DNA from: Pseudomonadota bacterium
GTDB taxonomy: Bacteria; Pseudomonadota; Alphaproteobacteria; Rhizobiales; Aestuariivirgaceae
NCBI GenBank assembly: GCA_020161855.1
Contig: JAIUNJ010000002.1
Coordinates: forward strand, 536,529-600,528
Length of the DNA stretch: 64,000 nucleotides
Reading direction: 5' to 3'
The position numbers and the translations under genes are program-made. Within the stretch, counting starts at the first letter, position 1; each line of letters opens with the position of its first letter. Below the pieces are notes generated by a model. That model searched no databases, was not told the DNA's origin, and saw only the letters and a program-made list of their open reading frames with translations. This document shows, piece after piece, positions 1 through 64,000 of the stretch.

Positions 1-1
1 T

Positions 2-30
2 GCACCGCCCCGGCGAAGCCGGAGCGGTGC
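2..30 (-). terminator. Probable terminator hairpin after the solute-binding protein gene
   Basis: A stem of about 12 pairs with one mismatch and a three-base loop lies 12 bases beyond the stop codon of the minus-strand gene ending at 42. The outer arm is GCACCGC/GCGGTGC. Any U-tract would fall outside the window, so the terminator call rests on the hairpin and its position alone. Confidence 0.55.
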
Positions 31-41
31 TTGAAGCTCTG

Positions 42-1622
42 CTATTCCTTGCTCAGGAAGCGGGTCGGATGGACGTCCATCACGTTGTCTTCCCAGCCTT
101 TGAGTTTCGGCGAAACCACGGTGTGGAAGCCGTAGAAGAGCAACGGAACCACGCAAAGATCGCGTGCCACGCCCATGGCCTCAGCATCAGAGAGGAGCTT
201 CATGCGCTGCTCGGCCGATGCCGCGGCGGCCTCGGCCAACAGCTTGTCGTAGTCCGCATTGGAATAGACACCATAGTTGTTGCCGGTTCCCGTCTTACAG
301 AGGTCGAGAAAGTTGGCCGGATCCTTATAGTCGGCAATCCAGCCGGCACGGGCGATGTCATAGTTGCCCTTCTGCTCGAGGAAACCATAATGCGTCTTGG
401 TGTCGGTGTTGATCAGCGACACCTCGATGCCGAGCGGCTTCAGCTGCTCCTGGATGGCGACGGCAGTGTTCTTGTGGTTCTCTGACGTGTTGTAGCGGAT
501 TTCCATTTTCAGCGGCTTGTCCGGGCCATAGCCGAGCTCAGCCAGAACTTTCTTGGCCTCGTCCTCGCGGTCCAGCTGCGACTTCTCCGCATATTCGGTC
601 GGCCGCGCTTCATAGCCGCCGATGCCCGGCGGCACGAAGGAATAGGCCGGGATCATGGTGTTCTGCCAGACCTTCTCGGCAAGATAATCACGATCGATCG
701 CTTCCGACACAGCATGACGCAGCTTCACGTTATCCCACGGCGCCTTGTCGGTCTTGAAGACATAGTAGTAGGTGCCGAGATAGGGTCCGAGGCGAACCTG
801 ATCGCCAAACTTGGCCTTGAGATCGGCCAGCTGTTCCGTCGGGATATCGTCGTTGGAGTCGAGTTCACCCGCTTCATAGCGCTTCATCGCCGTCGAGCGG
901 TCTTCGGTCGGGATATAGTTCACGACATCGATCTTGACGTTGGCGGCGTCATAGAAATTCGGGTTCTTCACGGCCTTGATGTGGTCGTTCGGAACGAACT
1001 CGGCCAGTATGTAGGCACCGTTTGACACGAGGTTGCCCGGCTTGATGAAGTCTGCGCCGAACTTCTCGACGTTGGCCTTGCTCACGGCGTAGGTCGATTG
1101 GTGCGTCAGCATTTCCAGAAAATAGGGTGTTGCCGAATTCAGCGTCACTTCGAAGGTCGCGTCATCGATCGCCTTGACCCCAAGTTCGGCGGGCTTCTTT
1201 TCTCCCTTTGTGATGGCATCAGCGTTCACAACCGGGGAAAGGAGATAGGCGTATTCGGCGGCCGTTGCCGGATCGACAAGCCGCTGCCAGGAGAACACGA
1301 AATCCTGGGCGGTGACGGGCGTACCATCGGACCACTTAGCCCCTGCCCGGAGCTTGAAGGTATAGACCTTGCCATCTTCCGAAACTGTGTAGCTTTCGGC
1401 AGCACCCGGCTCCAGCTCAGCCTTGGCGTTGTGGATCATCAGACCCATGAAGAGATCGCGGAGGATATTAGCCTCGTAAACCGTCGAGGTCTTGTGCGGA
1501 TCGAGCGACTCAGGGTCGGCGGAGTTGCCCCGGTTAAAGACAACATCAGCAAAGGCGTTGCCCGCGGTCAGCGCCAGGATGGCGGCACCGGCCATCAGCG
1601 ATTTCATTGTATAATGCTTCAT
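42..1622 (-). CDS. Peptide-type ABC transporter solute-binding protein (family 5, OppA-like)
   Basis: Periplasmic binding component of an oligopeptide-type ABC importer. A 25-residue Sec signal peptide ends in AGNAFA, and the mature part (526 residues in all, the usual OppA length) carries family-5 features: an N-terminal SADPESLDPHK segment, WSDGTPVTAQDFVFSWQR around residue 100, and the C-terminal lobe with RAGWIADYKDPANFLDL. GGGAGAG six bases upstream of the ATG supports this start. It lies 102 bases downstream of pssA on the same strand. No permease or ATPase genes are in view, although they could lie to the left of the window. Family is secure. The ligand (oligopeptide, murein peptide or another) is not readable from sequence. 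Confidence 0.9.
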   Translation of the reverse strand: MKHYTMKSLMAGAAILALTAGNAFADVVFNRGNSADPESLDPHKTSTVYEANILRDLFMGLMIHNAKAELEPGAAESYTVSEDGKVYTFKLRAGAKWSDGTPVTAQDFVFSWQRLVDPATAAEYAYLLSPVVNADAITKGEKKPAELGVKAIDDATFEVTLNSATPYFLEMLTHQSTYAVSKANVEKFGADFIKPGNLVSNGAYILAEFVPNDHIKAVKNPNFYDAANVKIDVVNYIPTEDRSTAMKRYEAGELDSNDDIPTEQLADLKAKFGDQVRLGPYLGTYYYVFKTDKAPWDNVKLRHAVSEAIDRDYLAEKVWQNTMIPAYSFVPPGIGGYEARPTEYAEKSQLDREDEAKKVLAELGYGPDKPLKMEIRYNTSENHKNTAVAIQEQLKPLGIEVSLINTDTKTHYGFLEQKGNYDIARAGWIADYKDPANFLDLCKTGTGNNYGVYSNADYDKLLAEAAAASAEQRMKLLSDAEAMGVARDLCVVPLLFYGFHTVVSPKLKGWEDNVMDVHPTRFLSKE

Positions 1623-1724
1623 GACAAACTCTCCCTTCTATAGCGCCCGCAACATTGACCGGGCCATTGTGGGAAAGCCTAGCACAGGGGAAAGCATTTG
1701 CACGCCTCTTTGCAACGACCCCGT

Positions 1725-2510
1725 TCAGCCTTTGGAATGAGCGGCCTTGAGGCGTCTGTAGCTCAGCCAGCTCAGCGGTATCAGGGCAAGATAGACACCC
1801 CAGACCAGCAGCATCGTATGCCACGGAAAGCTGATCAGACAGACGATCAGCAAGGCTGCGGCGGCGAGGATGGGAAGCACCATTTCCCGGGGCACCTTGC
1901 GCACGGATTTTCCGGAATAGGTCGGCACCCTGCTCACCATCAGGACGGCGACAGCCACCACAAGCGGCGCAAACCACATGGCCCAGTCATGCCCGTCGGG
2001 GATGATCTTGAGGAACCCAAGATAGAACGGGATCATGGCCAGTCCGGCACCAGCGGGGGCCGGAATGCCTGAGAAGAATGCATTCGCATACGCAGGCTTG
2101 TTGGGATCGTCGAGCGCCACGTTGAAGCGGGCGAGCCGGAGCGCACAAGCAATGGCCAGCATGAGGCAGATGATCCAGCCCATGGTCTTGAGGCTGTTCA
2201 GCGTCCAGATGTAGAGCAGGATCGCCGGTGCAACACCGAAGTTCACGAAGTCGGCCAGTGAATCCAGCTCAGCACCGAAGCGGGACGTGCCCTTGAGATA
2301 GCGTGCGAGCCTGCCGTCAATCGCATCGAGGAAGATCGCAAGGATCACGGCACTGACCGCTATCTCAAAGCGTCCCTCGAAGGCAAAGCGTATCGCCGTC
2401 ACACCGCTGCAAAGGGCCAGAAGCGTAATGAGATTAGGTGCAAGATAGCGCACCGGCACCATGCGGAAAGTGCCGCCGTTTCCACCTGTCTGCTTGGGTT
2501 CACTCGCCAT
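1725..2510 (-). CDS. pssA: CDP-diacylglycerol--serine O-phosphatidyltransferase
   Basis: Inner-membrane enzyme that makes phosphatidylserine from CDP-diacylglycerol and L-serine. The CDP-alcohol phosphotransferase signature is complete: D65-G66-x2-A69-R70-x8-G79-x3-D83-x3-D87. Several hydrophobic helices follow, and 261 residues fits the membrane-integral type II PssA. Its ATG overlaps the TGA of psd by one base (ATGA), so the two are translationally coupled. Together they form the standard alphaproteobacterial phosphatidylethanolamine module. The identification follows from motif, length and partner. Confidence 0.95.
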   Translation of the reverse strand: MASEPKQTGGNGGTFRMVPVRYLAPNLITLLALCSGVTAIRFAFEGRFEIAVSAVILAIFLDAIDGRLARYLKGTSRFGAELDSLADFVNFGVAPAILLYIWTLNSLKTMGWIICLMLAIACALRLARFNVALDDPNKPAYANAFFSGIPAPAGAGLAMIPFYLGFLKIIPDGHDWAMWFAPLVVAVAVLMVSRVPTYSGKSVRKVPREMVLPILAAAALLIVCLISFPWHTMLLVWGVYLALIPLSWLSYRRLKAAHSKG

Positions 2511-3214
2511 CAGGACTTCCGGCCGCTGCGTTGGCCTTCCGAAGCTTCGAGATCGGCAATTACGGTCTCCCCGGCGATGGCCCGTTGCCCGACGATCACG
2601 AGAGGCGCCACGGCCAGCGGCAGATAGACATCAACGCGGCTGCCAAAACGGATCAGGCCGAAGCGCTGGCCGGCCATCAGGCGTTCACTTTCGTCGACGA
2701 ATTTCACGATGCGCCGGGCAACCAGTCCGGCAATCTGAACCACGCCGATCTGGCGGCCATCGTCCAGCGTCAATGTCAGGGCCTGGCGTTCGTTGTCCTC
2801 GCTTGCCTTGTCCAGCTCGGCATTCAGGAAGGCACCGGGCACATAGGTAAGCTGATGGATGCGGGCATCAACCGGCGAGCGGTTCACATGCACGTCGAAG
2901 ACATTCATGAAAATGGAAATGCGGCGGTGCATCTCCCTGGGCAGGTCCAGTTCAGGCGGCGGGATCACTTCGGTGATGGCGCTGACACGGCCATCGGCCG
3001 GTGAAATGACGAGGCCCTTGCGCAGCGGTGTCACCCGCTCGGGGTCGCGGAAGAAATAGGCGCACCACAATGTGAGGATCAGCGCCAGCCAGCCCACCGT
3101 TTCCCAGCTGAGCGAGAACAGCACAATGGTCGCCGCCGCAAAGGCTAGGACAAAGGGATAGCCCTCCCGGTGCACGGGGGCCAAAGACGAGGTGATGCTT
3201 GTCACGATATTCAT
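2510..3214 (-). CDS. psd: Phosphatidylserine decarboxylase proenzyme
   Basis: Converts phosphatidylserine to phosphatidylethanolamine. The protein is the short proenzyme form (234 residues) with N-terminal membrane segments (about residues 20-55). The self-cleavage site is FGS at residues 190-192, where the serine becomes the pyruvoyl group of the small alpha chain. Conserved blocks ISPADGRV and [13 protein letters not shown] are present. It is the first gene of the psd-pssA pair on the minus strand and overlaps pssA by one base. Confidence 0.95.
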
Positions 3215-3239
3215 GGGGCCGCCTTACAACAGGATGGCC

Positions 3240-3283
3240 CAAAACAAAAGCGAGCCGCAGTCCGTGTTTTCCGGACTGCGGCT
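3240..3283 (-). terminator. Rho-independent terminator of the ybjQ-like gene
   Basis: A perfect 12-bp stem (3253-3264 with 3272-3283) and a 7-base loop are followed on the minus strand by CGCTTTTGTTTT. It starts 30 bases past the stop of the YbjQ gene and separates it from psd. Confidence 0.85.
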
Positions 3284-3313
3284 CCGCCCCCTGCCCTGTT
3301 TCTTGTTCTTGGT

Positions 3314-3766
3314 TCAGGCTGTTCTCAGTTCAGCATTCCCTCCGGCCATGCGCCGCTGGGGGAAAGCAATAATCTCTGCCGTATCATTGGCCGGCTTGCC
3401 AAAGCTCAGTTCGAAACGCCGGGCGAAAGCCGGAACACCGGCAGCCGTCAGTTCAGAGGTCCGCACCGCGGTTCCCATGGCCGAAGCCTGGTACATGCCC
3501 GCGCCCATTTCGATGATCTCGATGCGCAGTCCGACGATGGCATCTGCACCCAGGGCCGTTGCCTGGCGGATAAGCGACTTTTCGGCGTCGGTGCGAGCCT
3601 GGTTCAGCCCTTCCGCCACGTCTTCGTTGGTCATGTACTCCATGGCGCGGATACCGCCCCGGTTGAACTTCTTGAGGCCGCGCGACCACAACACAGCGCC
3701 ACGGACCACACCAAGCGTCTCTTCCACCAGACGCCCGGCCACATTCTCCAATGTCGTCACCTTCAT
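3314..3766 (-). CDS. YbjQ/DUF74 family heavy-metal-binding-domain protein
   Basis: A 150-residue cytosolic protein of the YbjQ (UPF0145) family. Visible family features are the N-terminal VTTLENVAGRLVEETLGVVRG, the central RARTDAEKSLIRQATALGADAIVGL-type helix (alanine-rich) and the strand around GTAVR. The family forms pentameric rings and its biochemical role is unsettled. A GGGGAG ribosome-binding site sits 8 bases before the ATG, and a GC-rich hairpin lies just upstream. It is a single-gene unit bounded by its own terminator. Confidence 0.85.
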   Translation of the reverse strand: MKVTTLENVAGRLVEETLGVVRGAVLWSRGLKKFNRGGIRAMEYMTNEDVAEGLNQARTDAEKSLIRQATALGADAIVGLRIEIIEMGAGMYQASAMGTAVRTSELTAAGVPAFARRFELSFGKPANDTAEIIAFPQRRMAGGNAELRTA

Positions 3767-3789
3767 ATGACTGACTCCCCAAATTTCGC

Positions 3790-3810
3790 CCCGGGGGTTT
3801 CACCCCCGGG
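3790..3810 (-). promoter_or_regulatory. GC-rich hairpin in the 5' leader of the ybjQ-like gene
   Basis: CCCGGGGGT (3790-3798) pairs perfectly with ACCCCCGGG (3802-3810) across a 3-base loop. On the minus strand it ends 24 bases before the YbjQ start codon and just before the Shine-Dalgarno. There is no U-run, so it is unlikely to be a terminator. It may be an mRNA stability or translation element. The remainder of the 253-base gap 3767-4019 shows nothing I can identify. Confidence 0.4.
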
Positions 3811-4019
3811 CGCCACACAATTGCACTTCGTTTTCTTCTTGCCGGGTTCGCCCCGGACTTCTTGAGCACGTTGACCGCGCTGTTGGGGACACCATGCACC
3901 TCCGCAGGTAAACATTGGTGAAGAGCAGCGGATTTGATTCAAATTTTCAGATGATTTTGCGGGCTTTCACAGGCCAGCGTTAATGCCTTGCGAGAGCGCT
4001 TGGTTGCGAAAACCTTGAT

Positions 4020-5900
4020 TCACTTGGCATTCATCAAGGCCACGCCCGCCTCCGGCGAAGATGCCTCCCCGGCCTCGGCCAGCTTGCGGCGGGCTTCATC
4101 CGCTTCCTGCTGACGGTTCCACAGCCTGGCATAGAGCCCCTTCTTGCGCAGCAAGGCTGCATGGGTGCCGCGCTCGGCAATCACGCCCTTGTCGAGCACG
4201 ATGATCTCGTCGGCATCGACGACTGTCGACAGGCGGTGCGCGATGACCAGCGTGGTCCGGTTCTTCGACACCTGCCGCAGGGCCGTCTGGATTTCCTGTT
4301 CGGTGAAGGTGTCGAGGGCCGAGGTTGCCTCATCGAGCACAAGGATTGGCGGGCCCTTGAGGATGGTGCGGGCGATGGAGACACGCTGCTTCTCGCCGCC
4401 GGACAGTTTCAAGCCGCGCTCGCCGACAAGCGCCTCGTAACCTTTGGGGAGGCTCTGCACGAAGTCATGGATCTGGGCGAGCCGGGCCGCCTGCTCCACC
4501 TCGGCATCGCTGGCTTGCGGCCGGCCATAGCGGATGTTGTAGCGCACCGTGTCGTTGAACAGCACTGTGTCCTGCGGCACCATGCCGAGGGCACGGCGCA
4601 GGCTCTCCTGCGTCACCTCGCGGATATCCTGCCCGTCAACAAGAATGCGCCCGCCGCTCACCTCATAGAAGCGGAAGAGCAGCCGCGAGATCGTGGATTT
4701 TCCGGCGCCGGAAGGTCCGACAATCGCCACGGTCTTTCCGGCGGGAATGGAAAATGAAATCCCCCGGAGGATGGGCCGCTCGGCATCATAGGCGAAGCTC
4801 ACGTTCTCGAAGGCAACGCTGCCTGCCCCGGGCACGAAATCCGGCGCGCCGGGCTTATCGCTGATGTCCTGGGACTGGTCGAGCACTGTGAACATGCCAT
4901 CGACATCGATCAGCCCCTGCTTGATCTCGCGATAGGATGACCCAATGAAGTTCAGTGGCATGTAGAGCTGGATCATCAGGGCGTTGACCATGACGAGGTC
5001 GCCGATCGTCGCCTGGCCGGACTGGATGGCAAAAGCCGAGAGCAGCATCACGGCGGTCAGCCCGATGGAATAGATGACGGCCTGCCCAGCGTTGAGCACA
5101 GAGAGCGAGATCCACGTCTTGATCGACGCCTTCTCGTAGATCGCCATGGACTTGTCATAGCGCTCGGCCTCCAGCCTCTCGTTGCCGAAGTATTTCACTG
5201 TTTCGAAATTGAGCAGCGAGTCCACCGCCTTGGTGTTGGCGTCGGTGTCGGCCTCGTTCATCGTGCGGCGGATGTTGATGCGCCATTCGGTGGCCCAATA
5301 GGTGAAGCCCACATAGGCGATGACGGTCAGCAGCACGATCAGCGCATAGAGCCAGCCAAAGGACACCACCATCACACCGCAGACGAGCAATATCTCAAAT
5401 GCGGTAGGAATGGTGTTGAAGAGCGAGAAGCGGAGAACCGTGTCGATCCCCGCCGTGCCGCGCGAGATGATGCGCGAAAGGCCGCCCGTGCGGCGCGACA
5501 GGTGAAACTTGAGCGACAGGTTGTGGAGATGCTGGAAGGTGCGGAACGACATGTCGCGCACGGCCCGCTGCCCGACCTTGGCGAAGACGGCATCGCGGAG
5601 TTGGGCGAAAACCACCATGCCAATGCGCGCCACGCCATAGGCGAGCACCATGAAGATGGCGACGGCAAAGGCCGAGGCGGCCGGGTTGTCCTTGGCGGCC
5701 AGAAGGTCGGTCGCATGCTTGAAGGCATAGGGTGCTGCAATTGTCACAAGCTTCGAAACAATAAGGAGAAGCATGGCCAGAACCACCCGGACCTTGAGGT
5801 CCGTGCGGCCATCAGGCCAGAGATAGGGCAGCAGGCTTTTCAGCGTGTCCCACTGGCCGCGCTCGCCGAACGCGGCCTCACCGGGCTTCAGGCGTCGCAT
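4020..5900 (-). CDS. Atm1/HMT1-type ABC exporter (fused permease and ATPase)
   Basis: A 626-residue half-transporter with a six-helix ABC transmembrane domain (about residues 35-330) followed by an ATPase domain. The ATPase has Walker A GPSGAGKST, Q-loop VPQDTVLFNDT, signature LSGGEKQR, Walker B ILVLDEATSALD and the switch His in VIAHRLST. The N-terminal block LPYLWPDGR and the overall sequence fit the ABCB7/Atm1 class, which exports glutathione-linked sulfur or metal-sulfur compounds and links to iron-sulfur homeostasis or heavy-metal detoxification. It begins 6 bases after the LysM gene and is probably cotranscribed with it. The substrate assignment is by family only. Confidence 0.9.
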   Translation of the reverse strand: MRRLKPGEAAFGERGQWDTLKSLLPYLWPDGRTDLKVRVVLAMLLLIVSKLVTIAAPYAFKHATDLLAAKDNPAASAFAVAIFMVLAYGVARIGMVVFAQLRDAVFAKVGQRAVRDMSFRTFQHLHNLSLKFHLSRRTGGLSRIISRGTAGIDTVLRFSLFNTIPTAFEILLVCGVMVVSFGWLYALIVLLTVIAYVGFTYWATEWRINIRRTMNEADTDANTKAVDSLLNFETVKYFGNERLEAERYDKSMAIYEKASIKTWISLSVLNAGQAVIYSIGLTAVMLLSAFAIQSGQATIGDLVMVNALMIQLYMPLNFIGSSYREIKQGLIDVDGMFTVLDQSQDISDKPGAPDFVPGAGSVAFENVSFAYDAERPILRGISFSIPAGKTVAIVGPSGAGKSTISRLLFRFYEVSGGRILVDGQDIREVTQESLRRALGMVPQDTVLFNDTVRYNIRYGRPQASDAEVEQAARLAQIHDFVQSLPKGYEALVGERGLKLSGGEKQRVSIARTILKGPPILVLDEATSALDTFTEQEIQTALRQVSKNRTTLVIAHRLSTVVDADEIIVLDKGVIAERGTHAALLRKKGLYARLWNRQQEADEARRKLAEAGEASSPEAGVALMNAK

Positions 5901-5906
5901 GAAGTC

Positions 5907-7283
5907 TCAGTTCTGCGCCACGGGTGTTGTCAGGATCTGGCCCGGATAGATCTTGTCCGGATCCTTGATCTGGTCGCGGTTGGCATCGAAGATCACGGTG
6001 AAGCTCTTGCCCTGGCCATAGAGCTCCTGGGAGATGATCCACAGGTTGTTGCCGGGCTGGATGACCACGCGCATTGGTCCACCGGGAACGGCTGCAGGCG
6101 CCATGGCGAGCTTCTTGGGTGGCTCAGCCGGTTGGGGTTCGGCAGCCGCAGCGTCTGCTGGTGCGGCATCTGCCGGGGCAGCATCCAGAGGAGCCGATGC
6201 CGCGTCAGGTGCCGCCGCCTGTTCCTGTGCTTGCGGCACAGCGGCCGGCTCTTCGGTGGTCATGGCTGGCTGTTCGGCGACGGGCTCCTGGGCCGGTTCT
6301 GCGGCAGCGACTTGCGCTTCGGGCGCGGGCTGCGCCTGCTGCGAGGCGATCACCTTTTCAGGCGCTTCCCGTAGGAAGGGCGTTTCGGCACGGCTCGTCA
6401 CCTTGCCGCCGCCATCGACCTCATCGGCGCGCAGGGTATGCTGTCCGGGAGCAATCGCTTCGGCCGCATCGAAAAGCCAGCTGCCCTTGGCGTCGGCCGC
6501 CACCTCGCCGACAATGCTGTTGTCGACATAGAAGCGCACGGTGGCATTGGGCTTGGCCACGCCCTGGAACACCATGTTCCCGGCATCATTGTAGTCGATG
6601 CTGCTGAGACGCACCTCCTTCGGTGCGCCTGCCGTTGCCTCGCTGCCCGGCGCCTGCACGATCTTGGTCGGCTGCTGCGGGTCAACCTTGGCCACGAGTG
6701 CTGGCGCATTGCGCGTCACCACCACGGCGATGGCATCCTTGGACACCAGCGTCTGGCCCTCATGGGTGCTTTCCAGCGTCAGGGCGCCGCTGCCCTGCGG
6801 CAGGGGATGTTCCGGCACGAAGACGAAGCTGCCGTCGGACTCGGCTTTCACCTCGCCGACATAGACATTGTCGAATTTGATGATGACATCAGCACCGGGG
6901 GCGGCGCGCCCGGCAATGACAGCCTCGCCCGTGGGCTCAACCCGCACGGTATCGAAAGAGGGTGGAACCGGGCCTGCCGGGGCGACGGGGGGCGCCAGTT
7001 GTTCCTGAACGGCCTGCGGCGCGCTTTGGGCGGGTTCGGCGGCGGCAGGCTGCTGGGTGTCGGCGGGCAAGGCGGCCTGTTGCTGCTCCGCAGCCGGAGC
7101 TTCCGGTGTTGCCGGAGCGTCTGCCTGGGGCGCAGCGGCCGCCTGCTGCTGCGGCTGTTCCTGGGTCTGCGGTGCCGGCGCCATGAAGGGCAGCCAGTCG
7201 GGGCGCTGGCTGGCCACACCAAAGACGCCAGCCGCAACGGCCGCAATGGCGGAAACGGCAATGATGGGAGTCTTCTTGTCCAT
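5907..7283 (-). CDS. Membrane-anchored Ig-like/LysM-domain protein
   Basis: A 458-residue envelope protein. A single N-terminal transmembrane helix (about residues 8-28) is followed by a long Ala/Pro/Gln/Glu-rich linker. Two bacterial Ig-like segments carry the repeated pattern V(Y/D)VGEVKA/VGEVAADAKGSW, and a second low-complexity linker leads to one C-terminal LysM domain (PGNNLWIISQELYGQG to YPGQIL). LysM binds peptidoglycan, so the protein probably bridges inner membrane and cell wall. The ATG at 7283 is preferred over a GTG six bases upstream because AAGGA lies 8 bases before it. The linkers are compositionally extreme but in frame. The precise function is unknown. Confidence 0.85.
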   Translation of the reverse strand: MDKKTPIIAVSAIAAVAAGVFGVASQRPDWLPFMAPAPQTQEQPQQQAAAAPQADAPATPEAPAAEQQQAALPADTQQPAAAEPAQSAPQAVQEQLAPPVAPAGPVPPSFDTVRVEPTGEAVIAGRAAPGADVIIKFDNVYVGEVKAESDGSFVFVPEHPLPQGSGALTLESTHEGQTLVSKDAIAVVVTRNAPALVAKVDPQQPTKIVQAPGSEATAGAPKEVRLSSIDYNDAGNMVFQGVAKPNATVRFYVDNSIVGEVAADAKGSWLFDAAEAIAPGQHTLRADEVDGGGKVTSRAETPFLREAPEKVIASQQAQPAPEAQVAAAEPAQEPVAEQPAMTTEEPAAVPQAQEQAAAPDAASAPLDAAPADAAPADAAAAEPQPAEPPKKLAMAPAAVPGGPMRVVIQPGNNLWIISQELYGQGKSFTVIFDANRDQIKDPDKIYPGQILTTPVAQN

Positions 7284-7416
7284 GGTCACGATCCTTGGCT
7301 GGCCTCATGCCAAAGGGCCGGCAAGCGGCAATTCTGTACTAGATAGGGTCCCCAGCGCCACCTATTAAGGGGCCTGCCCAAAAAGTGCAAAGATTCGCCC
7401 GGAGTGTGTGGCCAGT

Positions 7417-8019
7417 ATGAAGATTCCCGAACATCGCCTGTGTGTCTATTGCGGCTCTGCAACGGGCCATGATCCCGCCTTTGCGGCGGCGGCGAATGTC
7501 CTGGGTGAAGCCATTGCCAGGGCGGGTTTCGGTCTGGTCTATGGCGGCGGCGGCATCGGCCTGATGGGCGAGGTCGCCCGCAGCGTCATCCGCCATGGCG
7601 GCCATGTCACCGGCATCATCCCGCAGTTCCTCGTTTCCAAGGAGCGGATGCTGGAGGGCGTGCAGGAGCTGATCGTCACCAACAACATGCATGAGCGCAA
7701 GATGGCCATGTTCGAGCGCTCCAGCGGCTTCGTGGCGCTGCCCGGCGGCATCGGCACGCTGGAGGAACTGGCCGAGATCCTCACCTGGGCCCAGCTCCAG
7801 CAACATGCGCGGCCCATCATGCTGCTGAACATCGCAGGCTTCTGGGATCCGCTGCTCAGCCTCATCGCCGCAATGCGCGAGAAGGGTTTCATCCGCCCCG
7901 GCTTCGAGGTGCGGATGGACGTGGTCGACAGTCCGGACAAGCTGATCGCCGCCTATCACCACCGGCTTGCCAATACCCACGACAAGCCGCCCGTCGATAT
8001 CATCAAGTCGCGTTTCTGA
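7417..8019 (+). CDS. LOG-family TIGR00730 protein (putative nucleotide 5'-monophosphate phosphoribohydrolase)
   Basis: A Rossmann-like protein of 200 residues with both family signatures, YGGGGIGLMGEVAR and PGGIGTLEE, plus an early CVYCGS. Characterised relatives release free base from (cytokinin) nucleoside monophosphates, and older annotations call them lysine decarboxylases without support. An in-frame GTG at 7408 exists, but GGAG lies only 3 bases before it and 12 before the ATG at 7417, so I chose the ATG. Divergent from the LysM gene across about 130 bases. Confidence 0.85.
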   Translation: MKIPEHRLCVYCGSATGHDPAFAAAANVLGEAIARAGFGLVYGGGGIGLMGEVARSVIRHGGHVTGIIPQFLVSKERMLEGVQELIVTNNMHERKMAMFERSSGFVALPGGIGTLEELAEILTWAQLQQHARPIMLLNIAGFWDPLLSLIAAMREKGFIRPGFEVRMDVVDSPDKLIAAYHHRLANTHDKPPVDIIKSRF

Positions 8020-8026
8020 CGGGGCC

Positions 8027-8938
8027 TCAGGCCACCGCGGCAGCTTCGACGGCGCGCCTGGAGCGTTCTTCCTGCAGGGCCGAGACGGAATAGACCGCGA
8101 GGCCCACCCAGATCAGCACGAAGGACAGGAGCTTCCACACGTCCATGTGCTCGCCGAAGACGAAAACCGCCGTCAGGAACACCAGCGACGGCGAGATGTA
8201 TTGCAGCAGCCCGGCCGTCGAGTAGCGCAGGCGCTTCAGCGAGGCCGCAAAGAAGATGAGAGCGCCCGAGGTCAGTACGCCGCAGCCCATCAGCATCAGT
8301 GTGTCGCTCAGTGTCGTGCCGAAACGTGCCACACCCTGCTGCACGAGATAGTATTGAACGGCCAGCAGCGGCGGGGTGATCAGCAGCACCTCGATCAGGA
8401 AGCCCTGTGTTGGTCCCACCGGGATCTTCTTACGCAGAAGCCCGTAGATGCAGAAGCTGCCACCCAGCATCAGGCCAAGCCAGGGCAGCACACCGGTTGC
8501 GACGGTCTGGATGATGACGCCGGCCGCCGCGAGGACGATGGCAATCAGCTGCGCCTTGTTGAAGCGCTCGTGCAGGAAGATGTAGCCTGCGACCACGTTG
8601 AGCAACGGGTTGATGAAATAGCCCAGGCTGGCCTCGATCGTGCGGTGCTGTTCGATCGACCAGATGTAGAAGCCCCAGTTGAAGACGATGATGGAACTGG
8701 TCAGCGCCAGGATTGCCACATACTTGGGGTTCCGCAGCACCCGCCAGACATCGCCATACTGGCCCAGCCACCAGACAATGACGGCGGCGATGGGAAGCGC
8801 CCAGACGCCCCGGTTCACGGCAATTTCCATCACCGGCACATGCCGCATGAAGCCGAAGTAAAGCGCCATTGTTCCCCAGAAGAGATGGGCAATGACGCAG
8901 AAAACGACGCCCTTTTGCTGTTCGCTCAGACCTTGCAT
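8027..8938 (-). CDS. rarD: RarD-type EamA drug/metabolite transporter
   Basis: An inner-membrane transporter of 303 residues with about ten transmembrane helices and the RarD-specific start (KGVVFCVIAHLFWG, MRHVPVMEI) and centre (FNWGFYIWSIEQHR, SLGYFINPLLNV). RarD was named for a chloramphenicol phenotype and its natural substrate is unclear. It lies 55 bases downstream of cimA on the same strand and stops 8 bases from the convergent LOG gene. Confidence 0.88.
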   Translation of the reverse strand: MQGLSEQQKGVVFCVIAHLFWGTMALYFGFMRHVPVMEIAVNRGVWALPIAAVIVWWLGQYGDVWRVLRNPKYVAILALTSSIIVFNWGFYIWSIEQHRTIEASLGYFINPLLNVVAGYIFLHERFNKAQLIAIVLAAAGVIIQTVATGVLPWLGLMLGGSFCIYGLLRKKIPVGPTQGFLIEVLLITPPLLAVQYYLVQQGVARFGTTLSDTLMLMGCGVLTSGALIFFAASLKRLRYSTAGLLQYISPSLVFLTAVFVFGEHMDVWKLLSFVLIWVGLAVYSVSALQEERSRRAVEAAAVA

Positions 8939-8993
8939 GGCGCGCCTGTAGCCGTGCGCCCGGCCCGTCGCAACGCCCAGCAGTGGAAGGGAG

Positions 8994-10574
8994 CTATGCG
9001 GAAACGCCGTCGCGGACGAGCTTGTAGATGATCGCGTCGAGCAGCGCCTGGAAGGACGCCTCGACGATATTGGGGGAGACCCCCACAGTGAACCAGCGGT
9101 TGCCGCCGCTGTCCCTGCTTTCGATCAGAACCCGGGTGGTGGCGCCCGTGCCGCCGTTGAGGATACGGACCTTGAAATCCACCAGTTCCATGTCATCGAT
9201 GTGTTTCTGGAACTTGCCCAGGTCCTTGCGGAGCGCCACGTCCAGCGCGTTCACAGGGCCGTTGCCCTCGCCCGCGTTGATGAAGATCTCGCCGTCGACC
9301 TTCACCTTCACCACGGCTTCCGAGAGCATCTCGCCATTGCGCTGCTCCACCATGGTGCGGAAGGAGATGATGTCGAAGTAGTGCGGCACCGAGCCGAGGG
9401 TGCGCCGGGCCAGAAGCTCGAAGGAAGCATCGGCGCCATCATAGGCATAGCCTTGCGCCTCGCGTTCCTTCACGTCGCGCAGCAGCGCATCGAGGCGCGG
9501 GTCCGCCCTGTCGATGCGCAGGCCGATCCGCTCCAGTTCAGCGAGGAGGTTCGATTTTCCGGCCTGGTCGGAGATCAGGATGCGGCGGCGGTTGCCCACC
9601 GTTTCCGGCGGCACATGCTCATAGGTTTCCGGCTCCTTGGCCAGTGCCGAGGCATGGATGCCGGCCTTGGTGGCAAAGGCGCTTTTGCCGACATAGGGGG
9701 CTTGCGCATTGGGCGAGCGGTTCAGCAGCTCATCGAAGGCGCGCGCCGTTGCCGTCAGCTCCTTGAGTTTGGCATCGTCGACGCCGGTCTCGAAGCGCTT
9801 GCGGTAGTGCGGCTTCAGCGACAGCGTGCCGATGATGGACACAAGATTGGCATTGCCGCAGCGCTCCCCGATGCCGTTGAGCGTGCCCTGGATCTGGCAG
9901 GCCCCGGCATCGATGGCGGCGAGTGAATTGGCCACCGCATGGTCGGTGTCGTTGTGGGCGTGGATGCCGAGGAAATCGCCGGGCACAGTCTTGGTGACGG
10001 CCCGCACGACCTCAGAAACTTCCGACGGCAGCGTGCCGCCATTGGTGTCACAGAGCACGATCCAGCGCGCACCCGCCTCGTAGGCCGCCTTGGCGCATGC
10101 CACGGCATAGGCCGGGTTGGCCTTGTAGCCATCGAAGAAATGCTCGCAGTCGATCAGCACTTCCTTGCCCGCCTCCTTGGCCGCAAGCACGGTGTCGCGG
10201 ATCGCCTCAAGGTTTTCCTCGTTGCTGCAGCCCAGCGCCACGCGCACGTGGTAATCCCATGACTTGGCAACGAAGCAGGCCGCCTTGGCCTTGGCCTGGA
10301 TGACGGCCTGAAGCCCGGCATCATTGGAGGCCGAGCGGCCCACGCGCTTGGTCATGCCGAATGCGGTGAAGGTGGCATGGCTCTGCCGCGGCGCGGAAAA
10401 CAGCGCCACATCCGTCGGGTTGCCGCCGGCATAGCCGCCTTCGATGTAGTCGATCCCGATCTTGTCGAGCAGGCTCATGACGACCAGCTTGTCGTCGAGG
10501 GAAAAATCAACACCCGGCGTCTGCTGGCCATCGCGCAGCGTCGTGTCGAAGAGATGGATGCGTTGGCGGGTCAT
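8994..10574 (-). CDS. cimA: (R)-citramalate synthase
   Basis: Condenses acetyl-CoA and pyruvate to citramalate, a threonine-independent route to 2-ketobutyrate and isoleucine. The N-terminal TIM barrel begins IHLFDTTLRDGQQTPGVDFS and contains the metal-ligand HAHNDTDHAVANS. A linker and a C-terminal LeuA-type regulatory domain (about residues 390-520) complete 526 residues. The length and the GGYAGGNPTD segment fit the CimA (TIGR00977) subfamily rather than 2-isopropylmalate synthase. Its ATG overlaps the stop of the preceding 44-codon gene (ATGA), with AAGG 8 bases upstream, so it is coupled to the cysS unit. Confidence 0.92.
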   Translation of the reverse strand: MTRQRIHLFDTTLRDGQQTPGVDFSLDDKLVVMSLLDKIGIDYIEGGYAGGNPTDVALFSAPRQSHATFTAFGMTKRVGRSASNDAGLQAVIQAKAKAACFVAKSWDYHVRVALGCSNEENLEAIRDTVLAAKEAGKEVLIDCEHFFDGYKANPAYAVACAKAAYEAGARWIVLCDTNGGTLPSEVSEVVRAVTKTVPGDFLGIHAHNDTDHAVANSLAAIDAGACQIQGTLNGIGERCGNANLVSIIGTLSLKPHYRKRFETGVDDAKLKELTATARAFDELLNRSPNAQAPYVGKSAFATKAGIHASALAKEPETYEHVPPETVGNRRRILISDQAGKSNLLAELERIGLRIDRADPRLDALLRDVKEREAQGYAYDGADASFELLARRTLGSVPHYFDIISFRTMVEQRNGEMLSEAVVKVKVDGEIFINAGEGNGPVNALDVALRKDLGKFQKHIDDMELVDFKVRILNGGTGATTRVLIESRDSGGNRWFTVGVSPNIVEASFQALLDAIIYKLVRDGVSA

Positions 10575-10708
10575 CAGATCAGGCCTTGATAGCGGAGTGC
10601 GATATAGACAATGAGCGCAACGGCGATCAGCTTGAGCGCGATATAGCCGAGCCAGCGCCTGGGGAACGGAAGCGAGTTCCGCCAGTCCTTCTTGTCGGTA
10701 GCGTTCAT
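10574..10708 (-). CDS. 44-residue single-pass membrane peptide between cysS and cimA
   Basis: Reading the minus strand gives [10 protein letters not shown], a proline/arginine turn (LPFPRRW), one hydrophobic helix (about residues 20-39) and a short RYQGLI tail. GGGAGG lies 7 bases before the ATG. The ATG overlaps the cysS TGA and its own TGA overlaps the cimA ATG, both as ATGA. This double coupling and regular codon use argue that it is a genuine gene, although it is short enough for gene callers to miss. N-terminus-in topology is likely from the positive charges. Function unknown. Confidence 0.72.
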
Positions 10709-12171
10709 CGTTTCACCTCCCAGCTGGTCGTGCCGTCCTTGTTGTCCTTGATGGCAATGCCCATGCCGGCGAGTTCATCGCGGATGCGGTCGCTCTCAGC
10801 CCAGTTCTTGGCCTTGCGCGCTTCGAGGCGGGCGGCGATTTGTGTAGTGATCGCCTCGATCTCGATCCCCAGGCGGTTGGCTTGCATTTCTTTGACTACC
10901 CGAGACCTGATTGACTGCATTTCATCTTGAGAGAATCTCGGCAGATCCAGAAACCACTGAACTTCACGATCTGGAAACATTCCGAGAAACCCTAGATCAG
11001 CGCCAAGCTGTGCACGAGCAGCTGCACTGCTGCGGCTCCCTGTTTCGCACGAAGAGATAAACTCAAGGGCTGCATTTGTATTTAGATCGTCATACAGCGC
11101 TTGGACGACATCAGCAGAGGGAGGCTGGACGAAATTTTTCGTCGTCTCATTCTGAAGAATTTCGCTCCAAGTCCCTATCTTGCTTTCTGCTTCGGTAAGC
11201 CTAGCCAAGGAAAAATCTATCGGCTCCCGGTAGTTTGTCATAAGCATGGCGAGCCGCAACACCTCTCCAGGCCATTTGCGTCCACCGAATTTTTCAGTGT
11301 TGAGCAGCTCACTAATCGTCACGAAATTCCCCAGGCTCTTGGACATCTTCTGTCCTTCCACCTGCAGGAAGCCGTTGTGCATCCAGTAATTCGCCATGAC
11401 CTTCGTGCCATGGGCGCAGCGCGATTGTGCCAGTTCATTCTCGTGATGCGGGAAGATGAGATCGAGCCCGCCGCCATGGATATCGAAGACTTCGCCGAGA
11501 TGCGCCTTGCTCATCACCGAGCATTCGATGTGCCAGCCGGGGCGGCCCCGTCCCCAGGGTGACTCCCAGCCCGGCTCATGCGGTTCCGATTGCTTCCACA
11601 GCACGAAGTCGGCCGGGTTCTTCTTGTGGGCGTCGACGGCGACACGCGCACCCGCCACCTGCTCGTCGAGCTTGCGGTGCGAGAGCTGGCCATAGTCCGG
11701 CATGGCACCCACATCGAACAGCACCTCACCTTCTGCCTGATAGGCATGGCCCCTGGCGATCAGTGCTTCGATCATGCTGATCATCCCGGCGATGTGCTCG
11801 GTGGCGCGTGGCTGGAATTCAGGCCGCAGGCAGCCGAGGGCCGTCACGTCCTTCTGGTATTGTTCATAGGTTGTCTCGGTCACGCGGCGGATGGCATCGT
11901 TCAGCGGCACGCCGGGATAGTCGCGCAGCGCCCGCGCGTTGATCTTGTCATCGACGTCGGTGATGTTGCGCACATAGGTGACGTGGTTCTCGCCGTAGAG
12001 GTGGCGCAGCAGGCGGTAGAGCACATCGAAGACGATTGCCGGCCGCGCATTGCCGATATGGGCGAAGTCGTAGACCGTGGGCCCGCAGACATACATGCGC
12101 ACGTTCTTCGGGTCCAAGGGGGTGAATTCCTCCTTGCTCCGGGTCAGCGTGTTGTAGATGCGAAGTGTCAT
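10705..12171 (-). CDS. cysS: Cysteinyl-tRNA synthetase
   Basis: Charges tRNA-Cys. The class I signatures are present: HIGN within [16 protein letters not shown] and KMSKS within [11 protein letters not shown]. The zinc-binding catalytic residues are the Cys of [11 protein letters not shown] and the GWHIECS segment. At 488 residues it is of usual length with the C-terminal DALR and anticodon-binding domains. The reading frame is intact throughout, but roughly 10885-11335 has markedly lower GC and different codon choice than the rest of the gene (see the separate entry). It heads the cysS / small peptide / cimA unit. Confidence 0.97.
10885..11335 (-). other. Compositionally foreign segment inside cysS (putative recombination tract)
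   Basis: By hand count 10921-11340 is about 50 percent G+C, whereas flanking blocks such as 11401-11520 are about 59 percent and most of the window looks higher. On the coding strand the tract uses AGA, AGG, CTA, TTT, GGA, CCA, TCA, CAA and GTA codons that are rare around it. The right edge falls just after the KMSKSLGNF coding region and the left edge near the codons for [10 protein letters not shown]. The frame is never broken. This looks like a homologous replacement of the DALR and anticodon-binding part by a divergent allele. Confidence 0.65.
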
Positions 12172-12443
12172 GGGGTTCCTCGGAGGCTGGCTCCGGGATC
12201 GCTTTGCTTCAGTTCAGGACAAGCGGCGCCGTGCCAGCGGGTTATGCGCTAGGTGCAGATAATAATGCCGCAAATGTTAACGGCATGCTGGCGGGCGGAA
12301 TTCATCGCGGCGCACCATGCCGGAAAGCCCCCCTTGCCGTCAAGCGAGGGCTGAAAGACGGTTGCCATGCCGTTTCCGGGCGTGTGATTGCCGTGCCCCG
12401 GTGCTATCAGCCTCGGCGCGCCTTCCCCTTCGAGTCCCGTTCC

Positions 12444-13337
12444 ATGTCCGCCGTCTCCCCTGCCCAGCACCGGCTGGGCCTTATCGTTGTCGCCGCGGCC
12501 GCCCTCTGCTGGTCCATGGGCGGCTATTTCACCCGTATCATCGGGGCGGACCTGATGACGCTGCTGTTCTGGCGCGGCATCTTCTCGGGCAGTGCCGTCC
12601 TCATCATGTATTGCCTGCTGGAACGGCGCTTCGCGCTTGGTGACCTGCGCAGGCTGGGGTGGCCCGGGCTTGGTGTCGCCTTCTTCAGCGCCACGTCGAT
12701 GATCTGCGGCATCGGCGCCATTCGTTACACCTCGGTTGCCGATGCCATGGTCATCTATGCCACGGCTCCGTTCATGGCGGCGGGGCTTGCCTGGCTCATC
12801 TTTGGCGAGCGCAGCAGCCGCATGACGATCCTTGCCGCCATCACCGCACTTGTGGGTGTCGTCATCATGCTCTGGGGGTCGTCCTGGGGCGGATCGATGT
12901 TCGGCAAGCTGCTGGCGGTCTTCATGGCCCTCAGCATGGCCAGCTTCTCGGTTTTGATGCGCGGGCACCGCGACCTGCCGATGATGCTCGCCATGGCGCT
13001 GTCAGGCTATCTCGTCAGCATTTTCTGCTTTGCCTTCGCCGATCCCATGGGTGTGAGCCTCACGGATTTCGGGCTCATCGCCATTTTCGGCGTGGTTCAG
13101 AATGCGCTTGGCCTGTTCTTCTACACGCTGGGCACAAAGCGCGTCACGGCGGGCGAGGCCACGCTGCTTGCCTCGCTGGAAGTGCCCTTCACACCATTGT
13201 GGGTCTGGCTCTTCCTGGGAGAGGCGCCGCCGGCAGCAACCATGCTCGGCGGCACCATCGTGCTTGTTGCCCTGTTCAGCCACATCGGCATGGAGTTTGT
13301 GCGCTCCAGCCGGGCCGTGGCTGCGGCGAGAGGCTAG
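12444..13337 (+). CDS. EamA-family (DMT superfamily) transporter
   Basis: A ten-helix inner-membrane protein (297 residues) made of two EamA repeats, with CWSMGGYFTRIIGADLMTLLFWR in the first helices and EVPFTPLWVWLFLGE near the end. It probably exports a metabolite, but the substrate is unknown. The frame stays open upstream, yet the ATG at 12444 begins just ahead of the first helix, so I use it. The 272-base gap to cysS (12172-12443) presumably holds both promoters and shows no gene. The stop codon shares bases with the stop of the convergent GST (CTAG). Confidence 0.85.
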   Translation: MSAVSPAQHRLGLIVVAAAALCWSMGGYFTRIIGADLMTLLFWRGIFSGSAVLIMYCLLERRFALGDLRRLGWPGLGVAFFSATSMICGIGAIRYTSVADAMVIYATAPFMAAGLAWLIFGERSSRMTILAAITALVGVVIMLWGSSWGGSMFGKLLAVFMALSMASFSVLMRGHRDLPMMLAMALSGYLVSIFCFAFADPMGVSLTDFGLIAIFGVVQNALGLFFYTLGTKRVTAGEATLLASLEVPFTPLWVWLFLGEAPPAATMLGGTIVLVALFSHIGMEFVRSSRAVAAARG

Positions 13338-14029
13338 GCCTTCACCGTCTTGGCGTCCTGGCCGAAGAGCACCTTGCGCTCCTCGTCGGTCATCGGCTTG
13401 GCATAGGACTTGGGCGCCTGGGCATAGGCCTTGACCACGGCGGGCCGTGCCTTGATCGCCTCGAACCAGCGCTTCAGGTTGGGGAAGTCGTCGAGGTTCT
13501 GCTTGTGGTTCTCGTAGGGCACGATCCACGGGTAGGATGCCATGTCGGCAATCGAGTATTCGCCCGCCACGAACTCACGGTCAGCGAGGCGCTTGTTGAG
13601 CACGCCGTAAAGCCGCGCCGTTTCCTTGGTGTAGCGCTCCATGGCATAAGGGATGCGTTCCGGCGCATAGACGTTGAAATGGCCGTTCTGGCCGGCCATG
13701 GGGCCAAGGCCGCCCATCTGCCAGAAGAGCCACTGCATCACTTCGGTGCGCCCGCGCACGTCCTTGGGCAGGAACTTGCCGGTCTTCTCGGCGAGGTATT
13801 GCAGGATGGCGCCAGACTCGAAAATGCTGATCGGCGCGCCGCCATCGGCCGGCGTCTGGTCGACAATGGCCGGCATGCGGTTGTTGGGAGCAATCTTCAG
13901 GAACTCGGGCTTGAACTGGTCGCCCTTGCCGATATCCACCTTGTGGATGGTGTAGGGAAGCCCCGCTTCTTCAAGGAAAATCGTGATCTTGTGGCCGTTT
14001 GGCGTCGGCCAGTAGTGCAGGTCGATCAT
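13334..14029 (-). CDS. Glutathione S-transferase, YfcG/Ure2p-like
   Basis: A cytosolic GST of 231 residues. The thioredoxin-like N-terminal domain contains YWPTPNGHKITIFLEE, the cis-proline region NNRMPAIVD and the glutathione-contacting ES in FESGAILQYLAEK. The all-helical C-terminal domain contains EYSIADMASYPWI. The TPNG active-site region and overall pattern match the nu-class YfcG/YghU group, often active as disulfide-bond reductases. It overlaps the upstream DMT gene tail-to-tail by 4 bases. Specificity is inferred by family. Confidence 0.88.
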   Translation of the reverse strand: MIDLHYWPTPNGHKITIFLEEAGLPYTIHKVDIGKGDQFKPEFLKIAPNNRMPAIVDQTPADGGAPISIFESGAILQYLAEKTGKFLPKDVRGRTEVMQWLFWQMGGLGPMAGQNGHFNVYAPERIPYAMERYTKETARLYGVLNKRLADREFVAGEYSIADMASYPWIVPYENHKQNLDDFPNLKRWFEAIKARPAVVKAYAQAPKSYAKPMTDEERKVLFGQDAKTVKA

Positions 14030-14098
14030 CTGGAATCTCTTCTATTATCTGTAACAGTGTCCGTATCATATGGGCAGCAGCCGCTGGGGGCACAAGCC

Positions 14099-15232
14099 CT
14101 ATTTCGTCCGCCGGAAGGGATAGAGAAACTGCTGCCAATAGCCCGTCGGCACCGGATGGCCGCCAATGCCATAGCCCTTGGGCCAGCGGTCCTCGGGCAT
14201 GTGGTAGGTGCCGAACAGCCTGTCATAGAGCGGGAAATGGATGGCGAAATTGACGTCGATGGCCTCCTTCTCGAGGCCGTGGTGCCAGTGATGGAAGCGC
14301 GGCGTGACGAGGAAGCGCTCGAAGATGCCGAGATTCCAGTTCAGGTTGGCATGCACGAATGTCGAATAGACATAGACGATGAGCAGATAGGTCTGCAGCG
14401 CCGACTCTGTGAAGCCCAGCACGAAGGCCGGTGTCGCGGTGGCGGCACGCAGCACGATGATCTCGAGGAAATGCATGCGCGCGCCGGCAATCCAGTCCAT
14501 GGATTTGGCCGAGTGATGCACGGCATGGAACTTCCACAGGAAGGGCACACGATGGAAGGCGCGATGCACCCAGTACTGCACGAAATCCGTCAGGGCCATG
14601 ATGGCGATGATCTGGATAACGAACGGAAGACCTCCCACCCATTGCCGGAGATCGTTGAAGCTGCCGGTGGCGACCAGTGCTGTTGACGGCGCCAGCGTCG
14701 TGAAGGTCAGCACCTGCACCAGCATCGAGCTGATGAAATAATAGAACAGGTCCTCGCGCCACTCGCCGCGGAAGACAGGCTGCTCCGCGCGATGCGGAAA
14801 GATGCGCTCCAGCGGAATGAAGAGAACGCCGCCGAAGATCACGTTGATGATGAAGAAGTCGAGCCCGAAGAAAACACGGTGGCCACCGGTGAGATCGCCG
14901 ATCTGTGGCATGGCGCCCCAGAGCGAGGCCACCAGCGTGATGACGATGGTCAGCGTGCCAAGCAGCTTCTTGTCGCGCAGCGTCAGGCTCAGTGTGCCGC
15001 AGAAGAAGGCGGCGATCATCGTGGCAAACAGGATCGGCTTGAGCAGGCTCTGGCTGTGCAAGGCCGAGAGTTCCGGCATGCCGAGAAGTGCGGGCTGGCG
15101 CAAGATGAAGACAAGGAAGAGTGCGCCCAGTGCCAGGGCAAAGCCGAGCACACCGGCAATCCAGCCGCTGCCGAAGCGCCTGAGTTCTTCGGGCGCTTCG
15201 AGTTCAGCTCTGAGGTTCTTGCGCAGGGACAT
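14099..15232 (-). CDS. Sterol desaturase/fatty acid hydroxylase superfamily membrane protein
   Basis: An integral membrane di-iron oxygenase of 377 residues with several N-terminal helices. The histidine clusters HRAFH, FHAVHH and HHWHH, plus a late GTYH, together provide the eight-His iron-binding set of the superfamily. Bacterial members hydroxylate or desaturate lipids such as carotenoids, hopanoids or fatty acids. The substrate here cannot be told, and no lipid pathway genes adjoin it. GGAG 4 bases before the ATG supports the start. Confidence 0.85.
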   Translation of the reverse strand: MSLRKNLRAELEAPEELRRFGSGWIAGVLGFALALGALFLVFILRQPALLGMPELSALHSQSLLKPILFATMIAAFFCGTLSLTLRDKKLLGTLTIVITLVASLWGAMPQIGDLTGGHRVFFGLDFFIINVIFGGVLFIPLERIFPHRAEQPVFRGEWREDLFYYFISSMLVQVLTFTTLAPSTALVATGSFNDLRQWVGGLPFVIQIIAIMALTDFVQYWVHRAFHRVPFLWKFHAVHHSAKSMDWIAGARMHFLEIIVLRAATATPAFVLGFTESALQTYLLIVYVYSTFVHANLNWNLGIFERFLVTPRFHHWHHGLEKEAIDVNFAIHFPLYDRLFGTYHMPEDRWPKGYGIGGHPVPTGYWQQFLYPFRRTK

Positions 15233-15298
15233 GGGGGCTCCGTCTGGAAAGGATCAGCTTTCTAGCTCAATCATCGGCCCCCGTCACGGAGGGGGCCT

Positions 15299-15760
15299 TT
15301 AGCCCTGTGCCTTGATGGCCGCAATGGTGTTGAGCGAATCAACCACCGCTGCCGCCGCCTCCCGGCCCTTGTTGTGCTTGTCGTCGAGGCTCCGCACTGT
15401 GGCCTGCTGCTCGGTGTAGGTGGTGAGCACGCCGAAGGCCAAGGGCACCTTCGTGGCCAGTGTCGCGCGCATCAGGCCTGCCCCGGCATTCTCGCTGATG
15501 TATTCGAAGTGGGCCGTATCGCCCTTGGTCACGCAGCCCAGGCACACAACGCCGTCAAAGCGCCCGGTCTCGGCCAGGGTCTTGGCGATCAGCGGGATCT
15601 CGAAAGCGCCGGGTGCCGGATAGATGTGAGCATCGGGAACAGCGATGCCCTGTTCCTTGAGATAGGCGAGCGCGCCGCGCTTCAATCCTTCCGTAACTTC
15701 TGCATTGAAGCGGCTGACGACGAGTGCGATCCGCCACTTGCTGGTCTGGGTGTTGGCCAT
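15299..15760 (-). CDS. ribH: 6,7-dimethyl-8-ribityllumazine synthase
   Basis: Penultimate step of riboflavin synthesis: joins 5-amino-6-ribitylaminouracil with 3,4-dihydroxy-2-butanone 4-phosphate. The 153-residue protein has the substrate-binding SRFN, the GAFEIP loop and the catalytic TKGDTAHFEY region with its histidine. It is the last gene of the ribD-ribE-ribBA-ribH operon on the minus strand, 16 bases after ribBA. Confidence 0.96.
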   Translation of the reverse strand: MANTQTSKWRIALVVSRFNAEVTEGLKRGALAYLKEQGIAVPDAHIYPAPGAFEIPLIAKTLAETGRFDGVVCLGCVTKGDTAHFEYISENAGAGLMRATLATKVPLAFGVLTTYTEQQATVRSLDDKHNKGREAAAAVVDSLNTIAAIKAQG

Positions 15761-15776
15761 GGTTCTGTTCCTCTGT

Positions 15777-16973
15777 TTATTGCGGGATGAAATGTCCGAG
15801 CCTGTCGCGCTTGGTGGCGAGATAGGAGGCGTTGAAAGGGTTGCTGGCGATCACCAGCGGCACCTGCTCCACGACATCGAGGCCCAGGTCGGCAAGGGCC
15901 CGTGTCTTGTCCGGATTGTTGGAGAGCAGGCGAAGCCGGTTGACCCCGAGTGAGCGCAGGATGCCTGCGGCAGCGCTGTAGTCGCGCTCGTCGACGCCGA
16001 AGCCCAGGGCCGTGTTGGCATCGATCGTGTCATGGCCCCGGTCCTGCAAGGCATAGGCCTTGATCTTGTTGGCAAGGCCGATGCCGCGGCCCTCCTGATT
16101 GCGCAGATAGACGAGAACGCCGCCTTCGCTTTCGGAAATGAGCTGCAGGGCCTTCTGCAATTGCGGGCCGCAGTCGCAGCGCAGCGAGCCCAGCGCCTCG
16201 CCTGTCAGGCATTCGGAGTGAACCCGCACGAGCGGCACCTCGGGAAGCGGATGCTTCACCAGTGCCAGATGCTCGCCCTCGCCGATCACCTCGTGGAAGG
16301 CATGGATGCGCAGCGGCTCGTCGGTGAAGGACGATGGCAGATCGGCCTGCGCCACTTCGCGCACATTGATCTCGCTGCGCTTCCGGTGCCGGACGATCTG
16401 CTCGATGGTCAGGATGGGAAGCCCGTGCGTCTTGGCGAAAATCTCGAGATCCGGGCGGCGCGCCATCTCGCCATCATCGCGCATGATCTCGCAGATGACG
16501 CCGGCAGGCCGCAGCCCCGCCAGCCGCATCAGATCGACAGCACCCTCGGTGTGACCGGTGCGTTTCAGAACGCCACCCTCTGCCGCACGCAGCGGGAAGA
16601 TATGGCCGGGCGACACGATATCACCGGGCTGCGCCTTCGGATCGATGGCGGTGGCAATGGTGCGGGCCCGGTCGGCGGCGGAGATACCGGTCGAAATCCC
16701 CTCGCGCGCCTCGATCGAGATGGTGAAAGCGGTCGAACGCCTTGCACCATTATTGTGGGTCATCGGCGGCAGGCCGAACTTGTCGATCATGTCGGCGGCC
16801 ATCGAAAGGCAGATCAGTCCACGGCCATGCCTGGCCATGAAGTTGACGGCATCGGCGGTGGCGAATTCCGCGGCAACGACGATGTCGCCCTCGTTCTCGC
16901 GGTCCTCGTCATCGACGAGCACGATCATGCCGCCGCGGCGCAGGTGTTCTAGGGCTTCAGATAGGGCAGACAT
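15777..16973 (-). CDS. ribBA: Bifunctional 3,4-dihydroxy-2-butanone 4-phosphate synthase / GTP cyclohydrolase II-type protein
   Basis: A two-domain riboflavin enzyme of 398 residues. The RibB domain (about 1-205) has DDEDRENEGDIV and the ribulose-5-phosphate site HTEGAVDL. The RibA-type domain (about 210-398) has the zinc cysteines in CLTGEALGSLRCDCG, the EGRGIGL motif and RLLSNNP. Both active sites look intact. The frame runs open further upstream, but the ATG at 16973 gives the canonical N-terminus MSALSEALEHLRRGG. It overlaps the end of ribE by 25 bases. Confidence 0.95.
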   Translation of the reverse strand: MSALSEALEHLRRGGMIVLVDDEDRENEGDIVVAAEFATADAVNFMARHGRGLICLSMAADMIDKFGLPPMTHNNGARRSTAFTISIEAREGISTGISAADRARTIATAIDPKAQPGDIVSPGHIFPLRAAEGGVLKRTGHTEGAVDLMRLAGLRPAGVICEIMRDDGEMARRPDLEIFAKTHGLPILTIEQIVRHRKRSEINVREVAQADLPSSFTDEPLRIHAFHEVIGEGEHLALVKHPLPEVPLVRVHSECLTGEALGSLRCDCGPQLQKALQLISESEGGVLVYLRNQEGRGIGLANKIKAYALQDRGHDTIDANTALGFGVDERDYSAAAGILRSLGVNRLRLLSNNPDKTRALADLGLDVVEQVPLVIASNPFNASYLATKRDRLGHFIPQ

Positions 16974-17560
16974 AGGCGCTCCACATATTTCGCCATCACA
17001 TCGACTTCGACATTGATGGCGTCTCCGGGCCTTGCGGCATGGAGATTGGTGTGTTCCCAGGTGTGGGGGATGATGGTGATGCCGATCCGCGACTGGCCAT
17101 TGCCCAGCGCCGCGAGGCTGTTGATTGTCAGGCTGATGCCATTGAAGGCGATGGAGCCTTTTTCCACGCAATAGCGGGCCAGTGAATCCGGCACATCGAA
17201 GAAGAGCCGCCATGACCCCTCGTCGGCAATCACCTCAGCCAGTGTCGCCATGCCGTCCACATGGCCCTGCACGAGATGACCCGACAGCCTCGTGTTCAGG
17301 CTTACAGCCCGTTCCAGATTGACTTTGCTGCCCATCACAATGGTCGAAAGATTGGTGCGCGCCAGCGTTTCCGGGCTGGCATAGAAATCGGCAACCCCCA
17401 CGGCATCGAAAGATACAACGGTGAGGCACACGCCATTGACGGCGATGCTCTCGCCCAGTTCGAGACCGGCGAAGCCCGTTTCGATCCGGCAGTTCAGCCC
17501 GCCCGTTCCATGGTCGGCCCGGCTGACGGAAGCGACGCGCTCAATGATGCCTGAAAACAT
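16949..17560 (-). CDS. ribE: Riboflavin synthase, alpha subunit
   Basis: Dismutates two lumazine molecules into riboflavin. The protein (203 residues) has the two tandem lumazine-binding barrels. The first begins MFSGIIERVAS and contains IAVNGVCLTV, and the second contains LVQGHVDG and IAFNGISLTI. The family's invariant MFSGI start fixes the ATG at 17560, inside the end of ribD (20-base overlap). It is the second gene of the riboswitch-controlled operon. Confidence 0.95.
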   Translation of the reverse strand: MFSGIIERVASVSRADHGTGGLNCRIETGFAGLELGESIAVNGVCLTVVSFDAVGVADFYASPETLARTNLSTIVMGSKVNLERAVSLNTRLSGHLVQGHVDGMATLAEVIADEGSWRLFFDVPDSLARYCVEKGSIAFNGISLTINSLAALGNGQSRIGITIIPHTWEHTNLHAARPGDAINVEVDVMAKYVERLCLPYLKP

Positions 17561-18560
17561 GCAGCTCCCAAGTGCTTCTGCTGTTGCGATGAATGGTGAT
17601 GATGTCGTCGCCCCCGGCCTGTTGGCGGATGACAACGTGCTCGTCCCAGAGCGATCCCGACAAAATGGCTTCCGTGACGGCAGGCCCCGCCTCGACCAGA
17701 ACTTCCAGCGCGCCCCGCTCGGCGCACTGGCGCAATCCGTCCTCGATCGTTCCAGCGCGCAGCACGGAAAAACCGCGGGCCTCCGCGGCCTGCACGTAGC
17801 TTTCAGGAATGCGCCGACGGCGGTCGAGCAGCACAAGGTGCCGGCGCTTGTGGGTGAAATCGGGCACATGCCTCACGGTGAAATGCGGATCATCCGCCAG
17901 CACCGTCCCCGAGCCGGTCAGGATCGCATCGGCGCGGCGGCGCAGTTCGTGGGCGAAGGTCAGGGATGCAGCACTGGTGAAGGTCTTCTGGCCCTGCGGC
18001 GGCACCATGCTGCCCTCGCGGTTGACGGCCTGCTTCACCGTCACCCAGGGCAACCCTGTGCTCGTGCGCTTGGCAAAGGGGCCAATCAGCCGCTGCAAAC
18101 CTGTAGCAATCACTTCGTCATGGCGGGGCGTGAAGAACGTCACATTCAATCCGCGCGCCGCAAGTGTTGCGGCACCACTGCCCTTCACTTTTGGATTGGG
18201 ATCAGCACAGCCGATCCAGACCTGCCGTGCCGGCGTTGCGAGGATCGCCTCCGTGCAGGGCGGCGTGCGGCCATGATGATTGCAGGGTTCGAGCGTCACG
18301 ACAGCGGTGTGGATGCGTTCAGAAAGGCCCGCCTCCCGTGCCCGGGCAATCGCCTGGGCTTCGGCATGGGCCTGCCCGGCCCTTTCATGGGCCCCGGTCG
18401 AGATGACAGCGCCCTGTTCATCTAGCAGCACGCAACCAACCGGAGGGTTGGGCGCCGTCGCTCCCTCGAAAGCACGCGCAGCGGCAATCGCAGCGGCCAT
18501 GGCGCTGGTGATCGTGTCGCTCGCAATGATGGGGTGCTTGTCCAAGCGGCCCTCGTGCAT
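17541..18560 (-). CDS. ribD: Bifunctional riboflavin deaminase/reductase
   Basis: Catalyses deamination then reduction of the pyrimidine intermediate after GTP ring opening. The N-terminal deaminase domain has the zinc motif HAE and PCNHHGRTPPC, with APNPPVGCVLL before it. The C-terminal NADPH reductase domain contains ILTGSGTVLADDP and the family's LVEAGP. The ATG at 18560 gives 339 residues and starts close to the conserved core. An alternative ATG at 18638 stands directly after the FMN riboswitch and would add 26 residues without recognisable homology, but it has a purine-rich stretch (GGAAGAG) just upstream that is part of the riboswitch P1 arm. Either start is possible. Confidence 0.92.
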   Translation of the reverse strand: MHEGRLDKHPIIASDTITSAMAAAIAAARAFEGATAPNPPVGCVLLDEQGAVISTGAHERAGQAHAEAQAIARAREAGLSERIHTAVVTLEPCNHHGRTPPCTEAILATPARQVWIGCADPNPKVKGSGAATLAARGLNVTFFTPRHDEVIATGLQRLIGPFAKRTSTGLPWVTVKQAVNREGSMVPPQGQKTFTSAASLTFAHELRRRADAILTGSGTVLADDPHFTVRHVPDFTHKRRHLVLLDRRRRIPESYVQAAEARGFSVLRAGTIEDGLRQCAERGALEVLVEAGPAVTEAILSGSLWDEHVVIRQQAGGDDIITIHRNSRSTWELHVFRHH

Positions 18561-18600
18561 GTGTTTCAACAATCGCACAGGGCCACATATGCAATGCGTC

Positions 18601-18624
18601 GCAGGCTCCCCATGCGGGGACTGC
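18601..18624 (-). promoter_or_regulatory. Hairpin between FMN riboswitch and ribD
   Basis: GCAG...CTGC and TCCCC...GGGGA arms form a 9-pair stem with a 2-base bulge and a 4-base loop, 15 bases after the riboswitch and 40 bases before the ATG at 18560. No U-run follows, so it does not look like an intrinsic terminator. It may be a regulatory stem or simply coding sequence if the upstream ATG is used. Confidence 0.35.
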
Positions 18625-18639
18625 GCGCCTTGCTTCATG

Positions 18640-18787
18640 TGTTCTCTTCCATCCGGACTATACCGTCGGCCCCGGAGTTGAACCGGGTCTGCTGACCTTG
18701 CACCCCGAAGGATACAAGCGCTCGCGGGCTGATGGCCATTGCTGGCCAAACACCGCCGGTGGGGAATTACACCCCGCCCTGAGAACG
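18640..18787 (-). promoter_or_regulatory. FMN riboswitch (RFN element)
   Basis: The minus strand carries the RFN consensus in order: P1 arm GTTCTCAGGGCGGGGTG, the AATTCCCCACCGGCGGT block, AGCCCGCGAGCG, the variable arm, GGTCAGCAGACCCGG, CCGGGGCCGACGGTATAGTC and the closing arm GGAAGAGAAC. It binds flavin mononucleotide and represses the downstream genes when flavin is plentiful. It sits ahead of ribD and so governs the whole ribD-ribE-ribBA-ribH operon. Because the 3' P1 arm contains the purine-rich GGAAGAG just before an ATG at 18638, control at translation initiation is plausible. Confidence 0.97.
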
Positions 18788-18813
18788 ATGCCGGCTGTTA
18801 CACCGGCACAGAT

Positions 18814-18842
18814 TAGTTAGTGCAGCCGCCGCGAGCCTTCAA
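18814..18842 (-). promoter_or_regulatory. Candidate sigma-70 promoter of the rib operon
   Basis: On the minus strand TTGAAG (18842-18837) is followed by a 17-base spacer and TAACTA (18819-18814). Transcription would start about 20 bases before the riboswitch. The -35 box overlaps the last coding bases side of the DAHP synthase gene region (stop at 18847). The spacing is optimal, and the -10 is only partly consensus. Confidence 0.45.
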
Positions 18843-18846
18843 GGGC

Positions 18847-20244
18847 TCATTCGGCAGCTTCGGCCGCCTCGTCGTCATCGATGCGGGGGCGGCCCGCCAT
18901 TTCCTTCTTGATCTCCTCGGCCACCAGGAAAGAGAGCTCCAGGGCCTGGGCCGCGTTGAGGCGCGGGTCGCAGAAGGTGTGATAGCGGTCATTGAGGTCT
19001 TCGTCGCGCAGCGCCCGCAGGCCGCCGGTGCACTCGGTCACGTCCTTGCCGGTCATCTCGACATGGATGCCGCCGGCATGGGTGCCTTCGGCCCGGTGCA
19101 CGGCCATGAAGCTGCGCACTTCCTTGAGGATCGAGTCGAAGGGCCGGGTCTTGTAGCCGCTCGTGGACTTCACGGTGTTGCCGTGCATCGGATCGCAGGA
19201 CCACACCACCACGCGGCCTTCACGCTTCACGGCGCGGATGAGGTCGGGCAGGTGCTTCTCCACCTTGTCAGCACCGAAGCGCGCGATGAGCGTCAGGCGG
19301 CCAGGATCGTTCTCCGGATTGAGCAGATCGATCAGGCGGATCAGTTCATCCGGCTTGAGCGACGGGCCGCATTTGAGGCCGATCGGGTTCTTCACACCGC
19401 GGCAGAATTCCACATGAGCATGGTCAGGCTGGCGGGTGCGGTCACCGATCCACAGCATGTGGCCGGAGGTCGCGTACCAGTCGCCGCTCGTCGAGTCGAC
19501 GCGGGTCAGCGCCTGCTCATAGCCAAGCAGCAGAGCCTCGTGGCTCGTGTAGAAATCCGTAGCGCGCAGCTGCGGCGCGGTCTCGGCGGTGATGCCGCAG
19601 GCCTTCATGAAGCCCAGCGTCTCGGAGATGCGGTCGGCGAGATCCTGATACTGCTCGAATGCCGGCGTGTCCTTGAGAAAGCCGAGCGTCCACTTGTGCA
19701 CGTTCTCGAGGTTGGCATAGCCGCCCTGGGCGAAGGCGCGCAGCAGGTTCATGGTGGCCGCCGACTGGCGGTAGGCCATGATCTGCCGTTCCGGGTCCGG
19801 ATTGCGCGATTCAAGCGTTGCGTCGGCGCCATTGATGATGTCGCCGCGATAGATCGGCAGTTCCACCCCGTTGACGGTCTCGGTCGGCGAGGAGCGCGGC
19901 TTGGCGAACTGCCCGGCAATGCGCCCGATCTTCACCACGGGCTGCCCGCCGGCGAAGGTCAGAACCACCGCCATCTGCAGGAAAACACGGAAGAAATCGC
20001 GAATATTGTCAGCCGAATGCTCGGCGAAGCTCTCGGCGCAGTCGCCACCCTGGAGCAGGAAACCACGGCCCTCGGCCACCCGGGCCAGCTTCTTGCGGAG
20101 CTTGCGGGCCTCGCCTGCAAAGACCAGCGGCGGAAACCCGGCCAGACGCTTTTCGACGTTGGCAAGCTGCTCGGCATCGGCATAGTCAGGCACCTGAACG
20201 ATGGGGACTTTGCGCCAGCTTTCAGGGGTCCACGCGGTCTTCAT
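18847..20244 (-). CDS. Class II 3-deoxy-7-phosphoheptulonate (DAHP) synthase
   Basis: First enzyme of the shikimate pathway: condenses phosphoenolpyruvate and erythrose 4-phosphate. The 465-residue protein matches the plant-like class II family: GGDCAESF, the [12 protein letters not shown] region, [15 protein letters not shown]-type [22 protein letters not shown] and GGIHVEMTG. The metal-binding Cys, His, Glu and Asp residues lie in these blocks. The ATG at 20244 has GGAG 8 bases upstream, and an in-frame start at 20325 lacks support. An acidic, alanine-rich tail closes the protein. Confidence 0.95.
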
Positions 20245-20388
20245 GTCATTAACTCCAAACGAACCGGACGCTATATAGTACCGGAATTGCAAACGCCATA
20301 GGCGCATTTCCTGCATGGCACTCAACCGGCCATTAAAACTTTTGCCCTAGAACCCCGGCAAGGACGGCAGGTTGAAGCGGAGATTTCC

Positions 20389-20652
20389 GTGAATTTCCTC
20401 GACTATTTCATGGCGGTGGACTGGGACCTTGCCTACCGCATGCTCAGTGAAGGCTCGGTGCCGCTTGTCCTGCAGCTTCTCATCCTGAACACCATCTTCC
20501 TGATCGCCTATGTGATCCGGAACGCAACCGCCCGCTATCATCTCAAGCGCAGCACGGTGCTCATCATCCAGGGCCTGCTCATCGGCGCCAATCTGGCTGT
20601 GCTCCTGCAGGGCGACTACCTGCCCTACCTCCGCCCCTACACGATCCTGTAG
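20389..20652 (+). CDS. Small hypothetical membrane protein (two helices)
   Basis: An 87-residue protein starting with GTG, with GGAG 7 bases upstream. Two hydrophobic helices (about 25-44 and 58-75) flank a basic loop (RNATARYHLKRS). The stop codon is 1 base from the convergent DUF2093 gene. I do not recognise a family. Codon use and the clean ribosome-binding site make it a likely gene. Confidence 0.65.
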   Translation: MNFLDYFMAVDWDLAYRMLSEGSVPLVLQLLILNTIFLIAYVIRNATARYHLKRSTVLIIQGLLIGANLAVLLQGDYLPYLRPYTIL

Positions 20653-20653
20653 C

Positions 20654-20875
20654 TCAGTCGCCGCGTTCCTGCAGATAGTCCTGAAACGCCTCGCCGGCGG
20701 ATTTGTAGGGCATCTGCTTGGAGATCGACCAGTAGCGCAGCTTGTCGAGGCGGATCGGATCGCCCGTCATGCCGCAGCGCACGAACTCCCCTTCCTTCAG
20801 GATCTCGAACTCGTGGTCGAGATAACGCAGCTTGGCTTCGCGCTGCTGCGGAACGAGGGGGTCATGGAAATTCAT
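20654..20875 (-). CDS. DUF2093 family protein
   Basis: A 73-residue protein with the DUF2093 pattern REAKLRYLDHEFEILKEGEFVRCGMTGDPIRLDKLRYWSISKQ, shown here only as the segments KLRYLD, EFVRCGMTGDPI and KLRYWS. Function unknown. The family is typically encoded next to xseA in Rhizobiales, as here. The ATG at 20875 has GGAG 6 bases upstream and is preferred over an ATG 12 bases earlier. Confidence 0.85.
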   Translation of the reverse strand: MNFHDPLVPQQREAKLRYLDHEFEILKEGEFVRCGMTGDPIRLDKLRYWSISKQMPYKSAGEAFQDYLQERGD

Positions 20876-20905
20876 GGCGAACTCCATAGAGCATTGCCGC
20901 CCAAA

Positions 20906-22306
20906 CTAAAAGAGCGAGCCCTGCCCCGGGGTCTTTTCGGTCACGGCGTTGACCCGGCCATCGGCAAACTCGATCTCGATGCGGGCCGCAGGCTTCACCG
21001 CTGCCGCCGCGTGCAGCGGCCTGCCCGCAGCATCGCGCACCAGCGCGAAGCCCCGCGCCAGCACCGATTTGTAGCTCAGCGACAGCAGCAGCTTCCGCTC
21101 CCCTTCAAAGCGCTCTCGCTTGCGGGCGAAAAGCACGTCGAGGCCCCGCTTCCGCCGCGCCAGCACTTCGCCGACACGGCGGCGCTGCTCAGCCAGCCGG
21201 TCACGCAGGGACTTGGGCGACAGCCGCCCCGCCGCCCGCGCCAGAACAAGGGCGTGGCGCTGGAGGTTGCTGCGCAGGCCCGAAGGCAGCCGCGTGCTCG
21301 CCGTATCGAGCCGCTGCCGGGCAATGGCCAGCATGTCGTCGGGCTTGGGCAAGGCGCGCCCGGCCGATTGCAGGCGGAGCTTGCGCTCCTGCATGACGCG
21401 GGCAATGGCGCGTTTCTGCCGGGCCGACAGCGAGGCTGTCTCGGCCACAAGCTCGGCCCGCACCGGCACCGCCTTTTCCGCCGCCGCGGTCGGTGTTGGC
21501 GCCCGCCAGTCAGCGGCAAAATCGATGAGCGTCGTATCGGTTTCATGGCCGATGGCCGAGATCACCGGGATGCTGCTGGCGGCCACCGCCCGCACGATGG
21601 CTTCATCATTGAAGGGCCAGAGATCCTCAAGCGAGCCGCCGCCGCGCGCCACGATCAGCACGTCGGGCTTCTCCGCCATGGCGTTGAAGCCCTGGATCGC
21701 CTGGGCGACCTCGGCCCCCGCCGTCTCGCCCTGCACCCGCACCGGCCAGACGATGACATGGCGCGGAAAGCGGTCATTCAGCCGGTGCAGGATGTCGCGG
21801 ATCACAGCACCGGTCGGCGATGTCACCACCCCGATCACCTGCGGCAGATAGGGAATGGGCCGCTTGCGCGCCGCATCGAAAAGCCCTTCCGCCGCCAGCT
21901 TCTTCTTGCGTTCCTCAAGCAGCGCCATCAGCGCGCCGACGCCAGCGGGCTCTACGTTCTCGATGATGATCTGGTACGACGACTTGCCGGGATAGGAGGT
22001 GATCTTGCCGGAAACGATGACCTCCAGCCCCTCCTGCAGCTTGGAGCGCAGCCGCCCGAAACTGCCGCGCCAGATCACGGCATCGAGCTTGGCGCCTTCG
22101 TCCTTGATGGCGAAATAGCAATGCCCGGAGGAATGCGGCCCGCGGTAGCCGGAAATCTCGCCACGCACCCGCACGAAGCCGAAGCGGTCTTCGATGGTGC
22201 GCTTGAGCGCATGGGCGATCTCGCTGACCGAATATTCCGAGGCATTGCCTGCGGGGGCCTCGCGGATTTCGCCTGTTTCCGGATCGAAATTGACGTCGGT
22301 GGACAT
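20906..22306 (-). CDS. xseA: Exodeoxyribonuclease VII large subunit
   Basis: Large subunit of ExoVII, which degrades single-stranded DNA into oligonucleotides. The N-terminal OB fold contains [21 protein letters not shown]. The catalytic domain contains [38 protein letters not shown] and [19 protein letters not shown] long Arg-rich coiled coil and a small C-terminal FADGRVNA domain complete 466 residues. The small subunit xseB is not in the window. Divergent from purD across 73 bases. Confidence 0.96.
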
Positions 22307-22379
22307 TGTGCTTTTTCAGGTTTGATTCAGCCGCATCATTTGCGAGAAGGCGCGCAAAGGCAAGAACCCCGGGAATCCC

Positions 22380-23636
22380 ATGAACGTCCTTCTCATCGGC
22401 TCTGGCGGCCGCGAACATGCCCTCGCCTGGGCGCTCTCCGCAAGCCCGCTGCTCACCAGGCTCTATGCCGCCCCCGGCAATCCCGGCATGGCGAAGCAGG
22501 CCGAGCTTGTGACGCTCGACGTCACCCGCCACGGCGATATCGTCGCCTTCTGCAAGGAGAAGTCCATCGGCTTCGTGGTGGTGGGTCCGGAAGCGCCGCT
22601 GGTCGCGGGGCTGGTCGACGATCTCGCCGCCGCCGGCATCAAGGCTTTCGGCCCCTCGAAATTTGCCGCACAGCTGGAAGGCTCGAAGGGCTTCACCAAG
22701 GATATCTGCCGCGACTACGGCATCCCCACCGCCGCCTATGAACGGCACGAGAGCCTGGAGGGTGCGCGCGCCTACCTGAAGAAAGTGGGAGCCCCCATCG
22801 TCATCAAGGCCGATGGCCTGGCCGCAGGCAAGGGTGTGACCGTTGCCATGACCATGGCAGAAGCCGATGCCGCCCTTGCGGACATTTTCGCGGGCCGCTT
22901 CGGCGGTGCCTCCTGCGTCATCGAGGAATTTCTCGAGGGCGAGGAAGCAAGCTTCTTCGTGCTCTCCGATGGCCGCAACGTGCTGCCGCTCGCCACCGCT
23001 CAGGATCACAAGCGGGTCGGCGATGGCGACACCGGCCCCAACACCGGCGGCATGGGCGCCTATTCACCGGCCCCCTGCATGACCGAGGCCCTCTGCAACG
23101 AAGCCTTGGAGAAAATCGTCAAGCCGACAGTGAAGGCGCTGGCCGACAAGGGCCACCCCTACAAGGGCGTGCTCTATGCAGGTCTCATTCTCACCGCGGC
23201 CGGGCCAAAGCTCATCGAATACAACGCGCGCTTCGGCGATCCCGAGACGCAGGTGCTGATGCCGCGCCTGCGTGATGACCTGCTGACCCTTCTGCTCGCC
23301 ACCGCCGATGGCACGCTCGACAAGCTCTCCGTGCGCTGGCGCAAGGAAGCCGCACTCACCGTCTGCCTGTGCACGAAGGGCTATCCCGGAGAGATCACAA
23401 AAGGGAATCCCATCAAGGGCTTGGAGCAGGACTTTGGCGCAGATGTTGAAGTCTTCCACGCCGGCACTACCAAGAAGGATGGCGTGCTGGTTTCAAGCGG
23501 TGGCCGCGTTCTCAATGTCACCGCATTGGGCGCCACGGTGAAGGAAGCACAGGCCCGCGCCTATGCCGCCGTGGACCGTATCGACTTTCCCATGGGCTTC
23601 CATCGCCGCGACATCGGCTGGCGCGCCATCGGGTAA
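22380..23636 (+). CDS. purD: Phosphoribosylamine--glycine ligase
   Basis: Second step of purine synthesis (GAR synthetase). An ATP-grasp enzyme of 418 residues with N-terminal [14 protein letters not shown], the ATP-binding [25 protein letters not shown], the signature [22 protein letters not shown] and the metal-binding [10 protein letters not shown]. The C-terminal domain ends with [19 protein letters not shown]. All expected motifs are present. Confidence 0.97.
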
Positions 23637-23686
23637 AGTGCCTTTCATTTGAACTCCGGCAGCCGCTGCCTTACATCAGGCCTCCC

Positions 23687-24550
23687 ATGCCGCAGAACTC
23701 TCCTCTTCGCGTCGGCCTTGCCCTGGGTGGTGGTGGTGCGCGCGGGCTTGCCCATATTCCCGTCCTCGAGGTTTTCGACGAGCTTGGCATCCGGCCCGCC
23801 GTCATCGCGGGCTGTTCCATGGGTGCCCTCATCGGGGCCGCCTATGCCTGTGGCATGAGCGGCAAGGATCTGCGCAAGCATGCGGCCACGCTGCTCGCCG
23901 ACCGCGCCACCTTTGCCCGCCACATCTTCGGCACGCGCAAGAGCAAGCCGCTCAAGCTTCTGTCGCTCAAGAGCCTGACCTCGCTCCATCTCGATGCCGA
24001 AACGCTGGTCGAGCTTGCCCTGCCAGACATGCTGCCGCCCAATATCGAGGATGCGATGATCCCGCTGAAGATCATCGCCACCGACTATGACAATCTCGAA
24101 GAGAAGGTCTTCGCACAGGGGCCCCTGCTCCCGGCCGTCGCCGCCTCGATCGCCATTCCCGGTATCATCGCGGCTCCGCTCATCGAGGGCCGCCTTCATG
24201 TCGATGGCGGTGTCGTCAATCCCGTGCCCTTCGACAAGGTGCGTGACAATGTCGATCTGGTGGTCGCCGTCGACGTCACGGGCCGTCCGCGCGCCGTCGA
24301 CCACAATCGCCGCAACAATCTCCAGGTCGCCATCGGCTCCATCCTGATCATGTTCAACCGGCTTGCCGAAACCAAGCGGGCGCTCAGCCCGCCGGATGTC
24401 TATGTGCAGCCCGCCGTCGAGCAGATCGGTGTGGCCGATTTCTTCCGCGTGCGGGAGATATTCGAGGCTTCCGTCCCGGCACAGGAGCGGCTGCGCCGCG
24501 CCCTCACCGTGGAGATGGAAAACCTGCCACAGATTCCAGGCCCGGTCTGA
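23687..24550 (+). CDS. Patatin-like phospholipase (RssA-type)
   Basis: A 287-residue serine lipase-fold protein with oxyanion-hole GGGGARG (residues 14-20), nucleophile elbow G42-C-S44-M-G46 and catalytic D173 in VDGGVVNP. These give the Ser-Asp dyad of bacterial patatins, which deacylate phospholipids. No signal peptide, so cytosolic or membrane-peripheral. It starts 50 bases after purD and may be cotranscribed. The substrate is unknown. Confidence 0.88.
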   Translation: MPQNSPLRVGLALGGGGARGLAHIPVLEVFDELGIRPAVIAGCSMGALIGAAYACGMSGKDLRKHAATLLADRATFARHIFGTRKSKPLKLLSLKSLTSLHLDAETLVELALPDMLPPNIEDAMIPLKIIATDYDNLEEKVFAQGPLLPAVAASIAIPGIIAAPLIEGRLHVDGGVVNPVPFDKVRDNVDLVVAVDVTGRPRAVDHNRRNNLQVAIGSILIMFNRLAETKRALSPPDVYVQPAVEQIGVADFFRVREIFEASVPAQERLRRALTVEMENLPQIPGPV

Positions 24551-24570
24551 GCGAAACAGCGCTGAGGCTG

Positions 24571-25257
24571 CTAGGCCCGGGCCCCGTCCACTGGCGCTGA
24601 CAATTCACGGTCGCCATCGGCAATGGCTGCCACGGTCTGCGCCACCGAGGTCCGCTCCCGCATGCGGCGGTAGAAGCGCGCCAGGTTGGCGTGGCGTTCC
24701 AGCGGCGGGCCCGCCAGGCGCTCGCTGTAGTGCAGTTGCAGGAACACGGCGATGTCGGCGGCGCTAAACTCCCCGCAGAAGAACGGCTTGTCACCGAGCA
24801 GGGTAGCGGCCTCGCCGTGACGCAGCGCAAGGGCTTCGATCTGGGCAGGTGTCCTGCTCTCGGCTTCGTTCCAGCGCGCATCGTCTGCGGCATGTGGCTC
24901 GGTGCGGTGCATGAGATGGCGCAGCGGCAGCAGCATAACCTCATCGGCAAAGAGCTCGATCTGGCGGCAACGGGCCCGTGCTTTCGGATCACGCGGGAAA
25001 AGCGGCGGCACCGGCCAGGCATCATCGAGATATTCGATGATCACGGTTGAATCATACAGCACCAGGTCGCCATCCACGAACACCGGCACCTGCCCCTTGG
25101 GATTGTTCGCCAGCACGAAGGGGTCCTTCGGGCGATAGCCCTGCGTCTGTGTGAAGGGCACCATCACCCGTTCGAAGGCCAGGCCCTTCTCCAGAAGGAC
25201 AATCTCCACCTTGCGGGCGAAAAGTGAAAGTGCGGCCGAATAGAGCTTGAGCGCCAT
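24571..25257 (-). CDS. Glutathione S-transferase family protein
   Basis: A 228-residue GST fold: N-terminal LYSAALSLFARKVEIVLLEKGL, cis-proline region KGQVPVFVDGD, the glutathione-contacting DST in LYDSTVIIEYLDD, and C-terminal EFSAADIAVFLQ. AGGAGG 5 bases before the ATG fixes the start. It lies 24 bases downstream of tadA on the same strand. Class and substrate not determined. Confidence 0.85.
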   Translation of the reverse strand: MALKLYSAALSLFARKVEIVLLEKGLAFERVMVPFTQTQGYRPKDPFVLANNPKGQVPVFVDGDLVLYDSTVIIEYLDDAWPVPPLFPRDPKARARCRQIELFADEVMLLPLRHLMHRTEPHAADDARWNEAESRTPAQIEALALRHGEAATLLGDKPFFCGEFSAADIAVFLQLHYSERLAGPPLERHANLARFYRRMRERTSVAQTVAAIADGDRELSAPVDGARA

Positions 25258-25281
25258 GACATCCTCCTGTGCGGCGGGGCC

Positions 25282-25737
25282 TTACCGCCGGCTCCGGAAA
25301 AATTCTGTCAGCAGGTCCACCGCCTCGCGCTCGCCGATGCCGCCATAGACCTCGGGCCGGTGATGGCAGGTGGGTTGCTGGAAAAAGCGCGGCCCATGTT
25401 CGACAGCGCCCATCTTCTCGTCGGCCGCGCCGAAATAGACGCGCCGGATGCGGGCGAAGGAAATGGCGGCAGCACACATCGCACAAGGTTCGAGCGTCAC
25501 ATGCAGGTCGCAGTCGATGAGCCGTTCGCTGCCCAGCTTGCGCGCCGCTTCGCGGATTACCAGCATCTCGGCGTGAGCCGTTGGATCTTTCAACTCCAGT
25601 GTGCGGTTTCCGGCAACTGCCAGCACCTCGCCGTCGTCGGCCACGAGTGCCGCTCCCACCGGCACTTCGCCGCGCGCTGCTGCGGCATGGGCTTCAGCGA
25701 GCGCCAGCCGCATGGGGTCTGGCAGTTTCTGCTTCAT
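25282..25737 (-). CDS. tadA: tRNA-specific adenosine deaminase
   Basis: Deaminates the wobble adenosine of tRNA-Arg(ACG) to inosine. The zinc/deaminase signature is HAEM then PCAMC, with RGEVPVGAALV before it and GCCxEK-like AADEKMGAVEH after it. The 151-residue length is normal. The frame stays open across the opposite-strand rsmD gene, but the conserved N-terminus begins near MKQKLPDPMRLALAEA. An ATG 18 bases further upstream (25755) is an alternative. Divergent from rsmD with about 45 bases between. Confidence 0.93.
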   Translation of the reverse strand: MKQKLPDPMRLALAEAHAAAARGEVPVGAALVADDGEVLAVAGNRTLELKDPTAHAEMLVIREAARKLGSERLIDCDLHVTLEPCAMCAAAISFARIRRVYFGAADEKMGAVEHGPRFFQQPTCHHRPEVYGGIGEREAVDLLTEFFRSRR

Positions 25738-25782
25738 CGTGCCAGATGACCCCATCACGTGGCTGAGGGCAAGGGAGGAGTG

Positions 25783-26361
25783 ATGCGGATCGTCGGCGGC
25801 AAATTCAGGGGCCATGCCATTGTCGGCCCCGCCTCCAGCGCCACACGCCCCACGTCGGACCGTGTCCGCGAGTCGATCTTCAACATCCTGGCCCACGGCA
25901 TCGAAGGCTTCGATGTGGAAGGTGCTCGCGTCTTGGACCTTTTTGCCGGCACGGGTGCGCTTGGTCTTGAGGCCTTGTCGCGCGGCGGGCGCTTCTGCCA
26001 GTTCGTCGAGGAAGGGGCGGAAGCCCGCGGCATCATCCGCCGCAATGCCGATGCGCTGGGGGCGATCGGCCTCTGCAAGATCTGGCGCCGTGATGCCACG
26101 CGGCTCGGGCCATGCGCGCCGCAGAGCCCCTTCGATCTGGTCTTTGCCGACCCGCCCTATGGCAAGGGTCTGGGTGAGCAGGCGCTGGCCAGCCTGGTGG
26201 AAGGCCAGTGGCTGGCGCCGGGCGCCGTCGTGGTGCTGGAAGAGGCCGAGCGCACCGAAGTGGCTGAGGTTGCGGGCCTTGCGCTCGCCGATACGCGCAT
26301 CTACGGCGACACGCAGGTGCGCTTTTACCGCGAGGGCAAAGGCGGCGGCCAGAAAGAGTAG
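25783..26361 (+). CDS. rsmD: 16S rRNA (guanine(966)-N(2))-methyltransferase
   Basis: Methylates G966 of 16S rRNA. The 192-residue protein begins MRIVGGKFRGH and has RPTSDRVRESIFNIL, the AdoMet motif LDLFAGTGALGLEALSRG and the catalytic DPPY in DLVFADPPYGKG. GGGAGGAG just upstream of the ATG supports this start over a GTG at 25759. A short Gly/Lys-rich tail (EGKGGGQKE) is unusual. Confidence 0.93.
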   Translation: MRIVGGKFRGHAIVGPASSATRPTSDRVRESIFNILAHGIEGFDVEGARVLDLFAGTGALGLEALSRGGRFCQFVEEGAEARGIIRRNADALGAIGLCKIWRRDATRLGPCAPQSPFDLVFADPPYGKGLGEQALASLVEGQWLAPGAVVVLEEAERTEVAEVAGLALADTRIYGDTQVRFYREGKGGGQKE

Positions 26362-26397
26362 CGTCAGGAAAATGGGGATCAGGTTCATCATGATCCC

Positions 26398-26426
26398 AAA
26401 ATAGCAATTCGTTCCTTCTTTGTCAA
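26398..26426 (-). promoter_or_regulatory. Consensus-like sigma-70 promoter directed antisense into rsmD
   Basis: On the minus strand a perfect TTGACA (26426-26421) is followed by exactly 17 bases and TATTTT (26403-26398). It lies 10 bases past the ung stop and faces the 3' end of rsmD. The predicted start is near 26391. No known gene follows on this strand until tadA, about 650 bases on. The same stretch also forms a weak 7-bp hairpin (GGGATCA/TGATCCC, 26375-26397 region) that could terminate ung. Confidence 0.5.
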
Positions 26427-26435
26427 GGACTATTT

Positions 26436-27113
26436 TCAGTTTTCAGGAACGGCCCAGTCAATGGGCGTCTGGCCGTGGGCCACGAGAAAGGCATTTGCCT
26501 TGGAGAATGGCCGGGAACCGAAGAAGCCGTTGTGTGCCGAAAGCGGCGATGGATGGGCTGATTTGATGACCAGATGCCGGGTGGCATCGACGAAGGCAGC
26601 CTTGCGCTGGGCGTAGCTGCCCCAGAGGATGAAGACCACCGGGCGGTCGAGACCGTTCACCTGCCGGATCACCGCATCGGTGAAGCGCTCCCAGCCCTTG
26701 CCCTGATGGCTGGCGGCGCGGCCCGCCTCAACCGTCAGCACGGCATTGAGCAGCAGCACGCCCTGCTGCGCCCAATGCTCGAGATAGCCGTGGCGCGGCG
26801 GGGTGATGCCGAGATCGGCCTTCAATTCCTTGTAGATGTTGACGAGTGAGGGCGGCGGTGCCACGCCCGGCTTCACCGAGAAGCACAGGCCATGGGCCTG
26901 CCCTTCACCGTGATACGGGTCCTGCCCGAGGATCACCACGCGCACCTCGCTCAACGGCGTCACATCCATGGCGTGGAACCATTCCGTGCCCTTTGGAAAG
27001 ATGCGCTTGCCCGCCTCGCGCTCGGCCATGAGGAAGGCACGCAGGTCTGCCATGTAAGGTTGGTCGAACTCGGCCTGCAGGGGTCCAAGCCAGCTTTCGT
27101 GAAGTTTCACCAT
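26436..27113 (-). CDS. ung: Uracil-DNA glycosylase (family 1)
   Basis: Removes uracil from DNA in base excision repair. The 225-residue protein has the water-activating loop [17 protein letters not shown] with its catalytic Asp, the uracil-binding [12 protein letters not shown] region, and the C-terminal [16 protein letters not shown]-intercalation loop. This is the classic Ung family with all key residues. Divergent from tam. Confidence 0.97.
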
Positions 27114-27151
27114 GGGCTAAGGATCGCGCCAACCGTGGAGGCGGGCAACCC

Positions 27152-27919
27152 ATGACCGACTGGAATCCACAAGCCTATCTCGCCTTCGCCGATGAACGGT
27201 TGCGCCCGGCGCAGGACTTGCTCGCCCGCGTGCCGCCCGGCCCGTGCGAGGTCATCTTCGATCTCGGCTGCGGCCCAGGCAATTCAACGGCCCTGCTCCA
27301 TGCGGCATGGCCGGCGGCGCGGATCACCGGTGTCGATTCCTCGCCCGCCATGCTCGCGAAGGCCCGCGATGTAGTTCCCGCTGCCACATTCATCGAGGCC
27401 GACGTCACGGCCTTCGCGCCGCCCGAGGCGGACCTCATCTACTCCAACGCCCTTTTCCAATGGATCCCCGGTCATGTCGCGGTCTGGACGCGGCTCCTCT
27501 CGGCCATGAAGCCGGGTGCCATTCTGGCTGTCCAGATGCCGGACAATCTCAACGAGCCCAGCCATGCCCTGATGCGGGATGTTGCCTCGCTTCCGCAGTT
27601 TGAGGCAAAGCTCAAAGGCCGTGAAACAGTCCGTGCACGGATCGAATTGCCACGAACCTATCACGATGCGCTGGCCCCCTTCGCGTCCCGCATCGATATC
27701 TGGCGCACGGAGTACAATCACATCGTGACTGCGGCATCGGGCATTGCCGACTTTTTCGCCAGCACCGGCCTCAAGCGTTATCTCGATGCGCTGGAAGAGA
27801 CTGACGCCCGCGCTTTCCGCGCCCTCTACGAGGAGCGCCTCGTCAAAGCCTATCCACCTCTGAAGGATGGCCGGGTCATGTTCGCCCTGCCCCGGATCTT
27901 CATCGTCGCCCAGCGCTGA
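27152..27919 (+). CDS. tam: Trans-aconitate 2-methyltransferase
   Basis: AdoMet-dependent methyltransferase that esterifies trans-aconitate, an inhibitory by-product of the citrate cycle. The 255-residue protein starts with DWNPQAYLAFADERLRPAQDLLARV, the Tam-specific opening, then motif I VIFDLGCGPGNST, GVDSSPAMLAKA and the FQWIPGH segment. The full-length resemblance to Tam is good, so the specific name is justified, but activity is inferred. Confidence 0.88.
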   Translation: MTDWNPQAYLAFADERLRPAQDLLARVPPGPCEVIFDLGCGPGNSTALLHAAWPAARITGVDSSPAMLAKARDVVPAATFIEADVTAFAPPEADLIYSNALFQWIPGHVAVWTRLLSAMKPGAILAVQMPDNLNEPSHALMRDVASLPQFEAKLKGRETVRARIELPRTYHDALAPFASRIDIWRTEYNHIVTAASGIADFFASTGLKRYLDALEETDARAFRALYEERLVKAYPPLKDGRVMFALPRIFIVAQR

Positions 27920-28492
27920 TCAGCCCTTGCCAGGCACCTTGCCGCTGCGCAGGAAGGCGAAGAGCGCATCGATGTCCCCGCCGCCACTGTTGATCACCCG
28001 CACGAACTTGCCGCGCAGCTGCGAGGCAAGCCAGAAGGACGAAACGCTCACGTCCTGCACGCGGTAGCCGCCGGAACCCTTGCTGACGCGAAAGGCCAGC
28101 GACTTTCCGGTGGAGGACTTGGCCTTCACCACCAGCGCCTTGCCGGAAACGGCGCAATCGACAATCTCAAGATTGCTGCCCGACATGCGCGCCGAATGGC
28201 CCGCCATGAAGCGACCCATATAAGCCTGGGCAAGCTGGACGTACTCCGCCTCGCGCGCCTTCGGCAACTTCTTGCGATGCTGGCCAAGTGCGACAAGCGC
28301 GATGTTGCGAAGGTCGGCATAGCGGGAGGCAGCGCTTGAAAAGGCCTGAGCCGAGCCGCTACGGGCTGCTGCAAAGAATGCATTGCCGGCACTCAGCACA
28401 AAACTTTCCGCCTCGCACTTGCCGGCGCGGGCCTCGGCGCCCGCAAACAAGGTGAGCGCCATTGCGATGACTGCAACGCGAAATCTGAGCAT
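27920..28492 (-). CDS. MlaC/Ttg2D-like periplasmic lipid-transport protein
   Basis: A periplasmic protein of 190 residues with a Sec signal (MLRFRVAVIAMALTLFAG, cleavage after EARA). The MlaC fold is recognisable by AEYVQLAQAYMGRFMAGHSARMSG-like helices and by YRVQDVSVSSFWLASQLRGKF with a final GGGDIDALFAFLR. MlaC carries phospholipids between the outer membrane and the MlaFEDB ABC complex, which is not encoded nearby. AGGGGG 6 bases before the ATG at 28492 supports this start over one 27 bases upstream. Its stop is adjacent to that of convergent tam. Confidence 0.78.
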   Translation of the reverse strand: MLRFRVAVIAMALTLFAGAEARAGKCEAESFVLSAGNAFFAAARSGSAQAFSSAASRYADLRNIALVALGQHRKKLPKAREAEYVQLAQAYMGRFMAGHSARMSGSNLEIVDCAVSGKALVVKAKSSTGKSLAFRVSKGSGGYRVQDVSVSSFWLASQLRGKFVRVINSGGGDIDALFAFLRSGKVPGKG

Positions 28493-28553
28493 CCGGATCC
28501 CCCTTGAGATTTTAGACACAGTCGATCACGGCGCGACGTGATTTGGCAAGCTG

Positions 28554-29522
28554 TTACTCGTCGCCGCTGTTGAACTTCGGCTTCCAGCCGCGGATGCGTC
28601 CTGTCTTCAGGTGCAGGTTGCTGTGCTTGCCTTTACCTTTGACATCACCCGGCCGTACCAGGCCGAAGGTGCGCCGCCGCAATTCCATGATCAGGTCGTC
28701 GCGGTTGCTGAGGTGCTCGATCTCAGAAAAGGGAATAGGCGTACCAACGCGCACCGGCAGGTCGGAGCCGATGCGGCGCGCAGTCTCGCGGAAAACAAGC
28801 GACAGGCGCAGCGTGATGCTGAGGTGGCTTGCAAGCTGGAACAGGCGCGAATTCTGACCGACAAAGTAAATCGGCACGATGGTGGCGCGCGAGGCGCGGA
28901 TCAGCTTGGCGGTAAACGGCGCCCAGGGCAGATCGACGGCGGGGCCGCGCAGCGGCTTCTCCGAGGTGGAAACACCTCCGCCGGGAAATATGCCGATTGC
29001 GTGGCCCTGCTTGAGCCAGGCCTGCGCTGCCATGCGGGAGCGCACATTGGTTTCGCGGGCTTCGCGGGTGGGTGCGAAGGCGACAGGCAGAAGGTGCTCG
29101 GCTGCTTCCGGCGCCTGGCACAGCACGTCATTGGCCAGAACCTTGGTGTCGGGCCGCGCCTTGAGCGCAAGCCAGGTCAGCGTCACGCCATCGAGCACGC
29201 CATAGGGATGATTGGAAATGAAGACGACCGGGCCTTCCTTGGGGATGGCCGCCAGCGCTTCGTCGTCGTAACGGACATTGATGCGCAGCAGGCGGATGGC
29301 GGAATCAAAAAAGCCCTCGCCCCGCTTCATGTTCTCCTGGTGGCGCAGGTAGAGTTTCTTCAGCTTGCGCTGTCCGCCGATCTTCTCGATGGCCTGGATG
29401 ACGGCACGTTGCAGGAAAGGCTGATCAGCCGTCGAATAGGAAAAACGGACCTTCTTGACGCGAAGCGATGGCGAAGCCGGCAACTGGTGGGGCACGTGGA
29501 GGGCGTCTGGATGTTGATCCAT
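28554..29522 (-). CDS. PlsC-type lysophospholipid/acylglycerol acyltransferase-like protein
   Basis: A protein of 322 residues with the acyltransferase HX4D motif in the form SNHPYGVLDG, the second block with FAPTREARETN, and the third motif IFPGGGVST. A basic C-terminus (KGKGKHSNLHLKTGRIRG) could contact membrane. The family transfers acyl chains to lysophospholipids or to ornithine-lipid precursors. The substrate is not deducible here. The ATG at 29522 is chosen because it avoids overlap with the divergent GST, but an in-frame ATG at 29573 also exists. Confidence 0.8.
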   Translation of the reverse strand: MDQHPDALHVPHQLPASPSLRVKKVRFSYSTADQPFLQRAVIQAIEKIGGQRKLKKLYLRHQENMKRGEGFFDSAIRLLRINVRYDDEALAAIPKEGPVVFISNHPYGVLDGVTLTWLALKARPDTKVLANDVLCQAPEAAEHLLPVAFAPTREARETNVRSRMAAQAWLKQGHAIGIFPGGGVSTSEKPLRGPAVDLPWAPFTAKLIRASRATIVPIYFVGQNSRLFQLASHLSITLRLSLVFRETARRIGSDLPVRVGTPIPFSEIEHLSNRDDLIMELRRRTFGLVRPGDVKGKGKHSNLHLKTGRIRGWKPKFNSGDE

Positions 29523-29565
29523 GGCCGATATCACGTCTAGCTTTGGCTCACCAAGGGAGAAATTC

Positions 29566-30192
29566 ATGTTCACACTCTATGCCCGCCCGGCAGCCGGATC
29601 GGCCGCCGTCGAGGCTTTGCTGGCCCATGCCAACACCGCCCATGAGGTCATCGATGTTCCGAAGAATGCGGACGGGTCGGCGCCAAGCTGGTTTCTCAAG
29701 TTGAATCCACGCGGTGAGGTGCCAACTCTGCGACTGTCCGATGACAGCATCATGACGGAAAGCGCAGCCATGATGATCTACCTTGCTGACCTCTTCCCGT
29801 CGAAGGAACTGGCCCCGGCAGCGACCTCGCGGCAGCGGGCGCCTTACCTGCGCTGGATCGTCTACATGGCGGCAAATGCCTATCCGTCAGACCTCCGCAT
29901 GTATTACCCGGAACGCTACTCCACCGACCCGGGCCATGCCGAAGGCGTCAAGAAAAAGGCGATCAACGATCTCTGGCATGATCTCGCCGTCTTCAACGAG
30001 GGGTTGGGCGATGGCCCCTTCATCCTGGGCAAGACCATGACTGCCGCGGATATCTATGCCGCCATGCTGCTGTCCTGGGCGCCTGATGTGGCCGAACTCT
30101 TTGCAAGGCATCCCCGGCTCAAGGGCCTCTACGACAGCGTGGCTGCCCATCCTGAAATCCGGCGGGTCTGGGACCGCAACGGGATGCCGTGA
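29566..30192 (+). CDS. Glutathione S-transferase family protein
   Basis: A 208-residue GST: N-terminal MFTLYARPAAGSAAVEALL, LNPRGEVPTLRL with the cis-proline, and MTESAAMMIYLAD carrying the ES glutathione contact. The C-terminal helical domain includes LGKTMTAADIYAAMLLSW. AAGGGAGA 5 bases before the ATG marks the start. It is the third GST in 17 kb, and the three are not obvious recent copies of one another. Confidence 0.86.
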   Translation: MFTLYARPAAGSAAVEALLAHANTAHEVIDVPKNADGSAPSWFLKLNPRGEVPTLRLSDDSIMTESAAMMIYLADLFPSKELAPAATSRQRAPYLRWIVYMAANAYPSDLRMYYPERYSTDPGHAEGVKKKAINDLWHDLAVFNEGLGDGPFILGKTMTAADIYAAMLLSWAPDVAELFARHPRLKGLYDSVAAHPEIRRVWDRNGMP

Positions 30193-30286
30193 ACGGTCTC
30201 GCTCGGCTTGCGAGGCCGCGCGGGATATGGATAGACTGAGCGGTGGCGGCTCTCTCGCCGAACATCAAACGGGAAATCTGGGAATC

Positions 30287-30673
30287 ATGAAACTGACTGC
30301 ATCGCTTCGTCTTGCGGCTTGCGCCTTGGGTATCATCGCAGCCACCTCCACCGCGCACGCCGCCGTTGAGGGCGTCTGGAAATGCAAGGCTTCGGGCAAC
30401 ATCCCGATTGCCCTGCTGACGATCAGCGGCAACAGCTACGACATGCAGGCCGTCAGCGACTCGAGCTGGACGCCGAAGGCCAATGATTCATCCTCGGGCA
30501 GCGGTGGCCTCGATATCCAGGGCAATCAGGTGCTCCCGACCTCCGGCCCCCTGCTGGACATCTATGGCGCCGTGGGCTCCTACTGCAGCACCAGTGACGT
30601 GGGCTGCTCGGGCGAGTCGCTCATGCTGGATTCCACCAAGCTCGTCGCCCTCGGCTGCTGGCGCGAAGGCTGA
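30287..30673 (+). CDS. Secreted hypothetical protein
   Basis: A 128-residue protein with a clear signal peptide (LRLAACALGIIAATSTAHA) and a mature domain beginning VEGVWKCKASG, a Ser/Gly-rich middle and five cysteines in the mature part (WKC, SYC, VGC, LGC). I do not recognise a family. Periplasmic or extracellular location with disulfides is inferred. A hairpin follows the stop. Confidence 0.7.
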   Translation: MKLTASLRLAACALGIIAATSTAHAAVEGVWKCKASGNIPIALLTISGNSYDMQAVSDSSWTPKANDSSSGSGGLDIQGNQVLPTSGPLLDIYGAVGSYCSTSDVGCSGESLMLDSTKLVALGCWREG

Positions 30674-30688
30674 TCTTCAGAAACAAGA

Positions 30689-30713
30689 AGGGCTGCCTTT
30701 CTGGGGCAGCCCT
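30689..30713. terminator. Bidirectional terminator hairpin
   Basis: AGGGCTGCC (30689-30697) pairs perfectly with GGCAGCCCT (30705-30713) around a 7-base loop, between two convergent genes. On the minus strand TCTTGTTTCT follows, so termination is better supported for the gene ending at 30744 than for the plus-strand gene ending at 30673. Confidence 0.7.
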
Positions 30714-30743
30714 GTCCAACAAACGTGTTGCGGTGTGAATCGT

Positions 30744-31148
30744 TCACATGGCCGGCTGGCATGGCGCCAGGTTGATGATCATGAAGGAATCATTTGCTTC
30801 CTGGAACCTGCCGGTGAAGGTCACGGGGTCGCCTTTCACATAGGCTGCAAACTTGTCATAGGCGGCGGTATCGTCGCGCGGGAACGAGCACACGGCCTTC
30901 CAGCTGTTGAACTTCTGACCCTCAAGATAGATGCTCACGGTATTGCCGTAACCCGTATCCGAGAAAGAGTCGAAGGTTCCGGACACCGTGATGTCCTTGC
31001 CGCGGAACTTGGCGACCACGGCGGGCTTGCCTTGCTCCAGGGCGAAGGCAGCCAGTTCCTCGTTGGTATAGGCCTCCTGCGCAAAGGCGCTGGATGACAG
31101 CAGTGCTGCAGTCCCAACAAGACCGCAGGTCAAGACCTTCCGAAACAT
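30744..31148 (-). CDS. Secreted OB-fold-like hypothetical protein
   Basis: A 134-residue protein with signal peptide MFRKVLTCGLVGTAALL...AFA. The mature part, with AKFRGKDITVSGTFDSF, a charged loop and GDPVTFTGRFQ ending in APCQ, resembles the small secreted OB-fold (tRNA_anti-like) proteins, where strands of the form (V/T)xGxF recur. GGGAG 7 bases before the ATG supports the start. Function unknown; the fold assignment is tentative. Confidence 0.68.
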   Translation of the reverse strand: MFRKVLTCGLVGTAALLSSSAFAQEAYTNEELAAFALEQGKPAVVAKFRGKDITVSGTFDSFSDTGYGNTVSIYLEGQKFNSWKAVCSFPRDDTAAYDKFAAYVKGDPVTFTGRFQEANDSFMIINLAPCQPAM

Positions 31149-31286
31149 CAGTATCTCCCAGATGTGTTTTCGCCCCGGAAACGGCAAGCTAGCCGAGAAA
31201 GGCCAATTTGCAAGCGGCAAGTCGGTGCGGCCCTCAAGGGCTGCCGGCCAAAGACAGGCCAGCGCTGTGGGCTCCTTCGCGAAGCC

Positions 31287-32942
<1,656 letters not shown>

Positions 32943-33022
32943 GATCTCTCAAACCGTTTGTTGGCGCGGCTTATAGCGGCCCTCGTCGGCCTGTCCAGCC
33001 CACCCCCAAACGGCTGGAGGTC

Positions 33023-33841
33023 TCAGTGCCCGCCAGGCGGCGGGCGCTCCATGTCGAGCTTGCGCTGGTAACGGCCCTGCAAAATGTCCACGACCACAAG
33101 CGCCGCCAGCACGAAGTAGAAGGTCGACTTCTCGATCGGATGAATTTCGTAGCCGAAGATCGCAAGATGGGCGAGGTGCGCGCCCTCCGCCGTCAGCATC
33201 AGCCCGACGAGCAGCAGGACGAACAGCCCCAGTACCTCATAGAGACGGTTCTTCTGCAGGAAGCGGGCCACATGATCGGTCAGGAACACCATGAGCGCGC
33301 CGGAAATCAGGATGGCGAGCGACATGATGATGAAGTTCTTGGTGAGCGCCACAGCCGAGAGCACCGTATCGAAGGAGAAGACGATGTTCATCAGAATGAT
33401 CCAGACCAGTGCCATGCCGACACTGCGCTTCGCGGGGCCCGCCACCGTGTTGCCGTGCCCAAGATCCTCGATGCTGAGCATATGGCGGATTTCCGTCAGC
33501 GCAGTCTTGATGAGGAAGAGCCCGCCGGCCAGCACAATGAGGCTGTGGCCGTTGAAATCGCCGGTGAACCACGGAATGCTCACGGCGAACCAGCTGCTCT
33601 GAAACTGGGCGATCATCACCAGCACCACAAACAGCAGCACGATGCGGAGCAGGATCGCCAGCATCGTGCCGATGCGGCGCACCCGCGCCTGATGCTCCGG
33701 CGCCACCCGCTTCGACTCGATCGAGATATATAGAAGGTTGTCGAAGCCGAGCACGGTCTCCAGTGCGGTCAGGATGACAAAGGTCGTCAGTGCTCCAACC
33801 GTGAAAAGCTCGGCAAATTCCCGCGACAGTTCCGCAAACAT
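33023..33841 (-). CDS. TerC family integral membrane protein
   Basis: A protein of 272 residues with about seven to eight transmembrane helices. The TerC acidic motifs are present: LGFDNLLYISI early and FSFDTVLSA mid-protein, with ILxSGxLMVFLTDHVA later. TerC relatives are implicated in tellurite resistance and, in better-studied cases, Mn2+ export during metalation of secreted proteins. The ion is not determined here. Confidence 0.88.
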   Translation of the reverse strand: MFAELSREFAELFTVGALTTFVILTALETVLGFDNLLYISIESKRVAPEHQARVRRIGTMLAILLRIVLLFVVLVMIAQFQSSWFAVSIPWFTGDFNGHSLIVLAGGLFLIKTALTEIRHMLSIEDLGHGNTVAGPAKRSVGMALVWIILMNIVFSFDTVLSAVALTKNFIIMSLAILISGALMVFLTDHVARFLQKNRLYEVLGLFVLLLVGLMLTAEGAHLAHLAIFGYEIHPIEKSTFYFVLAALVVVDILQGRYQRKLDMERPPPGGH

Positions 33842-33896
33842 TCAAGTGTCTCCCCACCGCAGTGATAGCCGGATTGGGGTGCGGCGAGAAGTGGGG

Positions 33897-34496
33897 TCAG
33901 GCGTCCTGCGTGTGGACGTGCAGCCAGGTGAAGGTCAGGAGGGCGAAGGCTGCGATCCAGTCAAGAAACTGGAACTCCAGCAATCCGCCCGCCGTCAGGA
34001 ACAGGCCTGCCGTCAACAGCAGTAGGAACTGCTTCTTGGTCCGCCCGGCATTGAGCAGGCCCCAGCCGAGCAGGAAGGCGCCAACCGAATAGGCAAGGGC
34101 CGGCGCAAAGACGAGGCCGATGAGATAGAAGCTGGCATTCATGTTCTCGAGCATCGGCTGCGCATCGGGGGCGTGCCAGAAGGCCATCTCGACGGAAAAG
34201 AGCTGCAACACCGCGCGGGTGCTTTCGGCCATCACCGCAAAGGCAAAGATCAGGGCCCCGGCCACGGCCTGGATTCGCGCGCCATCAAAAGCGACGGCCG
34301 AAACCTCTTCCAGCCAGACCAGCATGAGGAGGCAGCTTGCCAGCATGAGGCCATGGCCGATCTGCCAGCGCCAGGCGAAAGCCTTCATGATGTTGATGCG
34401 GGCTTCGGGATCGAAGTTGCTGCCCGGCAGAATGAAGGCAGCAAAAAAAAGCAGGACCGGTCCCGCCAGCATCAGCCTGTAGCGGTAGTTCTCCAT
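33897..34496 (-). CDS. Hypothetical multi-pass membrane protein
   Basis: A 199-residue protein with about six hydrophobic helices. Features include an N-terminal helix containing LLFFAAFILPGSNFD, IGHGLMLASCLLMLVWLEE and a C-terminal WLHVHTQDA. Conserved-looking charged residues (ESTR, EMAFWH) sit in loops. I do not recognise a family. It stands alone between terC and the histidine kinase gene. The 153 bases upstream of its start (34497-34649) show nothing identifiable. Confidence 0.65.
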   Translation of the reverse strand: MENYRYRLMLAGPVLLFFAAFILPGSNFDPEARINIMKAFAWRWQIGHGLMLASCLLMLVWLEEVSAVAFDGARIQAVAGALIFAFAVMAESTRAVLQLFSVEMAFWHAPDAQPMLENMNASFYLIGLVFAPALAYSVGAFLLGWGLLNAGRTKKQFLLLLTAGLFLTAGGLLEFQFLDWIAAFALLTFTWLHVHTQDA

Positions 34497-34649
34497 GACG
34501 GTCCGCCCCCTCGGCGGAAAGGATCAGCACAGCTGATTCCGAGGCTAGAGCATGTTCCGGTAAAGAAGAAAGACTTTGTGCGGCCAATCAACGCCTTTGC
34601 CTGTTTCGGCTGTGTGTGCCGCCCAATGCAACTGTGGCGATATTAGCGA

Positions 34650-36692
34650 TTACTGGCGCTCGAAGGCGTCCTTGATGATCTTCTGCAGGTCTTCGCGGCG
34701 ATAGGGCTTCATGATGATGTAGCCCTCGCGGAAGCGCGGTTCATCCTGATGCACCATGGCGCCCTTGGGATAGCCCGAGGTGTGGACGATCTTCAGCGCG
34801 GGGTTGAGGCTCTGCGCCGCCTGGGCCAGATCGAAGCCGTTCATGCCACCCGGCATGACGACATCCGAGAACATGAGCTCGATATCCTGCTGTTCCTGCA
34901 AGCGGGACAGCGCCTCGAAGCCATCGGCAGCCTCAACCACCTCATAGCCGAAATCCTCAAGGAAGCCCGACGCGACGGCACGCACCGCCTCCTGGTCTTC
35001 CACCACAAGGATCTTGGGGCGGCGTGCTGCGCCCTTCACAGGCTCCGCAGAAATCGGAAGCGAGGCACTGACAGGCTCAGTATCCGGCGCCGCCAGACGC
35101 TCGCCGGGCTGCATGCGCCGCGGCAGGTACATCTTGACCGAGGTGCCGTGACCGATCTCGGAGTAGATCGAAATGTGACCGCCCGACTGCTTGATGAAGC
35201 CATAGACCATCGAAAGGCCAAGGCCGGTACCCTTGCCGTTGGCCTTGGTGGTGAAGAAGGGCTGGAAGACCTTCTCCAGCAGCTCCTGCGACATGCCTGT
35301 GCCGCTGTCGGAGACCGCGACCAGGATGTAGTGGCCGGGTGCCACTTCCGGGTTCTTGGCGGCATAGTATTGGTCGAGATAGGCGGCCTGTGTTTCAATT
35401 GTCAGCTTGCCGCCTTCCGGCATGGCATCGCGGGCATTGATCGCCAGGTTGAGAATGGCACTTTCAAGCTGGGAAGGATCGATGAGCGAGCGCGGCTCCC
35501 CTTCCATGGTGTGAACCGCAAGTTCAACGTTCTCGCCGAGGCTGCGGGCGACGAGCTGTTCCATGCCCTTGACCAGGGCATTGATCTCGGTGTCCTTGGG
35601 CTCAAGCTCCTGCTTGCGGGCAAAGGCCAGCAGCTGCCGCGTGAGTTCCGAACCCTTGCGGGCGGCATCAATGGCCTCATCGAGGCGCTTCTTCGCCTTG
35701 TCATCGCCGGCCAGCTTGCCGTCGAGGAGCTGCAGGTTACCAATGATGATGGTGAGCAGATTGTTGAAGTCGTGGGCAAGGCCGCCGGTGAGCTGGCCGA
35801 TTGCTTCCATCTTCTGCGCCTTCTGCAGGCGCTGATTAATGGTCTTGCGTTCAGTGATGTCGACAGCCTGGACGATCAGTTGCTCAAGCTCGCCTTTTTC
35901 GGACTTCACCGTGGCGACAGAGACGGCACCATGCACCACCTTGTTGTCGGCGGTCATGAAGCGCAGTTCCACCTGCAACGGCGATACCTCTCCGGCGAGC
36001 AGTTGGCGCAGCCCGTTGAGGAACTGGCCGCGGTCATCCTTGTGCAGCAGGTCTTCCACGCCGAGCATCAGCGTTTCGATATCGGGACGCCCGACAAAAT
36101 TCTTGAAGGCGTCGTTGGCAAATTCGATCAGCCCCTTGGGCGAAACGATGGCCATGCCGTTGACGGCGGCAGCAAAGGCATTGCGCAGGCGCTGGTCGCC
36201 ACGCGAGGTGGCGATGGCGGCGATCTTCTGCTGGGTCACATCTTCGAGCACGCAGACAGAACGCTCAAGGCGGCCGCGATCGCCGCGATAGGCCGTCATG
36301 GAAAGGAGCACGGTGGCGAGTGAGCCATCCTTGCGCTGGATGAGCAGCTCCTCGCCGCGGCAGCTGCCGCTCAACAGATATTTCGGATAGATGTCCGTGA
36401 CCAGCCGGCTGCGCGACTCCTTGGGGAGAAATTCGCTGAAAGGACGGCCAATGATCTCGGCGGCCTCATAGCCCAATCCCTGGCACCAGGCCGCATTGGC
36501 GGCCAGGAGCCGGCCCGAACCATCCATGCAGTGCATCAGCACCGGCACCTGTGCCAGCAGAGCCTCATAGGCGCTGCCATTCTGATCGGGGAAGAACGTG
36601 CCCGAAGGAGCGCGCCGCGCCTCTGGCTTTTCAATGCGCCATGAGGCCTTGGTGTTCTCCAATTCCCATTCCCTCGCCAACAGCGCCGTCAT
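34650..36692 (-). CDS. Hybrid histidine kinase with two PAS domains and a C-terminal receiver
   Basis: A soluble sensor kinase (680 residues, no transmembrane helix). PAS 1 (about 45-155) has [23 protein letters not shown], and PAS 2 (about 165-285) has [13 protein letters not shown]. The HisKA phosphoacceptor is H307 in [11 protein letters not shown]. The ATPase domain has [20 protein letters not shown] and [14 protein letters not shown]. The receiver domain holds phospho-acceptor D610 in [10 protein letters not shown]. The H-box and layout fit the HWE-neighbouring HDFNN class of orphan hybrid kinases common in Rhizobiales. There is no adjacent response regulator. The signal is unknown, presumably cytosolic. 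Confidence 0.9.
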
Positions 36693-36721
36693 GACTCGAT
36701 AAATCTCCGGAAACCTTGCTC

Positions 36722-36829
36722 AAAAGTAACCGGTGCGGGGTTAACGACACCTTGCCCGCACTTTTGCAAAGCCACCATTAAGCATAAGGAAGCGGACAGA
36801 CTCCGAACATGGTGAAGGAAAAGTAACCG
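36722..36829. repeat. Two 11-base direct repeats upstream of the histidine kinase
   Basis: AAAAGTAACCG occurs at 36722-36732 and again at 36819-36829, 97 bases apart, in the 139-base gap between the kinase and the HyuA-type gene. The gap is AT-richer than its surroundings. The copies could be regulator-binding sites for the kinase promoter. No other structure was found in the gap. Confidence 0.45.
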
Positions 36830-36831
36830 TA

Positions 36832-38817
36832 TTAGGCCGGAAGGCCGATGGCCTCGGCGACGACCACGGCCGTCAACAGGCCGTCATCATCCTTCGCGTC
36901 CGGCAATCTCGTCTTCTCGACCTTGAGCGTGATGCGCGGATCGCGGGCACCACGGGTGGTTGCGAGTTCCAGGGCATGGCCGGATGCCAGTTTCTGGGCG
37001 GCGGCCAGCGCGAGACTGCCGCTGCCGAAGAGTTCGGTGCGCCCGGCGCCATGGACTCGAAAGGCGCCATTGCCATCGCCTTCAACCGTGACGGTTGTGC
37101 GGTCGGCCACTTGCCCGGCCGCAGCGCCAACCGCATTGGCGACATCACAGAAAGGCGCAAATACAACCTCGCATCCCAGCCTGCGTCCGACCTCACCGTA
37201 GTAAACCTTTACGGGACCACCCACCGCAACGATGGGCACGGAGGGCTTCAGCGATATATGCACCAGCCCGACACGGCCCCTGCCCTCGCACACGGCATCC
37301 CAGGCTGCACTGGCCTTGTCCTGCGGGCCCATGGCGGTTTCCAGCAGCACACGTGCCGAGAGCGACACGGTGCGGGCCCAGACTTCGCGGCAGAAGGTTT
37401 CGGTGCGGGCCTCATCCGGCAGTTTCATGTCGCGGAAGCGCACCATCAGCTTTGCCGCAAGAACCGCCGCCTGACGTGGCCAGTTGTCCTGCAGACCGAG
37501 CGCACAGGCCGCATCGGAGGGCGTGAAGGTGCAGTATTGCAGCAGCCCCTTCTTGCGCAGCGAGGCAATGGCGCGATTGGCGGTGGTCGACACGGCCACC
37601 TTGCGGAAATGCACGGGCCGTTCCCCCACTTGTTGCAGCACCTCAAGCTCACGTTCAGTCAGGCCCGCCTGCTGCTGCACCGAACCACCGAAAGGCTGCA
37701 CAAGGAACTTTCCAAGAGAAGAGCCCCCCTCGTTCTCGGCAAGATCGCCTTCCAGCATCGCCTCCACTTCCGCATAGCGCGACGCAAGAAGGGCCACAGG
37801 CACAGCCCGCTGGGGACCGACAATGAGGCGGCCAGCGGCATCGAGTTGCACTTCGCTGTCGCCACCCAGCCCAACGGTGCGCACATCGATGGCCTTGACC
37901 ATGGTACGCCAGCCGCCGACCTCTGCGCCCTGGGGGGCGACCTGCGGGCGGCCGTTGAGCACCACGCCCACGTCAGTCGTCGTCCCGCCCATGTCGGACA
38001 TCAGGAAGTCATCGAGGCCTGAAAGCCATTTGGCGCCAACGAGGCTTGCCGCCGGGCCGGAAAGCACCGTTTCGATGGGGCGCTGCGCGACCGTGTCTGC
38101 GGTTGCCAGCGTGCCGTCTCCCTTGACGATCATCAGCCCGGCAGAAATGCCGAGTTGCACCATGGCGCGCCGCACGGCCTCGATCAGATGCGTGACACGC
38201 GAGACAAGACGGGCATTGAGCACGGCAGTCAAGGCGCGGCGCGGCGCATCGAGATCACTCGACAGCTCGCTCGACAGCGTGACGGGCTTGGCGGTCATCT
38301 CCTCGATGATGGCCCGCGCCTTCATCTCATGGGCACTGTTGCGGACAGCAAAGGCCCCGGCGATGGCGAAGGCGCTGACCGATCCATCCATACCCGCGAC
38401 AGCGGCGCGCAAGGCCGCCTCGTCAAGCGGCAGGCGGGCATCGCCATTGTGATCATGGCCACCGGCGATGCGGGCAATCGGCATGTTGGGGAAAGCCGCC
38501 GCAATGCCGGTGCGCGTCACCATGGCCTCATCGAAGCCGATAAGGATAACGCCAGCCGGGTTGCCATGGCCTTCAACCACGGCATTGGTAGCAAGAGTTG
38601 TCGAGACACAGACAAGGCGGATGGCGGCAGGCTGCACCTCGCCCTGAAGCTTGGCCACGGCTGCGGCCATGGCCTCCCCCACGCCGACCGCCAGATCACC
38701 CTTGGTGGTGATCGCCTTGGCTGAGGACAGGATGCGGTGCTGGCCAGCGTCGATCACGGCGGCATCGGTATAGGTGCCACCTGTATCAATGCCGAGGATG
38801 ATGTTCTTGCCGGACAT
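36832..38817 (-). CDS. Hydantoinase A/oxoprolinase-family protein (HyuA-type), solitary
   Basis: A 661-residue ASKHA-fold protein. The N-terminal phosphate-binding block is IILGIDTGGTYTDAAVID, and a second conserved block is LMSDMGGTTTDVGVVLNG. HyuA subunits use ATP to open 5-oxoproline or hydantoin rings, or act as the larger subunit of acetone/acetophenone carboxylases, normally beside a HyuB gene. No HyuB is encoded here. The gene starts 59 bases after the OMF-like lipoprotein gene on the same strand and may be cotranscribed with the polysaccharide genes. The ATG at 38817 gives the family N-terminus, and a GTG at 38841 is the alternative. The reaction is unknown. Confidence 0.85.
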   Translation of the reverse strand: MSGKNIILGIDTGGTYTDAAVIDAGQHRILSSAKAITTKGDLAVGVGEAMAAAVAKLQGEVQPAAIRLVCVSTTLATNAVVEGHGNPAGVILIGFDEAMVTRTGIAAAFPNMPIARIAGGHDHNGDARLPLDEAALRAAVAGMDGSVSAFAIAGAFAVRNSAHEMKARAIIEEMTAKPVTLSSELSSDLDAPRRALTAVLNARLVSRVTHLIEAVRRAMVQLGISAGLMIVKGDGTLATADTVAQRPIETVLSGPAASLVGAKWLSGLDDFLMSDMGGTTTDVGVVLNGRPQVAPQGAEVGGWRTMVKAIDVRTVGLGGDSEVQLDAAGRLIVGPQRAVPVALLASRYAEVEAMLEGDLAENEGGSSLGKFLVQPFGGSVQQQAGLTERELEVLQQVGERPVHFRKVAVSTTANRAIASLRKKGLLQYCTFTPSDAACALGLQDNWPRQAAVLAAKLMVRFRDMKLPDEARTETFCREVWARTVSLSARVLLETAMGPQDKASAAWDAVCEGRGRVGLVHISLKPSVPIVAVGGPVKVYYGEVGRRLGCEVVFAPFCDVANAVGAAAGQVADRTTVTVEGDGNGAFRVHGAGRTELFGSGSLALAAAQKLASGHALELATTRGARDPRITLKVEKTRLPDAKDDDGLLTAVVVAEAIGLPA

Positions 38818-38876
38818 GCAGCAAGCCCTTGGGCAGGACACAGCAAAAGGTCAAGCGGCTTGCCGGTGAAGTGACC

Positions 38877-40097
38877 TCACCCCAGCGAAAGCCGTTTCAT
38901 GTTGGCTTCGATTTCCTCAATGGAACCGTTCACCGCAGCCCGGTTGGCCTTGAGTTCGATCAATTGCAGCCTGGATTGCAGCAGCGGCGCCTTGAAATCG
39001 GCATTGGACACGCTGGCGAGATTGCGGCTCAGGCGTTCAGCCTCGGCAATGGCGTCATCCAGCTTCTGCCGCTGCCCGACCAGCCCGCCCAGCGCCCGCT
39101 CATGGGCCCGCCGCAAGGTGGCCACCTGCCAGACCGTTCCGCCTTCTCCCTCGGCGATGGCGCGCAGCTTCGCCTCCTTGGCGCGCCGCTCATGCTCATA
39201 GCGCGATGGCAGGGAGGCGCCGAGCTTCCAGGAGAAGCTCACCTTGCCGCTGAAGGCGTCGTCGGCCGAGTCGAAACCGCGGGTATCCGCGTCCTCGTTC
39301 CAGCCAACCGACGCCGAAATATCCATGGCATCGAGGGTGCGCATGCGGCTGTTGATATCTTCAAGATCGGCCTCAGCCATCAGCAGTTCGTGCGTCAGCT
39401 TGCTTGCCGATGCATCCGAACCGGCATCCGCATCAAGCCGGCGCGCAGCCTGTGACGAGGCTTCCCGAGCTTCCGCAACAATCTTGTCGGCGAGCACGAG
39501 CAGCGCCGCGGCGCGCTCATGATCGATGTCGCGGTTTTTCAGAAGCGCCTGCACCTGCCGGCGCAAAGACTTGATATCGGCATCACGCCTGCCGATGGCT
39601 TCCGCTTTCGCCCTGTAACCAGCCGCTGTCAGGCCCTGCGGCGAAACGAAGATCAGCTTCTGCAAGCCATTCTCCGCCAGGTAGCGGCGGCAACGCGCTT
39701 CCGCACTTTGCTCCATCGCCGAGGCCTTCAACTGGTCGGACAGGCTGAGGCGGAGCGAGACCGATGACTTTGCTTCGTTGTTGAGGCTGCCACTCAATGT
39801 CGGCGAGCGCATGATCATCGCCTGCGCCGCCGTGTCCTCCCGCAGATAGTCGCACCACGGAGACTTCTGTGTGGTGCTGGATGCAGGAACAACGATGCTC
39901 GCTGTCTCCAGTTCATGCTCATAGAGGCCGTTTGCAGTGCTGGCAGCAGGTTGCAGTTCGCTGTCCTGCAGCGCCAGGCGGAGCCCTGTCCGCTGCACCA
40001 ATGTGCCGCTCGACGTGCAACCGGCAATCACCAGCAGCAAAGCGCCTGTCATCGCCGCAGCCTTGAACCTAGAAGAAGAATGGTGCGCGCGCGCCAT
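38877..40097 (-). CDS. Short TolC-like outer-membrane lipoprotein
   Basis: A lipoprotein of 406 residues: signal helix ending in the lipobox LVIAGC, then TSSG. The body alternates beta segments (KSSVSLRLSLSD; SASVGWN...KVSFSWKLG) with long helical coiled-coil stretches (QSAEARCRRYL...; RYEHERRAKEAKLRAI...). This two-repeat strand-helix plan is that of outer-membrane efflux proteins, but shorter than TolC. It overlaps the adaptor gene by 29 bases. Together they suggest a periplasm-spanning exporter. The assignment to the TolC fold is by pattern and should be tested structurally. Confidence 0.7.
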   Translation of the reverse strand: MARAHHSSSRFKAAAMTGALLLVIAGCTSSGTLVQRTGLRLALQDSELQPAASTANGLYEHELETASIVVPASSTTQKSPWCDYLREDTAAQAMIMRSPTLSGSLNNEAKSSVSLRLSLSDQLKASAMEQSAEARCRRYLAENGLQKLIFVSPQGLTAAGYRAKAEAIGRRDADIKSLRRQVQALLKNRDIDHERAAALLVLADKIVAEAREASSQAARRLDADAGSDASASKLTHELLMAEADLEDINSRMRTLDAMDISASVGWNEDADTRGFDSADDAFSGKVSFSWKLGASLPSRYEHERRAKEAKLRAIAEGEGGTVWQVATLRRAHERALGGLVGQRQKLDDAIAEAERLSRNLASVSNADFKAPLLQSRLQLIELKANRAAVNGSIEEIEANMKRLSLG

Positions 40098-41634
40098 GGA
40101 TGATCTCACGGGATGCGGCAGACGGGTCTGCCAGTCTGGCCTCGACAAGGAAGCCGCGGATGGGTTTGCCGAAGAAGGGATGGACGCTGGCTACCTCGCC
40201 AGGAAGAACCTGCCCGACATCGCCGGCGCGCGAACACCAGACCAGTGTCCAACTGCAGGACCACAGGCTGGAACCGGGACGGAAGCGCGCCTCATTGGCA
40301 TAGGGCACGAAGACGACATCGATCCGCTCATGGATGGCGCGGCCGAGCGCGGATGTTTCCAGAGCCGCAATCTGGCCTTTCAGCACATCGCGGGCCTTGC
40401 CGAGTTCGGCCTGGAGTTCGGCGTTGGATGACAGGCTTTCGCTGGCGTTGTCGAGGGCGGCCTTGGCATCAACACTTTGTTTTGTGAGCAGCAGAAGTTC
40501 TGTCGTGGAGCCGCTGACAGAGGAGATGGGCTTGCCGGACGCCAGGGCATCCCGCAGGGATTCCAACATGGCCAGCGTGACTTCCGCGTTGCCACCCTGA
40601 ACATGCAATGCGTCGAGATCGCTCTCGATGCCGGCGAGGCGCTGGCTGGCCTCCAGCAGGCCGAGCGTCGAGGCGTTGAACTCCTTCTTGCTGATCAGCC
40701 GCTTGTCATAAAGCCTCGCGAGATCGGCACCCATGCCACCCTTGCCGATTCCACTGTCAAGTTCCCGCTTCACGCGGGTGAGCCTCGCAATGCGGGCCTC
40801 AAGAGCCTTGCCTTCGCGCCCGATCCTGTCGATCTCCTTGCCGACAGTGCTCGCCGCATAGGTCACGAGAACTTCGGCATCGGCCTTCTCGCGCTCCGCC
40901 AACACACGCTCGGCACGCGCCTGGGTCAGGCGCTGTTCCGTCTGGCTCAGGGCGACGCTGAGTTCGGTCAGATCGCGCTCCGCCTTGCTGACGAGTTCAT
41001 GGCCGCGCGCAAGTGTCATCGGAGCCCCCCAGCCCGACGACAGAAGGAAGAAGCCAATCAACAGGCCGTAAAAGACAAAGGCCGAGAAAAGTGCGGCCAG
41101 CGCAACGAAGGCCGCACGCTTGTAGAGCAGCGACATGAGTTTCATGCCACTGCCTGACAGGCGCTTGAGAAGGTTGCCGGGTATCTGCGAGGTTGCTTCG
41201 GCCACCGACCCATGATCCTGCGGCGGACGGAAATGCTTCGGCTTTTCATTGAGACCGAGCGCCCGCAGAAACTGGCCTTCTCGCAATGGTGCCGCAAGGA
41301 CGCGCGCAACGCCTGGCACCGCCAGAGAGGAACTCACGTCACTGCTTTCGCAGATCACCACAAGACCAGTCTCCGTGCCAAGATCGGCCGCCAGTGGCAG
41401 CAGCAACTTCAACGCGCCGCCGCCGCTGCGCAGGTCGATCACGACACTGTCAAACTGCGATCGCTTGAGTTGGGCAATGGCATCCGAGGCGCGGGATTCA
41501 TAAGCAATATCGATGCGGCCGAGATGCTGGGCCAGGAAGTGACAGATCTCGTCAGCGCCGTGACCGACGTAGAGAACCCTGCGGGCCCCCATCGGCAACG
41601 TTCGGGCCTCGCCATGCTTTCGAATGATACCCAT
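40069..41634 (-). CDS. Pseudo-receiver / transmembrane / HlyD-like periplasmic adaptor
   Basis: A 521-residue fusion. Residues about 18-127 look like a CheY-type receiver (RRVLYVGHGADE, FDSVVIDLRSGG with D67, VARVLAAPLREGQF), but the N-terminal acidic pair is replaced by GHG and the conserved Lys by Ala at 115, so it is probably not phosphorylated in the normal way. A single transmembrane helix spans about 174-199. A long coiled coil follows (about 210-440), then a beta-rich end (PGEVASVHPFFGKPIRGFLVEARL) as in HlyD/Alg44-type adaptors. The ATG overlaps the stop of the glycosyltransferase gene (ATGA). I infer a periplasmic conduit whose cytosolic domain senses or scaffolds the synthase. Confidence 0.75.
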   Translation of the reverse strand: MGIIRKHGEARTLPMGARRVLYVGHGADEICHFLAQHLGRIDIAYESRASDAIAQLKRSQFDSVVIDLRSGGGALKLLLPLAADLGTETGLVVICESSDVSSSLAVPGVARVLAAPLREGQFLRALGLNEKPKHFRPPQDHGSVAEATSQIPGNLLKRLSGSGMKLMSLLYKRAAFVALAALFSAFVFYGLLIGFFLLSSGWGAPMTLARGHELVSKAERDLTELSVALSQTEQRLTQARAERVLAEREKADAEVLVTYAASTVGKEIDRIGREGKALEARIARLTRVKRELDSGIGKGGMGADLARLYDKRLISKKEFNASTLGLLEASQRLAGIESDLDALHVQGGNAEVTLAMLESLRDALASGKPISSVSGSTTELLLLTKQSVDAKAALDNASESLSSNAELQAELGKARDVLKGQIAALETSALGRAIHERIDVVFVPYANEARFRPGSSLWSCSWTLVWCSRAGDVGQVLPGEVASVHPFFGKPIRGFLVEARLADPSAASREIIHGARAPFFF

Positions 41635-42926
41635 CAGGACACGGCCTCCGCGGTTTGGGCATCAGGCTGGCGCTTCCGTTGCGGCCCGCGCGTCTCCCAC
41701 GATGTTGTGCCAAGTGTCGCCAGCGCCAGCGGCGTGGTGATGAGGTACATCACGGGAAAGACAAAGGCCATGGAGAGGAACCAAACGCCAGATGTGCGGG
41801 CCATCTCCGGCAGCTTGTGTTTGCGCAGCTCATAGGCGGCCGCAAAGACCGTCACCAACAAGGCATGCTCCATCATGGGAATGACAAAGCCGAGGCGCGC
41901 CACCTTTCCCGCCAGCATCAGCGGATAGAAGAACAGCAGCATGGCCATCGACATGTAGTGAACCAGAACCAAAGGGTGAAAGCGCGCAAGGAAGGGAATG
42001 GCGGTGATGAAATCGATGATGTTCGAGCGCCGCCAGCGCAGCTGCTGGCTGAAATAGTTCTGCAAGGAGGCGGGCGCCTTGGTGAAGCACACGGCCTCGA
42101 AACACAGTCTCGTTCTGTAGCCGCGCTCGACCAGCTTGCGCGTCAGGAAGCGGTCCTCCCCGTATTTCACTTCATCGCCGAGAAAACTGCGCCGCTCGAT
42201 ATCTCGGTCCACGGCCAGAAGAGCGGAGCGGCGATAGAGCGTGAGACATCCAGACAGGCACATGACGTGGCTGAAAGTATTCTCGAGATTTTTCAGGAAC
42301 TGGTAGCCGATCCAGTATTTTACGGCCTGCATGCGCGTGAGCCAGTTCTGGTCTGCGTTCGACACAAAAACACAGCCACCCATGGCATCGGCGCCGGAGC
42401 CCAACAGATGGCGCACCAGCGTGCGCAAGGCACCGTGATCGACAATGACATCGGAGTCGACTGAAAGAATGAGATCGGCGCGGCTCTGCAGCACGGCATT
42501 CTTGATGCCAAGGCGCTTGCCCATGTTCTGCTCGTTGCGGAAGACCTTCATCCAGCCATAGCTAGCGGCCACAGTCTGGAGGTGCTCGCCCGTGTCGTCT
42601 GTCGAGACGTCATCAACAAAGAGTACCTGAAGCCGGTCGCGCGGATAGTCCAGCGCATCGAAGGACTCGGCGGTCCGGAGAATGCTGGCACCTTCATTGT
42701 AGACGGGAACAACGATGGCCACCGTGGGCCAGACAAGCGGATCTTCGCCAAAGGAATCTCGGGTGCGGCGGTCCGACAGGCGGAGCAGGCTGCCCAACAC
42801 ATAGCGGTTTGCAAACACGACAAGGACGAGCAAACCGAACAGGTACTCTAGCGCTACCAAAGACAACATACGCAACACACAAACGTGGGCCCCATCCATA
42901 GGGCCAGCGCTCTGGTTAGCACCCAA
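41634..42926 (-). CDS. Membrane processive glycosyltransferase, family 2 (hyaluronan synthase/NodC-like)
   Basis: A 430-residue synthase with an N-terminal helix (about 22-45), a cytosolic GT2 domain and three or four C-terminal helices (about 308-400). All processive GT2 residues are present: D105-D106, D157-S-D159, the catalytic-base region GED 256-258, and QQLRW (Q294, R297, W298). SGCLTLYRRSAL and GEDRFLTRKLVERGY are like NodC and HasA. Such enzymes polymerise a UDP-sugar and pass the chain through the membrane. First gene of the adaptor/OMF operon. Internal ATGs at 42899 and 42869 are alternative starts, and none has a convincing ribosome-binding site. Confidence 0.85.
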   Translation of the reverse strand: MGANQSAGPMDGAHVCVLRMLSLVALEYLFGLLVLVVFANRYVLGSLLRLSDRRTRDSFGEDPLVWPTVAIVVPVYNEGASILRTAESFDALDYPRDRLQVLFVDDVSTDDTGEHLQTVAASYGWMKVFRNEQNMGKRLGIKNAVLQSRADLILSVDSDVIVDHGALRTLVRHLLGSGADAMGGCVFVSNADQNWLTRMQAVKYWIGYQFLKNLENTFSHVMCLSGCLTLYRRSALLAVDRDIERRSFLGDEVKYGEDRFLTRKLVERGYRTRLCFEAVCFTKAPASLQNYFSQQLRWRRSNIIDFITAIPFLARFHPLVLVHYMSMAMLLFFYPLMLAGKVARLGFVIPMMEHALLVTVFAAAYELRKHKLPEMARTSGVWFLSMAFVFPVMYLITTPLALATLGTTSWETRGPQRKRQPDAQTAEAVS

Positions 42927-43085
42927 TGCTTAGCCCAGTCTTAAGAGGGTCTTTCGCGGACAGCCTGAAATCTCAGGGATGCGGCAAGAATTGATTAACC
43001 TTTCGGCGCCGTTTACCACGCCGGTTAAGCGCTTTTGCATCCAGGTGATGTTTCTTCAAGCAACTTCAATGCTGGGGAGCATGTT

Positions 43086-44474
43086 ATGGGCGTTCAAGCG
43101 AATATCGCGCCTCCTGCCGAACGGGCTGGAGAGGCACAGTTGCAATCAATCCGTCTGGTGACGGCTGAGCCGCCGGGGTTTCCTGCGCCGGCGACGGCGC
43201 GCGTTGCCGTGATCGGGCTTGGCTATGTCGGTCTGCCACTCACCCTTGGCTTTGCCAAGGGATCGCCTGCCATCGGCTTTGAAATCAATGCCCAGAAGGT
43301 AAGCGAGCTCGAACAGGGCTTCGACATGACCGGCGAAGTGTCGGGCGTGGACCTGAAATCTGCAGCCGTCGCCTTCACCACAAATCCGGCCATGCTCGCG
43401 GCAGCCGATGTCATCATCGTCTGCGTGCCGACGCCGGTGAACAGCCACAACAGGCCGGACTACGGCCCTCTGGTTGCGGCTTCACGCACCATCGGCACAC
43501 ATATGAAGCGCGGCGCGGTTGTCGTATTTGAAAGCACCGTCGATCCGGGCACAACCGAAGATCGCTGCCTGCCGGTGATCGAGGCTCATTCCGGCATGAA
43601 GCTCGGCCTCGACTTCCATCTCGGTTACTCGCCCGAGCGCATCAACCCGGCGGACCCGACGCGCAAGCTCGCCGACATCAAGAAGATCGTGGCGGGATCG
43701 ACGCCGGCCTGTACGGACTTCCTTGAAGCCCTCTATGGCCGCGTTATCAAGGCGGGGCTCTTCAAAGCCGCTTCCATTCGCGTGGCAGAAGCTGCAAAGA
43801 TTCTGGAAAACACCCAGCGCGACATCAATATCGCCCTGATGAATCAGATGATGATGCTGTTCGACAAGATGGGCATTCGCTCGTCCGACGTCATTTCAGC
43901 GGCGGGTTCCAAATGGAACTTCCATCACTATCGCCCCGGACTGGTGGGCGGCCACTGCATTGCCGTCGACCCCTACTATCTTGTCGATGCCGGGCGTCGT
44001 CACGGCCTCTCGATGGAGCTTCTGTCTTCGGCGCGGCAGGTGAACGAGCAGACGCCGCATTTCCTCGTCGAGAAACTCGAGGAACTCATGCCACCTGCGC
44101 GACATGGTCTTCACTGCAAGAAGGTTCTGGTGCTAGGCCGCAGCTTCAAGGAAGACTGCCCGGACACGCGTAATTCAAAAGCCTTTCCGTTGATGGATGC
44201 GCTGTGGATGCGGGGGGCGAATGTCTTCAACTTCGATCCCATCGCCTATGACGATCATTTCGAGGGCGGGCGCGGGGCCAAGCTCATTGATGACCCAGGA
44301 GCCGAAGGGCCTTACGACGCCGTGATCGTGACGCTGGCCCATGGCTGCTTCCGTGAACAATTTGATGCCGACGCGCTGAAGGCGCTTGCCCACAAGCATG
44401 CACCGCTCATCGACCTGCGCGGCAACTTCGAAAGCGCCGCGGTCACGGACTGGTTCAACTACTGGCGGCCCTGA
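43086..44474 (+). CDS. Nucleotide-sugar dehydrogenase (TviB/WbpA-type, UDP-HexNAc or UDP-hexose 6-dehydrogenase)
   Basis: Oxidises the C6 of a UDP-sugar to a uronic acid with NAD. The protein has 462 residues, with the Rossmann motif GLGYVG (residues 44-49), VPTPVN, the STVDPGTTE loop, GYSPERINPAD and catalytic Cys 291 in LVGGHCIAVDPYYL. The last two motifs and KWNF before them are typical of the UDP-N-acetylhexosamine (TviB/WbpO/WbpA) branch rather than UDP-glucose dehydrogenase proper. GGGGAG lies 7 bases before the ATG. Divergent from the glycosyltransferase operon across 159 bases, so it presumably supplies its precursor. Exact sugar not determined. Confidence 0.88.
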   Translation: MGVQANIAPPAERAGEAQLQSIRLVTAEPPGFPAPATARVAVIGLGYVGLPLTLGFAKGSPAIGFEINAQKVSELEQGFDMTGEVSGVDLKSAAVAFTTNPAMLAAADVIIVCVPTPVNSHNRPDYGPLVAASRTIGTHMKRGAVVVFESTVDPGTTEDRCLPVIEAHSGMKLGLDFHLGYSPERINPADPTRKLADIKKIVAGSTPACTDFLEALYGRVIKAGLFKAASIRVAEAAKILENTQRDINIALMNQMMMLFDKMGIRSSDVISAAGSKWNFHHYRPGLVGGHCIAVDPYYLVDAGRRHGLSMELLSSARQVNEQTPHFLVEKLEELMPPARHGLHCKKVLVLGRSFKEDCPDTRNSKAFPLMDALWMRGANVFNFDPIAYDDHFEGGRGAKLIDDPGAEGPYDAVIVTLAHGCFREQFDADALKALAHKHAPLIDLRGNFESAAVTDWFNYWRP

Positions 44475-45110
44475 TCAACTGATCAGGGACCAGTGCCGTT
44501 CCGCTTCGTCGTAGCTGTGCAGTTCGCCCAGCGAGATATCGAACCATGCGCCATGCAGGCCCACCTCTCCCTTGTTCTCGCGCATGCGCAACCATGGAAA
44601 AGTGCGGAGATTGGCCAGCGAGTGCTCGACTGACGCACGTTCAACGGCCTGCTCGAATTTCGAGGAATGGGTGTGTTCGTGATCATGGCGCACCGCTTCA
44701 ACGACATCGCGCACGTCCGACATCCACTTGCCGATAAAATCACCCGCCGACAGCGGCTCACTGCCTTCAATGGCGGCCCTGATGCCACCGCAGCGGCCAT
44801 GGCCCATCACGACCACGTGCTGGACCTTGAGCGAGAGCACGGCAAATTCGATCGCCGCACTCGTCGCATGGTGCCGGCCATCCGGCGCATAGGGCGGCAC
44901 CAGGTTGGCGACATTGCGCATGACAAAGATCTCGCCCGGGCCTGCGTCGAAGATGGTCTCCGGCGCGGCGCGTGAGTCACAGCAGGCGATGATCATGACG
45001 GTGGGCTTCTGTACCCCCTCGCCCAGCTTCCGGTAGCGCTCGGTCTCCTCGGCATAGCGTCCGGAACGGAAGTTCGAATAGCCTTGCAGCAAACGGTCAG
45101 GCAGTGGCAT
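44475..45110 (-). CDS. Beta-class carbonic anhydrase
   Basis: Interconverts CO2 and bicarbonate. The protein has 211 residues with zinc ligands Cys43 (in CCDSR), His104 and Cys107 (GHGRCGG), and the Asp45-Arg47 dyad. VMRNVANLVPPY and RHHATSAAIEFAV are standard for the family. It lies 9 bases downstream of the nitrilase-family gene and ends exactly adjacent to the convergent dehydrogenase (stops abut at 44474/44475). Confidence 0.95.
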   Translation of the reverse strand: MPLPDRLLQGYSNFRSGRYAEETERYRKLGEGVQKPTVMIIACCDSRAAPETIFDAGPGEIFVMRNVANLVPPYAPDGRHHATSAAIEFAVLSLKVQHVVVMGHGRCGGIRAAIEGSEPLSAGDFIGKWMSDVRDVVEAVRHDHEHTHSSKFEQAVERASVEHSLANLRTFPWLRMRENKGEVGLHGAWFDISLGELHSYDEAERHWSLIS

Positions 45111-45119
45111 GGGCGCTCC

Positions 45120-46022
45120 TCAGCCGGCCTGCGTCAGATCGATGACACGGGCCTTGGGCAAGGGTGCCACACCCGGCTGCTCGCTCCAATGTGCAAAAGT
45201 ACGCACACCACCATTGGCCCGCACCTCGGCCAGCAGGTCGAGATCGACCTTCGCCGTCACCCATTGCGGCCGGTTCATTTCACCGAGGGCAATGACGCCA
45301 TTCGGCGGAAAGCCCCTGTCGGGCGGGGCGAAGATTCCAGCCATGCCAGTATTGTTCTCGACCGCCGTGCAGAAGGGAGCCGTGCCCACGCAAGGCGAGT
45401 GGATCGTATAGACCTGGTTTTCCAGGGCGCGGGCGGCGGCACCTGTGCGCACCCGCCAATAGCCCCACTCAGTTTCGGTATTGGAGGGCGCAAGAATGAT
45501 CTCGGCACCCGCCTCCGCCAGCGCACGCGACAGCAACGGAAATTCGATGTCGTAACAGATCAGAAGACCGACCTTGGCGACACCGATGTCGAAAACCTTG
45601 AGCTCCCGCCCGCCACTGATGTGCCACGGTTCACGCTCCCAGGGCGTCGGCATGATCTTCGTGAAGCTCTCAGCAGCGCCGCGCGGGCCGAAGACTTGGG
45701 CGATGTTGAAAGTTCCGCCCGGCAAACGGCAGGGCGCAGAACCTGCTACGATCATCACGCCATGCTTGCGCGCCAGTTCCTGGTGAATGGCGAAGATTTC
45801 CGGCGTGAGATCAGAGACAGCATCAATGCTGCCCTCCAGATCACGGCCTTTCTGGCCGATCGCTGCCAGTTCCATGGCCGCATATTCCGGGAAGACGAGC
45901 AGCTGCGCGCCCTGCCCCACGGCATCCTCCACCCAGCGGGTGATCTTTGCGCGATAGGCAGCGACCGAGGCTACCTCGTCATAGTCATACTGGGCGGCGG
46001 CAATGGTGACGGTGCGGCTCAC
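45120..46022 (-). CDS. Carbon-nitrogen hydrolase (nitrilase superfamily)
   Basis: A 300-residue enzyme with the Glu-Lys-Cys triad at E46 (VFPEYAA), K122 (FTKIMPTPWERE) and C156 (LLICYDIEFP), so catalytically complete. The superfamily hydrolyses nitriles, amides or carbamoyl groups. This branch (FNIAQVFGPRG) is annotated only generically. The start is GTG, overlapping the TGA of the GNAT gene (GTGA). Third gene of a four-gene operon with NTF2-like, GNAT and carbonic anhydrase genes. Confidence 0.88.
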   Translation of the reverse strand: MSRTVTIAAAQYDYDEVASVAAYRAKITRWVEDAVGQGAQLLVFPEYAAMELAAIGQKGRDLEGSIDAVSDLTPEIFAIHQELARKHGVMIVAGSAPCRLPGGTFNIAQVFGPRGAAESFTKIMPTPWEREPWHISGGRELKVFDIGVAKVGLLICYDIEFPLLSRALAEAGAEIILAPSNTETEWGYWRVRTGAAARALENQVYTIHSPCVGTAPFCTAVENNTGMAGIFAPPDRGFPPNGVIALGEMNRPQWVTAKVDLDLLAEVRANGGVRTFAHWSEQPGVAPLPKARVIDLTQAG

Positions 46023-46606
46023 AGGGCTTTCATCCAGAATTGCATGGGTTTCCTTGTATCATAATTGTCGCCCAGGTCACGCCAGGAGAAATGCGCGACA
46101 AGCCCGTCAACCGGTGCATAGCCGCGCTTTCGCCAGAAGGGGTCCAACGTCCCGTAATTCTGCGGCCGGGCAGGATGATCCTGCGGACGGACGACAGCGC
46201 AGAAGGTGGCATGACTTGCACCCAGTGAGCGGCCCTGCTCCTCCCTGAGTTCAAAGAAGCGGTGACCAGCACCCTGTCCCCGGTGGGACGGCTGCAGGAC
46301 GGACTCGGCACAGTAGAAGAAGCGGTTCACATCAAGTCCCCGGCGCACGAAGGGTTCCTTGAATTCTTCATGCTCGGCGGCGAGCGGGCATCCCGTGGCG
46401 GCGCCGACGACGGCATTGCCATCCCGGGCGACAACAATCACCGCGCCATCGCTTGCCGCAAAGCGCGCGAGATAGTCGTGCTCATAGGCAAGCGTTCCCT
46501 CGTAAAGATAGGGGAAATCCCGGAAGACGGTGATCCTGAGACGCGCCACATCTTCCAGTGCAGAGGACAGTGCTTCGCCCCTGAGGACTTCGTACCGCAG
46601 GTTCAT
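46019..46606 (-). CDS. GNAT family N-acetyltransferase
   Basis: A 195-residue acyltransferase. The acetyl-CoA binding motif A is ESVLQPSHRGQGAGHRFFELRE (core R-G-Q-G-A-G), preceded by VIVVARDGNAVVGAATG. The C-terminal NYGTLDPFWRKRGY is seen in GNATs adjoining nitrilase-like amidases. It overlaps both neighbours by 4 bases (ATGA upstream, GTGA downstream). The substrate is unknown. Confidence 0.85.
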   Translation of the reverse strand: MNLRYEVLRGEALSSALEDVARLRITVFRDFPYLYEGTLAYEHDYLARFAASDGAVIVVARDGNAVVGAATGCPLAAEHEEFKEPFVRRGLDVNRFFYCAESVLQPSHRGQGAGHRFFELREEQGRSLGASHATFCAVVRPQDHPARPQNYGTLDPFWRKRGYAPVDGLVAHFSWRDLGDNYDTRKPMQFWMKAL

Positions 46607-47016
46607 TTGCCCAGAACTTGCCGGGTCCAGTCCTTCAAGTTGTAGTGTGTGGAGACACGCGCGATCTTGCCCCGCTTGATCTCGAAGAACGCACCAACAC
46701 GCAGTTTATAGGTCTGGCCTTTGGCCTTGGGCAGGCCGGAATCGGTCTTGAGATATTTGCCCTTCAGATTGAACTCTGCGGCAGCGCGGCTGCCATCCGT
46801 GCTCGTCATCACCACAATGCCGGAGAGCTTCTCCCGATAGCTCGCATTCATATGCGCGAGAAAGGCCGCAAACTTGTCCTTGCCCTTGCGCTGTTCGCCC
46901 TGGCTCACGTCATGGACGAAGCCGGCGCCGAGGCAGGCAAGCATGCCGGCGGTGTCCTGCCGGTTGAAGGCATCGTAGTAGGTGTTGATCAGTTTGCGTG
47001 TAGCGGCTGCGGACAT
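46603..47016 (-). CDS. NTF2-fold (SnoaL/ketosteroid isomerase-like) protein
   Basis: A 137-residue protein with the SnoaL-type pattern: LINTYYDAFNRQDTAGMLACLGAGFVHDVSQGE, KGKDKFAAFLAHMNASY, VGAFFEIKRGKIARVSTHYNLKDW. This is a small cone-shaped fold used for binding or isomerisation of small molecules. AGGAG upstream allows starts at 47016 or 47019 (two adjacent ATGs). First gene of the tight operon with GNAT, nitrilase-like and carbonic anhydrase genes. Confidence 0.82.
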   Translation of the reverse strand: MSAAATRKLINTYYDAFNRQDTAGMLACLGAGFVHDVSQGEQRKGKDKFAAFLAHMNASYREKLSGIVVMTSTDGSRAAAEFNLKGKYLKTDSGLPKAKGQTYKLRVGAFFEIKRGKIARVSTHYNLKDWTRQVLGK

Positions 47017-47085
47017 CATGGGCTCCTTTGCGGATTGCCCTAAACGAAAATCCGCCACGGCATCAAGTGCGACGGCGCATGGCCG

Positions 47086-47514
47086 CTACTTGATCTTGCG
47101 GGGGTCGAGCGTCTTCTCCAACTGCTTCTCCTTGCCGTCGGGAGACCAGATACTGGAAAGATAGCATTCCTTGGCATAGGGCAGATGGCCCTTGCAGTAG
47201 GCCGAGAGCGAGGTCATCAGCGCCGGCTCGCTGGGTGCGCCGCAGATTGCGTCCGTGAAGTGTATTTCCCCGGTCGATATCCCGAGCAGGCCGGCCCAGC
47301 CGCTGTCACAGGCGGTGATCACCACGCATTCATCGCCGCCTGCGTCCTTACACTTCTTCAGGGCGCAAGCTGCCGCCGCGCCAACATCAGCCGCGCGGCA
47401 CATCTCAAAGGCCTGTTCGGGCGAGATGGCAGCAGCGAAGGCAGGTGGTTCGTCTGCTTTCACAGGAACTACGAGAAACAGGAAGGATGCAAAGGCGAGC
47501 GCAAGTTTCTTCAT
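47086..47514 (-). CDS. Secreted cysteine-rich DUF4189-like protein
   Basis: A 142-residue protein with signal peptide MKKLALAFASFLFLVVPVKA. The mature part has eight cysteines in a regular pattern, including AACALKKCKDAGGDECVV and ACDSGWAGLLG, the latter resembling DUF4189 domains. A lysine-rich tail follows. Periplasmic or secreted with disulfides. Function unknown. Confidence 0.7.
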   Translation of the reverse strand: MKKLALAFASFLFLVVPVKADEPPAFAAAISPEQAFEMCRAADVGAAAACALKKCKDAGGDECVVITACDSGWAGLLGISTGEIHFTDAICGAPSEPALMTSLSAYCKGHLPYAKECYLSSIWSPDGKEKQLEKTLDPRKIK

Positions 47515-47591
47515 GACGATCCCGGTCTGCGTACCCCTTTTCCAACTTACGGCACTTGCGCCAGCAGCGAAAGCCGGTTTAAGGCGGCGCC

Positions 47592-48212
47592 ATGGCGACC
47601 ATCCAGTCCTTCTTTCCGACCCTTGTCTACCGGGCGGAATTCGCCAATGCGGCGAAGCTCAACCGTGATCTCGAAATGGCGGCGCAATCCCTGTCGCGGG
47701 ACGACATTGCCGGCCTTCGCTGGTGCGAGAAGCATGGCTACCCTGGCTACACATCATATGCCTCGCTGGACGACCTCTCCTGGCGTATCCCCATCTTCAA
47801 AAAGCTCGAAAGACTGATCGACAAGCATGCGCTGGCCTTCGCCAAGGCCCTGCATTGGGACATCCGCGGCGGCAAGCCCATCTGCGATTCTATGTGGGTC
47901 AATGTGATGCCGGAGGGCGGTTCTCACACTTCCCACATCCATCCGAATTCGGTGATCAGCGGCACCTACTACGTCACCGTGCCGGAAGGGGCCGGCCCCA
48001 TTGTCTACGAAGACCCCAGGCTTGCCCTGATGATGGCAGCACCGCCCCGCAAGGGCACCACGCCCCGGGGCATGCGCGGCCATGTCAGCGAGACGCCGCG
48101 CCCCGGTTCGCTCCTGCTCTGGGAAAGCTGGCTGCGCCATGAGGTGCCGCTGAACAAGGCGGAAGGCGAACGCATCAGCGTCAGCTTCAACTATGTGATC
48201 GGCAGCCGCTAG
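47592..48212 (+). CDS. TIGR02466-family 2-oxoglutarate/Fe(II) oxygenase-like protein
   Basis: A 206-residue double-stranded beta-helix protein. Putative iron ligands lie in SHTSHIHPNSVISGTYYV and the distal His in WLRHEVPLN. The ending RISVSFNYVI is typical. The start IQSFFPTLVYRAEF is characteristic of the TIGR02466 group (phage-related and bacterial prolyl-hydroxylase-like proteins). The substrate is unknown. Confidence 0.8.
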   Translation: MATIQSFFPTLVYRAEFANAAKLNRDLEMAAQSLSRDDIAGLRWCEKHGYPGYTSYASLDDLSWRIPIFKKLERLIDKHALAFAKALHWDIRGGKPICDSMWVNVMPEGGSHTSHIHPNSVISGTYYVTVPEGAGPIVYEDPRLALMMAAPPRKGTTPRGMRGHVSETPRPGSLLLWESWLRHEVPLNKAEGERISVSFNYVIGSR

Positions 48213-48215
48213 CGT

Positions 48216-48482
48216 TCAGCCGAAAATCCTGTCGCCCTGCTGATCGACGATGAGCTGGCCCTTGGAAATCGCCAGGGCAGCGCATTCGCCCTTATCGGTG
48301 AACTTGTCGGCGCGGATGAAGTCATGCACCTTTCCATCCTTGCTGACCCGGCCTGCAAGCTGGAACTGGCCACCGTCCTTGAAGGGGCGGGCCTCAATCA
48401 GGAAGCCCTTGTACTCCACCGACTGCATCGGCCTCTCATCAGCTGCCGGGGCCGATGAAAACCATTTGCTCCAGAATGCCAT
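48216..48482 (-). CDS. HlyU family protein
   Basis: An 88-residue protein of the HlyU-like family: AFWSKWFSS, VEYKGFLIEARPFKDGGQFQLAGRVSKDGK, FIRADKF and the diagnostic IVDQQGDRIF ending. Despite the name, the alphaproteobacterial members are not related to the Vibrio ArsR-type regulator, and their function is unclear. The ATG at 48482 is preferred over upstream in-frame codons that extend into non-conserved sequence. Confidence 0.85.
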   Translation of the reverse strand: MAFWSKWFSSAPAADERPMQSVEYKGFLIEARPFKDGGQFQLAGRVSKDGKVHDFIRADKFTDKGECAALAISKGQLIVDQQGDRIFG

Positions 48483-48585
48483 TACACTCTCCAGTCCTGT
48501 CTTTGCTCCTGTGTTCGGCACAGGCTGCAGGCCCAGTTCTATATAAAACTGACGGGGCAACGCCAACGCATTCCCGCGAGGGCGA

Positions 48586-48786
48586 TTACTTGCTCTTCAT
48601 CGGGCAGGTATTGAGCCCCACAAGCGTATAGAGCGGACACCAGCCGATCGCAGCCGTCAGGAGTGGCACGACGCCGATCCAACCAGCCCAAGCATAGGGG
48701 TGCCCGGAAAACAGGGCAAAAGCCAGCAAGGCCAGACCCAATAATATACGAAGGCCGCGGTCGATACCGCCCATGTTCACTTTCAT
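48586..48786 (-). CDS. DUF2892 (YgaP-like transmembrane) protein
   Basis: A 66-residue two-helix membrane protein: KVNMGGIDRGLRILLGLALLAFAL, GWIGVVPLLTAAIGWCPLYTLVGLNTCPMK. The GWCPLY...G.NTC pattern is that of DUF2892, often linked to rhodanese or sulfur genes. GGGAG is 9 bases before this ATG, and an ATG at 48795 lies too close to it. Confidence 0.85.
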   Translation of the reverse strand: MKVNMGGIDRGLRILLGLALLAFALFSGHPYAWAGWIGVVPLLTAAIGWCPLYTLVGLNTCPMKSK

Positions 48787-48833
48787 GCCAATCATCTCCC
48801 ATTTGTTCTTGGTTATCGGCTGGTGAATTTAGC

Positions 48834-48855
48834 ATGTGCGCCGTCGTGCGCACAT
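48834..48855. promoter_or_regulatory. Perfect inverted repeat in the DUF2892-TadG intergenic region
   Basis: ATGTGCGC (48834-48841) and GCGCACAT (48848-48855) form a perfect 8-base dyad with a 6-base centre, in a 221-base divergent promoter region. No U-run follows on either strand, so an operator for a dimeric regulator is more likely than a terminator. The rest of the gap is AT-rich and probably contains promoters. Confidence 0.5.
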
Positions 48856-49007
48856 CGCCGAAACAGTCCAAAACTGATGCCGATCGTCGCGGTTTTAACG
48901 AAGGTGAACAAAGCCGTTCGATTTTGATTCAAATATAACTCTACTTCCTGACTTGATCTTTCCGAGTTCCCGCTATGCGTGTCTCCAACAAATCGGTGAG
49001 GCGACAC

Positions 49008-50411
49008 ATGCGCAACTTGAAACAAATGTTCTTCGGCAAGAGCAATGACAGCGGAAACACCGCCATCATCTTCGGCCTTTGCCTCACTGGCATCTGCGTC
49101 GCCGCCGGCGCGGCCGTTGACTATAATCGTCTGTTGCAGCAACGCACTGCCGCCTATGCCCTGGCCGACGCCGCTGCACTCGCAGCCGCCAGTTCTTCCG
49201 AAACAACGCAAAAGGGCATGCAGGCCCTGGCTTCGAACTTTGTGTCGAAGAACAAGGACCTCTACGGCCTGATCAGCGTCGAAAAGGAAAGCTATGTTTT
49301 CGACGGCACGACGGCCCGCATGACAGTCAAGCTGGACGGCACTGTGCCGACGTCTCTCATGGCGATCACCGGCATTGGCACAATGACATACGAAGCAACT
49401 TCCGTTGCAGAAAAGGGTGCCGTTCCACCCATCGAGCTGGTGATGGCCCTCGATACGACGGGGTCCATGAGCGGCAGCAAGATTACCGCCCTCAAGACCG
49501 CCGCCGATAACATGGTGACGGCAATCCTGAAAAACCCACAGGCCAAAGTCGGCATCGTACCGTTCTCGAATTATGTGAACATCGGTGTTTCGCGGCGCAA
49601 CGAACCGTCTTTCGACGTGCCTGCAGACTACACGCAGGATGCGCAGTCCTGCTCGACCACCTATCCCGATGCAAAGAACTGCAAGACGGTGAAGACACCA
49701 ACCACCTGCTACAATGACGGCGTACCCTATGCCTGCACGTCTTCAACGACGACCTGCGACTCCTGGGGCAATCCGGTCAAGACCTGCAAGACGGTAACGA
49801 ACAGCTACACTTTCCGTGGTTGCGTCGGTTCGCGCAAGGAAGCCTACCGCAATGTCATCAGCCAGCCGTCAGAACGCTATCCCGGCTTCCTGAATGTCAA
49901 TTGCGCAGCGGAAATCCTTGACCTCACCGACAACGTCACCACGGCAAAAGCCAAGGTGAAGGCCCTGACCGCTACTGGCGAAACCTATCTTCCGGGCGGC
50001 CTCACCTGGGGCTGGAACATGCTGAACCCCGCCGCACCACTGACCTCGGCCAAGCCGACAGCTGAACTGAGCAAGGTGGGTGGCATGAAGGCCCTGGTGT
50101 TCATGACCGACGGTGCCAACACCCTTGTTCCCAACAACAAGAACGCCTCGACGCATGTGAGCAGCTCTTCGACCTACAAGTCGATCGACTACTCGAACAC
50201 CCTGACGGCCCAGCTCTGCGAGAACATCAAGAAGGACAACATCACGGTCTATACCATCCAGTTCGACGTGGTGGACTCCTCGCTCAAGAAGCTTCTCACC
50301 GACTGCGCTTCCGAGCCAGTCAAGAGCTACCAGGCCGCAAACGCCAGTGAACTTGTCTCAGTCTTCGACAACATCGTCGCGGATCTCTCCCAGGTCCGTC
50401 TCGTGAAGTGA
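49008..50411 (+). CDS. TadG/TadE-like VWA-domain pseudopilus-type envelope protein
   Basis: A protein of 467 residues. The N-terminal TadE-like helix (SGNTAIIFGLCLTGICVAAGAAVDYNRLLQQR) is followed by a von Willebrand A domain with an incomplete MIDAS (LDTTGSMSGS), T-loop TGETYLPGGLTWG and MTDGAN. A cysteine-rich insert (about residues 220-280, with two CKTV copies and eight cysteines) interrupts the VWA domain. TadG proteins act with tight-adherence pili, but no tad genes are nearby. ATG 49008 has GGTGAGG 8 bases upstream, and ATG 48975 is the longer alternative. Confidence 0.82.
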   Translation: MRNLKQMFFGKSNDSGNTAIIFGLCLTGICVAAGAAVDYNRLLQQRTAAYALADAAALAAASSSETTQKGMQALASNFVSKNKDLYGLISVEKESYVFDGTTARMTVKLDGTVPTSLMAITGIGTMTYEATSVAEKGAVPPIELVMALDTTGSMSGSKITALKTAADNMVTAILKNPQAKVGIVPFSNYVNIGVSRRNEPSFDVPADYTQDAQSCSTTYPDAKNCKTVKTPTTCYNDGVPYACTSSTTTCDSWGNPVKTCKTVTNSYTFRGCVGSRKEAYRNVISQPSERYPGFLNVNCAAEILDLTDNVTTAKAKVKALTATGETYLPGGLTWGWNMLNPAAPLTSAKPTAELSKVGGMKALVFMTDGANTLVPNNKNASTHVSSSSTYKSIDYSNTLTAQLCENIKKDNITVYTIQFDVVDSSLKKLLTDCASEPVKSYQAANASELVSVFDNIVADLSQVRLVK

Positions 50412-50438
50412 CGCGACAGACCTTCTACCCTGCAGCGG

Positions 50439-50460
50439 GAGCCGGCTTCTTGGCCGGCTC
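50439..50460 (+). terminator. Terminator hairpin after the TadG-like gene
   Basis: GAGCCGGC (50439-50446) pairs with GCCGGCTC (50453-50460) across a 6-base loop and is followed by TTCTGCGTCT, 28 bases past the stop. The U-tract is broken, so efficiency is uncertain. The rest of the 252-base gap to ppk2 (50412-50663) has nothing I can identify. Confidence 0.6.
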
Positions 50461-50663
50461 TTCTGCGTCTCGGGTGGCAGGTGGCACCGGGGCCGGCTTC
50501 GCTGGCAACGGTTGCGGTTTGTGGGGCTCGCGCCCTGGCGGCATGCGTGTGACCATGAGCGCATGCTAGCAACCTGTGGTCCATCCCGGTTGACCTGGAT
50601 CAACCAGCTTTGTGTCACCGCGTCTAAACTCGCGCCTTCACGCAAACATGGAAGGGGGACCTC

Positions 50664-51635
50664 ATGAGTTCGACTGAATCCGCATTAGTGCAGCACGAGG
50701 TGGCGGCTCCCGCGCCTGAAGCTGTACCTGAAGAGGCGAAGCCGGTACGCATTCCCCTGAACCAGCTGCGACACGATCCCGAGGCGATCCGACAGGCCTT
50801 CGAGACGGGGGCCTATCCCTATCAGGGGCGCATCTCCAACAATCTCTATGAAACCGAGATGGCGAGGCTTCAGGTCGAGCTTCTCAAGGTGCAGAGCTGG
50901 GTAAAGGAAGCAGGCGAGCGGATCGTCATTCTCTTCGAAGGGCGTGACGCTGCAGGCAAGGGCGGCACCATCAAGCGCTTCATGGAACATCTCAATCCGC
51001 GCGGCGCTCGTGTCGTTGCCCTGGAAAAGCCCTCGGAGCGGGAGCGCACTCAGTGGTATTTCCAGCGCTATATCGAGAACCTCCCGGCCGGCGGCGAGAT
51101 CGTTTTCTTTGATCGCTCCTGGTACAACCGTGCGGGGGTCGAGCGCGTCATGGGCTTCTGCACGCCCAATGAGTATCTTGAGTTCATGCGGCAATGCCCG
51201 GATCTGGAACGCATGCTGGTCCGCTCCGGTATCAGGCTCTTCAAGTTCTGGTTCTCGGTGACACGCGAGGAGCAACTGCGCCGCTTCAAGGCCCGCGAGA
51301 ACGATCCTTTGAAACAATGGAAACTCTCGCCGATCGACAAGGCTTCTCTCAACAAGTGGGACAGTTACACCGAAGCCAAGGAAGCCATGTTCTTTTATAC
51401 TGACACGGCCGATGCGCCGTGGACGATCATCAAGTCCAACGACAAGAAGCGGGCGCGCATTGCCTGCATGCAGTACTTCCTGTCGTCCCTGCCCTACCCG
51501 GAGAAGAACAAGCGGCTGGTAACAGGCCCGGATCCGCTGCTCGTCGGCACGACAGCCCATGTGATCGGACGTGACGAGCACATCCTCGGCAAGTCCCTTC
51601 GGCCCGGCAATGGTGCGCGCAAGCCAAAGCCCTGA
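50664..51635 (+). CDS. ppk2: Polyphosphate kinase 2
   Basis: Transfers phosphate between polyphosphate and nucleotides, favouring nucleotide regeneration. The 323-residue one-domain PPK2 has Walker A EGRDAAGKGGTIKRF, the lid residues around EKPSERERTQWYFQRY, and Walker B FFDRSWYNRAGVERVMGF. An Ala/Pro/Glu-rich N-terminal extension (about 40 residues) precedes it. A typical class I PPK2 by length. ppk1 is not in the window. Confidence 0.94.
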   Translation: MSSTESALVQHEVAAPAPEAVPEEAKPVRIPLNQLRHDPEAIRQAFETGAYPYQGRISNNLYETEMARLQVELLKVQSWVKEAGERIVILFEGRDAAGKGGTIKRFMEHLNPRGARVVALEKPSERERTQWYFQRYIENLPAGGEIVFFDRSWYNRAGVERVMGFCTPNEYLEFMRQCPDLERMLVRSGIRLFKFWFSVTREEQLRRFKARENDPLKQWKLSPIDKASLNKWDSYTEAKEAMFFYTDTADAPWTIIKSNDKKRARIACMQYFLSSLPYPEKNKRLVTGPDPLLVGTTAHVIGRDEHILGKSLRPGNGARKPKP

Positions 51636-51639
51636 CGGG

Positions 51640-53019
51640 CTAGAGGATCTTTCCCGGGTTCATCAGGCCCTTTGGGTCAAGCGCCTGCTTGATCGCCAGC
51701 AGAGCCTTACGCTTGCCGGGATCACCGAACCTTGCCAGGGCCGCGCGCTTCTCCAGCCCGATGCCATGTTCGGCGGAGAAGGAACCACCCATGGGCTTGA
51801 GAGGCGCATAGACACATTCACTGATCGCATCCTTGTGCGACGCCACGGCCTCCTGCGATGTCACGGTGAGATGCAGGTTGCCATCGCCCAGATGGCCAAT
51901 GATGAAGCACTGGATGCCGGGTGAAATGGCCGCAAAGCCCTGCTCGATCCGGGCCACGTAGTCATCCAGGGCGGCGAGCGGCACCGTCACATCGAACCAG
52001 AGACCACCGGGAAGGTGACGCTCCACCACCCAGCTGTCTTCGCGCAGGACCCAGAATTGCTTTCGTTCTGCTTCCGACTTCGCGACAACGGCATCGCTGA
52101 TCCACCCCGCCGTGAAGGCCTCTTCCAGAAACGCTTCGAGCCGGCTCCCTGCTTCGTCATCCGTGTCCCCCTCCAGTTCGACCACGAAGAAATCTCCTTC
52201 GGCGGTGGAGGCAAACGGCAGTGACAGTTTGCGGTCACGGAGTGCCAGATCAAAGTAACGCGCATTCATCAGTTCAAAGGCCAGCAGCCTTTCCTGTGGC
52301 ACGGCCTGAAAGGCCTTGAGCGCATCGGCGAAACATGGGGCCGCGAGGATCGCCGTTGCCCGGGCCCGCGGCCGCGGCACAAGCCGCAGCACAGCCCTGG
52401 TCACCACGCCGAGCGTGCCTTCAGCACCGATAAAGAGCTGCTTGGCATCATAGCCTTCGTTGCACTTGCCCACCTGTGTGAGATCGGAAAGCAGCGTGCC
52501 GTCAGCGAGCACGGCCTCCAGGCCGCTGACACGCTGGCGCATCACACCATGGCGAAAGGCCTCGATGCCGCCGGCATTGGTCGAGATCATGCCGCCGATC
52601 GTGGCGCTGTCGCGGGCACCAAGATCGATGCCCGCCATGAGGCCATGCGCTTCAAGCGCCTCGTCGAGCCTCCCGAGCGTGACACCCGCTTCAACAACAG
52701 CCAGCCGCGATACGGGATCGATGGAGGGGATACGGTTGAGCCGCTGTACCGACAGAACGATCTGCCCCGGCGCAGATACCGCGCCACCTGCCAGCCCGGT
52801 CCGCCCGCCCTGCGGCACAACGGCAAGCGCATACGCATGGCAGAAGCGCAGCGCCGCTTGCACGGCCTCAATGGACTCCGGCAACAGCACGATGCCAGCC
52901 TGCAGATTGTGCGGATCAAGCCCAGGATCCATGGCCCGAACGGCATCGCCCAGGCGCACCGCATCGGGCCCCAGCAGTGTCTTCAGCTCAGCGAGCTTTG
53001 CGTCGGCGAGTACCGTCAT
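51640..53019 (-). CDS. FAD-linked D-2-hydroxyacid dehydrogenase (GlcD/D-lactate/D-2-hydroxyglutarate type)
   Basis: A 459-residue flavoprotein of the VAO family. The FAD-binding PCMH domain has VVPQGGRTGLAGGAV, MISTNAGG and LFIGAEGTLGVVT. The C-terminal FAD-oxidase domain has HIGDGNLH and SFSAEHGIG. It oxidises D-2-hydroxyacids such as D-lactate or D-2-hydroxyglutarate, and the electron acceptor is not clear. It abuts YjbQ (stop at 53020, start at 53019) on the same strand and converges on ppk2. Confidence 0.88.
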   Translation of the reverse strand: MTVLADAKLAELKTLLGPDAVRLGDAVRAMDPGLDPHNLQAGIVLLPESIEAVQAALRFCHAYALAVVPQGGRTGLAGGAVSAPGQIVLSVQRLNRIPSIDPVSRLAVVEAGVTLGRLDEALEAHGLMAGIDLGARDSATIGGMISTNAGGIEAFRHGVMRQRVSGLEAVLADGTLLSDLTQVGKCNEGYDAKQLFIGAEGTLGVVTRAVLRLVPRPRARATAILAAPCFADALKAFQAVPQERLLAFELMNARYFDLALRDRKLSLPFASTAEGDFFVVELEGDTDDEAGSRLEAFLEEAFTAGWISDAVVAKSEAERKQFWVLREDSWVVERHLPGGLWFDVTVPLAALDDYVARIEQGFAAISPGIQCFIIGHLGDGNLHLTVTSQEAVASHKDAISECVYAPLKPMGGSFSAEHGIGLEKRAALARFGDPGKRKALLAIKQALDPKGLMNPGKIL

Positions 53020-53439
53020 TCAAGCCCCCAGCACATGCACCACGATGTTGCGGCGGTGTGGCGCCTTGCGGTGCTCGAAGAGGTAGATGCCCTGCCATGT
53101 GCCCAGCGCCATGCGGCCATCTGTGACCGGGATGGACAGCGATGTCGCCGTCAGTGCCGTCTTGATATGGGCGGCCATGTCGTCCGGTCCCTCCAGCGTG
53201 TGGATGAAGGCGGGATCGCCATCAGGCACGAGCCTCTTCACGAATGCTTCGAGGTCGTGCCGCACATCGGGGTCGGCATTCTCGTTGATCAGCAGCGAAC
53301 AGGAGGTGTGGCGGCAGAAGACGGTGACGAGGCCGGTCTCCACCTGTGCTGCCTTGGCCACGGCTTCGACCGCAGCCGTGATATCGTAGAGCCGCTGCCC
53401 GCGCGTCTCCACCGTGTAATCGCCACAATGCTGTTGCAT
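53020..53439 (-). CDS. YjbQ/UPF0047 family protein
   Basis: A 139-residue protein with the complete UPF0047 pattern: YTVETRGQRLYDIT, TGLVTVFCRHTSCSLLINENADPDV, EGPDDMAAHIKTAL, MALGTWQGIYLFEHR. Members show a weak thiamine-phosphate synthase-like activity, and the true role is unknown. The start MQQHC (53439) matches the family. In-frame ATGs at 53451 and 53520 are possible, the last with a good GGAG site but overlapping the divergent dioxygenase gene. Confidence 0.9.
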   Translation of the reverse strand: MQQHCGDYTVETRGQRLYDITAAVEAVAKAAQVETGLVTVFCRHTSCSLLINENADPDVRHDLEAFVKRLVPDGDPAFIHTLEGPDDMAAHIKTALTATSLSIPVTDGRMALGTWQGIYLFEHRKAPHRRNIVVHVLGA

Positions 53440-53518
53440 CGCAAAATCCATCACCACGCCGACGGAATCGGCGTCCTGTTTCGTCTCATGGACGATAACA
53501 TCTTTGCAGAGACCTTTC

Positions 53519-54172
53519 ATGGCCTTCTCCCGCCGCACCCTCCTCGCGACAACTGCCGCCGCACTCGCTGCCATTGCCGGCGGTGCGCCCCTTATCTTTC
53601 GCGGCGGCCCGCCGCGGCATGTGCTCACGGCTGCCGAAAAGAACGCCTGCGGCCTGACTGTCGAAGCCGTCGAAGGCCCCTACCACGTCAACGGATTGGG
53701 CGAGCTTGCCGATGGCAACCTCAACACCACAAATCTCGAAGGCCTCGCCATCGAAGTTTCAGGCCATGTCTATGGCGGTGCTGCCGGTGAGGCCGCAATC
53801 GCGGGCGCGGAGGTGGAAATCTGGCACGCCGACAGCAGCGGCAACTACCATCCCAATGGCAACGGCCCTTCATCGAAGTACCAGCCGGGGGAGATTGCGC
53901 TGCGCGGCTTCGTGAAAGCCGATGCGCAGGGTGCCTACCGCTTCCTGACCATCTACCCCGGCGAGTACACGGGCCGCGTCCGTCATTTTCATTTCAAGAT
54001 CAGGGCGCCCGGAAAGGCGGAACTGACGACGCAGCTCATCGTGCCGCCCAAGCCCGGCGACAAACTCACCTTCGACACCGACGACATCGCAGAGGGCCTG
54101 CCGAATTGCCAGCTTCTCACCGTGGACGAAAGCGTGACGCCGGCGCAGGCCTGGTTCGACTTCAGGGTCTGA
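53519..54172 (+). CDS. Tat-exported intradiol ring-cleavage dioxygenase-like protein
   Basis: A 217-residue protein with an N-terminal twin-arginine signal (FSRRTLLATTAAALAAIAGG). The mature domain has the intradiol fold: EGPYHVNG, VEIWHADSSGNYHP with the first tyrosinate, and YPGEYTGRVRHFHFKI supplying the second Tyr and two His iron ligands. Related cytosolic enzymes open catechol or protocatechuate rings. Exported versions probably act on extracellular phenolics or lignin fragments. No aromatic-degradation genes adjoin. Divergent from YjbQ over about 79 bases. Confidence 0.85.
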   Translation: MAFSRRTLLATTAAALAAIAGGAPLIFRGGPPRHVLTAAEKNACGLTVEAVEGPYHVNGLGELADGNLNTTNLEGLAIEVSGHVYGGAAGEAAIAGAEVEIWHADSSGNYHPNGNGPSSKYQPGEIALRGFVKADAQGAYRFLTIYPGEYTGRVRHFHFKIRAPGKAELTTQLIVPPKPGDKLTFDTDDIAEGLPNCQLLTVDESVTPAQAWFDFRV

Positions 54173-54179
54173 AAGCAAA

Positions 54180-54197
54180 AGGGCCCTCTCGGGCCCT
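54180..54197. terminator. Bidirectional terminator between the dioxygenase and rpoD
   Basis: AGGGCCC (54180-54186) and GGGCCCT (54191-54197) form a perfect 7-bp stem with a TCTC loop. CTTCTCT follows on the plus strand and TTTTGCTTT on the minus strand, so both convergent genes can use it. Confidence 0.8.
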
Positions 54198-54206
54198 CTT
54201 CTCTGA

Positions 54207-56336
<2,130 letters not shown>

Positions 56337-56448
56337 GAATTTCAAAGTCCTTGCTGCTCTTGCGCGGATGATTCGGGCACCCGCATGGCATGATTCGGTG
56401 GAGAACTAGAGAGGGCCCGTTAAGCAGGCCTTAACCATGCCTGCCGGG

Positions 56449-58380
56449 TCAGACGGAGTCCCCGCCGCCCCGGCCCGATGCAAGCCCGAAACCCTCGATC
56501 TGGGCTTCAAGGCCTGTGGCCGACAGCAGCTGGTCCCGGACCGCAACAAGCGCGTTCAAGTTCTCTTCCGTTGGATCGCTTGCAAAAGCGGCTTCCGCCG
56601 CCTTCAGCTCGCGATCAAGCGTCACTGTTTTCCGGTGTAAAGCGAGCATCTGGCGGAGGCCTGTCCGGGCATCGTCGGGTGCAGCCGCGGGACCAAGGAA
56701 CCACTCATTCAGACGTTTCGCCTGGGTTTCGAGACGGTCCAGAACCGGACCAAAGCCTCGTGTTGTCAGGTGGCCCTTCAAGGCGGCCGGTTCAAGGGCC
56801 TCCTCGGAGGATGCGCTATCTAGAATTTGGGCTTGCAGCGAGTCAAGCTCGCGATTCGCCAAGGAAAGTGCGGCAAATTCGTCCCAGATGTCGTGCAGCA
56901 GGGAGGGGTGGTTGATCAGCGAAAGCAGGATCATCCGCTCGCGACGCTCCGCCGCAGCCTGGGCTCCCATGTTGGCCGCAGCAGCCTTCAGCTGGGGGGA
57001 AGCGGGCTCCGCCACATCCCAGGGGCGCTGGCCCGGGCGCAGCCGTGGCTGGAAACGGGCCCGGGCGCTGATCGGCCGGGAGCCTTGCGGCGCATTCCTG
57101 CCCCAAAGCGTCGCAAAACGATCCCGCAGGTCATCGAGATAGTGGCGACGGACGGTCTCGTCCTTGATGCCCCCCGCCAGGGCCCGCAGGTCGCGCTCAA
57201 AGGCTGCCCTCCGTTCGGGGCTGGAGCGGTCGTTCTCGCCCAGGGCCCGCCGCCACAGGACGCCGGCCATGGGCTCGGCTGCGGCAATCACATCCTTTAC
57301 GGCATCCGGGCCTTCGCTGCGCAGCAGATCGTCCGGATCCTTGCCTTCGGGCAGGAAGGCAAACCGGAGGGAGTGCCCCGGCGACAAAAGCGGCAAGGCC
57401 AGATCGAGGGCACGATAGGCCGCCTTGAGGCCAGCCGCATCGCCGTCGAAACACAGGATGGGCTCCGGCACCGTGCGCCAGAGCAAGGCCAACTGGTTTT
57501 CCGTCAAGGCCGTGCCGAGAGGTGCCACGGCTTCCGTGAACCCGGCGCGATACATGGCGATCACGTCGACATAGCCCTCAACCGCGATCAGCCGGTTGTT
57601 CTGGTGGGCAGGTCCGCGCGCCTTGTCGAAATTGTAGAGCACCTCGCCCTTGTGGAAGATCGGCGTCTCGGGCGAATTCAGATACTTCGCAGGCACATCG
57701 GGCCGCAGCGCGCGGCCGCCGAAGGCAATCACCCTGCCCCGGCTGTCACGGATCGGAAACATCACGCGATCACGAAAGCGGTCGAAGGCTACCGGGACAT
57801 CGTCACCAGCGATAACTAGCCCAGCTTCGATCATCTGCTCCAAAGTGACTTCAGCAGCAGCCAGTTCATTTCTGAGGTAACCGCGGTCATCTCGGGCGTA
57901 ACCGATGCCGAACTCCTTCTGGACGGCAGGCGAGAGTTCGCGATCAGACAGATAGCCCCGCGCCTTGGCGCCATGTGAAGACTGCAACTCGGCCTGAAAG
58001 ATCTTCGCGGCCATCTCCATCACGTCATAGAGGCTGGCCCGTGTCTTCTCGCGTTCAACTTCCTCTTCCGACATGACGGGCATGGGCAGCCCGGCATCGC
58101 TGGCCAGCCGTTCCACGGCCTCCGGAAAGCTCAAGCCATCCTTCTCCACCAGGAAAGTGAAGATGTCGCCGCTCGCCTTGCAGCCGAAGCAATGATAGCG
58201 GCCCTTCCGGTCATCGGCATGGAAGCTCGGCGATTTTTCGTTGTGGAACGGGCAGCAGGCCCAGAAATCGCCCTTGCCGGCATTGGTCTTGCGCCTGTCC
58301 CATTGCACGCGCCGCCCGACCACGGATGACAATGTCACCCGGGCACGGATCTGGTCGAGAAAGACGGGCGGGAAGCGCAT
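56449..58380 (-). CDS. dnaG: DNA primase
   Basis: Makes RNA primers for replication (643 residues). The CHC2 zinc finger is intact (CPFH then CFGC within the first 75 residues). The RNA polymerase core has the TOPRIM acid motif EGYVDVIA and CFDGDAAG, with YLNSPETPIFHKGE before it. The C-terminal helicase-binding domain is about residues 470-640. The start MRFPPVFLDQIRARV is canonical, and an ATG 9 bases upstream is an alternative. dnaG-rpoD is the standard macromolecular-synthesis arrangement. Confidence 0.97.
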   Translation of the reverse strand: MRFPPVFLDQIRARVTLSSVVGRRVQWDRRKTNAGKGDFWACCPFHNEKSPSFHADDRKGRYHCFGCKASGDIFTFLVEKDGLSFPEAVERLASDAGLPMPVMSEEEVEREKTRASLYDVMEMAAKIFQAELQSSHGAKARGYLSDRELSPAVQKEFGIGYARDDRGYLRNELAAAEVTLEQMIEAGLVIAGDDVPVAFDRFRDRVMFPIRDSRGRVIAFGGRALRPDVPAKYLNSPETPIFHKGEVLYNFDKARGPAHQNNRLIAVEGYVDVIAMYRAGFTEAVAPLGTALTENQLALLWRTVPEPILCFDGDAAGLKAAYRALDLALPLLSPGHSLRFAFLPEGKDPDDLLRSEGPDAVKDVIAAAEPMAGVLWRRALGENDRSSPERRAAFERDLRALAGGIKDETVRRHYLDDLRDRFATLWGRNAPQGSRPISARARFQPRLRPGQRPWDVAEPASPQLKAAAANMGAQAAAERRERMILLSLINHPSLLHDIWDEFAALSLANRELDSLQAQILDSASSEEALEPAALKGHLTTRGFGPVLDRLETQAKRLNEWFLGPAAAPDDARTGLRQMLALHRKTVTLDRELKAAEAAFASDPTEENLNALVAVRDQLLSATGLEAQIEGFGLASGRGGGDSV

Positions 58381-58474
58381 GGGCGGCATTTAACATCACT
58401 TGCCGGGAGCCGCCACCTTGCGGGCGGCGCCCTTGCATGACAGTCTGCGGGCGGAATCTGGAGGACTCGCAATC

Positions 58475-58909
58475 ATGGCAATCAAGAAAATCTACACCGC
58501 TGTCGCAACGGCAAAGGGCGGCCGCGGCGGCGGCACGGCCAAGACCGACGACGGTATGCTGGACCTGATCCTCGCCCATCCGGTGAAGATGGGCGGCGAC
58601 GGCAAGGGCACCAACCCCGAGCAACTTTTTGCTGCCGGCTATTCCTCCTGCTTTCTCGGCGCCATGAAGTTCGTGAACAGCAAGGACAAGAAGCCCAAGC
58701 CCTTCTCGCCGGAGTCCACGGTGAAGGCAAATGTCAGCTTCGGGCCACGCTCCGACAAGAAGGGCTTCGGCATTGAAGTGAAGCTTGAAGTGTCGCTGCC
58801 CGGCCTCAAGAAGGCGGAAGCCACTGCACTTGCCAAGAAGGCGCATGTGGTGTGCCCCTACTCGCATGCGATCCGCAAAAACGTGAAGGTGACGACCAAG
58901 ATCGTCTGA
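58475..58909 (+). CDS. ohr: Organic hydroperoxide resistance protein (Ohr/OsmC family)
   Basis: A thiol peroxidase of 144 residues that reduces organic hydroperoxides. It has the two catalytic cysteines C59 (AGYSSCFLGAM) and C127 (HVVCPYSHAI) in the Ohr arrangement, GTNPEQLFAAGY, and the N-terminal KKIYTAVATAKGGRGG. Usually controlled by OhrR, which is not in the window. GGAGG lies 10 bases before the ATG. Confidence 0.94.
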   Translation: MAIKKIYTAVATAKGGRGGGTAKTDDGMLDLILAHPVKMGGDGKGTNPEQLFAAGYSSCFLGAMKFVNSKDKKPKPFSPESTVKANVSFGPRSDKKGFGIEVKLEVSLPGLKKAEATALAKKAHVVCPYSHAIRKNVKVTTKIV

Positions 58910-58925
58910 TCGATCCGGAGGAGCC

Positions 58926-59651
58926 ATGGCCATGCTGCAGGCTTGCCTGAATGGCGGCCGGTCACGCCGGAATCATTCCGGCGTGCCTGTGACACCTGAA
59001 CAGATTGCGAGCGATGCGAAGGCGGCCTTTGCGGCGGGGGCGTCGGAGTTCCACTTTCATCCGCGGGGCCCCGATGAGCTGGAGAGCCTTGCGGCAGATG
59101 CAATCGCAGCGGCCATCGACGCGGTGCGCTCGGCGGTGCCGGGTGCGCCTATCGGCCTTTCCACCCACGCCGGCATTCCCCCCGGTGGCGCTGCCCGCAT
59201 TCCCTTCCTGCGCACGTGGCATCGCAAGCCGGACTATGTTTCGGTCAATCTCGTGGAAGAAGATGCGCCCGAGGTGATGGCAATCATGCGGGACATGGGG
59301 ATCGGCATTGAAGCCGGCATCTGGTCAGTTGCGGACGCACGGCGTTTCGTGGCGCTGCCCGGGTCACGTCACTGCCTGCGCATCCTCATCGAGATCAACG
59401 AACAGGACATAGCGAGCGGGCTTCAAGCCGTTGACGGCATTCTCGATGTGCTGAAGGCTGCGGGTATTTATCTCCCCATCCTGTTGCATGGCCTTGATGA
59501 GGGGAAATGGCCCTTCATCCGCGAAGCTCATGCCCGGGGCTTTGACACGCGCGTAGGCCTTGAGGATGGCTTCACGATGCCGGATGGCACGCGCGCCAGC
59601 GGCAACGCCGCACAGGTTGCCGCCGCTCGGGCGCTGGCCCGAACAGGCTAA
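58926..59651 (+). CDS. BKACE (3-keto-5-aminohexanoate cleavage, DUF849) family protein
   Basis: A 241-residue TIM-barrel protein of the beta-keto acid cleavage enzyme family. It has the opening ACLNGGRSRRNH, the zinc-ligand-type EFHFHPRG, GLSTHAG with a further His, and the late VGLEDG. Classic BKACE members (about 270-310 residues) cleave beta-keto acids with acetyl-CoA, so this one is somewhat short. It follows ohr by 16 bases, possibly cotranscribed. Substrate unknown. Its stop overlaps the convergent methyltransferase stop (CTAA). Confidence 0.8.
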   Translation: MAMLQACLNGGRSRRNHSGVPVTPEQIASDAKAAFAAGASEFHFHPRGPDELESLAADAIAAAIDAVRSAVPGAPIGLSTHAGIPPGGAARIPFLRTWHRKPDYVSVNLVEEDAPEVMAIMRDMGIGIEAGIWSVADARRFVALPGSRHCLRILIEINEQDIASGLQAVDGILDVLKAAGIYLPILLHGLDEGKWPFIREAHARGFDTRVGLEDGFTMPDGTRASGNAAQVAAARALARTG

Positions 59652-60442
59652 GACTGCTTCGGCTTGCGCGCGCGGATATGCGTGGGGCAGTGCTCCCCGG
59701 ACTCGAGCACAGGCAGCATGTTCGACCAGATGGTGATGTTGTGGTCGACGAAGGCTTTGCCAAACTTGGCCACCGCGCCATCGTAGAGCTCGCCCTTCAT
59801 CGCCGCCAGTTCTTCCTTGGCCCGTTCGCGATACCAGCCGTTGCGGCTCTCGGTGCTGACGTCGGCAAACTGCGAGGCACTGAGTGCATCCGCATAGCGC
59901 GATGGCGATGCCATGCCGAAGTCGAGGCCTTCTGCGGTGATGTAGGCCTTCATCTGCGCCGAAGGTTCATTGTCGTGGCCAATCATCCAGTCCGAGGCGA
60001 TGAACCAGCCACCCGGCTTCAAGACGCGTGAGACCTCACGCATCAGCGCATGCTTGTCCGGAATATGGACGATGGAATCCTTGCTGAAGACGATGTCGAA
60101 AGTGCCCGGCGGAAATGGCAAAGGGCCCGGAGCCACCTTCACGAAACCAACGCGATCACCGACACCGGCTTCCTGCACACGCTTGCGGGCATTGGCAATC
60201 ACCGTGTCCTCGACATCAATGCCGGTCACATAGGCGGCACCATAGACTTTCGCCAGCAGCACATCGATACCGCCTGCGCCGCAGCCGATGTCGAGCACGG
60301 CCTTGTTCTTGATGTCGGCGCCGGCAAGCAGGCGCGCCACTTCTTCAGGCCCACCAGGCGACAGAAAACCATCGCCCCAGACATGCTCGAGCATGCCGAT
60401 CAGGTCCTGCCCATAGAGCTCACCGTTTGCGTCTGCGCTCAT
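59648..60442 (-). CDS. AdoMet-dependent methyltransferase with phosphoethanolamine-methyltransferase-like motifs
   Basis: A class I methyltransferase of 264 residues. Motif I is VLDIGCGAGGIDVLLA (core at 51-58), with GIDVEDTVIANARKR, then the acceptor-side block FSKDSIVHIPDKHALMREVSRVLKPGGWFIASDW, of which the S-(K/R)-D-S-I-x-H-I-x-D-K part resembles phosphoethanolamine N-methyltransferases. The C-terminal part with GWYRERAKEELAAMKG is a typical amine-methyltransferase tail. The amine substrate is my inference, and sarcosine/dimethylglycine-type methyltransferases are an alternative. Confidence 0.75.
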   Translation of the reverse strand: MSADANGELYGQDLIGMLEHVWGDGFLSPGGPEEVARLLAGADIKNKAVLDIGCGAGGIDVLLAKVYGAAYVTGIDVEDTVIANARKRVQEAGVGDRVGFVKVAPGPLPFPPGTFDIVFSKDSIVHIPDKHALMREVSRVLKPGGWFIASDWMIGHDNEPSAQMKAYITAEGLDFGMASPSRYADALSASQFADVSTESRNGWYRERAKEELAAMKGELYDGAVAKFGKAFVDHNITIWSNMLPVLESGEHCPTHIRARKPKQS

Positions 60443-60461
60443 TCGCGTTCCAGAAATAAAA

Positions 60462-60482
60462 GGGGGCTGCAAAGCAGCCCCC
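60462..60482 (-). terminator. Strong intrinsic terminator after the His-rich protein gene
   Basis: GGGGGCTGC (60462-60470) pairs perfectly with GCAGCCCCC (60474-60482) around a 3-base loop. TTTTATTT follows on the minus strand. It ends the gene stopping at 60494 and lies 20 bases before the methyltransferase start codon. Confidence 0.9.
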
Positions 60483-60493
60483 AAACTCGGATA

Positions 60494-60742
60494 TCAGTGA
60501 TGACCATGCCGGTGCCAATGGCTGTGGCAGTATTTCATCTTCACCTTTTTCTTCTTGCCCTTCTTCTTCACCCACTCTGTGTGGCAGTGATAGTGTTTGT
60601 GCTTGTACTTGCCCACATGAACACCGATGCCCGGGACGCCGATGTAGATGTTCACTCTGGCGTTGGCTTCCTGTGTCTGTGTAGCAACACCGACGAGCAT
60701 TGCTCCGGCAGCAGCCACGGCGAGAAGTGTGGTTCGGATCAT
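60494..60742 (-). CDS. Small secreted His/Lys-rich protein
   Basis: An 82-residue protein with signal peptide (IRTTLLAVAAAGAMLVG, cleavage near ANA), then a short hydrophobic VNIYIGVPGIGVHVGK and a C-terminal half with ten or more histidines, two cysteines and a poly-lysine run (KKKGKKKKVK). It ends HWHRHGHH. It probably binds metal ions or an anionic surface in the periplasm. It has its own terminator. I know no family name. Confidence 0.7.
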   Translation of the reverse strand: MIRTTLLAVAAAGAMLVGVATQTQEANARVNIYIGVPGIGVHVGKYKHKHYHCHTEWVKKKGKKKKVKMKYCHSHWHRHGHH

Positions 60743-60809
60743 GTTGCTTTCCTCATGCTAGACCCCGCGCAACTCAAGATAACATGATCGCCAGCGGATT
60801 CGAGTAAAA

Positions 60810-62549
60810 TCAGCTTCGCCCGAAAAGGCGTTCGATGTCGCCAAGCTTCAGTTCAATGAAGGTCGGGCGGCCATGATTGCATTGGCCGGCGTTGGGTGTC
60901 ACTTCCATCTGCCGCAACAGGGCGTCCATCTCTTCGATGCGAAGGGGCCTGTTGGCACGCACGGAGTGATGGCAGGCAAAGGTGGCAAGAGCGTGGTTCG
61001 CCCGTTCACTGAGCGTGGAAGCCGTGCCCCATTCAGCAGCCTCGTCGGCGATGGCTTTCAGCAACGCGGGCATGTTTACCTGCCCGAGGGCAGCAGGCAC
61101 TTCACGCACGAGGAGCGATTGCGCGCCAAAGCTTTCCACCGCCAATCCAAGCGTTGCCAGCAGTTCCTGCACGGAGAGGACGGCAGCCATGGTGCCCGGA
61201 TCGAGTTCGACAACCTCGGGCACAAGCAGCGGCTGTGTGGTGACACCCTGACCTTCGCGCTCCCGCTTCAGCCGCTCGTAGACGATGCGTTCATGGGCAG
61301 CATGCTGATCAACAAGGATCACGCCCGTCGCCGTCTGCGCCACGATATAGTTGCCGTGCAGTTGAGCGCGCGCGTAGCCAAGCGGCTGATCGCCGCCGGA
61401 AACCTGTTCCGCAGGCGCAGCAGCCATCGTGGGTGGCATGTTCATCTCGAAAGCCGCCTGCCGTGCCTCAGCGAAACCGCCCATGGCATTTCCCCCGCCC
61501 GCGAACGGCGCAGCGGAACGGAATGCGGCGGCCGTCTCGCGGCCAAGATGAACATCGGAAGATGGGAGCTTCGCCGTCAGCGCGCGACGGATGCCGGACA
61601 CGATGACGTTGCGCACCAGCGATTGATCGCGGAAGCGCACCTCCGCCTTGGCCGGATGCACATTCACATCGACCCGTTCGGGGGCGCAGGTGATATAGAG
61701 AGCCAGCGCCGGAAAGCGCCCCGGTGGAAGCACGTCTGCATAGGCGCCGCGAATAGCGCCGGCGATCAACTTGTCGCGCACCGGCCTTCCATTCACGAAG
61801 GCAAATTGCTGCGTGGCCTGTGCCCGCGCCGCCGTGGGCAGGCCTGCCAACCCTTCAACCACGATATCTTCGACAGCGTGCTGCACGGGCACGGCATTGG
61901 CGATGAACTCTCGGCCGAGAACCTGCGCAATGCGTTGTTCGCGCGTCTCTCCCGGCGGGCAATCGAGCCAGCGACGCTCCTCGCTGGCAAAGGAAAAGCC
62001 GATTGCCGGATTGGCCAGTGCCAGGCGGCGCATCACATCAAGCGCCTCCGTGGTTTCGCTGCGGTCAGTCTTAAGAAATTTCAGGCGGGCCGGCGTTGCA
62101 AAGAAGAGATCGCGGATCTCGGCTTCCGTTCCGGCCTTCAGGCTCGCGGGGCGGCTGTCAGACTTGCGCCCGCCTTCCACGGAAATGGAGAAGGCAGCAT
62201 CCGAGCCGCGGGCCCGCGAGGTTATGGTCAGGCGGGCAACGCTGCCAATCGATGGCAAGGCTTCGCCACGGAAACCCATGGTGGCAATATGCGTCAGATC
62301 ATCGTCCGAGAGCTTTGAGGTGGCATGGCGCTCAACCGCCAGCACGAGATCGTCAGCACCCATGCCGTGGCCATCGTCGCTGACACGGATCAGTGTCTTG
62401 CCGCCGCCACGGAAGACGACATCAATCTGCCGCGCGCCCGCGTCTATAGCATTCTCGACGAGTTCCTTGACGGCACTCGCCGGCCGCTCGATCACTTCAC
62501 CGGCAGCAATACGGTTGATGGTGCCTTCGGAAAGGCGGTGGATTCGCAT
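60810..62549 (-). CDS. mutL: DNA mismatch repair protein MutL
   Basis: Couples MutS mismatch recognition to strand incision. The N-terminal GHKL ATPase has ERPASAVKELVENAIDAGA, DDGHGM, TSKL and GFRGEAL. The C-terminal domain holds the endonuclease-type DQHAAHERIVYE (DQHAx2Ex4E), so this 579-residue MutL probably nicks DNA itself, as expected outside the Dam-methylating enteric group. It is the gene after the BamF-like lipoprotein gene, on the same strand. Confidence 0.96.
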   Translation of the reverse strand: MRIHRLSEGTINRIAAGEVIERPASAVKELVENAIDAGARQIDVVFRGGGKTLIRVSDDGHGMGADDLVLAVERHATSKLSDDDLTHIATMGFRGEALPSIGSVARLTITSRARGSDAAFSISVEGGRKSDSRPASLKAGTEAEIRDLFFATPARLKFLKTDRSETTEALDVMRRLALANPAIGFSFASEERRWLDCPPGETREQRIAQVLGREFIANAVPVQHAVEDIVVEGLAGLPTAARAQATQQFAFVNGRPVRDKLIAGAIRGAYADVLPPGRFPALALYITCAPERVDVNVHPAKAEVRFRDQSLVRNVIVSGIRRALTAKLPSSDVHLGRETAAAFRSAAPFAGGGNAMGGFAEARQAAFEMNMPPTMAAAPAEQVSGGDQPLGYARAQLHGNYIVAQTATGVILVDQHAAHERIVYERLKREREGQGVTTQPLLVPEVVELDPGTMAAVLSVQELLATLGLAVESFGAQSLLVREVPAALGQVNMPALLKAIADEAAEWGTASTLSERANHALATFACHHSVRANRPLRIEEMDALLRQMEVTPNAGQCNHGRPTFIELKLGDIERLFGRS

Positions 62550-62586
62550 GAGAAGAAGTTAGCGGTGGCTCACAGCCACCACAACG

Positions 62587-63057
62587 TCAGTTGTCCTTGA
62601 ACAACTCGCCGATGTTCATGATCGTGCCGTAGTTCGGATTGTTCTTGCGCCGCTCGGCAACAACGGCCTTGCGGAGTTCTTCGCGCAGTTCCCAGTCCTT
62701 TTTCCTGGTGCCATCGGGCTTGTTCATGGAGATACCATACCTGGCATAGACGTCCTGCTGCGGAGCCGCGCTCGAGCTGTTGGATGCCGCAGCACCACCG
62801 CCATAGACATCGGACTCTGCCGAAGCCATCTGCTGCACAGGCGCAGGCTGGGGCGGCGGATTGGCCGCATAGGTATTCGTTGTCTGTCCGGGGGCTGCAA
62901 GGCTCAGGTCAGGCGGCATGGTGAGAGAATTGCCGACGGGAACGTTGCTGGCCTGCTGCACATGCGACTTGCCGGTCAGAAGATTGGAAGCGCCCGAACA
63001 GCCCGCAAGCAAAAGGGCAGCAAAAAGCAGGGCGACCGGAGACAGACTTTGACGCAT
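62587..63057 (-). CDS. BamF-like/DUF3035 lipoprotein
   Basis: A 156-residue lipoprotein with lipobox LLAGC, then a Pro/Gln/Ala-rich disordered middle (MPPDLSLAAPG is the conserved island) and a C-terminal charged helix (DGTRKKDWELREELRKAVVAERRKNNPNYGTIMNIGELF). Its position between lspA and peptidase/mutL genes and the PPDLSLP-like motif match the DUF3035/BamF family, described as a Bam-complex-associated lipoprotein in alphaproteobacteria. It starts 40 bases after lspA. Confidence 0.82.
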   Translation of the reverse strand: MRQSLSPVALLFAALLLAGCSGASNLLTGKSHVQQASNVPVGNSLTMPPDLSLAAPGQTTNTYAANPPPQPAPVQQMASAESDVYGGGAAASNSSSAAPQQDVYARYGISMNKPDGTRKKDWELREELRKAVVAERRKNNPNYGTIMNIGELFKDN

Positions 63058-63097
63058 GAAGGTACCTTATCCGACTGAATCCGGCAAAAGCGTGGCT

Positions 63098-63580
63098 TCA
63101 GACCGAGCGTTTCTCAAAGAAACCATCATAGACCATCAGCAATACCCCGGCAACGATGGCTATGTCGGCCACGTTGAAGATGTACCAGTTGAAACTTCCC
63201 CAATGGAAATGCACGAAATCTGCCACCGCGCCGTGCAGATAGCGGTCGACAACATTGCCCAGAGCCCCGCCAATGATGAAGCCGAGGCCAACCGCGGCAA
63301 TATTTGAAGCCGCCCGGGCCAGCCAGATGAAGAGCACAAGACTGATGAAGATGCTCATCAGGATCAGGATCTGCTGGGCGTGGGTCGTCAGCAACCCGTA
63401 GGAGACCCCCTTGTTCCAGGCCATCGTAAGGTTGAGGAAGGGTGTAACGGCAATGGAGTCGCGCTCGTCCAGATTGACGATCGTGAGGATCCAGTACTTC
63501 GTGAGCTGATCAGCCACGAAGATCAGGGCCATGATGATCGTACCCAGGGGCGAGAACGGCCCCCAGAACCGGGTTGTCAT
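63098..63580 (-). CDS. lspA: Lipoprotein signal peptidase (signal peptidase II)
   Basis: An aspartyl protease of the inner membrane, 160 residues and four helices. The two catalytic aspartates lie in GNVVDRYLHG and FNVADIAI, and NLTMAWNKGVSYGLL corresponds to the NxxxAFS-type loop. Its ATG overlaps the TGA of ileS (ATGA), the common ileS-lspA pair. The gene downstream encodes a lipoprotein that would be one of its clients. Confidence 0.95.
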   Translation of the reverse strand: MTTRFWGPFSPLGTIIMALIFVADQLTKYWILTIVNLDERDSIAVTPFLNLTMAWNKGVSYGLLTTHAQQILILMSIFISLVLFIWLARAASNIAAVGLGFIIGGALGNVVDRYLHGAVADFVHFHWGSFNWYIFNVADIAIVAGVLLMVYDGFFEKRSV

Positions 63581-64000
63581 CACACGGTCTTTCCGAAACG
63601 CTTCTGCCATTCTCTGACCGCTGCCGCATCACGCGGCGTGATATCCGGAAAATCCGGGTCGGAGCCAATCTCCCTGGAAATCTTCCACGAACGGGCGCAG
63701 CGCGCCCCTTCCGCCTTGGCGAAGACAACGCCAACGCCCTTCACGCTATCGAGCGTGAAGGCATTGGCCGGTGCAACGCCCTCGACGATGTCGATTGCCG
63801 AAGTGATGCAGACCTCAGCGAAATCATTGCCGCGCAGGGCCGCGACATCCGCCGCATCGCGTTGCACATAGACCCTGGGGGCCGCCTCCAGCGAGGAACC
63901 GATCGTCTTGTTGGCACGCTCGATCTCAAGCGCCCCGGTGACGACGCTACGCACATCCCTGATCTTGTCCCACTTCGCGGCCAGCGCGTCGTCGCGCCAG
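63580..64000 (-). CDS. ileS: Isoleucyl-tRNA synthetase, C-terminal part (runs off the window)
   Basis: Only the last 140 or so codons are visible, from [44 protein letters not shown], of which [13 protein letters not shown] and IGSSLEAAP are diagnostic for IleS. It ends with [10 protein letters not shown] after [18 protein letters not shown]. The anticodon-binding C-terminal extension is present, without the zinc finger seen in many eubacterial forms. The 5' end lies to the right of base 64000. Confidence 0.92.

Follow-up and report, generated by a model that had tools for sequence, protein, structure and literature searches.

Known synthase-dependent exopolysaccharide systems are mostly switched by cyclic di-GMP (c-di-GMP) via PilZ, GGDEF-like, or similar domains. 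In the alginate system of P. aeruginosa, AlgD is the dehydrogenase, and AlgK, a TPR protein adjacent to the porin AlgE, is the lipoprotein. Alg44 has a cytoplasmic domain, one transmembrane (TM) helix, and a periplasmic fusion domain and contacts the family 2 glycosyltransferase (GT2) (PMC8461298). The BgsA/BgsB system for mixed-linkage glucan in Sinorhizobium meliloti consists of a GT2 with a membrane-fusion partner (PMC7902896), and BcsE, a regulator of cellulose secretion that recruits partners to the membrane, contains a degenerate receiver (PMC7439463).

Here we describe a locus in a 64,000-nucleotide stretch of DNA (the window, meaning the whole stretch analyzed) whose four genes probably form a synthase-dependent glycan synthesis and export system with a pseudo-receiver adaptor. 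Its gene set and homologies, the receiver ancestry and degeneration of the adaptor domain, and the conservation of the genes as a set were established by computation. We call it a new form of synthase-dependent exopolysaccharide export; no published description was found in searches of open-access literature, subscription papers being mostly outside their reach.

Gene layout and conservation

Four open reading frames (ORFs) are confirmed at the locus. The GT2, adaptor, and lipoprotein ORFs (41634-42926, 40069-41634, and 38877-40148, respectively) form an overlapping run on the minus strand, and a nucleotide-sugar 6-dehydrogenase ORF (UGD; 43035-44474) is divergent, on the plus strand; these positions bear out the layout given in the original prediction. 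Start codons conserved across homologues suggest later starts for the GT2 (Met20, at 42869), the lipoprotein (Met18 of the ORF, at 40097), and UGD (Met18, at 43086). The GT2 and adaptor genes overlap by 1 nt. With starts placed at the conserved Met, the adaptor and lipoprotein genes overlap by 29 nt (40069..40097, minus strand), a length found in 14 of the 16 loci examined, with 32 nt in the other 2.

Among the 17 untruncated alphaproteobacterial loci that carry the adaptor, 16 have all four genes in one order; the gene set is kept together in relatives, contrary to the refuting outcome named in the original prediction. The 16 complete loci are the window, L029, L031, L032, L034-L041, L043, L044, L130, and L131. 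L037 was counted although its UGD, adaptor, and outer membrane protein (OMP, the lipoprotein) genes are in pieces, while loci whose contigs end inside the operon (L028, L030, L033, L042, L045, and L132) were left out, and L027 of G033, where only a receiver fragment of the operon remains, was not counted. At the one exception, L129 (G775), the adaptor homologue stands alone, the other three genes being absent from the 16 kb read. Complete loci come from the genus of the window, from genus g29 in the same family, and from Rhizobiaceae-group records. At the g29 and Rhizobiaceae-group loci, the downstream genes usual for the window's genus were not found. Contig scanning with the adaptor alignment identified 18 loci, all from metagenome-assembled genomes, many labeled Hyphomicrobiales or Rhizobiaceae; neither a contig scan with a single adaptor sequence nor tblastn of plasmids with the adaptor gave a match.

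The UGD, GT2, adaptor, and an OMP-like gene also occur together in five of five related non-alphaproteobacterial loci: L059, from Paraburkholderia, and L090 and L137-L139, which are taken for betaproteobacterial. What these share of the adaptor is its body, from profile positions 165-173 to 530-531. The Paraburkholderia OMP bears a weak likeness to the lipoprotein (20.7%, E=0.0011), and the lipobox was not seen in the four OMP-like starts read from the related loci. Weak matches were common in the genome searches (7 of 397 genomes, then 59 of 398, with E from 9.8e-8 to 1e-3), with others in a further search, and a search in the class of G617 returned G617 itself plus one weak match of 369; as three candidates were scored per genome (five in the G617-class search), distant members may be missed. 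In the S. meliloti pSymB stretches examined, assigned to BgsA/BgsB and APS by layout in an unannotated record, BLAST found no adaptor or lipoprotein match; the window GT2 matched BgsA with E=7.8e-15 and the GT2 taken for the APS one with E=0.007.

Synthase and dehydrogenase

The GT2 (41634..42869, minus strand; PF13641/PF00535) has the features of a processive-type enzyme (DxD, GED, and QxxRW). The motifs DSD, GEDR, and QQxRW are present in all 22 GT2s examined, the window protein among them, and hydropathy analysis of the latter indicates one hydrophobic segment toward the N terminus and three to four toward the C terminus. By score, NodC and hyaluronan synthase (HAS) are nearest, in keeping with the NodC/HAS-like processive GT2 originally proposed: the NodC model TIGR04242 is the best NCBIfam match (167.7 bits, below the cut-off of 550), and a PDB search returns hyaluronan synthase 8smm (E=2.3e-25). 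The protein falls under the cut-off of all 23 NCBIfam models matched, and membership in the NodC family was rejected on the NodC score. How the two synthase groups join is a point on which the GT2 tree gives no resolution.

The UGD (43086..44474, plus strand) scores 354.5 bits with TIGR03026, above the cut-off of 189.8. The nearest equivalog, TviB, falls short of its cut-off (346.5 bits; cut-off, 592), yet it leads the next equivalog by 137 bits. Best among PDB entries are UDP-ManNAcA dehydrogenase 4r16 (178 bits) and Cap5O (177 bits), with UDP-glucose dehydrogenase 3vtf at 110 bits, so that UGD scores nearest the UDP-HexNAc dehydrogenases of the TviB/WbpA type. Because UGD is nearest these enzymes and the GT2 is nearest NodC/HAS, an amino-uronate-containing glycan is a reasonable but unproven product.

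Lipoprotein and adaptor body

The OMP (38877..40097, minus strand) is a predicted TolC-like outer membrane lipoprotein of 406 aa with the lipobox IAGC and Cys27, and a lipobox is present in 17 of 17 lipoprotein rows. It has no Pfam OEP match. Its claimed TolC-like nature is moderately favored by the AlphaFold2 model (pLDDT 78.9, pTM 0.67), whose DSSP string, read by eye, has the TolC-type duplicated helix/hairpin order, with strands at 100-118 and 258-290 and long helices, and by hhalign comparison with 17 OEP proteins, which gave 55.2% while four controls gave ≤0.2%. These 17 proteins come from 30 loci, and many of the remaining loci cover the second half of a protein already in the set.

The adaptor (521 aa), for which a family alignment of 17 rows was built, matches no Pfam family above its cut-off. 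Beyond the N-terminal domain, a single TM helix is predicted at residues about 170-197 (41044..41127, minus strand), with a Kyte-Doolittle peak of 2.41 at residues 175-193; a second, weaker hydrophobic segment (residues 77-95; 1.63) falls within the receiver-like domain. Residues about 205-430 (40345..41022, minus strand) have the sequence character of a long helical, probably coiled-coil periplasmic region, and adaptor profiles find weak coiled-coil matches in the PDB for it. The small C-terminal module (residues 431-521; 40072..40344, minus strand) reads FVPYxN...C...C...HPFFGK..RG, and its C460 and C467 are kept in 17 of 17 rows and are invariant also in a separate 10-row alignment. Of the architecture first put forward, the receiver-like N terminus and the one TM helix hold and the long coiled coil is probable, but the "HlyD-like beta end" is not confirmed. 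No HlyD or lipoyl domain was matched in Pfam scans, including those of 11 adaptors, and the adaptor-body profile has no detectable similarity (1.1%) to the protein assigned as BgsB by layout (L056:12431-13669); membership in the HlyD family and a direct relation to BgsB were rejected on these respective grounds.

The adaptor N terminus and its receiver ancestry

Sequence comparison indicates that the adaptor N terminus (residues about 18-130; 41245..41583, minus strand) is a receiver homologue that has become a degenerate pseudo-receiver. Response_reg was not matched (E up to 0.1) in single-sequence Pfam scans of 11 adaptors. In hhalign, the N terminus reached 94.6% (score 46.0) with receivers from its own genome, an unbiased set of 30 of the genome's 40 PF00072 matches, and five controls gave ≤0.7% (score ≤14.1). 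The N-terminal profile also matched the HupR1 receiver in the PDB (E=2.4e-5). Together with a residue register against 40 receiver matches, these results uphold the predicted receiver-like domain.

The register also reveals the degeneration. The phospho-acceptor Asp, D67 (codon at 41434-41436, minus strand), is kept in all 16 rows, whereas the first acidic residue is lost in all of them, with Gly24 throughout and a nonacidic position 25 in 15 of 16; the receiver Lys is likewise lost in 16 of 16, position 115 being A, V, E, or S. At the facing positions, the 40 receiver matches of the register have D/E in 27 of 30 letters, then D in 28 of 32 and in 40 of 40, and K in 36 of 37. From the catalytic set of a receiver (acid pair, Asp, and Lys), only the Asp is retained in every row. 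The receiver-row alignment was retrieved by the adaptor profile itself and so shows only what those rows are; 35 loci were considered for it (7 from the first genome search and 28 of those listed by the second) and 4 were dropped, L078 as short and L049, L077, and L082 because the listed stretch lay outside the receiver region, although L049 and L077 had a receiver-region match in the search.

The idea that a receiver replaces PilZ stands as far as position goes. The five related non-alphaproteobacterial adaptors have no cytoplasmic domain, so the receiver may have been added to the adaptor and not exchanged for another domain.

Proposed mechanism and alternatives

From these parts we infer complex formation, topology, polymer chemistry, and a role for the receiver. 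In the cytoplasm, UGD would oxidize a UDP-hexose, probably UDP-HexNAc, to the uronate. The GT2 would polymerize this sugar, by itself or in alternation with a second UDP-sugar, threading the chain across the inner membrane in the manner of HAS and BcsA. The adaptor would sit beside the GT2 with its single inner membrane span, its helical region and two-cysteine C-terminal module reaching the outer membrane and the TolC-like lipoprotein there; the three proteins would thereby make one conduit. On the cytoplasmic side, the degenerate receiver, probably without a normal phosphorylation cycle, could provide the GT2 or a partner with a surface for docking or regulation.

Several readings of the receiver can be weighed. 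One, somewhat unlikely, is that it carries no signal and works as a scaffold or targeting domain of static kind, placing the exporter at a cell pole for a unipolar adhesin. The CpaE/TadZ pseudo-receiver of the Tad pilus is believed to be such a domain, and CpaE (4n0p, E=0.021) is among the PDB matches of the receiver profile, though not the best. The lost first acid and Lys fit this reading, as does the degenerate receiver of BcsE, a recruiter of partners to the membrane (PMC7439463); a pure scaffold, however, need not keep the Asp, and D67 has persisted despite the drift of the domain. We consider it rather unlikely that a receiver retaining its Asp without normal phospho-chemistry controls the adaptor, so that synthesis and export are gated not by c-di-GMP but by a partner that binds the receiver or by a small ligand occupying its former active site. 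In that case, the receiver-free form would be an ungated ancestor or would have its control in a separate protein, such as the EAL neighbor in Paraburkholderia. D67 would also suit a functional phospho-receiver under the hybrid histidine kinase encoded at 34650-36692 (HisKA, HATPase_c, and Response_reg), with the exporter gated by phosphorelay, and a kinase homologue lies near the operon in 7 of 11 genus operon loci besides the window (three of the four other contigs end early). We rejected phosphorylation by the neighboring kinase as the main model and find it improbable. The first Mg-binding acid and the Lys are lost in every row; a kinase homologue was not found in Rhizobiaceae-group loci, at L130/L131, or at L025, where about 4.6 kb downstream is covered; and the operon-less G033 has the kinase too, beside the hydantoinase.

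The product might instead be a short Nod-factor-like oligosaccharide, with the adaptor and lipoprotein as a small-molecule efflux conduit. NodC, whose NCBIfam model matches the GT2 best, is itself a processive-type GT2 making short chains, so the motifs alone do not exclude such a product. A dehydrogenase gene beside the GT2 is not known to belong to the Nod set, however, and the GT2 of L138, the only related one scanned, is nearer PgaC than NodC (144 versus 121 bits); this reading is very improbable. We prefer a synthase-dependent export system, in which a decayed receiver is fused directly to the export line of a conserved four-gene set. Relatives in another group lack the receiver and offer a natural comparison, so the way in which a nonenzymatic receiver controls a glycosyltransferase becomes testable. 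The system also points to an uncharacterized, probably uronate-bearing glycan.

Comparison with known systems

The locus resembles alginate Alg8/Alg44 in having a dehydrogenase, a GT2, and an outer membrane lipoprotein, and its one-TM adaptor with cytoplasmic and periplasmic parts has the layout of Alg44 (PMC8461298). It is set apart by a degenerate receiver at the place of the PilZ domain of Alg44; with no PilZ in the Pfam scans and a receiver-like N terminus, the adaptor was rejected as an Alg44 member. The lipoprotein here is probably TolC-like, in contrast to the AlgK TPR protein and AlgE porin. Like BgsA/BgsB (PMC7902896), the locus pairs a GT2 with a putative membrane-fusion partner, but the presumed BgsB has no detectable relation to the adaptor, and BgsA, of 669 aa, lies on a far branch of the GT2 tree.

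A degenerate receiver within a polysaccharide secretion system recalls Bcs/BcsE (PMC7439463), although in that system it sits in a separate protein, BcsE, which has a GGDEF-like domain, whereas at this locus it is fused to the adaptor. NodC, hyaluronan synthase, and PgaC share the GT2 motifs and domain, with scores below NCBIfam cut-offs. The related clusters (L059, L090, and L137-L139) have the GT2, adaptor body, and UGD in common with the locus; they differ in lacking the receiver, in gene order, and in an OMP-like gene of weak similarity, and the Paraburkholderia cluster adds EAL and GH16 genes.

Gene order and neighborhood

The window ORFs place the four genes as claimed in the original prediction, with a nucleotide-sugar dehydrogenase (UGD) on the plus strand and a family-2 glycosyltransferase (GT2), an adaptor (ADP), and a TolC-like lipoprotein (OMP) on the minus strand. 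Conserved Met residues suggest starts at 43086 for UGD, 42869 for GT2, and 40097 for OMP. ADP overlaps GT2 by 1 nt and OMP by 29 nt, the latter overlap being 29 nt in 14 of 16 loci (the window among the 16) and 32 nt in two. The set, which had been expected to be conserved together, indeed is. Among alphaproteobacterial loci whose contig does not end within the operon, 16 of 17 carry UGD, GT2, ADP, and OMP as one group with unchanged order, and UGD, GT2, ADP, and an OMP-like gene are found in five related loci, one on a Paraburkholderia plasmid (L059) and four taken for betaproteobacterial (L090 and L137 to L139). Those four are all colinear (GT2-ADP-OMP-UGD, 4/4), while the plasmid order is EAL, ADP, OMP, UGD, GH16, GT2. 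In this plasmid region (L059:3150-8875), an EAL-domain gene precedes the cluster and a GH16 gene, a marginal match at 22.4 bits against a cut-off of 22, lies between UGD and GT2, which suggests that this locus is under the control of c-di-GMP and encodes a glycan hydrolase.

Downstream of the operon, a hybrid histidine kinase (PAS, HisKA, HATPase, receiver) is encoded at 34650-36692, with a homologue near the operon in 7/11 operon loci of the genus. This kinase and a hydantoinase, the common downstream genes in the genus, were not found at the Rhizobiaceae-group loci or at loci L130 and L131. Read from translations by eye, the neighbors at locus L038 are indolepyruvate-oxidoreductase-like and xanthine-dehydrogenase-like genes, and a 478-amino-acid ORF at 48975-50411 of the window resembles a Tad-type pilus protein and includes a DTTGSMSG stretch of von Willebrand-like character. 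An orphan adaptor homologue of 587 amino acids (L129:7519-9282) has a receiver-like part and the C-terminal module; no GT2, UGD, or OMP was found near it within the 16 kb read.

Distribution and loss

Within the limits of the genome searches made, the system is rare and patchy. Among 61 genomes (own, same genus, and same order), 13 carry an adaptor, all within the 37 of the same genus, and one of these, G033, has a receiver fragment only. Full-length or near-full-length adaptors, pieces counted, occur in 16 of 69 family genomes: 12 of the genus, 3 of g29, and 1 orphan of g28, the latter two being other genera of the family. The adaptor profile retrieved 18 loci from the genome contig collection, 11 of them genus loci already known and the other 7 from Rhizobiaceae or Rhizobiaceae-group records with 29 to 33% identity, except for one fragment with 63% identity across 43 residues. 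Strong matches were found in 3 of 397 order genomes, all of the genus (weak in 7), and, among 398 phylum genomes, in the own genome and G617 (weak in 59); in the family of G617, 4 of 200 genomes match strongly, counting G617. As its UGD shares 56% identity with that of Paraburkholderia and its GT2 51%, G617 and its kin are taken for betaproteobacteria.

Of the 25 genus genomes lacking a full adaptor, 24 contain the hydantoinase, a frequent operon follower. The stretch upstream of it was read in 19 of these, L027 (the G033 locus) included, and holds operon remnants in four: G009, G004, and G023 keep lipoprotein fragments, and G033 keeps a fragment of the receiver (L176:8738-9481, L178:1191-1874, L180:9062-9712, and L027:3091-3633). 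Remnants in 4/19 fit repeated loss of the operon at one site.

A diverged receiver in the adaptor

A receiver-like N terminus had been predicted for ADP, and sequence profiles bear this out. A profile of 30 own-genome receivers, picked by PF00072 independently of the adaptor, aligns to ADP residues 10-140 with an hhalign probability of 94.6% (score, 46.0), versus at most 0.7% (score, at most 14.1) for five control regions. With the family profile, the top PDB match is the HupR1 receiver (E=2.4e-5), followed by designed TIM barrels, none of whose stretches passes alone, and then by further receivers and CpaE (E=0.021); coiled-coil proteins rank lower. TadZ/CpaE carries a pseudo-receiver believed to act in polar targeting. 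Response_reg accounts for 30 of 31 domains retrieved by the adaptor profile from other genomes. Plain Pfam scans of 11 adaptors miss Response_reg, and the domain is therefore far diverged.

To check the register, we compared it with 40 receiver matches. Receivers have D/E in 27/30 letters facing window G24, D in 28/32 facing H25, D in 40/40 facing D67, K in 36/37 facing A115, and P in 36/37 facing P116. Within the adaptor family, D67, G24, and P116 are each kept in 16/16 rows, position 25 is non-acidic in 15/16, and position 115 holds only A, V, E, or S (16/16). On sequence, the N-terminal domain is a pseudo-receiver that retains its Asp. Four g28 genomes encode related stand-alone pseudo-receiver proteins of 382 to 396 amino acids (L133:7329-8519, L134:7476-8648, L135:1862-3010, and L136:6289-7437), with a hydrophobic stretch taken for a putative transmembrane segment (TM); none of the four operon genes was found beside them in the stretch read.

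The five other-group adaptors match window-type ADP only from about the TM onward: the ADP profile matches the Paraburkholderia adaptor at positions 167-530 and those of L137 to L139 from 165-173 to 530-531, and the BLAST match of the L090 adaptor begins at residue 158. The two Cys of the C-terminal module are kept in 17/17 rows and in 10/10 of a mixed alignment. The HlyD-like beta end originally proposed for ADP was not confirmed, with no HlyD or lipoyl Pfam domain found in the adaptors and kinship to BgsB undetectable (1.1%).

Lipoprotein and enzymes

A lipobox is present in 17/17 alphaproteobacterial OMP rows; none was seen across four starts inspected in the other group. The AlphaFold2 model of OMP (mean pLDDT, 78.9; pTM, 0.67; residues 1-76 and 271-279 below 50) predicts H80-97, E100-105, E111-118, H119-170, H172-187, H193-218, H231-256, E258-267, E281-290, H292-295, H297-316, H321-361, and H366-402, an order we take to be the TolC protomer plan. 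OMP aligns to 17 OEP proteins with 55.2% hhalign probability, whereas none of four controls exceeds 0.2%. Its halves align weakly to each other (18.3%) in the register of the two hairpins. A PDB sequence search with OMP gave nothing useful. The other-group OMPs were assigned by place and mutual likeness; that of Paraburkholderia shares 26% identity with that of L090 (E=6.5e-8) and a weak likeness with the alphaproteobacterial lipoprotein (hhalign, 20.7%; E=0.0011).

GT2 motifs are present in 22/22 GT2s. For the window GT2, the best model is NodC (167.7 bits, below its cut-off) and the best PDB match is HAS1; BLAST gives 34% identity to L090 (E=1.7e-63), 30% to Paraburkholderia (1.7e-62), and 30% to NodC (2.6e-37), the E values coming from small databases of different sizes. 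In the GT2 tree, the five other-group synthases form a clade (100/100), the 14 alphaproteobacterial rows group together (91/92, not starred), and NodC stands apart; the tree gives no resolved junction between these rows and the five-member clade. UGD is nearer to TviB and UDP-ManNAcA/Cap5O dehydrogenases than to UDP-Glc dehydrogenases, making an amino-uronate the better guess, although UGD scores do not fix the substrate.

Proposed conduit and its precedents

We propose that GT2, ADP, and OMP would form one conduit, in which the pseudo-receiver may serve as a cytoplasmic docking or control surface. Such a system, taken as a whole, is quite likely; we are less sure of the role of the pseudo-receiver within it. 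Precedents are Alg44 for the adaptor (PMC8461298), the degenerate receiver of BcsE for the pseudo-receiver (PMC7439463), and also BgsA/BgsB and APS (PMC7902896).
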